Assembly (NCBI GenBank): GCA_002839375.1
Contig: PGXY01000004.1
Coordinates: 17,142 to 51,611 of the forward strand
Source: Spirochaetae bacterium HGW-Spirochaetae-1
Lineage (GTDB): Bacteria; Spirochaetota; UBA4802; UBA5550
DNA length: 34,470 bases
Reading direction: 5' to 3'
Shown here: piece by piece, positions 1 through 34,470 of the stretch
How positions within the stretch are numbered: the stretch's first letter is position 1
Layout of the letters: the number at the start of each line of letters is the position of its first letter
Made by a program: the position numbers and the translations under genes
Notes under the pieces: generated by a model
What the model was told of the DNA's origin: nothing
Seen by the model: only the letters and a program-made list of their open reading frames with translations
The model's database searches: none

Positions 1-107
1 CATTACCCTCAGGAACTACATCAACGAGTATTGAATGCGAAGGCTTTGTGTTACGATGCGTTAAAGTTGACGGAAAATATGATGTAGTAGTTGATTTAAC
101 CTGTTAG
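1..107 (+). CDS. PilZ-domain protein, C-terminal fragment (cut by window edge)
   Basis: The window opens inside a gene whose last 34 codons, read from position 3, end at the TAG at 105-107. The residues alternate strand-forming and polar positions and include the segment CVKVDGKYDVVVDL. This resembles the last two strands of a PilZ barrel, the cyclic-di-GMP binding fold often found in small spirochaetal proteins. The N-terminal RxxxR binding motif is outside the window, but a deleted copy at 5974-6108 keeps a matching start (RKRERVAIDQIIEIS), which supports the family call. The last 18 codons are nearly identical between the two copies. PilZ is inferred from this combined picture; neither copy shows a complete domain. 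Confidence 0.5.
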   Translation, partial: LPSGTTSTSIECEGFVLRCVKVDGKYDVVVDLTC

Positions 108-317
108 AACTAATTGATCCGGCTTTATCTCCCTACTATCCCTCTCGGCGTTACAGAGAGGGATATCACACTACAGATGAGGGGAAGAAACCTGTTCCCT
201 GCTTCACCATCCCCTCCTTCAACTGCCTGCGCAACCTTTGAAGGGTCTTTGCCTCCGGCCTGAGCCATGTCCTTGCGACCGCTCCCGCCGCCGCCCGGAA
301 CCGGTTGACGGGACACA
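50..317. repeat. Duplicated block, copy 1 (PilZ 3' end plus spacer)
   Basis: This stretch is repeated with small differences at 6051-6329. Both copies hold the last codons of a PilZ gene, a hairpin, and a GC-rich spacer ending near GGTTGACGGGACAC. Copy 2 carries a short extra segment in the middle. The spacer encodes no convincing protein: the minus-strand reading frame at 125-316 is low complexity. The rest of the gap up to 520 shows nothing recognisable apart from AT-rich sequence. Confidence 0.8.
138..164. terminator. Hairpin downstream of the PilZ fragment
   Basis: The arms ATCCCTCTC (138-146) and GAGAGGGAT (156-164) pair perfectly around a nine-base loop, 30 bases after the PilZ stop codon. 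No T-run follows, so intrinsic termination is uncertain; it may instead be an mRNA 3'-end stabiliser. Copy 2 (6139-6165) keeps the hairpin with one mismatch. Confidence 0.4.
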
Positions 318-520
318 AGATGTCTTATAGTTAGCTATTATTCTGCTTCAACATTTTTTTGATGACTATTCTGTCATGCGATGTTAAATGGGTGTATGGT
401 TTCATAGGGTTTCTTTAGAGATTTGTTGTGGTGATTAATCTCATATTACTGGGGCCTTATGATGTCATCTTTTATATTCCTATCTGTTGCACTTCATTAT
501 TGAATTCGGGAGGGAGTCCC

Positions 521-807
521 ATGGGAGACTGTATACGCTACGGAACCTGTTGCCAGGATGTGCGCCTTGCTGAACAGCCGTATATGCTTCAGACGGCCTA
601 TGAGTACTGGCTGAAAACACCAAAGAAGATCTTCCCTGTCATTACCGGTGTAAGCATTACACGGTTGATGATGAGGGTCTCGGATGCTGCTCAATCCACA
701 TCTTTCGTCAAAAAATGTGCGCCGGTTTTCCCCATTATGATGAAGTTGAGCATCTTGACCGCGACGAGGCTCCGAGCCTCTATGAGGGATACGGGTATAA
801 CGAATGA
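521..807 (+). pseudogene. Decayed YkgJ-type Zn/Fe-chelating Cys-cluster protein
   Basis: A good start (ATG 521, preceded by GGGAGGGAG at 508-516) opens a frame beginning MGDCIRYGTCCQDVRL. The YkgJ/UPF0153 family (PF03692) normally has C-x-x-C-G-x-C-C there; here the second Cys is Tyr. The family's second cluster is present but in another frame: from about 631, that frame reads YRCKHYTVDDEGLGCC and then QKMCAGFP, ending at the TGA at 805-807. A one-base frameshift therefore lies somewhere between about 605 and 640. With the lost Cys this points to a dead gene, although a sequencing error could explain the shift alone. It ends 18 bases before the LuxR gene, so the two may once have been co-transcribed. 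The family call is by motif only. Confidence 0.55.
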
Positions 808-825
808 GCTTAACGGGAGACGGTG

Positions 826-2037
826 ATGGAAATAAATATACTTATTACCGTATTGTCATCGATCGCCTTCATTAGTTATTGCTATTTCGGATTATATGTT
901 TTTTTGCTTGATCCAGGTGATCCGCAGAAACGAAACTTTTTTTACTTCTGCGTCTCCTTTGCCCTCTGGAGTTTCTGTTATATTGTTATTGCTTCATCAT
1001 CCAGTACCTCGACGGTTATCTTCTGGCAGAAGGCTGCCTATGCCGGCGCCCTGACTTACGAAGTTTTTATCCTCAGGTTTTTTCTTGATTTCACCGGGGT
1101 GATAGAGAGAATTCAACATAGAAAACTTTTTGCTGTTATGTTATGGATTGTGCCAGCACTTTTTCTGCATGAGAATTTTCTTAATAATACGATCGCCCAT
1201 GATTTCCCTGATGGGTTCTGGTATATTGGTCTGCATGTTTTGGCCGGTGCCTACAATTTTACCAGCCTGGCACTTCTTTATTTTTTTTATAAGAAGAGCA
1301 ATTCCTTCCGTATAAAAAAACAGGTTAAAATTATTTTTACCGGAGGTTTTGTCACTATCCTGATCACTGTTCCTACTGATTTTTTTATGGGTTTACAGCA
1401 TATACCGACACTCACGCCGGTCCTGATACTTATCTGGATTTCTTCGCTTTTCTATGCCCTTGTCCGGTATAAGTTTCTCGTCCTTTCGCCCGAAATGATT
1501 GCCCGGGAGGTATTTTCTCATATTGATGAACTGGTAATACTTTTCGATCCAGAAGGAAGGGTAATAAAATGCAACAGCAACAGCAGCAATCTCCCGGGAA
1601 AGAACTCACTGGAAAACCTTTCACTTAATGAGCTTTTTACCGATCCTGGGCTTGTGAGAGAAAATTTTAAAGAATTATTTAAGGGGAAGATAAAGGATTT
1701 CAACCTCAGGCTTTCATTGCAGCATGAAGGTATAGAATTACCCCTGGAGGGAAGATTCTCTCGCATCAGGGATGAATTCAATGATATCCTCGGGATTCTC
1801 TTTATTGGTAAGGAAGTTAAGGGAATACAGCAAGTAAGAAATATCTACAGGCTGACTCTCCGGGAGGTCCAAATCGTTGAATTACTGCTTCGGGGGAAGG
1901 TAAATCGGGAAATTGCCGATACACTGAATATAACTTCAAATACGATCAAGGCCCATATTACCAATATTTATAACAAGTGCGGAGTAAATACGAAACTGGC
2001 TCTCATGGATCTAATGAAGCAGTATGAACTAGTCTAA
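826..2037 (+). CDS. Membrane-bound LuxR-type regulator (7TM-PAS-HTH)
   Basis: This is a 403-residue protein with three parts. Residues 1 to about 215 are strongly hydrophobic, with roughly seven membrane spans, and resemble the N-terminal 7TM region of some histidine kinases (PF16927-like). Residues about 225-325 look like a PAS-type sensor (DELVILFDPEGRVIKCN). Residues about 340-400 form a LuxR/GerE helix-turn-helix with REVQIVELLLRGKVNREIA and TIKAHITNIYNKC. No kinase domain or phospho-acceptor receiver is visible, so it probably senses in the membrane and binds DNA directly. The ATG at 826 is chosen over the GTG at 823 because GGGAG lies at a better distance. It precedes a lipoprotein gene by 101 bases, and the same pairing recurs in damaged form at 4612-5593, suggesting that the lipoprotein is its target. 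Confidence 0.85.
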   Translation: MEINILITVLSSIAFISYCYFGLYVFLLDPGDPQKRNFFYFCVSFALWSFCYIVIASSSSTSTVIFWQKAAYAGALTYEVFILRFFLDFTGVIERIQHRKLFAVMLWIVPALFLHENFLNNTIAHDFPDGFWYIGLHVLAGAYNFTSLALLYFFYKKSNSFRIKKQVKIIFTGGFVTILITVPTDFFMGLQHIPTLTPVLILIWISSLFYALVRYKFLVLSPEMIAREVFSHIDELVILFDPEGRVIKCNSNSSNLPGKNSLENLSLNELFTDPGLVRENFKELFKGKIKDFNLRLSLQHEGIELPLEGRFSRIRDEFNDILGILFIGKEVKGIQQVRNIYRLTLREVQIVELLLRGKVNREIADTLNITSNTIKAHITNIYNKCGVNTKLALMDLMKQYELV

Positions 2038-2226
2038 TTTTGACAATAATTGCCTTTCTAGTAGTTTTGGGCGATGTCATATTCTCCCGGTTTTATTATA
2101 TACATTCGATATATTCTAAAATTAAGGGGGAAGCAATTATGAAAAGGCTACAGTCACTGGTATATCTGCTACTGTGTTTAGGGGCGCTGATTGTCGTAGT
2201 TGGCGTGAATACGGGGTGTGAAAATT
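2034..2226 (+). repeat. Conserved leader plus signal-peptide module, copy 1
   Basis: From the end of luxR through the lipoprotein leader and signal peptide, this segment matches 4840-5032 with only about four differences. It includes a TTGACA hexamer at 2040-2045, an AT-rich leader, the ribosome binding site AAGGGGG and the first 29 codons of the lipoprotein. Similarity stops abruptly after the codons for ENSSDE. No convincing -10 box lies at standard spacing from the TTGACA, so promoter use is unproven. Confidence 0.85.
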
Positions 2227-3269
2227 CTTCTGATGAAGATGAAAAAACTTCCCTTCCGGTAATATTGATTACCCCCGGAACTGTTGAAGAAGATATTTCG
2301 GCAAACTTGACTTTTTCAGTTTCTATCGACAAAATAGAACAGGGAGATACTGTAACCGTAGACTGGACTACCAGTAACGGTACTGCAACTGCAGGAGAAG
2401 ATTATACCGCGGATTCCGGTACCCTGACATTTTCCTCTACTGATCCACAGGAAGTGAATGTTGTTGTGATTGATGATGAAATATACGAAGAAAACGAAAC
2501 CGTTCTTCTTGTTTTATCAAATCCTGTGAATGCAAAGATTGACACTTCTATCGCAGATGGTGCTGAGGGGACTATAACAAGTGATGGAAACTATCAGATT
2601 GTAGTGGGCCCAACATATGACTCAGTTTATTCTTCCAGTCCACGGCCAGATGGTGTTATCTATGTTGATGGCGCTTTATGGATTATAGAAGTAAATGCTG
2701 CTAAACTGTATACTATTGATCCAGCAACAGGTACCGAGTCGAGTTCTTTTTCTATGAATATTGCTCATGACTTATCCTGGGATGGCACTTATATCTGGTC
2801 AACGTCATATTTTGGTGCCCACCCTCATCTTTACAAGTACGACACATCAGGCGCCCTTCAGTCTGATATTACAATAACTGATGAGGCTAACTTTCCTACT
2901 GCCATGGCATATGATACTCATAACAATTGTATATGGGTGGTAAATACTAACTCTACCCCGGAAACAAAGGTGTGGCAGATAAATCCTGTAAGTGGTGCTG
3001 TTATTGATTCCTGGACTCTAACAGATGGCAATACCTTGTCTGGAGTTACCTACGGTATGTGTGTGGACAGCAAGCCCGGGTATCTCTGGATGGTATATGG
3101 CTCTACTTTGCGAAAGGTCTCTATTGCTGAGAAAAGTGTTGTTAAGGACTTTACAATCCCCTCACCTCCGGCAGCCTTACTTACAGGTGTTTTTCAGGTG
3201 GAGACAAATGAATTTTGGATGGTAAGCGGAAATAATAATGTTTTTTTCAAGATAGAAATTACAGAATAG
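2139..3269 (+). CDS. Surface lipoprotein with Calx-beta domain and propeller-like C-terminus
   Basis: A 376-residue predicted lipoprotein. The start at ATG 2139 is set by AAGGGGG at 2124-2130; the longer in-frame ORF from 2040 would read through the leader. The signal peptide ends in GVNTGC, with Cys27 as the likely lipidated residue; Asn at -3 is unusual but spirochaete lipoboxes are relaxed. Residues about 45-150 look like a Calx-beta domain: GDTVTVDWTTSNGTATAGED followed by an acidic IDDEIYEENETVLL strand, typical of Ca-binding adhesin modules. Residues about 155-376 contain repeated Trp-rich motifs (ALWIIEVN, YIWSTSYF, CIWVVNTN, YLWMVYG, EFWMVSG) spaced like beta-propeller blades. The role is probably adhesion or ligand binding at the cell surface. 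It sits directly behind the membrane-bound LuxR gene. Confidence 0.8.
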   Translation: MKRLQSLVYLLLCLGALIVVVGVNTGCENSSDEDEKTSLPVILITPGTVEEDISANLTFSVSIDKIEQGDTVTVDWTTSNGTATAGEDYTADSGTLTFSSTDPQEVNVVVIDDEIYEENETVLLVLSNPVNAKIDTSIADGAEGTITSDGNYQIVVGPTYDSVYSSSPRPDGVIYVDGALWIIEVNAAKLYTIDPATGTESSSFSMNIAHDLSWDGTYIWSTSYFGAHPHLYKYDTSGALQSDITITDEANFPTAMAYDTHNNCIWVVNTNSTPETKVWQINPVSGAVIDSWTLTDGNTLSGVTYGMCVDSKPGYLWMVYGSTLRKVSIAEKSVVKDFTIPSPPAALLTGVFQVETNEFWMVSGNNNVFFKIEITE

Positions 3270-3305
3270 ATGCGCCGTTTCCCGCGATATTGTATAAAAT
3301 TTACT

Positions 3306-3344
3306 AAACCGAGGGACTCCACACCAGGGCGAATCCCTCGGTTT
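3306..3344 (+). terminator. Stem-loop after the Calx-beta lipoprotein
   Basis: The arms AAACCGAGGGA (3306-3316) and TCCCTCGGTTT (3334-3344) form a perfect 11-bp stem 36 bases after the lipoprotein stop codon. The T-run afterwards is weak (GTCTTTTAG), so the terminator may be only moderately efficient. Confidence 0.6.
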
Positions 3345-3435
3345 GCTGGGTCTTTTAGCGGGCATAGAGGTTGCAAGTTGCAAGTTCTTATGATCTCTTT
3401 AACTGATGTTTAAATCAGAGATTTTTTTTGAAATT

Positions 3436-3530
3436 TAGGAAATTCCGCCGCCGGAAATTAGTCCATGGAACACAAGATATCTTATCCGAAGCTGGCATCC
3501 CGGCAACCGCTGAATTAATGTATTGATAAA
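3436..3530. repeat. Dispersed intergenic repeat, copy B
   Basis: This begins TTCCGCCGCCGGAAA and continues through AACACAAGATATCTTA to CCGCTGAATTAATGTATTGA. It is a diverged copy of the element at 5654-5770, and its front end matches 6947-6984. The rest of the 3270-3977 gap holds the upstream stem-loop, a 7-bp stem ACCCGGC/GCCGGGT at 3821-3843, and no credible gene. Confidence 0.7.
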
Positions 3531-3977
3531 ATACGCTAAATTTTTGGTGCCCCACTTCGTCACAGTGAGGAAGCCCCTGGGGAAATCCGACATATCCGAT
3601 CACTAGAATCTGACGGTCTCTGGCAATAACGCATCCGCTCCACCCCTGTCACAGGTGGGTCATTGGTAGTTTTCTGAATCCATGATTATTCCTTTCCCGC
3701 TCAAAAATCTTGTTTTATTATTCCCCGATTCTCGGAAAAAAGCAAGAAGAAGCGACATGTAAAAAGACACCTGGATTATTTGCCGGGTTTCGGTCTGTCG
3801 GCTGCCAACACCGCTAAGAGACCCGGCGGTTTCCCTGCCGGGTCAATTCGACTTGTAGAGAGGAAAGTTAGTTTGCGGTTTTACCCTTTTTAAAAAGTCC
3901 ATTGACTTTTTCCCTACGATATGACATTCTAAAAATACTATATAGCATAACAACATCTTAAAAACAGGAGTTTCTTA

Positions 3978-4580
3978 ATGCGGTTTTTTAAATTCTTACA
4001 GTTGTTTTTTACAGTACTTTCATTATTTTCAATTTTTCCCGGTTGTACTTCTCTGAACACTTTACGCTCGATGGATGAATCCTATAAGACTATAACTTTA
4101 GACGACATCAAGCTTACTCTGGATGTTCCTGCCGACTGGAAAATATGGACAAGAAGGCAAGGGGGAGAGGTCTACTATTTTTTAGGAACGACAGCGGAAG
4201 AGTTTGAATTTGATTATTCACAAGTTCCTGTTTTCTCGGAATTTTATACGGATCCCGGTAAAATTCACGGTGTGTATATACAAACCATATTCGGAACCAT
4301 GGAAAACATTGATCTTGAATTAAGAGTGAACGCGCCGAAGTACGAGGTAATTTCTCAAAAAAATCTTTCGGATGGCACCATTATTGGAAAAAGTGTGCTG
4401 ATGAAGGATGAGTGGAAAGGTTATTATCAGTACTATGCAATTGGAGGAAACAGCAGACCAGGGCTAAAGATAGAAACCCGGTCAAGACTTTTCCGGAATG
4501 AGGATGGGGAAATGGTATTCGATGATGAAAAAGATAAAAAAGAGATCGATACCATCATAAACAGCATCAAATTCAATTGA
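3978..4580 (+). CDS. Predicted lipoprotein of unknown function
   Basis: A 200-residue protein with a hydrophobic signal sequence ending FSIFPGC (likely lipidated Cys near residue 23) and an extracytoplasmic body. The body starts with SYKTITLDDIKLTLDVPADW, a pattern seen in small secreted proteins whose N-terminal strand pair precedes a compact alpha/beta domain. The C-terminus (KEIDTIINSIKF) resembles the closing helix of such domains. I do not recognise a specific family. ATG 3978 is preceded by ACAGGAG at a normal distance. The gene lies alone between two lipoprotein cassettes and is probably independently transcribed; TTGACT at 3902-3907 is a possible -35 without a clear -10. Confidence 0.7.
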   Translation: MRFFKFLQLFFTVLSLFSIFPGCTSLNTLRSMDESYKTITLDDIKLTLDVPADWKIWTRRQGGEVYYFLGTTAEEFEFDYSQVPVFSEFYTDPGKIHGVYIQTIFGTMENIDLELRVNAPKYEVISQKNLSDGTIIGKSVLMKDEWKGYYQYYAIGGNSRPGLKIETRSRLFRNEDGEMVFDDEKDKKEIDTIINSIKFN

Positions 4581-4611
4581 TCTTTTAGCGTGTGAAGATT
4601 TAAAAATAAAA

Positions 4612-4843
4612 ACTCCAGAGATCACTGAAAAACCTTCCTCTTAATGAGCTTTTTGTTAATCCCGGGCTTGTGCGAAAAAATATTAAAGAATTATTTGAGG
4701 GGAAGGTAAATCGGGAAATTGCCGATACACTGAATATAACTTCAAATACGATCAATGCCCATATTACCAATATTTATAACAAGTGCGGAGTAAATACGAA
4801 ACTGGCTCTCATGAATCTAATGAAGCAGTATGAACTAGTCTAA
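4612..4843 (+). pseudogene. Truncated, internally deleted LuxR remnant
   Basis: This fragment has no start codon and a stop codon (TAA) in frame just upstream. Bases 4617-4705 match luxR at about 1601-1689 (roughly 85% over the part I compared); bases 4706-4843 match 1900-2037 almost exactly. The 210 bases between (70 codons, the end of the PAS domain and first HTH helices) are missing. The junction falls at GGGGAAG, present at both ends in the intact gene (1683-1689 and 1893-1899), so the reading frame is kept. The sudden change in identity at the junction suggests a mosaic of two paralogues. The residual protein could not bind DNA as a normal LuxR domain. Confidence 0.85.
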
Positions 4844-5032
4844 TTTTGACAATAACTGCCTTTCTAGTAGTTTTGGGCGATGTCATATTCTCCCGGTTTT
4901 ATTATATATATTCGATATATTCTAAAATTAAGGGTGAAGCAATTATGAAAAGGCTACAGTCACTGGTATATCTGCTACTGTGTTTAGGGACGCTGATTGT
5001 CGTAGTTGGCGTGAATACGGGGTGTGAAAATT
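4840..5032 (+). repeat. Conserved leader plus signal-peptide module, copy 2
   Basis: Nearly identical to 2034-2226, including the TTGACA (4846-4851), the AT-rich leader and the start of the lipoprotein. One change falls in the ribosome binding site (AAGGGTG here, AAGGGGG in copy 1), which may weaken translation. The match ends where the mature lipoprotein domains diverge. Confidence 0.85.
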
Positions 5033-5490
5033 CTTCTGATGAACCGGATGAACCTGCCATTTATCTTTTCCCAATGCCCACGACTTTAGGCAATATTGGC
5101 AGTCGCGCAACAACAGACGCCGCCTGCCTGGCGGAATACCAGGCTAACTATTCACAGAAAAAATGTGACCTTGTTCACGCTTTTCTCAGCTATTCCGATG
5201 CAGATGAGATTCGTGACATGCCGACCCTTTACAATGTACCGACAGTTCTGCCAGTAAAGAGCATGAATGGCACAGAGATAGCTGAAAACTGGCAGCAGCT
5301 TCTTGATGCCAATAATCAGAACCTGAGCAGTTCTCTCTATGATGCGGGCCTTTTTACTGATGATGGCATTCTCTTTTTCTGGACTGGTTCTGATCATGAG
5401 GGGGCTGCTTCTCCTGGAATACTGTCGGGGAACGATCATTGCAGCGGCTGGAGCACCACCTCATCTGCCGGTGATGGGGGGGGGTGGTAA
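4945..5490 (+). CDS. DUF1554-type lipoprotein, truncated by a poly-G frameshift
   Basis: As read, a 181-residue protein starting at ATG 4945. It shares its first 33 residues or so (signal peptide, lipobox Cys27, ENSSDE) with the Calx-beta lipoprotein at 2139. The mature part is unrelated: RATTDAACLAEYQANY, then FLSYSDADEIRDMP, PVKSMNGTEIAENW and FFWTGS, the layout of DUF1554 (PF07588), common in Leptospira lipoproteins. The frame ends just after a run of nine G residues at 5476-5484. Removing one G would continue in the next frame through NHGFSHCNVSRPYLGICW, which looks like the family's Cys-containing C-terminus, to the TAG at 5591-5593, giving about 215 residues. This is either a switched-off phase-variable allele, a pseudogene or a homopolymer sequencing error. 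Confidence 0.8.
   Translation: MKRLQSLVYLLLCLGTLIVVVGVNTGCENSSDEPDEPAIYLFPMPTTLGNIGSRATTDAACLAEYQANYSQKKCDLVHAFLSYSDADEIRDMPTLYNVPTVLPVKSMNGTEIAENWQQLLDANNQNLSSSLYDAGLFTDDGILFFWTGSDHEGAASPGILSGNDHCSGWSTTSSAGDGGGW
5476..5484 (+). repeat. Nine-G homopolymer within the DUF1554 gene
   Basis: Nine consecutive G residues are flanked by GAT and TGG. Eight would keep the gene in frame to 5593; nine gives a stop at 5488-5490. Homopolymeric G tracts inside surface-protein genes are known slipped-strand switches in several bacteria, including treponemes. Confidence 0.85.
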
Positions 5491-5593
5491 TAAAACAGGT
5501 ATAAATTATAGTTTTCTGAACCATGGTTTTTCCCATTGTAATGTATCGCGGCCCTACCTGGGCATCTGCTGGAAAGATCAGAATCCTATATAG
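5491..5593 (+). pseudogene. Out-of-frame C-terminus of the DUF1554 lipoprotein
   Basis: In the frame shifted by one base, this stretch encodes NKTGINYSFLNHGFSHC and then RPYLGICWKDQNPI before TAG. The two Cys residues and the RPYLGIC motif match what is expected at the end of a DUF1554 domain, so it is the lost tail of the preceding gene and not a separate one. Confidence 0.7.
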
Positions 5594-5653
5594 ATTTTTT
5601 ATGCCGAAAGCAATGTACCTGAAGATATGAAAATGATTTTAAAATAGAAATAC

Positions 5654-5770
5654 AGGAAACTCCGCCGCCGGAAACCAGTTCATGGGACACAAAATATCTT
5701 ACTTGTGCTGAGCCTGTCGAAGCATCCAAAGCTGATCCCGGCGACCGCTGAGCTAATGTATTGACAAAAT
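5654..5770. repeat. Dispersed intergenic repeat, copy C (fullest copy)
   Basis: The element runs from GGAAACTCCGCCGCCGGAAA through ACACAAAATATCTTACTTG, GAGCCTGTCGAAGCATCC and CCGCTGAGCTAATGTATTGA. Parts recur at 3436-3530, 6947-6984, 18236-18315, 20218-20290 and 27018-27080, always between genes. No reading frame or clear terminal inverted repeat is visible, so it is neither an IS nor an obvious MITE; it resembles REP-like or degenerate intergenic repeats. Confidence 0.75.
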
Positions 5771-5792
5771 ATTCAAAAAAGGTAAAGCTTTA

Positions 5793-5931
5793 TTAAAATT
5801 TGGCAATGATCAAACTGATAAAACGTGCATCAAGCAGTATGATGCCAATGATCAGCAGATACCCTATAGAAAAGAATCGCACCAAGAGAAACAAGAACAA
5901 TCGAGATGCTTTTTTCTGTAATAATATTCAT
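5793..5931 (-). pseudogene. Possible frameshifted small membrane protein
   Basis: From the ATG at 5931 the minus strand reads MNIITEKSISIVLVSLGAIL. In the neighbouring frame it continues FSIGYLLIIGIILLDARFI and on to a TAA at 5793. Joined by a one-base shift near the middle, this would be a single-span or two-span membrane protein of roughly 46 residues. As it stands, the first frame stops at 5830. The continuous hydrophobicity across the shift is the only evidence; no family is recognised. Confidence 0.3.
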
Positions 5932-5973
5932 GGCAAATCATTGTACTATTAATCTCACACACTGGAAACATAT

Positions 5974-6108
5974 ATGGACAAAGACAATCGTAAACGTGAA
6001 CGAGTCGCCATAGATCAGATCATAGAGATTTCAACCAGCGATGGGCAATTGTTACGATGCGTTAAAGTTGACGGAAAATACGATATAGTAGTTGATTTAA
6101 CCTGTTAG
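5974..6108 (+). pseudogene. Internally deleted PilZ gene (44-residue remnant)
   Basis: ATG 5974 opens a 44-codon frame ending at TAG 6106-6108. The first 24 residues (MDKDNRKRERVAIDQIIEIS and a few more) look like the N-terminus of a PilZ protein, with the Arg-rich segment that contacts cyclic di-GMP. The last 18 codons match the PilZ C-terminus at 51-107. The central strands of the barrel are absent and the frame is intact across the junction, as in the LuxR remnant at 4612-4843. No strong ribosome binding site is visible. A folded PilZ barrel is not possible at this length; it is probably an inactive deletion product. Confidence 0.6.
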
Positions 6109-6329
6109 AACTAATTGATCCGGCTTTATGTCCTTACTATCCCTCTCAGCATTACAGAGAGAGATATCACACTTAGCTGGGAAAAAGAAACCTGTTCCCC
6201 TGCTTCACCATCCCCTTGAGAGCCTTTACCCCTTCTTCAACTGTCTGCGCAACCTTTGAAGGCTCTTTGCCTCCGGCCCTGAGCCATGGCCTTGTGACCG
6301 CCGCAGCCCGGAGCCGGTTGATGAGACCA
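6051..6329. repeat. Duplicated block, copy 2 (PilZ 3' end plus spacer)
   Basis: Second copy of 50-317, carrying the same PilZ 3' end, hairpin (6139-6165, one mismatch) and GC-rich spacer. It ends near GAGCCGGTTGATGAGACC. Bases 6330-6470 beyond it show no gene. Confidence 0.8.
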
Positions 6330-6473
6330 AAAAGCCTTACCTAACCGGAGCTCTTTGTCAATTTTTTAATGCATCGGTCATCAGGCACCGATTCGGACAA
6401 GATGTACTTTATTGTATAAACTGGTTTCAGGTAAAGAAAATTCCTTAATAGCAATACAGTATAGAGATAACAC

Positions 6474-6501
6474 TTGACAGGGCATTTGACGTCTTTAAAG
6501 T
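6474..6501 (+). promoter_or_regulatory. Likely sigma-70 promoter for the small lipoprotein
   Basis: TTGACA at 6474-6479 and TAAAGT at 6496-6501 are separated by 16 bases. The expected start would be only a few bases before GGAGG at 6514-6518, giving a very short leader. The -35 is perfect and the -10 matches at four of six positions. Confidence 0.45.
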
Positions 6502-6524
6502 GTCTTTCAATTTGGAGGATAATT

Positions 6525-6884
6525 ATGAAAAAAAATCTAATACTTGCAGCATCATTTCTTTCAGCTTCTCTTTTATTGATCGGCTGTGCAACGGCTTGGT
6601 CCAGTTATACCTCGACTGGCAATGAATACCCTGCTCTGGCTGAAAATGCACAGGTTGATGTAATAATGAGAGCAACTCCGGAGTATAAAGTTCATCAGAT
6701 TGGTATTATTGAGGTCCGCTGCGGAGTTGAAACACATTGTATTGAAGAGGCTAAAAAGGTTGCCCGGCAGAAGGGAGGCAATGTTATAGTATTAGCTCAG
6801 TCGAGTTCTGGTTTTAATGTAGATGATGGTGAAGTTTCACAATTCAAAATAAGAACATATGAAGTGTGCAGAAAAGTGGAATAA
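6525..6884 (+). CDS. Small predicted lipoprotein
   Basis: A 119-residue protein starting at ATG 6525, with GGAGG seven bases upstream and a typical signal (MKKNLILAASFLSASLLLIG) followed by Cys21. The mature part has the pattern P-E-Y-K-V-H-Q-I-G-I-I-E-V, then a Cys pair (CGVETHC), then EEAKKVARQKGGNVIVLAQ. This alpha/beta arrangement is common in small bacterial outer-membrane lipoproteins that merge a strand, an Ala/Lys-rich helix and a second strand. The specific function is unknown. A strong terminator follows 16 bases after the stop, and with the upstream promoter the gene looks monocistronic. Confidence 0.75.
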   Translation: MKKNLILAASFLSASLLLIGCATAWSSYTSTGNEYPALAENAQVDVIMRATPEYKVHQIGIIEVRCGVETHCIEEAKKVARQKGGNVIVLAQSSSGFNVDDGEVSQFKIRTYEVCRKVE

Positions 6885-6900
6885 TTAGTATCAGTCAGTA

Positions 6901-6930
6901 AAAAATCCATGCCAAGGCATGGATTTTTTT
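6901..6930 (+). terminator. Rho-independent terminator of the small lipoprotein gene
   Basis: The stem AAATCCATGCC / GGCATGGATTT has a two-base centre and is followed by a T-run (to 6930). Both arms are flanked by A and T runs, so it may work in both directions. Confidence 0.85.
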
Positions 6931-6946
6931 ATGCTTAGAATTATAA

Positions 6947-6984
6947 GAAACTCCGCCGCCGGAAACCAGTTCAATACACAAAAA
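6947..6984. repeat. Dispersed intergenic repeat, copy D (short)
   Basis: GAAACTCCGCCGCCGGAAAC followed by CAGTTCA matches the front end of copy C (5654-5770). It lies exactly between two convergent terminators. Confidence 0.7.
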
Positions 6985-7020
6985 AGCCGTCCAGAACTTT
7001 GTTCTGAGACGGCCCCTTTT
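6981..7020 (-). terminator. Rho-independent terminator of the coiled-coil gene
   Basis: Read on the minus strand, GGGGCCGTC, CAGAAC, GTTCTG and GACGGC form a long stem ending in TTTTTT, 24 bases after the stop codon of the coiled-coil gene. Confidence 0.85.
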
Positions 7021-7043
7021 CCTGCCAGTGCCCTTCAGGCTCG

Positions 7044-9098
7044 TCACAATGACGTGGTGTTAATTATCAGCCTCACGGAATTTTCATCGATGAGCATCTT
7101 CTTGGCGATTGCATCGGCGCTCCATCCTTTGCCCGAGAGCTCCCGTACGGTCCTGATAAGATGTTCATTCATGTTTTTACCCGGCGCCATTTCCTTATTG
7201 ACCTGTTTGACTATGGGGCTGCCCGTATCAACGGCCTGGATGAACTCCACGAACTCCCGCATCTTTTCATCGGTCCTGACAAACATGTTCTGGAGCTTGA
7301 CATCGGTCTCATCAATCTCCTCGCGCAGTGTTTCAACTTTCTTGAACATGGCATAAATCTGGTCGACCCTTTTCGACATAACCTCGCTGAGTCCGTCAAT
7401 CTCGTCGAATTTATCTTTCAGCTCCTGGATATCATTTCTACGCGTGTTGAGAATGAGCGTCTTCTCTTCCACATCCTGGAGATGTTTAGTCATGTTCTCG
7501 ATTTTCTTGTCGGAACGTTCTATGACTTTCTGATATGTCTTCAGCTTGGTATCAACGGACTTAACGAGAATCTCCGACTTGTTTGCCGATTCAAGGTTCT
7601 TGGTAATGAGATCCTCGTACTCACGCAGCTCTTCGATCCGGGTTTCCAGGTCGGAATAACTCTCCGAAAGGGCATCTATGCGCGCATTGACAAAATCGAT
7701 TTTCGACATATTGTCCTTCATCAAATCTGCCCGTGTCAGCGCCAGGTCGCTTGTTTCCAGGAGGTTCTGAATACTGGCCTCCACGTCGGCCAGCTTGCTC
7801 TTTCTCGCCTGGTAGCTGTGGATCTCGTTATTGATGGCCTTGCGCAATTCCTTGAATTCCTCCGCGTCTTCGGTAAACCGTTCTATGCTCACGGCATCCT
7901 GGTGGGCCTTGTCCAGCATCGTGTTGAGATGCTGGATGGAGTTATCAACTTTTTCAATCATTGAATCCGTTCTGGTAAATATCTTATTGTGCTCCTCGTA
8001 CTGCAGTATCTCGCTCTTGATCTCGGCCAGCCGGTCTTCCATGGTGGAGAAGTCCTTTTTAATTTTCTCCGACAGATTGCCGAATTTCATGTCAATGGCC
8101 TGGTATTCCGAATCAAGAGAGCTGATTTTATTCTCTGCCGTATTGATAAGCCTGTTTTCATGATCGAGTACCTTCTCCTGGAAGTCTTCGATCTTCTTCC
8201 GGATATCCTCGGCCTCTTTTCTCGTGGCCTGTACAATTTCATCTTTTTTGGCGATGGCATGAATGTTGAGATTATCCATTTCGGTACGTATGCGGTTTAC
8301 CTCGCTTTCAAAGGTATCAATGAGGCTCGCCTTGGATTCATCCACATTATCTTCCACATTCTTAAGCTTGCCGTGGATTCGTTCCACCTCACTGTCGAGC
8401 CTGGAAAACATTCCTCCCTTGAGGTCATCAAATTCCTTCACGGCCCTGCTCATATTTTCCTTCATTTCATCGGACTTGATCTTAATATCGGAAAACACGG
8501 TATTTTCCAGATCCGAGAGCGTGGCCTTCAGCGTCATAATCTGCGATTCCCTCTCATTAAACGAGGCCGTGTGCTCATTAACAACACTTGAAAATTCCTC
8601 CATGAGCTCCCGTGACCGCTCTCTCAGCTTGCCGTTGAAGCCGTTGATGATCGCGTTGCTTTCACTTCGAATGCCTGCCACATTTTCCCGCAGGTTCGTA
8701 ATTTTGTCGGTGAGATCGGAAAACTCTTCACGGGCAAGACCTATAAACTCAATCTGTTTGTTGACGTCGCGTGCCGCATGGGATATGACCTTGATATCCT
8801 CCTCGACCTTTTTCAGATTCGTTTTTTCAATGTCTAATCCGCTGAGGCGGTTTTCCACTTCCTTGAGTGAACCGCTCAGATTCACCGTGAGGGCGTTGGA
8901 TTTTTTAATGAGGATATCCATCTCAATGGTGGCATCCTTGAATTTCCTTTTTTCCGTTTCGGCCAGCTTTCTGAAATCATCAAACATCTTACTGGAATAA
9001 CGGCGCAGTTTTGTCATTTTCATGTTTGATTTGTCGATCCTTCGGAAAAGGATCATCATGCCAAGACACACCGCAAAAGTTATTATATTCAGAATCAT
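7044..9098 (-). CDS. SpiroCoCo-type membrane-anchored coiled-coil protein
   Basis: A 684-residue protein with a single N-terminal membrane helix (ILNIITFAVCLGMMILF, residues 2-18), then almost continuous heptad-like coiled coil from about 30 to 640, rich in Glu, Lys, Asp, Ile and Leu with no Cys and hardly any Pro. This matches the spirochaete-specific SpiroCoCo family, thought to be structural; its exact role is not established. The last 40 residues are different: ELSGKGWSADAIAKKMLIDE followed by NSVRLIINT looks like a small helix-turn-helix resembling the DUF2802/sigma-region-4 fold. It is transcribed alone, divergent from the MMPL gene, with a strong terminator. ATG 9098 begins immediately before the membrane helix, which supports it. 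Confidence 0.85.
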   Translation of the reverse strand: MILNIITFAVCLGMMILFRRIDKSNMKMTKLRRYSSKMFDDFRKLAETEKRKFKDATIEMDILIKKSNALTVNLSGSLKEVENRLSGLDIEKTNLKKVEEDIKVISHAARDVNKQIEFIGLAREEFSDLTDKITNLRENVAGIRSESNAIINGFNGKLRERSRELMEEFSSVVNEHTASFNERESQIMTLKATLSDLENTVFSDIKIKSDEMKENMSRAVKEFDDLKGGMFSRLDSEVERIHGKLKNVEDNVDESKASLIDTFESEVNRIRTEMDNLNIHAIAKKDEIVQATRKEAEDIRKKIEDFQEKVLDHENRLINTAENKISSLDSEYQAIDMKFGNLSEKIKKDFSTMEDRLAEIKSEILQYEEHNKIFTRTDSMIEKVDNSIQHLNTMLDKAHQDAVSIERFTEDAEEFKELRKAINNEIHSYQARKSKLADVEASIQNLLETSDLALTRADLMKDNMSKIDFVNARIDALSESYSDLETRIEELREYEDLITKNLESANKSEILVKSVDTKLKTYQKVIERSDKKIENMTKHLQDVEEKTLILNTRRNDIQELKDKFDEIDGLSEVMSKRVDQIYAMFKKVETLREEIDETDVKLQNMFVRTDEKMREFVEFIQAVDTGSPIVKQVNKEMAPGKNMNEHLIRTVRELSGKGWSADAIAKKMLIDENSVRLIINTTSL

Positions 9099-9223
9099 GA
9101 GGCAGTCTCCGGTTTAGTCGTTTTTTGAAATCACCTTATGTCGCATTACAACATATACCTGAAATATATTTACTGGACACATATTCAAGTATAGACTGAT
9201 AAACATTATACACTATACAATTG

Positions 9224-9249
9224 ATAAAATATGTCAATACATATTTTAT
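9224..9249. promoter_or_regulatory. Perfect palindrome between coiled-coil and MMPL genes
   Basis: The arms ATAAAATATGT (9224-9234) and ACATATTTTAT (9239-9249) match perfectly around CAAT. The palindrome overlaps a minus-strand TTGACA (9237-9232), and TATAAT follows on that strand at 9210-9205, with an over-long 21-base spacing. Plus-strand TTGACA at 9287-9292 may serve the MMPL gene. It is a candidate operator for either divergent gene. Confidence 0.5.
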
Positions 9250-9348
9250 GTCACATTAGATAAAATTATTTCATATTAATTATACGTTGACAATTTTTAT
9301 ATTTTGTCCAGAATATTGCCTCGCCTTGGTGCCGGCATTTAACCACGA

Positions 9349-9365
9349 CCCGATAAATATTCGGG
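9349..9365 (+). other. Small hairpin abutting the MMPL ribosome binding site
   Basis: CCCGA / TCGGG with loop TAAATAT ends immediately before AAGGA (9366-9370), the likely ribosome binding site. ATG 9371 also opens a seven-codon frame (MAAIHDK, stop at 9392-9394) that overlaps the MMPL start at 9384. Confidence 0.35.
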
Positions 9366-9383
9366 AAGGAATGGCTGCAATAC

Positions 9384-11726
9384 ATGACAAATAAAACAGA
9401 TCGTTTCATGAACAATATCATCGAGCTTATATTGAAGCACTATCGCGTTGTGTTGATCGGCATCCTTATAGTTTCCATTCCCCTGGGCTATTTCTATTCC
9501 CGGCAGAAATATTTCAACAATATCAATATTTATTTCGATGAAGGCGATACCGAGCTCCGGACATATAAACAATTCCAGAAGACCTACGGGAACGAGGAGC
9601 TGCTGGTCATGGCCTTCAGTGACGGGGACATTCTGACGGAAAAAAATATATCCATCATTCACCGGATATCCTCGTCGCTGGAGGGCCGTCAGGGCGTTCA
9701 GCGCATATTCAGTCTCACCGAAGCCACGGAAGCAGTCAGTACCGGCGACACCATAACCTTCAGCCGTATCATCGATATGGACAGCCTCAGCAGCGCGACA
9801 CTGCCGTTTATTAAAAAGAAGATTTTCAGCAACCCCCTTCTCATAAACAATCTCATCTCCGCCGACGGGAAAACAGCAGCCATTGTGATCGAGCTGACAC
9901 CCGTGCTGGAAAATAATGAGAAATTGCACATACTGAATGATCTGAAGGCCCAGGCCGTAAAGGCGGCGGGCAGCGGCATTCGGCTCCGCTTCGCCGGCCA
10001 GCCGATCCTGGAAGCCCGGATGAACGATCTGACGAGAAAAGACAACCTGCGCTTCACACCGATCATGCTTCTCTTTATTTTTTTCATTCTGAGACTCTCG
10101 CTGAAAAAAACGGGGCTTTCTGTTCTGGTATTGGCGACCCTTATTCTCACCATCGTCTGGGGATTAGGCCTTCTGACCCTCTCGGGTGAGACCATGAACA
10201 TGACAACGGTAGTAATACCACCTGTTCTCCTGGCCATATCCGTGGCTGACGCCATACACATCCTGTCCCATTATCGTGAGATATACATGCTGAACGGGCA
10301 TAAACACCTCGATGCTGTCAGGACTGCCGTAAAGGATGTCTGGCTTCCCTGCCTTTTCACCAGCCTGACAACGGCCATCGGATTTTTTTCATTCGTGACA
10401 GCCACCATAAGACCGCCGAAAATCGTGGGAATATTCACCTCCATCGGTGTCATTATAGCGTACCTGCTTACCATCACCATGATCCCCGCAGCTCTCATTA
10501 TGCTGGAAAAATTCCTCGGGAATGAGCCGGTAACACCCGGGGAGGAAGAAAGAGTACTTTCTGAATCCCGCGGTATCGATTCACCCTTTACAACAGCACT
10601 TGTCCGCCTGGGGTCCTTTATCACATCACATCACCGGGCTGTTTTTATTTTCCTTGTCATTATAATGGCAGTTTCCGTTTACGGTATGTCCCGGCTGCGC
10701 ATCGAAACGAGTTTTGTCAACTATCTGCCCGAGCATGACGAGCTCAGCCAGGACATCAAATATATCGATAAAAACCTGGGGGGCACCATCCCCTTTGTCA
10801 TGCTCATTCAAGCCCGGACCCCTGATCATGACTTTTCCCATCCTGAGAGTCTGCAGCTCCTGAGCGATATTCAGAATGACCTCATGAAAAAACTCCCCCA
10901 CTTCTCATCCACTTTTTCCATTGCCGATTATTTCAAGGAAATCAACCGGGCCTTCAACGACGGTGATGAAAAATATTACCGCATTCCCCATACACGCACC
11001 GATGTGCTGGATTACTGGGAGCTGGCGGAACCTGAAATCCTCGATCATGCCGTAGCTCCCGACATGATGGAGGCACGGATATCCTTCCAGTCTCGGTGGG
11101 GATCAAATGCCCTGGCAAAAAAGTATAACGCCATGATAATAAGTTATATGAAAGAAAAACTTGGAGCGGAGTATTCATACAAGATTACGGGGATAAGTTC
11201 GCTATATCTATCCATGGGGAACAACCTTCAGCGAAGCCAGATAAAAAGCTTTCTCTCGGCCTTCATCATCATTTTCATCATGATGTATTTTGTCTGCGGA
11301 AATTTACGGCTCGCCATTATCAGCATGATTCCCAACCTCTTCCCCATCATGCTGACACTGGGGCTTATGGGGATCATGAATATCCCCCTTGATATCGTCA
11401 CCATTATGATCGCCAGTGTCGTAATAGGGATCGCCGTGGACGACACCATTCATTATATCGTGTGGCTGAAACGCAACTGCGAGGCGGGGATGGACGTACG
11501 GGAAGCGCTGATCAAGTCATACCGTGACACGGGAAAACCCATAGTGATAACATCGGCGGTTCTTGCTTTCGGTTTTTTTATTCTCGTTCTCGGTGCAGTC
11601 CGGCCCACACAGACCTTCGGTCTTCTCACGGCCTTTTCCATGGCAACAGCCCTTTTCGGCGACATTGTTATCTTACCTGCCCTGATCCGGCTTTTCAGGC
11701 CTCCCATTATCAGGACAGGCAAATAA
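9384..11726 (+). CDS. MMPL/RND-superfamily exporter
   Basis: A 780-residue inner-membrane protein with the duplicated RND architecture. It has TM1 at about 18-36, a periplasmic loop to about 215, TM2-6 to about 385, TM7 near 415-435, a second loop, and TM8-12 from about 620 to 770. The charged TM4 motif is SVADAIHILSHY in the first half, and TM10 carries GIAVDDTIHY in the second, as expected for the proton-relay aspartates. It lacks the long docking loops of AcrB and is closer to the MMPL/hydrophobe-export branch that moves lipids or small hydrophobic compounds. The substrate cannot be read from sequence. No membrane-fusion protein or outer-membrane channel gene is adjacent. ATG 9384 is used; ATG 9408 is an alternative. 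It converges on the next gene with an eight-base gap. Confidence 0.85.
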   Translation: MTNKTDRFMNNIIELILKHYRVVLIGILIVSIPLGYFYSRQKYFNNINIYFDEGDTELRTYKQFQKTYGNEELLVMAFSDGDILTEKNISIIHRISSSLEGRQGVQRIFSLTEATEAVSTGDTITFSRIIDMDSLSSATLPFIKKKIFSNPLLINNLISADGKTAAIVIELTPVLENNEKLHILNDLKAQAVKAAGSGIRLRFAGQPILEARMNDLTRKDNLRFTPIMLLFIFFILRLSLKKTGLSVLVLATLILTIVWGLGLLTLSGETMNMTTVVIPPVLLAISVADAIHILSHYREIYMLNGHKHLDAVRTAVKDVWLPCLFTSLTTAIGFFSFVTATIRPPKIVGIFTSIGVIIAYLLTITMIPAALIMLEKFLGNEPVTPGEEERVLSESRGIDSPFTTALVRLGSFITSHHRAVFIFLVIIMAVSVYGMSRLRIETSFVNYLPEHDELSQDIKYIDKNLGGTIPFVMLIQARTPDHDFSHPESLQLLSDIQNDLMKKLPHFSSTFSIADYFKEINRAFNDGDEKYYRIPHTRTDVLDYWELAEPEILDHAVAPDMMEARISFQSRWGSNALAKKYNAMIISYMKEKLGAEYSYKITGISSLYLSMGNNLQRSQIKSFLSAFIIIFIMMYFVCGNLRLAIISMIPNLFPIMLTLGLMGIMNIPLDIVTIMIASVVIGIAVDDTIHYIVWLKRNCEAGMDVREALIKSYRDTGKPIVITSAVLAFGFFILVLGAVRPTQTFGLLTAFSMATALFGDIVILPALIRLFRPPIIRTGK

Positions 11727-11734
11727 AATTCCTA

Positions 11735-12460
11735 TTATTTGCGGCCCTTTAATAGTTCACCGAGCCGGTTCGTCGCATCAGCAACCACCTTCTTTACCGT
11801 GGGGTCCATGGAATTTTTTGCATATACGGGATAAATAATTTCCGACTCGGCCCACTTGCCGGGTGAATAATCATAATTATTCTGAATTACAAAATTGTTC
11901 TTAGTGGAATCAACTCCCATCATGGATTTCATCTGGTTTGTATCGGGGTCCTTGAACTGAACCGCGAATCCGCTGTCTCTCCGTACTGCCGCGTATTTAT
12001 ACTTTTCAGCATGGGCCAGAAACTCATTGATGCCGGGATAGCCGTATGATCCGGAAGTATTAGTCATACCGCTCCTCATCAGGCTCTCCTTGTATTTCTG
12101 AAACTCTCCGGCCTTGAAGGGATTTTCTATTCTTTTCAGGGAGTTTTTATCATTGGGATCATAGGAATAGACAATATCAATATCATCCTCGGTAGTATTA
12201 TCTAAATCGATATAGAAGATAAATATGGTCATATCGTATACAACGATATGGGTCTCCTTATCAACGGATCGGAAAATTGTATAGGCCCCTCCACGGGGAA
12301 GGACATCCTTGTCGAACTCAACATTAAAGAGAAGAGTCTTGTTATAGGAACCCCTTTTATACTGGGCAAACAGGACACCGGAGAAGATAAGAATCGATGT
12401 GCAGATCAAAATGATGCTGTTTCTTAAGGAAATAATTCTTTTCGTGCTGATTGTTTTCAT
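11735..12460 (-). CDS. Membrane-anchored or secreted protein of unknown function
   Basis: A 241-residue protein with a basic N-terminus (MKTISTKRIISLRN), one hydrophobic segment (SIILICTSILIFSGVLFAQ) that is a signal peptide or anchor, then an extracytoplasmic body. The body contains acidic strands (DLDNTTEDDIDIVYSYD), a central charged region, and SDYSPG-like turns near the C-terminus. Nothing identifies a family. ATG 12460 is preferred over the in-frame ATG at 12481 because GAGGGA lies seven bases upstream of it. The gene converges with the MMPL gene without an obvious terminator between them. The 12461-12605 gap has a 5-bp stem GCCTG/CAGGC at 12541-12560 followed by a T-run in the plus direction, of unclear use. 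Confidence 0.7.
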   Translation of the reverse strand: MKTISTKRIISLRNSIILICTSILIFSGVLFAQYKRGSYNKTLLFNVEFDKDVLPRGGAYTIFRSVDKETHIVVYDMTIFIFYIDLDNTTEDDIDIVYSYDPNDKNSLKRIENPFKAGEFQKYKESLMRSGMTNTSGSYGYPGINEFLAHAEKYKYAAVRRDSGFAVQFKDPDTNQMKSMMGVDSTKNNFVIQNNYDYSPGKWAESEIIYPVYAKNSMDPTVKKVVADATNRLGELLKGRK

Positions 12461-12605
12461 GGCCCGTCCCTCATCATTCAAGCTTAACTACCATTCATAG
12501 CTTACCACTCTTTTCAGGCAGCGTCAAGATAAAATGATCCGCCTGCGGGACAATACAGGCTATTTTTTATGGACACACTATACCGATGTGAGAGGTTTTC
12601 CCGTG

Positions 12606-14615
12606 TTATTCAAACAGACCGGCATACCCGGCCGCTACCTGGTCCGAGGTGAATACCACGGCGCATTTTGGCAGGGCTCCAATAAACTGCCGGCCGTAGG
12701 GTTTTGATACAATCCGCGAGTCCAGGACCGCCACAATACCCCGGTCCTGCCTGCTTCGTATGAGCCGGCCAAATCCCTGCTTGAATTTAATCACCGCTTC
12801 CGGGATCTGGTATACGACAAAGGGATTGAGCCCCTGCGTTTTCAGGAGTTCGACGCGGGCCTGAACAGGTGGCGCGTCCGGTACTGAGAAGGGAAGCCGC
12901 ATCATGATAACGCAGCGTACCAGATCGCCGGGAAGGTCGATCCCCTGCCAGTAGGAATGGGTTCCCATGAGTATAGAATCTTCATCACTCATGTACATTT
13001 CCACGGCCTCCGACGACGAAAGGTCGCCCTGGGAATAGATACGGTTCTCCACCAGGTCCGCCAGGAATCCCCTCACCTCTTCAAGCATCTTATATGAGGT
13101 AAAAAGAACCAGGCAATTGCCTTTAACGATCTGTATGATTTCAGCCACGGCCTGGGCGGCCTGCCTGCTGAAGAGGGGCGTGCCCGGTTCCGATATGTCT
13201 TTTTTCACGTAGAGCAGGGCCTGCTTCTGGTAATCAAAGGGTGAGCTTAAGACCACCCCCGTGCAGCGCTCCAGGCCGAGCCTCCCCGATATATAGCCGA
13301 ACTCGCCGTTGACCGCCAGCGTTGCCGAGACAAAAACCGATGAACTGTAGGCGTTCACGACCTCGCGGCGCATGATATCGGCGATCTGGATCGGCTGCCC
13401 CCGCAGGGCCACATCGCCCATGAGGGACGATTCATTTCTTTCTATCCAGTACACGTAGGGATTGTTGTTGTGATAAATGAAATCCACCAGGGCCTCGACA
13501 AAGAGGAAAAAGCGGCCCCTGGCTATATCGAATTCCATGCGGGCGTATTCATCACCGAACTCCTCCTCGGCCTCACTCATGAGAAGCATGAACTCCTTCA
13601 TCTGCCCGACGAGCTCCACGCCGAAATTCAGGGGCTTCAGGCAGCGGAACTGGAGGGAGTCCCGGGGAAAGAGAGTACGCACCTTTTCGAAAAAATATCC
13701 CGCCTCCCGGGCTATGGAAACAAGGAGACCGATGCTCTTCTCACGCAGCTCCATCTCCTGAATGCGCGACAGCAGGCTGTGCCTTTTTTTTCCATGGTGA
13801 AAACGATCCAGTATCTCCGAAAGCAATGTCTGGCTCAGGTTGAATCCCAACTGCGACGAGGCAATATCCTCCACGGAATGGGCCTCGTCAAAAACAACGA
13901 TGTCCGTTTTCGGCAGCAACGTCTTTCCCGAGGCGATATGTGTGAAAAAGAGATAATGGTTCATCACCAAAAGATCGGCCGACTGCCATTCCTTCCGGGC
14001 CTTCTGGTAGGGGCACGACGGGGCAAAGTTGCAGTGATACGAGGCGCAGGCGTCGGACTCGCGACATATCTCGCTCCACAGTTTTCCCGAAACGCGGACA
14101 TCGAAACGGGTAAAGATGGCATCCTCGCCGAAGAGGCGCATGATATTCCCCAACTTCCTGATATCATCCTTGCCCAGGGTCCCCTTTTTCAGGGCAAATT
14201 CAAAGCGACGGCGGCAGGGATAATTGGAGCTCCCGAGACAGAGGGCGTAGGAAATATCAATGCCCAGATGTTTTTTAAAAATCTCTTCAGCCAGGGGAAT
14301 ATCCTTGTCCATGAGCTGCTTCTGCAGCGCCTTCGTCTCCGTGGTGACCGTAACTTTCAGGCCGTTTTCCTTTGCATAGATGAGCGAGGGGATGATATAG
14401 GCCAGGGTTTTTCCCGTGCCGGTGCCGGCCTCGACAATGCCGTTTTCCTTTTCCACGAACCGTTCCAGGATGAACTCGGCCATCTGGAGCTGCTCGGGAC
14501 GGTGCTCATACCGGGGGATGATCCCGCTGAGATACCCCTGGGAACTGAATATTTCTTTCATTCTGTTTTCCGCGGCCTCATACCTTTTCCCGCGATATGA
14601 TTGTCGTGACTGCAT
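12606..14615 (-). CDS. dinG: DinG/XPD-type Fe-S ATP-dependent DNA helicase
   Basis: A 669-residue superfamily 2 helicase of the DinG branch. From ATG 14615, Walker A is VEAGTGTGKT (61-70) and the Walker B DEAH box is VFDEAHSVED (241-250). Four Cys between them (134, 190, 195, 201; NYPCRRR, DACASYHC, APSCPY) fit the 4Fe-4S cluster site. C-terminal motifs include VFVSATL, ILMGTHSYWQGIDLPGD and QGFGRLIRSRQDRG. It unwinds forked DNA or R-loops 5' to 3' in characterised relatives, so a role in replication repair is likely. There is no N-terminal exonuclease domain. The start is uncertain: TTG 14648, ATG 14615 and ATG 14561 are in frame and none has a good ribosome binding site; homology begins near 14561. 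It lies about 100 bases after the aminotransferase and may be read through from it. Confidence 0.85.
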   Translation of the reverse strand: MQSRQSYRGKRYEAAENRMKEIFSSQGYLSGIIPRYEHRPEQLQMAEFILERFVEKENGIVEAGTGTGKTLAYIIPSLIYAKENGLKVTVTTETKALQKQLMDKDIPLAEEIFKKHLGIDISYALCLGSSNYPCRRRFEFALKKGTLGKDDIRKLGNIMRLFGEDAIFTRFDVRVSGKLWSEICRESDACASYHCNFAPSCPYQKARKEWQSADLLVMNHYLFFTHIASGKTLLPKTDIVVFDEAHSVEDIASSQLGFNLSQTLLSEILDRFHHGKKRHSLLSRIQEMELREKSIGLLVSIAREAGYFFEKVRTLFPRDSLQFRCLKPLNFGVELVGQMKEFMLLMSEAEEEFGDEYARMEFDIARGRFFLFVEALVDFIYHNNNPYVYWIERNESSLMGDVALRGQPIQIADIMRREVVNAYSSSVFVSATLAVNGEFGYISGRLGLERCTGVVLSSPFDYQKQALLYVKKDISEPGTPLFSRQAAQAVAEIIQIVKGNCLVLFTSYKMLEEVRGFLADLVENRIYSQGDLSSSEAVEMYMSDEDSILMGTHSYWQGIDLPGDLVRCVIMMRLPFSVPDAPPVQARVELLKTQGLNPFVVYQIPEAVIKFKQGFGRLIRSRQDRGIVAVLDSRIVSKPYGRQFIGALPKCAVVFTSDQVAAGYAGLFE

Positions 14616-14717
14616 ACCGCCGGTGAGAAACAAAGGTGCCGTCGGCAAGGCAAAATTGCAACCTCAATTTAGAGACGGTGATATTTTTGCTTTAGGATAC
14701 AATCCCGTAGAGTATTT

Positions 14718-15578
14718 TCAGATGAATTCAGAGCTTGCCTTCTCGGTAAAGTCACGCATGAGGACTTTTGTCAACTCTCCCGGATTTCCCGTTCCGATCA
14801 TGCGGCCGTCCACGCTCACAACGGGTATGATCTCGGCCCCTGTTCCCGTGAGAAAGCATTCATCGGCCGTATACAGGTCATACTGGGTAAGCCCCGTCTC
14901 CATGCAGGCGAGACCTCTCTGCCCGGCAAGGCCCAGCACCGTGTCGCGGGTAATGCCTCCCAGAGAGCCGAAAAAGGCCGAAGGCGTTTTTACCACGCTC
15001 TGTTTGATGATAAATATATTGTCCCCGGTACACTCGGCGATGAACCCCTGGCGGTTCAGCATGACCGCCTCGAGGCAGCCCGCCTGCTGCGCTTCGATCT
15101 TGGCCAGGATATTGTTGAGATAATTGAGCGATTTTATCCGCGGGTCCAGGCTGTCGGAAGAGATGCGCCGCGACGATGCCGTGATAATCTTTATTCCCTG
15201 TTCATAGTTCTCCCGGGGATAGAGCTGTATATCATCAACGATGATGATAACCGATGCCCTCCGGCATGAAAGGGGATTTATACCCAGGTCTCCCACGCCC
15301 CGGGTAATCAGGAGCCTGATATACCCGTTCTTTTTACGGTTCAGCGCAACGGTTTCCAGTACGGCCTGTTCCATATCCTCCATGGACAGGGGGACGGTGA
15401 GCATAATGGCATGGGCGCTGTCATACAGCCGTACCAGGTGATCCTGGAGCCTGAATATCCTGCTGTTATATATCCGTATGCCCTCGAAAACACCGTCGCC
15501 GTAGAGCACGCCGTGGTCATAGACCGATATTTTGGCCTCTTCTTTTTCGTAAAACCTGCCGTCAATATACACCGTCAT
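14718..15578 (-). CDS. ilvE: Branched-chain amino acid aminotransferase (class IV)
   Basis: A 286-residue fold-type IV PLP enzyme that interconverts Leu, Ile, Val and their keto acids. The PLP-binding lysine is Lys149 in DPRIKSLNYLNN. Glu182 in AECTGDNIF and the phosphate-binding GGITRDTV (207-214) are in place, as is GTGAEIIPV near the C-terminus. Length and motifs fit IlvE; D-amino acid aminotransferase and aminodeoxychorismate lyase share the fold, but the DHGVLYGDGVFEGIRIY start is typical of IlvE. Its ATG overlaps the stop of the TrmB gene by four bases (ATGA), so the two are translationally coupled and the enzyme is probably under TrmB control. Confidence 0.85.
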   Translation of the reverse strand: MTVYIDGRFYEKEEAKISVYDHGVLYGDGVFEGIRIYNSRIFRLQDHLVRLYDSAHAIMLTVPLSMEDMEQAVLETVALNRKKNGYIRLLITRGVGDLGINPLSCRRASVIIIVDDIQLYPRENYEQGIKIITASSRRISSDSLDPRIKSLNYLNNILAKIEAQQAGCLEAVMLNRQGFIAECTGDNIFIIKQSVVKTPSAFFGSLGGITRDTVLGLAGQRGLACMETGLTQYDLYTADECFLTGTGAEIIPVVSVDGRMIGTGNPGELTKVLMRDFTEKASSEFI

Positions 15579-16387
15579 GTTGCCTCCTCGTCATGAAAGA
15601 CATCACGCAGCTTAACATAACCCGCGCCGAAACGTTTGATCAGCTCTTTATCGAAACGCTCCACAATCTTCATGATATATATGTCATGTTTCACATAATC
15701 CTCGGCAAGTGTGACAAAACCGCTGTTCATGCTCCAGGCTCCCTCGACGCGCCGGTCGCGATACACCGTGGCAGTCATGGCCTCGCGGGAGTCCGCAACG
15801 AGGGTAAAACCCCGGCCGCCCTTCTCATCATAGATCGTATCCTCAATGGGGTGCCGGAAAACCTGTCCGGACCCTATGGCCGTCTCGCCGAAATTGACAA
15901 TGGCAACGGGGATACCCCTTTTGGTTTTATCTTTTATGCAGTCCCCGAGCGGAAGAATATCCTCCTTCCACCCCGAAAGGAGTATGTTCGTTTCGGCTTT
16001 CAGGATCATCCGCTCAGCTTTTTCCATGAGATGATCATAGTCGTGGAGGTTCCAGATGTAGGATACGTCTTTCTCAATATATTCCGCCGACAGTTCCCTT
16101 TTCAGGGTATCCAGGGTCGACTCCAGCCTGCTGCGGTGACTCTCGATGAACTCCTGGGGAGGCAGGGGAACATACATTTTCTTCGAATCCACAGAGGAAA
16201 AAGACACGACGCCCTTATCCTCGAGACGCGCCAGCACCTCGTAAATCTTCGACGTGGGAATACCGGAAAGACGGGCGATTTCATAGGCCGTGACCGGATT
16301 GTTCCCGATGAGAGCCATGTATGCCCGCGCCTCGTACTCGGAGAATCCGATTTCGATAAGCTTGTTTAATGTATTGTTAACTACCAT
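15575..16387 (-). CDS. TrmB-family transcriptional regulator
   Basis: A 270-residue regulator. Residues about 1-75 are a winged helix (IGFSEYEARAYMALIG, then IARLSGIPTSKIYEVLARLE), and residues about 100-270 are the TrmB sensor half (NILLSGWKEDILPL, VNFGETAIGSG, ATVYRDRRVEGAW). TrmB proteins usually bind sugars; the effector here is unknown. The start is placed at ATG 16387, not ATG 16396, because the promoter TTGACA-17-GTTAAT ends at 16395 and its expected first transcribed base is the A of ATG 16387, giving a leaderless mRNA. The whole promoter lies inside a palindrome, which suggests autoregulation. It is followed by, and coupled to, the aminotransferase gene. Confidence 0.85.
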   Translation of the reverse strand: MVVNNTLNKLIEIGFSEYEARAYMALIGNNPVTAYEIARLSGIPTSKIYEVLARLEDKGVVSFSSVDSKKMYVPLPPQEFIESHRSRLESTLDTLKRELSAEYIEKDVSYIWNLHDYDHLMEKAERMILKAETNILLSGWKEDILPLGDCIKDKTKRGIPVAIVNFGETAIGSGQVFRHPIEDTIYDEKGGRGFTLVADSREAMTATVYRDRRVEGAWSMNSGFVTLAEDYVKHDIYIMKIVERFDKELIKRFGAGYVKLRDVFHDEEAT

Positions 16388-16414
16388 AGTAGTCATTAAC
16401 TACTATGGTAGTTA
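16378..16414. promoter_or_regulatory. Palindromic operator over the trmB promoter and start
   Basis: The arms TAACTACCATAGTAGT (16378-16393) and ACTACTATGGTAGTTA (16399-16414) are perfect 16-bp inverses around a five-base centre. On the minus strand the right arm fills the spacer between -35 and -10 and the left arm covers the first codons. A dimeric repressor bound here would block RNA polymerase completely. Confidence 0.8.
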
Positions 16415-16423
16415 TTTTGTCAA
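16395..16423 (-). promoter_or_regulatory. trmB-ilvE promoter
   Basis: On the minus strand, TTGACA (16423-16418) and GTTAAT (16400-16395) are separated by exactly 17 bases. Seven bases (GACTACT) separate the -10 from ATG 16387. The -35 is perfect and the -10 matches at four of six positions. Confidence 0.65.
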
Positions 16424-16581
16424 GGAATTATGAGAAATTTAATTCTGACCACTCTCAGCATCGTGACGGTCTTTCAGTCTATGAACAACCACATATTGTT
16501 TTTTATCATCACAGTACTGAAACACCTGGAGGAGCTGGCTTATTTTTGGCATATGCAAGGGGAACGGTATTGATTTTGAAA

Positions 16582-16648
16582 CAGTCGGCCGAGTATAGCG
16601 CCGGATTACAAACCCATTGTCCGGGGGTTCGAATCCTTTCGGACGCTC
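16582..16648 (+). pseudogene. Degenerate tRNA-like sequence
   Basis: The segment keeps a D-arm-like CAGTCGG and ATAGCGCCGG, an anticodon-loop-like ATTACAA that would read UAC (Val), and a perfect T-arm core GGTTCGAATCC. The 3' acceptor-like CGGACGC has no matching 5' GCGTCCG upstream, and the anticodon stem does not pair. It therefore looks like a 5'-truncated or mutated tRNA, not a working gene. A terminator follows at once, as is usual for tRNA genes. The rest of the 16415-16709 gap shows no gene; an 82-codon plus-strand frame runs through it but has no family signature. Confidence 0.4.
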
Positions 16649-16650
16649 AT

Positions 16651-16683
16651 TAAAAAAGGCGCCTTAACGCGCCGCCCTTTTTA
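16651..16683. terminator. Bidirectional terminator
   Basis: The stem GGCGC / GCGCC with loop CTTAAC is flanked by an A-run on the left and a T-run on the right. On the minus strand GGCGCC runs into TTTTTT, a good terminator for the lipoprotein ending at 16710; on the plus strand it would close the tRNA-like sequence. Confidence 0.75.
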
Positions 16684-16709
16684 ATATTTATTCGATATAA
16701 TTAAGATTT

Positions 16710-17999
16710 TTACCAGATTAAAATTTCATCAAAGTAAACCGATGTATATTCGCCAACTTTCATATATATTTTATTCATTGATGTTCTGAAGTTATCGAAT
16801 TGATAAACACCATAATAAGAACCGTTGATATACAATTCAAAATTATAATCAATCCAGTTAATCCTCTTAAATTCAAAATGGTACCAGACATTTGGAGAAT
16901 AATTGCCGACAACACCCTGCCCCCAGAGATTAATCACATTTTGTTGAAAAGTGGTGCTGTAATAAAGCGATATGCCACTGACATTTTGATATTGCGTGTT
17001 GGAATATGTTGAATCTAAAAACCACAGATAATTCATTTCCGTGGTTAATTCTGTTACCCTCATGTAGAAACCAATATACTCAGGATTCACTTTATTTGGG
17101 AATGTATAAGTAAGTTCATAAGATGCATCATCATTGGAAGTCATACGCACTGATCTGTTTGAAATGAATTCCTGATCAGAAATAGTAAATGAGTAATCGT
17201 CATAAATGGATGTACTATAATACCAGTCTGAGTAATCATCATCGAAACTTTCATAAAAAAGAATCCGGTACACGGTAAAAGAATAAGTAATAGGCTGTGA
17301 ATAGAGACTTCCCTTTTTAATCCGGAGAGTCATGGTTGCCGGGGCATTGTTCAGATATCGGGTGATAATGCCGTCATCAGTTATTACACTTTCATCCAAT
17401 GATTCCCAGATGAGCGTTGTACCATTAATTCCCGAGGTGGGAAAAGACAAAGAATTAGTCACTTTATTGATAGAAATATCTCCACCGGTTAAAAAATCGG
17501 CATGATTTATATTGAGATAATACTCGTAAGCTTCATCAAGCGCATTCTGATCGGCAATAGGACATAATATCTGCCTTACGGAGTAGCCGTATGAGTTTTC
17601 AGCTGTAACAATTATTCTATAATTTTTTCCATTGTCAATCCCAGTGAAAGTGTAGCCTGAATCAGATACATCTATAGTGCCTTCTGTATAGTTGGAAACA
17701 GTCGCACCGGCAATATCGATCTCTCCCTCTTCTCCAATGTATGCGAAAATTATGGGATCTGGATCTCCTTCATCGACAAACTCTGGCCTCGCCAGTGTTA
17801 TTGAATTGTAAGTAGACCCTTCTATAACAAGTTCCTTTAGTTCTGGTCTTTTTCCAACGATGGTGTCATCACTGGAATTGTCCTCGATTGTGGTGTCGTC
17901 CGCGGGAGTATTGCCGGAATTATTTGCATCGTCTATACATCCGACAGATAGTAGCATTATAATAGCAAACACAATATGTTTCTTAAGATTATTCATCAT
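16710..17999 (-). CDS. Multidomain surface lipoprotein (FN3/Ig-like and lectin-like)
   Basis: A 429-residue lipoprotein with a signal peptide ending LLSVGC (Cys21) and an acidic Asp/Thr/Asn-rich linker to about residue 50. Residues about 52-147 look like a fibronectin-III-like beta-sandwich (TFTGIDNGKNYRIIVTAENS). Residues about 150-245 fit an atrophied bacterial Ig domain (SGINGTTLIWESLDESVITD and RYLNNAPATMTLRIKKG). Residues about 248-429 resemble a concanavalin/LamG-type lectin sandwich: LFYESFDDDYSDW, VWYHFEFKRI, YNFELYINGSYYG and a final strand VYFDEILIW. The likely role is binding glycans or host or matrix polymers at the surface. The start has no clear ribosome binding site; ATG 17996 is an equally possible start. 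AT-rich, monocistronic, with a terminator downstream. Confidence 0.75.
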   Translation of the reverse strand: MMNNLKKHIVFAIIMLLSVGCIDDANNSGNTPADDTTIEDNSSDDTIVGKRPELKELVIEGSTYNSITLARPEFVDEGDPDPIIFAYIGEEGEIDIAGATVSNYTEGTIDVSDSGYTFTGIDNGKNYRIIVTAENSYGYSVRQILCPIADQNALDEAYEYYLNINHADFLTGGDISINKVTNSLSFPTSGINGTTLIWESLDESVITDDGIITRYLNNAPATMTLRIKKGSLYSQPITYSFTVYRILFYESFDDDYSDWYYSTSIYDDYSFTISDQEFISNRSVRMTSNDDASYELTYTFPNKVNPEYIGFYMRVTELTTEMNYLWFLDSTYSNTQYQNVSGISLYYSTTFQQNVINLWGQGVVGNYSPNVWYHFEFKRINWIDYNFELYINGSYYGVYQFDNFRTSMNKIYMKVGEYTSVYFDEILIW

Positions 18000-18122
18000 C
18001 TATCAGACCATACCTGCCGGTGGAAACCAGCAATTAAGTTTTTTACTAAAATTATCATGATTTATAATAAACAGTATTAAAGAGCTATCCTTAAAATCTT
18101 TCATAGCTCATTATGGATAATA

Positions 18123-18149
18123 TAATTGACATTACTATAATGTCAATTA
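18123..18149. promoter_or_regulatory. Perfect palindrome containing TTGACA on both strands
   Basis: The arms TAATTGACATT (18123-18133) and AATGTCAATTA (18139-18149) surround ACTAT. It lies about 125 bases upstream of the lectin-like lipoprotein start and is a candidate operator or divergent promoter element. The 18000-18613 gap otherwise holds a dispersed repeat, a small stem TCATTCC/GGAATGA near 18385-18404, and no gene. Confidence 0.45.
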
Positions 18150-18235
18150 AAATTCGTCCGTCCGGGTTTTTATTAAAATAAAGATTCTTTGTATAGAAAA
18201 TCAAGAATTTTATTCGCTAGACACTGATCATAAAG

Positions 18236-18315
18236 ACGCATTGCATCTTATCCAACTCAATACTGGCGACCGATATGCTAAATTATTTACAGAAAGTTCC
18301 GGATAGGCGAGGCTT
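18236..18315. repeat. Dispersed intergenic repeat, copy G
   Basis: It shares the pattern CTGGCGACCG, GCTAAATTATTTACAGAA and GTTCCGG with 20218-20290, and more distantly the back half of copy C (GGCGACCGCTGAGCTAATGT). Confidence 0.55.
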
Positions 18316-18613
18316 ATTAAACTTCCCACACCGTAACAGTTTTACCGCATCCGACGATGCCAGGGAATCGATCTTCCCTATGATATCATTCCTCATGGAA
18401 TGATTTTGGAATGATAACCCCGGTCATTTGTCCGTGGAGGAGAGAATTCATGATAGAATAATTTCTTGACAAAATAAAATGAACAGGTGCAGACTAACAG
18501 TGGTTATTATTCCAATTAATTATTTTGCATAATCAATCGCAGACAACAGGGACAATGCAGGCATTGTAACAATACAATTGTCCGGAATATTATTTATGCA
18601 AGGAGCTATCCTG

Positions 18614-18988
18614 ATGAAAAAAATTTTTGTGATATCATTATCAGTTTCATTATTAATCGTCATATCGTTTGTCATTAAATCCATGGCATCGGATTATAAA
18701 AAGATACAGCTGGTGATGGAACTCTATGAAAAAGAAGACTTTGGCGGAAGAAAAATCGTCATAGCGGTTGACACGCCCGATCTTGAAGAATATTGCTTCA
18801 ACGATAAAACAAACTCTTTAAAGGTTTTCAGAGGGCCAAACTATATGGGCGGGGCGCAGGTCAAAGTCTTTAGCGGAAAAGACTATAAGGGTGGTTATAT
18901 TGAACTTACCGCTGATGAAGAAGTTAAAAACTTAGAAAAGGATAAAGGTTTTGGGAGTACAATATCTTCCGTGAAATTTCCTTATTAA
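18614..18988 (+). CDS. Secreted beta/gamma-crystallin-like protein
   Basis: A 124-residue protein with an N-terminal hydrophobic signal or anchor (FVISLSVSLLIVISFVI), then one beta/gamma-crystallin domain. The two Greek-key motifs begin VMELYEKEDFGGRKIVI and AQVKVFSGKDYKGGYIELT. The segments NDKTNSLKV and GSTISSVKF sit where microbial members place the Ca-binding (N/D)(N/D)xx(S/T)S motif, though both are degenerate, so calcium affinity may be weak. In bacteria such domains are stress-related or extracellular structural modules. ATG 18614 is chosen because AAGGAG lies eight bases upstream; the ORF extends to 18578. It is monocistronic and surrounded by AT-rich intergenic DNA. Confidence 0.75.
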   Translation: MKKIFVISLSVSLLIVISFVIKSMASDYKKIQLVMELYEKEDFGGRKIVIAVDTPDLEEYCFNDKTNSLKVFRGPNYMGGAQVKVFSGKDYKGGYIELTADEEVKNLEKDKGFGSTISSVKFPY

Positions 18989-19056
18989 ATAATTCACATC
19001 AGTCGAATCCGTATTTCACTAATTTGCCGTTAAAAATAATACATAATCATCCCCCA

Positions 19057-19087
19057 CCGGGGATTTCAACAAGCATGATATCCCCGG
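19057..19087 (+). terminator. Stem-loop after the crystallin-like gene
   Basis: CCGGGGAT (19057-19064) pairs with ATCCCCGG (19080-19087) about 70 bases after the stop codon. Only a short TTT follows, so terminator strength is uncertain. Confidence 0.5.
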
Positions 19088-19160
19088 TTTAGCTTCAGAT
19101 TAATGCAGATTTTATTGTTTAAACGCTGGGCCGGTCAGCGCCGGGTCAATACGATATCCT

Positions 19161-20150
19161 CTATATCCTTTTCCCTACTATAAGTTCCACCACTTTTCGT
19201 GCCGCGTCCGGAAGCTTGTTCTTTTCACCGACAGTGATCTCCTCGGCATGCAGGTATCTCTGGTCCGACACATTCAATATTTTAACGGAGATTGAATACT
19301 CTTTAAACACATGCTGAATGCTTCCGACAACAACGTACTTGCATTCAAGAGCCCGGCCAAGATTTATCTGGCAGTCTTTGGATTCGCACTCCGTACCCAG
19401 GGCCTGTCTCATCCCTTCCATCTTCAGCATTTCATCAATCTTATCGTTTGTTATAACATCAAACATATCTGTTTTTATCAGGCCGGTCCGTATCGTATCG
19501 GTAATGTACTGGGCCTCTTCTTTGGTAATGCCTGAATTGATCCTGAAATTCATAACCGCGATTCTCTGTTTACCATGCTTTGTCGCCATTTCATATTGCT
19601 TTCCTTTAAGCGTAAAAACAGCGAGATTTTCTTTTTTAGTAAATATTTCGAGATACATGTCTTCACACATAGACTCCATTGACTTTTTTAAAAGCTGCTG
19701 CATCTGAAACACCGTTGCGGCCTGAAAGTTGCCTTTGGAAAGCTTCTCGATTTTTACCCTCTCCTCGCCATCGGAACCCAGGGCGATACGGTACTGGACA
19801 TTCAGGCTGATGGAGCTCGGGAATTGTTCCTGTATCGGTCTGGCGCTTCTGACCTGGAGGTAAATACCTGTTCCGGGTATTTCATCCCTGAATTCAATAC
19901 CCTGAAAATTGGGTTCAAAAGTTACTTTAAGAGCGTGCTGTAAAGATTTTCGATAATTACTGATGGAGAGATTCTTTGCAGCTCCCGGAACCATGAAAGA
20001 ATCCCTGATCTGTTTATCAATAATGATTATCAATGGTGCATTAATCCTGACATCAGACCTGTCAACATCAGGGTCGGCTTTAACAAAGGAGCTTGCAGCG
20101 CATCCAGCCATAAGCAGGAAAAAAGGAATAAAGAAACATATTTTTTTCAT
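19161..20150 (-). CDS. Lipoprotein with CsgG/FlgT-like C-terminal domain
   Basis: A 329-residue lipoprotein whose signal ends LLMAGC (Cys17). Residues about 30-185 form an unassigned domain (INAPLIIIIDKQIRDSFM, later SLNVQYRIALGSDG). Residues about 190-329 match the alpha/beta fold shared by CsgG, FlgT and TolB N-terminal domains. The signature pieces are RIAVMNFRINSGITKEEAQY, the TDMFDVITNDKIDEML strand-helix, CESKDCQINLGRALECKYVV, and GSIQHVFKEYSISVKILNV. These periplasmic proteins usually serve in secretion or envelope assembly. ATG 20150 is chosen for AGAGG six bases upstream, discarding 21 upstream codons. No curli-type genes are adjacent, so the partner is unknown. Confidence 0.75.
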   Translation of the reverse strand: MKKICFFIPFFLLMAGCAASSFVKADPDVDRSDVRINAPLIIIIDKQIRDSFMVPGAAKNLSISNYRKSLQHALKVTFEPNFQGIEFRDEIPGTGIYLQVRSARPIQEQFPSSISLNVQYRIALGSDGEERVKIEKLSKGNFQAATVFQMQQLLKKSMESMCEDMYLEIFTKKENLAVFTLKGKQYEMATKHGKQRIAVMNFRINSGITKEEAQYITDTIRTGLIKTDMFDVITNDKIDEMLKMEGMRQALGTECESKDCQINLGRALECKYVVVGSIQHVFKEYSISVKILNVSDQRYLHAEEITVGEKNKLPDAARKVVELIVGKRI

Positions 20151-20217
20151 TAACGCCTCTCTGTAATATAACAAGATATGCACATTATAAACACGGTTTT
20201 TGAGATTGAACATTTCC

Positions 20218-20290
20218 TGTCTGACCCTGTTCCTGGTGACCGGTTGGTTAAAGTATTAACAGAAGGTTCCGGGAAGGCAAGACCTTTTTT
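20218..20290. repeat. Dispersed intergenic repeat, copy H
   Basis: CCTGGTGACCGGTTGGTTAA followed by AGAAGGTTCCGGGAAGGC aligns with 18260-18310 and, more weakly, with copy C. It lies between two minus-strand genes. Confidence 0.5.
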
Positions 20291-20320
20291 GATTTTTAAA
20301 AGTGCTCCTCATTCCCCGTA

Positions 20321-21304
20321 TTACGGCCTGAATCCCTCGACCAGCCCGTTCATACGCTCATCGGGCTGAATCAGCCTGACGTTGATAAAACCGGCCACTT
20401 CAAGGGATTCCCTTATTTCCTCAAAGGAGTAGGTGCCGCCTCCCTGGGTTCCCACCAGCATATTCACGGCAAACAGGGCTCCCCGGGCAGGCTGCGTATG
20501 ATCCGGGGTCATCACATGGTCACGGATAATGATCCTTCCTCCCGGCACCAGGGCGCGGTATATCTTCCGGTACAGGGCGATATTCTGCTCCGTGCTGTTC
20601 TGGTGGATGATGGCCGAGAGCAGCACCAGGTCATATCCCTGTGGCAGTTCATCCAGGTAGAAATTTCCGGGAACCAGGGTGATTCGCTGGAGAAGACCCG
20701 TACCGGAAAGACGGCGTTCTGCAATCTTTATCACGGGCGGCAGATCAAACAGGGTCGCGGTCATGCCGGGAAATGCTTCCAGGAATGCCTGGGTATAAGA
20801 ACCCGAAGCGCCGCCGATATCGAGAAGCTTTTTAGCCTGTCCCGGCCGGATCGCCGATACGATACCGGGAGCCAGGTTATATGCTACGACATGCATGGCT
20901 CCGATAAAGGCCTCCAGTTCGCTCTCGTTGTCAAGAAATCCCATTGTTTTATTATCATCCATGCCATGCCTGACGATTTCCGTCAGGTTGGACCATCTTT
21001 TCCATCCCCCCACATTGTGCCTGATCATGGGTATGATCGTGCCTGGTGATTCCGTGGACAGTGATGAGGCCACCCCGGCCGGGCAATGGTACATGTCGGT
21101 ATTCTTTTCGAGCAGGCCCATGCTTGCCAGAGCGTCAAGCAGAATCGTTATACCCCGCTCCGTAACTTTCAGAGCATCCGCCGCTTCCCGTGCCGACATT
21201 GATCGTTTTGCCAGAATGGTGAATACATCCAGTTCGGCGGCCGTGAGAAATATCCTGGACTCCATGAATTTTCTTCCCAGTGCAATAATTTCTTCAGGTG
21301 TCAT
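20321..21304 (-). CDS. SAM-dependent O-methyltransferase (plant/bacterial class 2 type)
   Basis: A 327-residue methyltransferase. Residues about 10-85 are a winged-helix dimerisation domain (FLTAAELDVFTILAKRSMSA, GITILLDALASMGLLEK). The Rossmann core follows with the SAM-binding motif LLDIGGASGSYT (160-171), an acidic FDLPPVI, and VPGGRIIIRDHV. The SAIIHQNSTEQN segment occupies the place of the catalytic-His HDW motif in classical members; the His is kept but the flanks differ. Small-molecule hydroxyl groups are the usual substrates; the actual one is unknown. ATG 21304 is preferred over ATG 21310 because AAGGA is then seven bases away. It starts 42 bases after the NapH-type gene and is probably in the same operon. 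Confidence 0.8.
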   Translation of the reverse strand: MTPEEIIALGRKFMESRIFLTAAELDVFTILAKRSMSAREAADALKVTERGITILLDALASMGLLEKNTDMYHCPAGVASSLSTESPGTIIPMIRHNVGGWKRWSNLTEIVRHGMDDNKTMGFLDNESELEAFIGAMHVVAYNLAPGIVSAIRPGQAKKLLDIGGASGSYTQAFLEAFPGMTATLFDLPPVIKIAERRLSGTGLLQRITLVPGNFYLDELPQGYDLVLLSAIIHQNSTEQNIALYRKIYRALVPGGRIIIRDHVMTPDHTQPARGALFAVNMLVGTQGGGTYSFEEIRESLEVAGFINVRLIQPDERMNGLVEGFRP

Positions 21305-21346
21305 ATCCATATCCTTGCATTATTTTATGAGACGCAGAGACACCGA

Positions 21347-22519
21347 TTACCGGGACTCCCCGAAATGATCGGGCGGCGGCACGCTTCTCTTTCTTACGGA
21401 AAATTCTATCGATCCCGTGGGACACACATCCCTGCAGGTATAACAGGCGAAACAATCAGGGATCGTTTTTTTATCATTGAGAAGAATAGCGCTCATCACC
21501 GTGGAAGGACACGCCGCGGAACACTTTTTACAGGCGATGCATGTGGTGTAATCAACGCTGATTTTAACCAGGCTTGCTTTCTCAACAATCCAGCCCGCCA
21601 GGCCGAAAGGGCACAGCAGGTGGCACCAGGGCCTGTAGACGAAAAGACTCGCCGACAGCAGCATGCCGATAAAGACGGTCCCGAATATTCCCAGATGGGC
21701 CGGGTTATATACCTTAAAAATATCGATTGGATCGATGATATCGGTCCCCCATAAAAAGGATACGGCCGTAAACGCCATAAAAAAAATGATCCTGATACTG
21801 TTTGTCAGCACAAAGGGCAGCTTGACTTGTTTCCATGCAATAGATTTATGAGTTTCATTTTCATTGATCCGGAAAATCAGATCCTGCAGGGTCCCTGCCT
21901 GGCACCCCCATGCGCAGATAAATTTATTTGCAAGCAACACCATGAGAAGAAAGACAGTCAGTGCAATCATACGGGGAGGAAAAATTGCTTTTGACGAACC
22001 GTACAGATGAATCGCATCTTTAACAGTACCCATGGGGCCGGGATCCGAACCTAAAATCACACCGAATACGAGCAGGGACAGAAAGAGCAACCCTTTTCTG
22101 AGACCGGAAGAAACCCTGCGTTTTCTTAAAAAGAAAAAGACAAATGCAAGGAATATGAACCATAGTACAAACTTGATTGCGATTTTGTACCAATTCTTGC
22201 TTTTCCCCTCCGCCGCGAGTGCCAGCTTTTTGCCCACCAGCAGAGATACAGCTTCGGTTGTACCGAAATCGGAAATTTTTTTTTCCAGATCCTGCCGGGA
22301 CTCGAGATTGAAAATTTCTTTCAACGCGGGATCGGGAAGATCATTGGCGCGGCCGAATTGCTCCACCGTCATTTCACCGCTGATTACCAGATCTCCCGGA
22401 AGGGGAATTTTTTCAGGCCTGGCGCCCCGAATGTAGACAGACAGGAGTGACAATCCCGCGATAAGGGCAATTAACAGTGCGGCGTATACAACTGTTTTTA
22501 TGTGTCTATAATCGATCAT
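21347..22519 (-). CDS. NapH/NosR-like membrane protein with two 4Fe-4S clusters
   Basis: A 390-residue integral membrane electron-transfer protein. One TM helix (about 8-30) is followed by a soluble helical region (31-110, containing GEMTVEQFGRANDLPDPALK) that I cannot assign. About five more TM helices follow between 112 and 300, with CAWGCQAG and CHLLCPFG Cys pairs at membrane edges, as in NapH, NosR and CcoG. The C-terminal ferredoxin module has CIACKKCSAACP and CFACYTCRDVCP, two full C-x2-C-x2-C-x3-C-P motifs. It probably passes electrons from the quinone pool or cytoplasm to a periplasmic acceptor. No terminal reductase is adjacent. Transcription likely starts at the strong promoter at 22576-22604, continuing into the methyltransferase. 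Confidence 0.85.
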   Translation of the reverse strand: MIDYRHIKTVVYAALLIALIAGLSLLSVYIRGARPEKIPLPGDLVISGEMTVEQFGRANDLPDPALKEIFNLESRQDLEKKISDFGTTEAVSLLVGKKLALAAEGKSKNWYKIAIKFVLWFIFLAFVFFFLRKRRVSSGLRKGLLFLSLLVFGVILGSDPGPMGTVKDAIHLYGSSKAIFPPRMIALTVFLLMVLLANKFICAWGCQAGTLQDLIFRINENETHKSIAWKQVKLPFVLTNSIRIIFFMAFTAVSFLWGTDIIDPIDIFKVYNPAHLGIFGTVFIGMLLSASLFVYRPWCHLLCPFGLAGWIVEKASLVKISVDYTTCIACKKCSAACPSTVMSAILLNDKKTIPDCFACYTCRDVCPTGSIEFSVRKRSVPPPDHFGESR

Positions 22520-22575
22520 GTTAAAATCAATATCCTCCGCTGTGGAATGAGAGGGAACTCCACTGATTCACTAAT

Positions 22576-22604
22576 AGTATAGACGGATGCCCGGGTTTTG
22601 TCAA
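22576..22604 (-). promoter_or_regulatory. Strong sigma-70 promoter for the NapH-type operon
   Basis: On the minus strand TTGACA (22604-22599) and TATACT (22581-22576) are 17 bases apart. This is one of the best consensus matches in the window. The spacer contains CCCGGG. GGAGG follows about 15 bases before the start codon. Confidence 0.75.
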
Positions 22605-22884
22605 GTATGGCTTCCCATGGGCAGGAAACACCAAAAGAATTTTAAAAACAGATGACAATGGCCGATTCGAAGAATCTAAAACTCAGCCGGAAAATTGACC
22701 ATTACTATTCCACATATCAAAATTTAAAAAAGCCTTGCCTTGCAGAAACTTTCTATCAATAATAAACATATTGGTCGTCGTGAACCGATTCGGAAAAGAG
22801 AATTAGTGTCACTACAACCACTTTTAGGCGACGGAATTTCCATCATTTCGGACGGATGTACGCGGTCGGGTTTTTCGAATGGGC

Positions 22885-22937
22885 CGGTGTATCCCCCCGA
22901 GGGAATACACCGCCGCGCTGACGCCACTTAGTGTCAG
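22885..22937 (+). other. Two adjacent hairpins in the AraC gene leader
   Basis: CGGTGTAT / ATACACCG (22885-22892 and 22905-22912, with inner CCC/GGG pairs) is followed by CTGAC / GTCAG (22918-22922 and 22933-22937). The second ends about 30 bases before ATG 22966. No riboswitch class is recognised. The remainder of the 22520-22965 gap holds the divergent promoter and no credible gene. Confidence 0.4.
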
Positions 22938-22965
22938 CTATCCGCAGAAAGGGACCGGTGGAGGT

Positions 22966-24009
22966 ATGGAGATAAAGGGAGCGTTTTCACTCTCGGCATC
23001 GAAGCTCGCACTGCTGTTCGAGTTCCTGGAAAAACGCGGCGTATCGCGGGGGGAATTCTTTGCCCGCACAGGGCTCGAGTCGTCTGTCCTTGATCATCCC
23101 GACAGCAGGGTGCCCCTCGATGTCCTGGAGAGAATTTTCGTCCTCGCCTGTGAACTCACCGGGGACCGGCAGTTCGGCATCCATTTCGGCGAGGAGATTG
23201 ACAAGGGCCCTTCCAATATACTCAATTACGTGATGATGAACTGCGGTACCATAGAGGAGGTGCTGAAAAAATACTGCTTCTTCGAGGTGGTCCAGGACGA
23301 TATATCCAAAACGGACTACCGATGTGAAGGCAATACCTGCTATGTCACCGCTCTGGTCCGCTATGGCTCACCCTTTTTCAGGGCACAGTACCTGGAATCG
23401 AAGTTCGCATCGATGGTCCATTACGCAAAACGGCTGACCGGCAGGGACCTGTCGCTCCAGGAGGTCTGTTTCATCCATAAGCCGATGGGGAGTATCACAG
23501 AATACGAAAGAGTCTTTGGGTGTCCCGTTTCCTTCGGCGGCGAAAGTAATGTCATAGTGCTGCCGTGCAGCGATCTCCGGATAAAGACACGTGAGCCCAA
23601 CAGGGAGCTACTCTGCATTTTCGAAAAACACGCCAGGGATATGCTGAGCAGCCTGTTCCGCCAGGACACATATTCTGCAAAGGTCGGGAAAATCATCGCC
23701 GGGAATATACCCGGCACCATCCCCAGGATCGAGGAGATCGCCATCCTGCTCGAGCTGAGCGTACGGAACCTGCAGCTGAAACTCAAGGAGGAGGGAACAT
23801 CCTACCGGTCCATACTGGACTCTGTACGCCTGGATATGGCGATAAACTTCCTGAGCGACAGCTCCATGGCCATCACCGATATCGCCTACATCCTCGGTTT
23901 CTCGGAGCCAAGTGTATTCCACCGGACGTTTAAAAAATGGACCAGGGCTACGCCAAAGACATTCAGGAGCTCGTTAAATACCGCCGTCCAGGACCCCCCG
24001 CAGGGCTGA
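22966..24009 (+). CDS. AraC-family transcriptional regulator
   Basis: A 347-residue regulator. Residues about 20-205 resemble the arabinose-binding-like N-terminal domain (PF12625) common in regulators such as OruR and ArgR-type AraC proteins (LDVLERIFVLACELTGDRQF, GTIEEVLKKYCFFEVVQDD). Residues about 245-340 are the AraC double helix-turn-helix: EEIAILLELSVRNLQLKLKE, then ITDIAYILGFSEPSVFHRTF and WTRATPKTFRSS. The start at ATG 22966 is placed after AAAGGGA and GGTGGAGG; the ORF could extend to 22879 but that would include the leader hairpins. It precedes the CoA-transferase gene by 135 bases and probably regulates it, or itself, or the divergent NapH operon. The inducer is unknown. Confidence 0.8.
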   Translation: MEIKGAFSLSASKLALLFEFLEKRGVSRGEFFARTGLESSVLDHPDSRVPLDVLERIFVLACELTGDRQFGIHFGEEIDKGPSNILNYVMMNCGTIEEVLKKYCFFEVVQDDISKTDYRCEGNTCYVTALVRYGSPFFRAQYLESKFASMVHYAKRLTGRDLSLQEVCFIHKPMGSITEYERVFGCPVSFGGESNVIVLPCSDLRIKTREPNRELLCIFEKHARDMLSSLFRQDTYSAKVGKIIAGNIPGTIPRIEEIAILLELSVRNLQLKLKEEGTSYRSILDSVRLDMAINFLSDSSMAITDIAYILGFSEPSVFHRTFKKWTRATPKTFRSSLNTAVQDPPQG

Positions 24010-24103
24010 TTTTCGCAATCCGTCATTCTTCCTGCGCCCCCGATCATTGCGCCATACGGTGAAAACTGTATTATGTACCCAGGATCGTACAAGAAACGAT
24101 TCC

Positions 24104-24118
24104 ATGCGGATTCCGCAT
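24104..24118. promoter_or_regulatory. Short palindrome upstream of the CoA-transferase
   Basis: ATGCGGA / TCCGCAT around one T, together with TGTAC / GTACA at 24075-24092, lies 27 bases before the CoA-transferase start. It is a possible AraC-type operator, but short. Confidence 0.3.
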
Positions 24119-24144
24119 ACGTACAGTGTATGGAGGACAATACA

Positions 24145-25794
24145 ATGATGAAATGCGCATCCGCGCAGGAGGCCGTTGATCTGGTCGTCCGGCGCCTTGG
24201 AAGAAAAATATTCATCGTATCACCGTTGGGCATAGGGGCAGGCAACACATATCTCAACTGCTTCGCACGGTACGCAAAGGATGGAGAGATCGACATGTCG
24301 GTGCTGACAGCTCTGACACTTCAGGTCCCGGCGCTGCCCGGCGGGATGAAGGCAAAGCTCCTTAACCCGATATTCAAGAGGGTATACAGCCGATATACGA
24401 CCTTCAGTTTCGTAGATGAGTGCCTGGAGGCGGCGGAGACGGGAGCGCTCATGCCCGATTATCTTAAGTTCAACAGCTTTTATTTCTTTCCCGGGTTTTC
24501 AACTTCGGTGCCGACGGCACAGCTCGATTACACTCCAATCAATTTTCGTGATGTCAATGATGCACTGGTAAAGCGCGGCGCGAATGTTGTTGCCATGAAG
24601 GCATCTTTTAGACATGGCAAGTATAACTGCGGCACAAACACAGACATCATGACCAGAACAATCCGTGACGTAAAGGAGGCCGGTGGCATTGTGATGCTCA
24701 TTGACACAAAAGACATGCCCTGCTGCCACGGGGATGGGGATATCCCCGAGGAGCTGATCGATTATGTCATAGACAGCGACGAGCCCCTGTACAGCATGCC
24801 GCACCAACCCCTGTCTGCGGTGGAGCACGCCATCGGATCGCACATCACCGAGCTCATTCCTGACGGTGCAACGCTCCAAATCGGCATCGGCCAGATGGCG
24901 GACGCCATCGGCTTCTGGTTGAAAAAGCGCGGCAGGTCCGGCATTAATGGATTTTCAGAGATGATATCTCCGGCCTTCATGTACCTTATTAGAAACGGTG
25001 TCATCAACCGTCGCGACGAAAAGGGCGCACTGGTGACCGGTTCCTTTGTGGTGGGGAGCGAGGAACTATTCCGTTATGTGGACGGGAATCCTGACATATA
25101 CATGACCTCCGTACACAACACCAACAGCGTGGATGTAATCTCGAAGCTTCCGGCGTTCCACGCGGTGAACAGCACCCTTCAGATTGACCTCTTCAGTCAG
25201 TGCGCCTCCGAGGGTGTGATCAAAAACGGACGCTTTATGCAGTACACCGGCATGGGTGGACAGTTTGAGTTTCAGGAATCGGCTATGAAAAGCTCCGGGG
25301 GCAAGTCAATCCTCTGCCTGCGGAGCGCCTACCGGAACGAAAAGGGAAAGCCGCTGAAGAGCAACATCCTCCCGGTGCTGAGCAACGTGATCGGCGTTCC
25401 GCGGAACAAGATGGATTACGTGGTGACCGAGTACGGGTGGCGATGCGTGAGGTTCGCGAGTATCAGTGAGCGCGCCAGGGCGATGATAGAACTGGCTGAT
25501 TCGGCATACCAGCCGATGCTGCTCAGGGAGGCGAAGAAGCTCGGCCTTGTGCAGATGTCGTACGGGATCCCCGAAGAATGCCGGAACAATACCTGGGCCG
25601 AACTCGAGAAAAAATTCGGGTCGATAAGCAGGGAGTACACCTACCCATTGGGGCTTGGCATCGACCTGGAGGCACACATGACACCGGCAGAGAAGGCCAT
25701 AGTGAACGCAGTGAAGGATGGGGCCGGGATATTCAAGAAACTCAAACTGCTTCGGGCCTTGAAGAAGGAACGCAGCGCAGGCGGGGTTTTATAA
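24145..25794 (+). CDS. Acetyl-CoA hydrolase/CoA-transferase family protein
   Basis: A 549-residue member of the class I CoA-transferase/acetyl-CoA hydrolase group (N-terminal PF02550 and C-terminal PF13336 halves). Key features are the N-terminal KIFIVSPLGIGAGN, the central DGATLQIGIGQMADAIG, the likely catalytic Glu272 in SGINGFSEMISPA, and the GMGGQFEF motif (369-376) that takes the place of the family's GxGGxxDF. Relatives include 4-hydroxybutyrate and acetate CoA-transferases. It is about 100 residues longer than the common 440-residue 4-hydroxybutyrate type. ATG 24145 is chosen because GGAGG lies eight bases upstream; the ORF begins at 24073. It probably swaps CoA between carboxylic acids or hydrolyses acyl-CoA, and its activity may be controlled by the upstream AraC protein. 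Confidence 0.85.
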   Translation: MMKCASAQEAVDLVVRRLGRKIFIVSPLGIGAGNTYLNCFARYAKDGEIDMSVLTALTLQVPALPGGMKAKLLNPIFKRVYSRYTTFSFVDECLEAAETGALMPDYLKFNSFYFFPGFSTSVPTAQLDYTPINFRDVNDALVKRGANVVAMKASFRHGKYNCGTNTDIMTRTIRDVKEAGGIVMLIDTKDMPCCHGDGDIPEELIDYVIDSDEPLYSMPHQPLSAVEHAIGSHITELIPDGATLQIGIGQMADAIGFWLKKRGRSGINGFSEMISPAFMYLIRNGVINRRDEKGALVTGSFVVGSEELFRYVDGNPDIYMTSVHNTNSVDVISKLPAFHAVNSTLQIDLFSQCASEGVIKNGRFMQYTGMGGQFEFQESAMKSSGGKSILCLRSAYRNEKGKPLKSNILPVLSNVIGVPRNKMDYVVTEYGWRCVRFASISERARAMIELADSAYQPMLLREAKKLGLVQMSYGIPEECRNNTWAELEKKFGSISREYTYPLGLGIDLEAHMTPAEKAIVNAVKDGAGIFKKLKLLRALKKERSAGGVL

Positions 25795-25808
25795 AACTGT
25801 GATGGAAA

Positions 25809-25846
25809 AATAAAGCCGCAGGTGTTGAATCACCAGCGGCTTTATT
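25809..25846. terminator. Strong bidirectional terminator
   Basis: AATAAAGCCGC (25809-25819) pairs with GCGGCTTTATT (25836-25846), with an inner GGTG/CACC stem. It sits 14 bases after the CoA-transferase stop and upstream of the convergent Cys-rich gene end. Confidence 0.85.
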
Positions 25847-25935
25847 TAACATTATTGTCATTTTAAAAAATGAAGTTCCCTTATGCCATCATTTTCTCCG
25901 GTTCTCAAAGCAGATATCTTTTTTGAAAATTATTT

Positions 25936-26211
25936 CTAATTCCCGCTGCAATACCCCTTACCGAAATTATTTTTTACACATTTTCCCGAACCGATACAGT
26001 CTGCATCGATATTACAGGGATTTCCCGTTTTACCGGAACTCCCGAAATCGAATTCGCTTTTCTTCACGCATACACCGTCATTGCATCTAAGACCGAAACC
26101 ACATTCACCATCGGAAATACATGAATCGCCCTTTTCTTTACTCACCCCGTCAAGAGTCATCCCGTAAAGTGACACCATGGCGATAAAAATAATTATAAAT
26201 ATTTTTTTCAT
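25936..26211 (-). CDS. Small secreted Cys-rich protein
   Basis: A 91-residue protein with a signal peptide (MKKIFIIIFIAMVSLYGMTL) and a mature part with two small Cys modules. One is GDSCISDGECGFGLRCNDGV, followed by VC; the other is GNPCNIDADCIGSGKCVKNN, followed by FGKGYC. The C-x5-C-x5-C-x4-C spacing in the first and C-x5-C-x5-C-x8-C in the second resemble EB- or Dickkopf-like Cys modules used extracellularly; with eight Cys, four disulfides are possible. No family function can be named. GGAGG lies seven bases before ATG 26211. The promoter spacer upstream shares ACCATAGT with the trmB operator. Confidence 0.75.
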   Translation of the reverse strand: MKKIFIIIFIAMVSLYGMTLDGVSKEKGDSCISDGECGFGLRCNDGVCVKKSEFDFGSSGKTGNPCNIDADCIGSGKCVKNNFGKGYCSGN

Positions 26212-26235
26212 TAAAATCCTCCACTGATTTTTTTT

Positions 26236-26263
26236 ACTCTAAAATACACCATAGTGTTGTCAA
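26236..26263 (-). promoter_or_regulatory. Promoter of the Cys-rich gene with a trmB-operator-like core
   Basis: On the minus strand TTGACA (26263-26258) and TAGAGT (26241-26236) are 16 bases apart. The spacer holds ACACCATAGTGT (26246-26257, plus-strand reading), whose core ACCATAGT also lies in the trmB operator spacer. Confidence 0.5.
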
Positions 26264-26390
26264 TTAATATTCCTTCTGAATCCAAAAAGAGGCATATAAA
26301 AATATCTTCTGCGCTTTTTTTGCAACCTGAAAGACATTTCCTTTCTCTTTAGCAGTGTTCAATTACAAACAAAGAGACAGGAAAAATCCT

Positions 26391-27011
26391 ATGCATTTTA
26401 CCATTTTTAAAACACCGGTTATTCGCAGTATTTTTAAATATATCTCAATTGTTCTTTTAAAAATCACCGGATGGAAACTTGAAGGCAGGTTCCCTAAAAA
26501 CCAGAAATGTGTTGTTATTGTAGCTCCCCATACCTCGAACTGGGATTTTTTCTACGGCCTTCTTCTCGTTCTCTCATCGGGAATCAACACGTACTGGATT
26601 GGAAAAGCCTCACTTTTCAAGTTCCCCTTTGGTCCTGTAATGAAATGGCTCGGCGGTATACCCGTTGACCGGAGTAAAAACAACAACATGGTAGCCCAGG
26701 CAGCTGAAAACTTTTCCAAAAACAGCAACCTTGCCATTACGGTCCCTCCCGAGGGGAGCAGGTCAACGGTCAGCTACTGGAAAAGCGGTTTTTATTTCAT
26801 TGCCCTTAAGGCGGATGTTCCGATTCTCCTCGGCTTTCTTGATTTCGCAAAGAAAAGAGGGGGCTTCGGGCCTCTCTTTTATCCAACCGGGAACATAGAA
26901 GCCGATATGTCGATCATCCGCGGGTTCTATGCCGACATTCGCGGAAGGTATCCGGAAAAAGAAACACCCGCACGGATAAGCCCGCACCATTACCAGAAAG
27001 AAATTTCTTAA
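26391..27011 (+). CDS. PlsC-like 1-acylglycerol-3-phosphate acyltransferase family
   Basis: A 206-residue membrane-associated acyltransferase. The catalytic H-x4-D motif is HTSNWD (His47, Asp52) and the phosphate-binding motif is PPEGSRS (119-125), normally FPEGTRS. GGIPVDRSKNN (88-98) matches the substrate-binding block III. It probably transfers an acyl chain from acyl-ACP or acyl-CoA to a lysophospholipid or related lipid. The family also includes non-phospholipid acyltransferases, and the Ser instead of Thr hints at a side branch. ATG 26391 is preferred to the GTG at 26355, with AGGA upstream. No partner gene is adjacent. Confidence 0.8.
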   Translation: MHFTIFKTPVIRSIFKYISIVLLKITGWKLEGRFPKNQKCVVIVAPHTSNWDFFYGLLLVLSSGINTYWIGKASLFKFPFGPVMKWLGGIPVDRSKNNNMVAQAAENFSKNSNLAITVPPEGSRSTVSYWKSGFYFIALKADVPILLGFLDFAKKRGGFGPLFYPTGNIEADMSIIRGFYADIRGRYPEKETPARISPHHYQKEIS

Positions 27012-27017
27012 AATCGA

Positions 27018-27080
27018 TCCAGGGGACACCATGTCTCTTACTTGTGCTAAGCCTGCCGAAGCATCCGAACCTGTTCCAGG
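27018..27080. repeat. Dispersed intergenic repeat, copy E
   Basis: GGGGACACCATGTCTCTTAC and TTGTGCTAAGCCTGCCGAAG align with 5684-5732 (GGGACACAAAATATCTTAC and GTGCTGAGCCTGTCGAAGC). Confidence 0.65.
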
Positions 27081-27242
27081 CAAACGGGGCTTTTTTTATT
27101 TTCCTCAAATATGATTTTTATGAATGCCCTCCTCAGAAAAAATGCTTTTCATTTATGGGAAAAGGATTAGTATTATATTGTCAATTTGAAACAATTATCA
27201 GATCGTGAATTATAAACTTGCATTCAAAAAAAGGACAAAAAG

Positions 27243-28343
27243 ATGAAAGAAAAACAAGCACTCCTGAGAAAATATACTATAGGAGATCTTGAACTTAAAA
27301 ATCGTATAGTTATGGCTCCAATGACACGGAGTAGAGCAGATAATTCCGGAAAGGTTGCTACAGAATTAATTGCAGCTTATTATGCTCAGAGATCCTCTGC
27401 AGGCCTGATTATCACAGAGGGCTCTCAAATATCTAAACGGGCGGTAGGTTATATAAATACACCGGGAATACACTCAGATGATCAGGTAGAGGGATGGAAA
27501 AAGGTAACATCAGCAGTGCATGAGAAGAGAGGAAAAATATTCATTCAGCTATGGCATGTGGGCAGAATGTCTCATCCTGATTTTCATAATGGAGAGCTTC
27601 CCTTATCTGCTTCAGCATTAAATCCCCATTCAAAGTCTTACACACCGGAGGGTTTCAAAGATACGGTTACACCCAAAGCTATGACTGTTGATGAAATTAA
27701 CGACACTATCCTTGATTATGGACATGCAGCAAAAAATGCTATATCTGCAGGTTTTGATGGTGTTGAGATTCATTCTTCTAATGGGTATCTTCTCCACCAG
27801 TTTTTCAGCAGAACTTCCAATATTCGCACTGATGAATATGGTGGTTCTATTGAAAAGAGGGCAAAAATTTTATTTGAAGTAATTGATGAGATTAAAAAAT
27901 TTATACCGGAGAACCGTATCGGAGTGAGATTAAATCCCTCTTTACATGGGATATTCGGAATGACTGTTGATGAGGAGAGTATTCCGACTTTTGACTTTAT
28001 CGTAAAAAAACTTAATGATTATGGTCTGGCATATCTTCATCTTTCTGAGCCCTTTACTGATGTAACAGAAGTTTCCGGAGCAGAACCACATATAGCTCAG
28101 CATTACAGACCTTTATACAAGGGAACTCTCATAATCAACAACGCCTTTGACAGAGAAACCGGCAATAGAGTTCTTGACGAGGGACTTGCCGATATGGTTG
28201 CTTTTGGGAAACTTTTTATCTCAAATCCCGATCTTGCTGAGAGATTTGAAGCCAGGGCTGAGACATCGAAATGGGATCAGGATACATTCTATACTCCTGG
28301 TCCAAAAGGTTATACTGACTACCCTGTATTGAATAAATCATAA
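27243..28343 (+). CDS. Old Yellow Enzyme family NAD(P)H:flavin oxidoreductase
   Basis: A 366-residue FMN enzyme of the OYE/NemA group that reduces activated C=C bonds or nitro and quinone compounds with NAD(P)H. The substrate-binding pair His177/Asn180 is in GFDGVEIHSSNGYLLHQFFS, with Tyr182 as the usual proton donor; many homologues have HGANGYL, so the two Ser are a variation. NRIVMAPMTRSRA, IIFE-type TEGSQIS and RTDEYGGSIEKRAK are typical. RBS AAGGA lies before ATG 27243. Its codon choice (ATA, AGA, CTT, TTA) is visibly more AT-rich than flanking enzymes. It stands alone and its stop is 22 bases before the convergent chemotaxis gene. Confidence 0.85.
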   Translation: MKEKQALLRKYTIGDLELKNRIVMAPMTRSRADNSGKVATELIAAYYAQRSSAGLIITEGSQISKRAVGYINTPGIHSDDQVEGWKKVTSAVHEKRGKIFIQLWHVGRMSHPDFHNGELPLSASALNPHSKSYTPEGFKDTVTPKAMTVDEINDTILDYGHAAKNAISAGFDGVEIHSSNGYLLHQFFSRTSNIRTDEYGGSIEKRAKILFEVIDEIKKFIPENRIGVRLNPSLHGIFGMTVDEESIPTFDFIVKKLNDYGLAYLHLSEPFTDVTEVSGAEPHIAQHYRPLYKGTLIINNAFDRETGNRVLDEGLADMVAFGKLFISNPDLAERFEARAETSKWDQDTFYTPGPKGYTDYPVLNKS

Positions 28344-28364
28344 TGTAATTAATTTCTGAATTCG

Positions 28365-29930
28365 TCATGAGGCGAACACTGAAACCTTTTCTTCCAGCAT
28401 ATCAGCCATCTGCGAAACATCCTCGGCCAGTTTTTTGAGGCTGTTTAATACCTCGGAATTCTGCTGAGTGATTTCATTAACCGATGAGATGGATTTTACT
28501 ATTTCATCTGAGGCCAGTTTCTGCTCCTGCGAAGCGCTCTTAATCTCACTTGAACGGTCCTTGACCAGGCCGGCCTGCCCGTTGACTCCCTGATTGATAT
28601 TGTCCTGCTGCGACATATAGTCCGCTATCTCGTTTATTTTATTGTTCATGGCCGTGACGCCATTTATAATCCTGCTGATATCTCCCACCATGTTGCCCAT
28701 GGTGTCAGATCCCTTCGATATCTCTCCGATATTTACCTTGATGAGTGTGTCAATTTCTTTCAGGCTTACATCCGTCTGATCTGCAAGCTTCGAAATCTCA
28801 TCGGCCACAACGGCAAAGCCCCGGCCCGCATCCCCGGCACGCGCCGCCTCAATAGCGGCATTGAGTGAGAGCAGATTTATCTTGTCGGAAATGGAATTGA
28901 TTATCTCGATGATACCGGTCATCCGGGTTGATCCGTCATGTATTTTGCTCATGCTCTGCTGCATTGAATTGAGTGATGATTCTCCTGACTTCGCATAGGC
29001 TGATATTTCACCGGCTACACCGATACTTTCTTTTATTTTGCCTCCCATCATGGAGATTGTTTCGGAAAGCCTGCTCAATTCTCCAAGAAAGGCTGAAATC
29101 GTTTCATATTGCACTGCAGCGCCGGCGGCATTGTGATCAGTTGTGGAAGATATTTCCTCCAGAGCCGCGGTGATTTCTTCCGCGGATGCGGCCTGGCTCT
29201 GAAAATTATCAGAGAAGGTGATGGTGGTGGTTTTCATCTCGCCTGAGGACATGGCGAGAACACCTGAAGATTCTTTCACGGACTCAAGGAGCGATTGGAT
29301 TTTTTCAAAATTTTCCTTATTCCGCTGCGATTCATTGTCAGACCGCTTTATTGCGTCTTCAGTGATTGATATAATCAGGTATGAAAGGATCATGACGAAA
29401 GTAAAAGTAAAAATTGAAACAACAACCCCTACTGTTGCGGCCTGAAGGCTGAACACATCGAGTTTTTCTTTAACCAGTGTAAAAAACACCAGGTCGCCGA
29501 TTATAAAAAATGCGGTTATACCGAAAAGCCATTTCTTTTTGCAGAAAAGGGCCGCCTGCACCACTATTACGAGCATGAGGTAAAAGTATGTTGTATAGGC
29601 TGTGTGCGGGTCCCTGAAAAGCTTGGCGTACTGCGCCACCGTAAGAAGAATGGCGACCGCTGTGGTGAGATAATTAGCGGTCACGTTATAAAACCCTTTT
29701 CTCAGTATTATAAAGCCTAACAGCTCAATGATGATAAGCGTACTGATGGCAGCAACCGATCTCTGGAATGACACCGGCTGGACCACAAGATATACGGTAA
29801 TCATCACCAGCAGTGTCACTATGGTGCTGAGAAGATAATAATAAAGAGCCAGGGATTTTCGTTGAGTGATGTAGCTCTCATTCTCATAACGGCTGGTGAT
29901 AAATGAGGAAAGTGTGCGGAAGAGTGCCAT
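28365..29930 (-). CDS. Methyl-accepting chemotaxis protein with six-TM N-terminus
   Basis: A 521-residue receptor. Residues about 25-195 contain about six TM helices with very short loops, so no periplasmic ligand domain is present; it may sense membrane state, or act via the TM bundle. There is no clear HAMP domain; a linker from about 200 leads to the signalling domain. The hairpin tip is [17 protein letters not shown] followed by [18 protein letters not shown], diagnostic for the MCP signalling region. It should couple to CheA/CheW and the flagellar motor. AAGGAG lies seven bases before ATG 29930. The 29931-30210 gap holds a small CCTCG/CGAGG stem (29975-29990) and no gene. Confidence 0.85.
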
Positions 29931-30210
29931 ATAAATTCTCCTTTTACCAGAAACACTGCCGGTGATTTCCGGACCCTCGTCACGTCGAGGACAGGGGGCC
30001 TGAAGTAACCCTTACACAACCGGACTGCTGTAATGTAAATGAACTAAATGCCGGAAGTTGATATTTCATTTTAGAAATCACCCGTCCACGTCACCATATC
30101 GATTGAATTTTTTCAATAACTATATGAATTGATATGCTAACTTATACGATATAGTCATTTTCGGGAGGCCCTTCCGTCATGATTGCGAATGGAACATTCC
30201 CCGGATTATT

Positions 30211-31806
30211 CTAGTTGACGCTGCTGGCCATCTCTTCTTTGCCGAATTCCTCTTTAAGCAGTCGCTTGAGAATCTTCCCGGTAGGACTCATCGGCATCTT
30301 TTCAATAACGATTACTTTTTTGGGAACCTTGTATGCTGCCAGATTGGCTTTGGAAAATGAAATAATTTCGTCGCTGGTTACGGATGTCCCAGGCTTCGGC
30401 ACAATGACTGCGGACACTACTTCACCCCAATATGCGTCGGAAAGGCCGATGACCGCCACCTGGGCGACCTTATCATGCTTATAGAGTATACCTTCGACCT
30501 CCTGGGATGAAACGTTTTCCCCACCGGTCTTGATGATGTCTTTTTTCCGATCTATGAAGTAGAGAAAACCCTCGTCATCGAACCTGCCGATATCTCCGGT
30601 ATGAAGCCAGCCGTTGCGCAGTGTCTCCGCAGTTTTCTCTTCATTCCTGAAGTACCCCTTCATTATAGAGGGTCCCCGCATGAGGATCTCGCCCGTTTCA
30701 CCGGCCGGAAGCTCCTGGTCCTGATCGTCGGCTATTTTGATCTCAATTCCCGAATGGGGAATTCCGATGGTATTTATCTTCCTCTCAAAATCCTTCGGCA
30801 TCAATGTCGATCCGAGGGGAGATGACTCGGTCATGCCGTAGTAATTTCTCCATTCGATCCCGGGGGCTATGCTTTTCCATTTTTCATGAAGAACAGGCGG
30901 CATCATAGCGCCGAAGGATATGCATTTTTTCAATGATGTAATATCAAAGCTCGCATAATTCGGCATGGCCGCGATGAACTGGTACAGAGCGGGAGGGTAT
31001 ACCCAGTAGGTTATTTTTTCTTTCTGTGTGAGCTCCAGTATCTCCACCGGGTTAGGTGAATATTCAAGGACCACTGTCGCGCCGATGCTCAGGGCTTCGA
31101 GGAAAAGGAATTTCGCCGCGACATGAAAGAGCGGAATTGAGAGTATAAGGGTATCCTCACTGTTTACGTCCAGGTCGGCCATACCGCTCATTATGGTCAT
31201 AAAAAAGTTTTTATGTGTGTTCATAACGCCCTTCGGAAGCGATTCTGTGCCGCTGGTGTAAATCAAAGATGCCGGTTCATCGTCGTCTATTTCGACTTCC
31301 GGCTCTTCTGAGCAGCGGTTCGGTTTCATATAGTCGTTGATATTGACCCATCCATCAGGTTTCACATTTCCCCATATGGGAATGTATCCGAACGTTTCTA
31401 CTGATTTCATTTTTTTAACAGAATCCCCAACCTGTGGGATAAGGGCGTCTTCAATAAAAAACATCTTCGGCTCGGAATCATTAACGATTGTTTCAACTTC
31501 ATGTCCTTTCAGCATAAAGTTGAGCGGATTGATGATCCCACCGATCTTGGCAAGTCCCAGCCACGCATAGATATAGTGAAGGCAGTTGTGGGTCATGAAA
31601 GCGACACGGTCTCCCTTGCAGATGCCGGCCTCCTCAAAATAATGCGCGAAGCTGCAGCATTGCTCATTCAACTCTTTGAATGATATCCTGTGCTCCTTGA
31701 AAACAAACGCTGTTCTTCCAGGATATTTCGACGCTGTCCTTTTCGCCAGGTCGCCAATGTTCATTCTTCGCAGAAGATTCATCTTTAAAGAAGCCTGTTT
31801 TCCCAT
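30211..31806 (-). CDS. Acyl-CoA synthetase (AMP-binding family)
   Basis: A 531-residue ANL-superfamily ligase that activates fatty or aromatic acids to acyl-CoA via acyl-AMP. The phosphate loop is YTSGTESLPKGV, a variant of YTSGTTGxPKG seen in several fatty-acyl ligases. The motif YYGMTESSPLGS (A5), GWLHTGDIGRFDDEGFLYFI (A7), DRKKDIIKTGGENVSSQEVE (A8) and the C-terminal Lys in PTGKILKRLLKE (A10) are intact. Chain length cannot be inferred. AAGGAG lies six bases before ATG 31806. The gene begins a same-strand cluster with MaoC and two acyl-CoA dehydrogenases upstream, consistent with beta-oxidation; it is the 3'-most gene. Confidence 0.85.
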   Translation of the reverse strand: MGKQASLKMNLLRRMNIGDLAKRTASKYPGRTAFVFKEHRISFKELNEQCCSFAHYFEEAGICKGDRVAFMTHNCLHYIYAWLGLAKIGGIINPLNFMLKGHEVETIVNDSEPKMFFIEDALIPQVGDSVKKMKSVETFGYIPIWGNVKPDGWVNINDYMKPNRCSEEPEVEIDDDEPASLIYTSGTESLPKGVMNTHKNFFMTIMSGMADLDVNSEDTLILSIPLFHVAAKFLFLEALSIGATVVLEYSPNPVEILELTQKEKITYWVYPPALYQFIAAMPNYASFDITSLKKCISFGAMMPPVLHEKWKSIAPGIEWRNYYGMTESSPLGSTLMPKDFERKINTIGIPHSGIEIKIADDQDQELPAGETGEILMRGPSIMKGYFRNEEKTAETLRNGWLHTGDIGRFDDEGFLYFIDRKKDIIKTGGENVSSQEVEGILYKHDKVAQVAVIGLSDAYWGEVVSAVIVPKPGTSVTSDEIISFSKANLAAYKVPKKVIVIEKMPMSPTGKILKRLLKEEFGKEEMASSVN

Positions 31807-31974
31807 GTCGTTCTCCTTATTGGTTATAGTATTGTTCTCTGTAGCACTGTTTATATTAATCAGTTGAACGCATCTTCTTAAAACTGCGTCTTCATTCCTC
31901 CTTACGCCTCTCCCTTTTTCAGATCTTTAATGCCGGTTTCTCTGCAATCCTGGATTCAATGACTTAATGTTCAA

Positions 31975-32409
31975 CTAACCAAGTTTTGGCGGCGGCATAA
32001 CCAGGCCTTCGCCCAGTCCCACAACTTCCCCTTTCTGGTTTGTCCATGTCAGCTTCATTTTTATCCATTTCCTCTCTTCAAGTTTTTCGATAACCTCGGT
32101 AGTCGCTGTTATCGTATCACCGGGATAGGTGGGGGCCTTGAATCGGGTCTTTACCTCAAGGGCAACGGTACCAAGGCCCGGCAGCTTGGTCCCCCAGACA
32201 GGGGCGATCAGGCTGTGAGGTATTCCTCCATGGGCGATCCTTGTTTTAAAGGGGGTCTTCTTCGCAAACTCTTCGTTCATGTGCATCGGATTGAAATCTC
32301 CGGTTATTGCGGCGAAAAGAGCGATATCCGTTTCTGTTATTGTCTTTGAAAAAGACGCTTTATCACCTATTTGAATTTCATCGTAGGATTTACCCAGTTC
32401 ATATTCCAT
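31975..32409 (-). CDS. MaoC-type (R)-enoyl-CoA hydratase
   Basis: A 144-residue single hot-dog protein. The hydratase-2 catalytic motif is complete: Asp38 and His43 in GDFNPMHMNEEFAKK, then RIAHGGIPHSLIAP. Relatives such as PhaJ hydrate enoyl-CoA to (R)-3-hydroxyacyl-CoA, though some MaoC proteins act on other acyl-thioesters. AAGGAG lies before ATG 32409. It follows the acyl-CoA dehydrogenase by 53 bases, and the next gene downstream, the acyl-CoA synthetase, lies 168 bases away with no clear terminator. A dehydrogenase-hydratase pairing is biochemically consecutive. Confidence 0.85.
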   Translation of the reverse strand: MEYELGKSYDEIQIGDKASFSKTITETDIALFAAITGDFNPMHMNEEFAKKTPFKTRIAHGGIPHSLIAPVWGTKLPGLGTVALEVKTRFKAPTYPGDTITATTEVIEKLEERKWIKMKLTWTNQKGEVVGLGEGLVMPPPKLG

Positions 32410-32462
32410 TAAGATCTCCTTGTATTATTGTTGGAGTGCAACTTGCCGCGCTCTTGCGGATA

Positions 32463-33635
32463 TTAAGACGCATACTTCCGTATCAAATCTTTGGCAATGA
32501 GCACCCGCTGGATCTCCGAGGTGCCTTCGCCGATCTCACCCAGTTTCGCATCGCGGTAGAGACGCTCCACCGGAAATTCCTTTATATAGCCGTACCCGCC
32601 GTGGACCTGCACAGCCAGACTGGATGCCTGTGTTGCCGCTTCTGAGGCCCACACCTTGGCTACCGATGCCAACACCGCAGCTTCGGAGTTATTCGTCTCC
32701 TTCGCCCATGCAGCCTGCCAGATGAGAAGGCGAGCCGTATCGGACATAATCATCATGTCGGCAATCTTGAAGGATATTTCCTGAAACCGGTTGATCGGCT
32801 TACCGAAAGCCTTGCGCTCCTTAGAATACTTGTTCGCCGTTTCAAGGCACTTAGCGGCAATACCAAGGCATACCGTGGCCATCCCGATCCGTCCGTATTC
32901 CAGGGTCTGCATCGCCTGTATGAAGCCTTTCCCCGCCTCGCCGAGGACCGAGCTTTCCGGCACCTCACAGTCTTCAAATATCAGCTCCGCCGTTGGGGAG
33001 CCGCGAAATCCCATCTTGTCAAAGGGCTTGCCCACGGAAAAACCTTTTATTCCCTTGTCGACGAGAAAGCATGTCACTCCCGCACCGGGACCTTTCTCGC
33101 GGTCGGAGTAGGCAAACACAAGGGCGACATCAGCGATAGTCGCGTTGGTGATGAATGTTTTTACCCCGTTGAGCACCCACGTGTCACCCTTCTTTACTGC
33201 GCTGGTTTTAATGGAAGCGGCGTCTGAGCCGGCTTCAGGTTCAGTGAGGCCGAAGCAGCCGACGATCTCTCCCTTGATGATACCGGGGAGGTATTTCTTT
33301 TTCTGGGCCTCGGTCCCGAAAAGCCTGACCGGCACACCAAAGAGACCCGAGGAAGCGCCGGCGGACAGAAAGGTAGAGGCGCACGCCTTGGCCACTTCCT
33401 CGCCCGCAATAGCCTGACTGATCAGATCAAGGTTCGTTCCACCGTAGGCTTCTTCATGGCCCATACCCAGGTATCCCAGGTCAGCCAGAATTTTTATGTT
33501 TTCTTTTATCAGCCTGTCCACTTCCGCATGGGAAGCCTGATCCAGTATCGGGGCGCGGGGTTCGATCTCCCTGGCGCAGAACTTTGCGAAGTTTTCTTTT
33601 ATCGATACTTGTTCCGGTGCCATATCATAGTTCAT
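32463..33635 (-). CDS. Acyl-CoA dehydrogenase
   Basis: A 390-residue FAD-dependent acyl-CoA dehydrogenase that introduces the 2,3-double bond. The N-terminal helical domain is followed by GCFGLTEPEAGSDAASIKT (FAD-binding strands) and the C-terminal helical domain. The catalytic base position has Glu370 in EIGEGTSEIQRVLIAKDLIR, as in short- and medium-chain types. YGYIKEFPVERLYRDAK is the usual FAD/CoA-contact block. AGGAG is nine bases before ATG 33635. It is 49 bases downstream of the second dehydrogenase and upstream of MaoC, in one probable operon. Confidence 0.88.
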   Translation of the reverse strand: MNYDMAPEQVSIKENFAKFCAREIEPRAPILDQASHAEVDRLIKENIKILADLGYLGMGHEEAYGGTNLDLISQAIAGEEVAKACASTFLSAGASSGLFGVPVRLFGTEAQKKKYLPGIIKGEIVGCFGLTEPEAGSDAASIKTSAVKKGDTWVLNGVKTFITNATIADVALVFAYSDREKGPGAGVTCFLVDKGIKGFSVGKPFDKMGFRGSPTAELIFEDCEVPESSVLGEAGKGFIQAMQTLEYGRIGMATVCLGIAAKCLETANKYSKERKAFGKPINRFQEISFKIADMMIMSDTARLLIWQAAWAKETNNSEAAVLASVAKVWASEAATQASSLAVQVHGGYGYIKEFPVERLYRDAKLGEIGEGTSEIQRVLIAKDLIRKYAS

Positions 33636-33684
33636 TGCATCATACTCCTGTGCGTTTGAAATTAATCCATGTCTCTGGTTTCTT

Positions 33685-34470
33685 TTAGAAGAAGCTCAGG
33701 ATACGGGAAATGATAAACCGCTGTACCTCGGAGGTGCCGCCGCCGATCTGAGCGATCTTGGCATCCCGGAGGAACCGCTCGACAGGGTACTCATGGATGA
33801 ATCCGTACCCGCCGAAAATTTGTACGGCTTCATTCGCCGCCTTGATGCCCCAGTCACCTGTAATTGCTTTCGCAATGGATGTGTGCAAGTGGTTGAGGGG
33901 TTTGCCGGTATCCTTGTCATGGGCAACGCGGTACACGACCATCCGGGCCGCCTCTTTAATAATTTTCAGGTCCGCCAGCTTGTGCTGGATCGCCTGGAAC
34001 TGGTTAATCGGCTTGTCAAACTGGACCCGCTCCTGGGAATATCTGGTGCATTCTTCGATGAAAAATTGTAATGCACCGATGAAGGGAGCCAGCAATGAAC
34101 TCCGGTCCCAGGAGAGCGTTTCGTGGACATATTCCATCCCCCTGCCAATTTCACCGAGGATATTCTCCTCGGGGACCTCACAATTGTCGAGAAACACCTC
34201 CGAAGTCGTTGAGGCGCGTACACCCATCTTATGGAAGGGCTCACCCGTGGAGAATCCCTTGAAGTCTTTTTCGACGATAAAGGCGGTTATGCCTTTGTGC
34301 TTCAGCTTCCTGTCGATTGTGGCGTAGACCACGCAAACATCGCAGACCGGCGCATTGGTGATGAAGGTCTTCGACCCGTTGATGATCCATTTGTCACCGT
34401 TTTTAACAGCCGTAGCCGACATTGACGCAGCGTCCGATCCGGAGCCAGGCTCCGTGAGTCCCATGCAGCC
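33685..34470 (-). CDS. Acyl-CoA dehydrogenase, N-terminus beyond window
   Basis: The last 262 or so residues of a second acyl-CoA dehydrogenase; the N-terminal domain is cut by the window edge. GLTEPGSGSDAASMSAT and SKTFITNAPVCDVCVVYA match the FAD-binding middle domain. The usual catalytic Glu position in the EGTSE motif is Gly (QIGGGTSEVQRF), as in isovaleryl- and long-chain-type enzymes that use a Glu about 110-120 residues earlier. Here that earlier place reads LSWDRSSLLAP, with Asp where relatives have WERS. The enzyme may therefore use Asp as base, or have altered activity. It is 49 bases upstream of the other dehydrogenase and probably the same operon. Confidence 0.85.
   Translation of the reverse strand, partial: GCMGLTEPGSGSDAASMSATAVKNGDKWIINGSKTFITNAPVCDVCVVYATIDRKLKHKGITAFIVEKDFKGFSTGEPFHKMGVRASTTSEVFLDNCEVPEENILGEIGRGMEYVHETLSWDRSSLLAPFIGALQFFIEECTRYSQERVQFDKPINQFQAIQHKLADLKIIKEAARMVVYRVAHDKDTGKPLNHLHTSIAKAITGDWGIKAANEAVQIFGGYGFIHEYPVERFLRDAKIAQIGGGTSEVQRFIISRILSFF

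Follow-up and report, generated by a model that had tools for sequence, protein, structure and literature searches.

The closest described counterparts of the lipoprotein considered here are the Len proteins of Leptospira interrogans, which are predicted to be endostatin-like and carry the DUF1554 domain (PMC2063517, PMC2387172); the binding of host matrix or complement factors by these proteins is an experimental property (PMC2063517). Two other systems concern poly-G tracts. The promoter of the Treponema pallidum tprL gene has a tract of 7-11 G, mostly 9, that varies within isolates (PMC7864442), and in Campylobacter such tracts exceed chance frequency, usually lie within genes and differ from isolate to isolate (PMC6321876).

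The present locus lies in a 34,470-nucleotide stretch of the genome of Spirochaetae bacterium HGW-Spirochaetae-1, referred to here as the window. Like the Leptospira Len lipoproteins (PF07588), its product has a lipoprotein signal followed by a predicted endostatin-like domain; however, the window protein comes from an uncultured environmental spirochaete, scores below the PF07588 threshold and is truncated by a change of frame. As at T. pallidum tprL, one of the poly-G phase-variable genes of that species, a tract of about nine G's is found at a surface-protein gene of a spirochaete, but the tprL tract is in the promoter and has been shown to be variable, whereas the tract here is intragenic, near the 3' end, and was read in one assembled sequence. 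An intragenic nine-G tract that breaks the frame also recalls the Campylobacter contingency loci, but this genome has few such tracts, without enrichment, and most of them leave the frame intact. The features of the gene are as follows.

4945..5490, + strand: frame-truncated lipoprotein ORF of 181 amino acids, with a signal peptide and lipobox (...GVNTGC) and a putative endostatin-like (DUF1554/Len-type) domain that is missing its C-terminal end
5476..5484, + strand: G9 tract, at the site of the conserved GxxG motif of the family
5486..5593, + strand: remaining part of the putative endostatin-like domain, read in +1 (35 codons plus stop), with the signature CN...LGICW

The tract, which codes for glycines, is the only G/C run of at least 7 in the window, and as a bare run it is within chance (three G7 matches seen versus a mean of 6 in dinucleotide shuffles of the window). 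It is a slippable mononucleotide tract placed so that its length sets the reading frame, and about 83% of the gene precedes it. The ORF ends with ...SSAGDGGGW, followed by two stops at 5488-5493. In the +1 frame past the tract, the sequence continues as ...GNKTGINYSFLNHGFSHCNVSRPYLGICWKDQNPI to a stop at 5593; it has no internal stop, runs six residues past the usual family end and, as the preliminary description expected, keeps the family signature CN...YLGICW.

That description also held that the nine G's put the last 35 codons out of frame, and this was confirmed with an HMM built from 28 relatives, with the window protein left out. The 5' piece scores 117 bits over model positions 10-149. 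The tail by itself scores 10.5 bits over positions 152-180, compared with a maximum of 4.6 among 200 shuffled tails. The two pieces adjoin in this relatives-only profile, which places the frame break at the G9 tract. A length comparison by profile search, proposed earlier as a check, agrees: in an order-wide search with the profile of an alignment of 13 relatives, the window gene covers positions 1-131 of 161 only, and nearly all other homologues reach 159-161. The frameshift in the endostatin-like lipoprotein gene, as assembled, is thus real and located at a private G9 tract. Because the tail keeps its family signature, the frameshift is either recent or carried by only some of the cells.

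The family assignment comes mostly from the relatives. With DUF1554 (PF07588) the window protein itself scores 10.7 bits (E = 0.48), below the cut-off of 27.5. A Pfam search of both pieces and a PF07588 search of the whole genome gave no match, and for this reason profiles built from relatives were used. Five of the 13 aligned relatives match PF07588 and eight give weak matches to Endostatin (PF06482); the profile of this alignment, which was too diverse to serve for contig scans, matches mammalian endostatin chains in the PDB (E = 1e-4). We would therefore assign the window protein to the endostatin-like (DUF1554/Len-type) lipoproteins, with the DUF1554 label, correct in the preliminary description, resting on the relatives. 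The predicted structure of one relative has a mean pLDDT of 29.7, so the endostatin-like fold is a sequence-based prediction. The lipoprotein signal peptide with its lipobox cysteine, MKRLQSLVYLLLCLGTLIVVVGVNTGC, can be read directly from the translation, in agreement with the earlier call of a lipoprotein.

The missing part includes the conserved CN and LxxCW/Y end and, judging from the alignment with endostatin, would contain the C-terminal cysteines. Endostatin contains disulfides. With this conserved end and its cysteines missing, the 181-residue product is probably unfolded.

Relatives with about 24-38% identity were found in 23 other genomes among 148 searched, none of them of the same genus. 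Among the named genomes scanned, the window protein hit no relative; the protein of a relative hit one named record, the metagenome-assembled genome Spirochaetes bacterium RBG_16_49_21, and records such as this one suggest that the lineage is environmental. Frameshift-broken genes number zero among 44 other homologues, from 46 genomes of the order; where a match is short, which happens in a few cases, the contig ends there or the alignment covers part of a longer ORF. None of the homologues inspected has a G run at the GxxG motif: the middle two residues are usually non-glycine and the glycine codons are mixed. Viral contigs scanned with a pattern of the tract and its flanking letters gave no match either. 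GGG makes up 19% of glycine codons in a genome sample; as the tract replaces the usual non-glycine middle of the motif and GGG is only this common, keeping the family codons would not by itself account for the tract.

G/C runs of at least 9 number only 12 in the 5.2-Mb genome and are not enriched. In a 434 kb sample, parts of which happen to contain long G/C runs, eight runs of 7 were seen versus 52 expected and three runs of 8 versus 14 expected under a first-order model. Five of the six in-gene runs of at least 9 are in frame, all five in intact, non-surface genes (radical SAM, histidine kinase, DHH-CBS, DUF2201 and MptE-like) whose matched domains span or flank the run. The tract is thus not kept in the homologues inspected, nor are tracts enriched in the genome. 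MutS (MutS1) and MutL are intact, unlike the situation in Campylobacter and Helicobacter.

The surroundings of the gene look duplicated and decayed, with a regulator remnant, a broken ykgJ-like gene and degenerate repeats.

521..806, + strand: broken ykgJ-like gene in two frames, with a net loss of about 70 nt versus intact relatives
823..2037, + strand: intact regulator (HisKA_7TM, PAS, LuxR-type HTH), a source-like copy of the remnant
2139..3269, + strand: Calx-beta lipoprotein, with the same signal peptide as the endostatin-like gene and an unrelated body
4622..4843, + strand: regulator remnant (HisKA_7TM/PAS/LuxR) with only the HTH end left; 57-aa ORF from 4670 with a GerE domain
4699..5052, + strand: duplicated leader of 354 bases, 97.5% identical to 1893-2243
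5648..6339, + strand: degenerate repeats, 82-87% identical to 49-327 and to sequence beyond the left end of the window

The regulator remnant corresponds to 1606-1694 joined to 1893-2037, with 85% identity between 4622-4710 and the first of these; the stretch between the two matched parts was deleted, so that a 57-codon remnant with an HTH precedes the lipoprotein gene. The leader consists of the regulator end, the intergenic region, the signal peptide and the lipobox, and it is common to the Calx-beta lipoprotein gene. Because the duplication stops just past the lipobox, two unrelated lipoproteins, Calx-beta and endostatin-like, share an upstream region and a signal peptide. The near-identical leaders (1893-2243 and 4699-5052) look as if one had been duplicated onto another gene.

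Some further observations concern these neighbours. The ykgJ-like gene is cysteine-rich and has an internal deletion, and an intact paralogue is present on another contig (G000:C3:651093-651446). A scaffold gap of 14 N's is found just left of the window (positions 17128-17141 of the contig), inside the repeat that recurs at 5648-6339. A family of short repeats between genes, with CCGCCGCCGGAA as its GC-rich core, occurs at 3430-3533, 5648-5771 and 6936-6983 and on other contigs, with about 20 partial copies in the genome.

We would put at about one in two the chance that the frameshift is a recent one-base slippage mutation in a private run of glycine codons and mainly a loss of function. The gene would first have encoded a secreted lipoprotein whose single domain was endostatin-like (DUF1554/Len-type). 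A glycine-codon run at the GxxG motif of the family would then have become a nine-G tract, and slippage by one base in this tract would have put the last 35 codons out of frame, leaving a 181-residue product without the conserved end and cysteines. The frameshift presumably originated by slippage, is probably recent, since the tail is still family-like, and would be mainly a loss of function and not a maintained switch. We count in favor of this reading the end-to-end join at the tract, the 44 unbroken homologues, the GxxG codons free of a G tract in those inspected, the decay of the neighbours, a genome that is not poly-G-rich, the in-frame tracts elsewhere and the intact MutS1 and MutL. Counted against it are a stop-free tail with its signature, which would also be expected from a maintained switch or an assembly error, a tract that exceeds plain conservation of family codons, and a length of nine G's, which is variable in another spirochaete, Treponema pallidum (PMC7864442). 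The genome gives no indication of an evolved on/off switch, and recent slippage in a duplicated region under decay is the simpler reading. As the tract is able to slip again, occasional reversal is physically expected; the frameshift is reversible in principle, and adaptive switching is unproven.

The next explanation, phase variation, would have reversible slippage of the G tract switch the full-length lipoprotein on and off, the assembly representing an OFF consensus. This is possible, perhaps one chance in a few. The tract sits in a surface-type lipoprotein gene, the tail beyond it is intact and family-like, and the tract is private and more G-rich than the family codons need; poly-G of such length varies in T. 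pallidum (PMC7864442) and C. jejuni (PMC6321876). However, no inspected homologue has the tract and none is frameshifted, poly-G is not enriched and its in-frame tracts are in housekeeping-type genes, mismatch repair is intact, the tract comes late in the gene and the surroundings are decaying. The preliminary description had proposed such a switch; its frameshift, lipoprotein signal and family stand, but beyond there being a tract that can slip, these observations do not support the switch. We think it unlikely that the gene is a poly-G contingency locus for an endostatin-like lipoprotein in a spirochaete that is free-living, uncultured, outside the known pathogens and has its mismatch repair intact.

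An assembly or sequencing error, with the true tract length in frame and the gene intact, is also unlikely. Homopolymers are the usual site of such errors, the scaffold gap beside a repeat is just left of the window and the tail is intact; however, five other G/C runs of at least 9 in the same assembly leave their genes in frame, the gap is more than 5 kb from the tract, and the tract is outside the near-identical repeat. Recoding, in which some full-length protein would arise because ribosomes shift by +1 or RNA polymerase slips on the G run, is highly improbable: identical GGG codons in a row allow tRNA re-pairing in the +1 frame and two stops directly follow the tract in the 0 frame, but the downstream RNA structure is no better than chance (z-score -0.05), no relative uses such a site and the TGG codon that precedes the stop is not slip-prone.

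If the tract did vary, an endostatin-like surface lipoprotein of environmental spirochaetes would be under poly-G switching, which has so far been described mostly in pathogens. The case calls for caution: only length variation makes a switch of a G tract in a surface gene, and the number of such tracts in the genome, the relatives and the neighbouring genes can be examined before one is proposed.

Other long G runs of the genome display features of their own. A second frameshift was considered at another G9 run and rejected, as that run appears to be intergenic. The longest G run found in the genome is a G11 (L069 8326-8336; G000:C3:468326), situated between a lipoprotein gene and a short-chain dehydrogenase gene, in the 5' region of the latter. 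Finally, a G9 on the strand of the gene (L055 1501-1509; G000:C9:24045) immediately precedes what is probably the ATG of a small gene and could take the role of a ribosome-binding site there.
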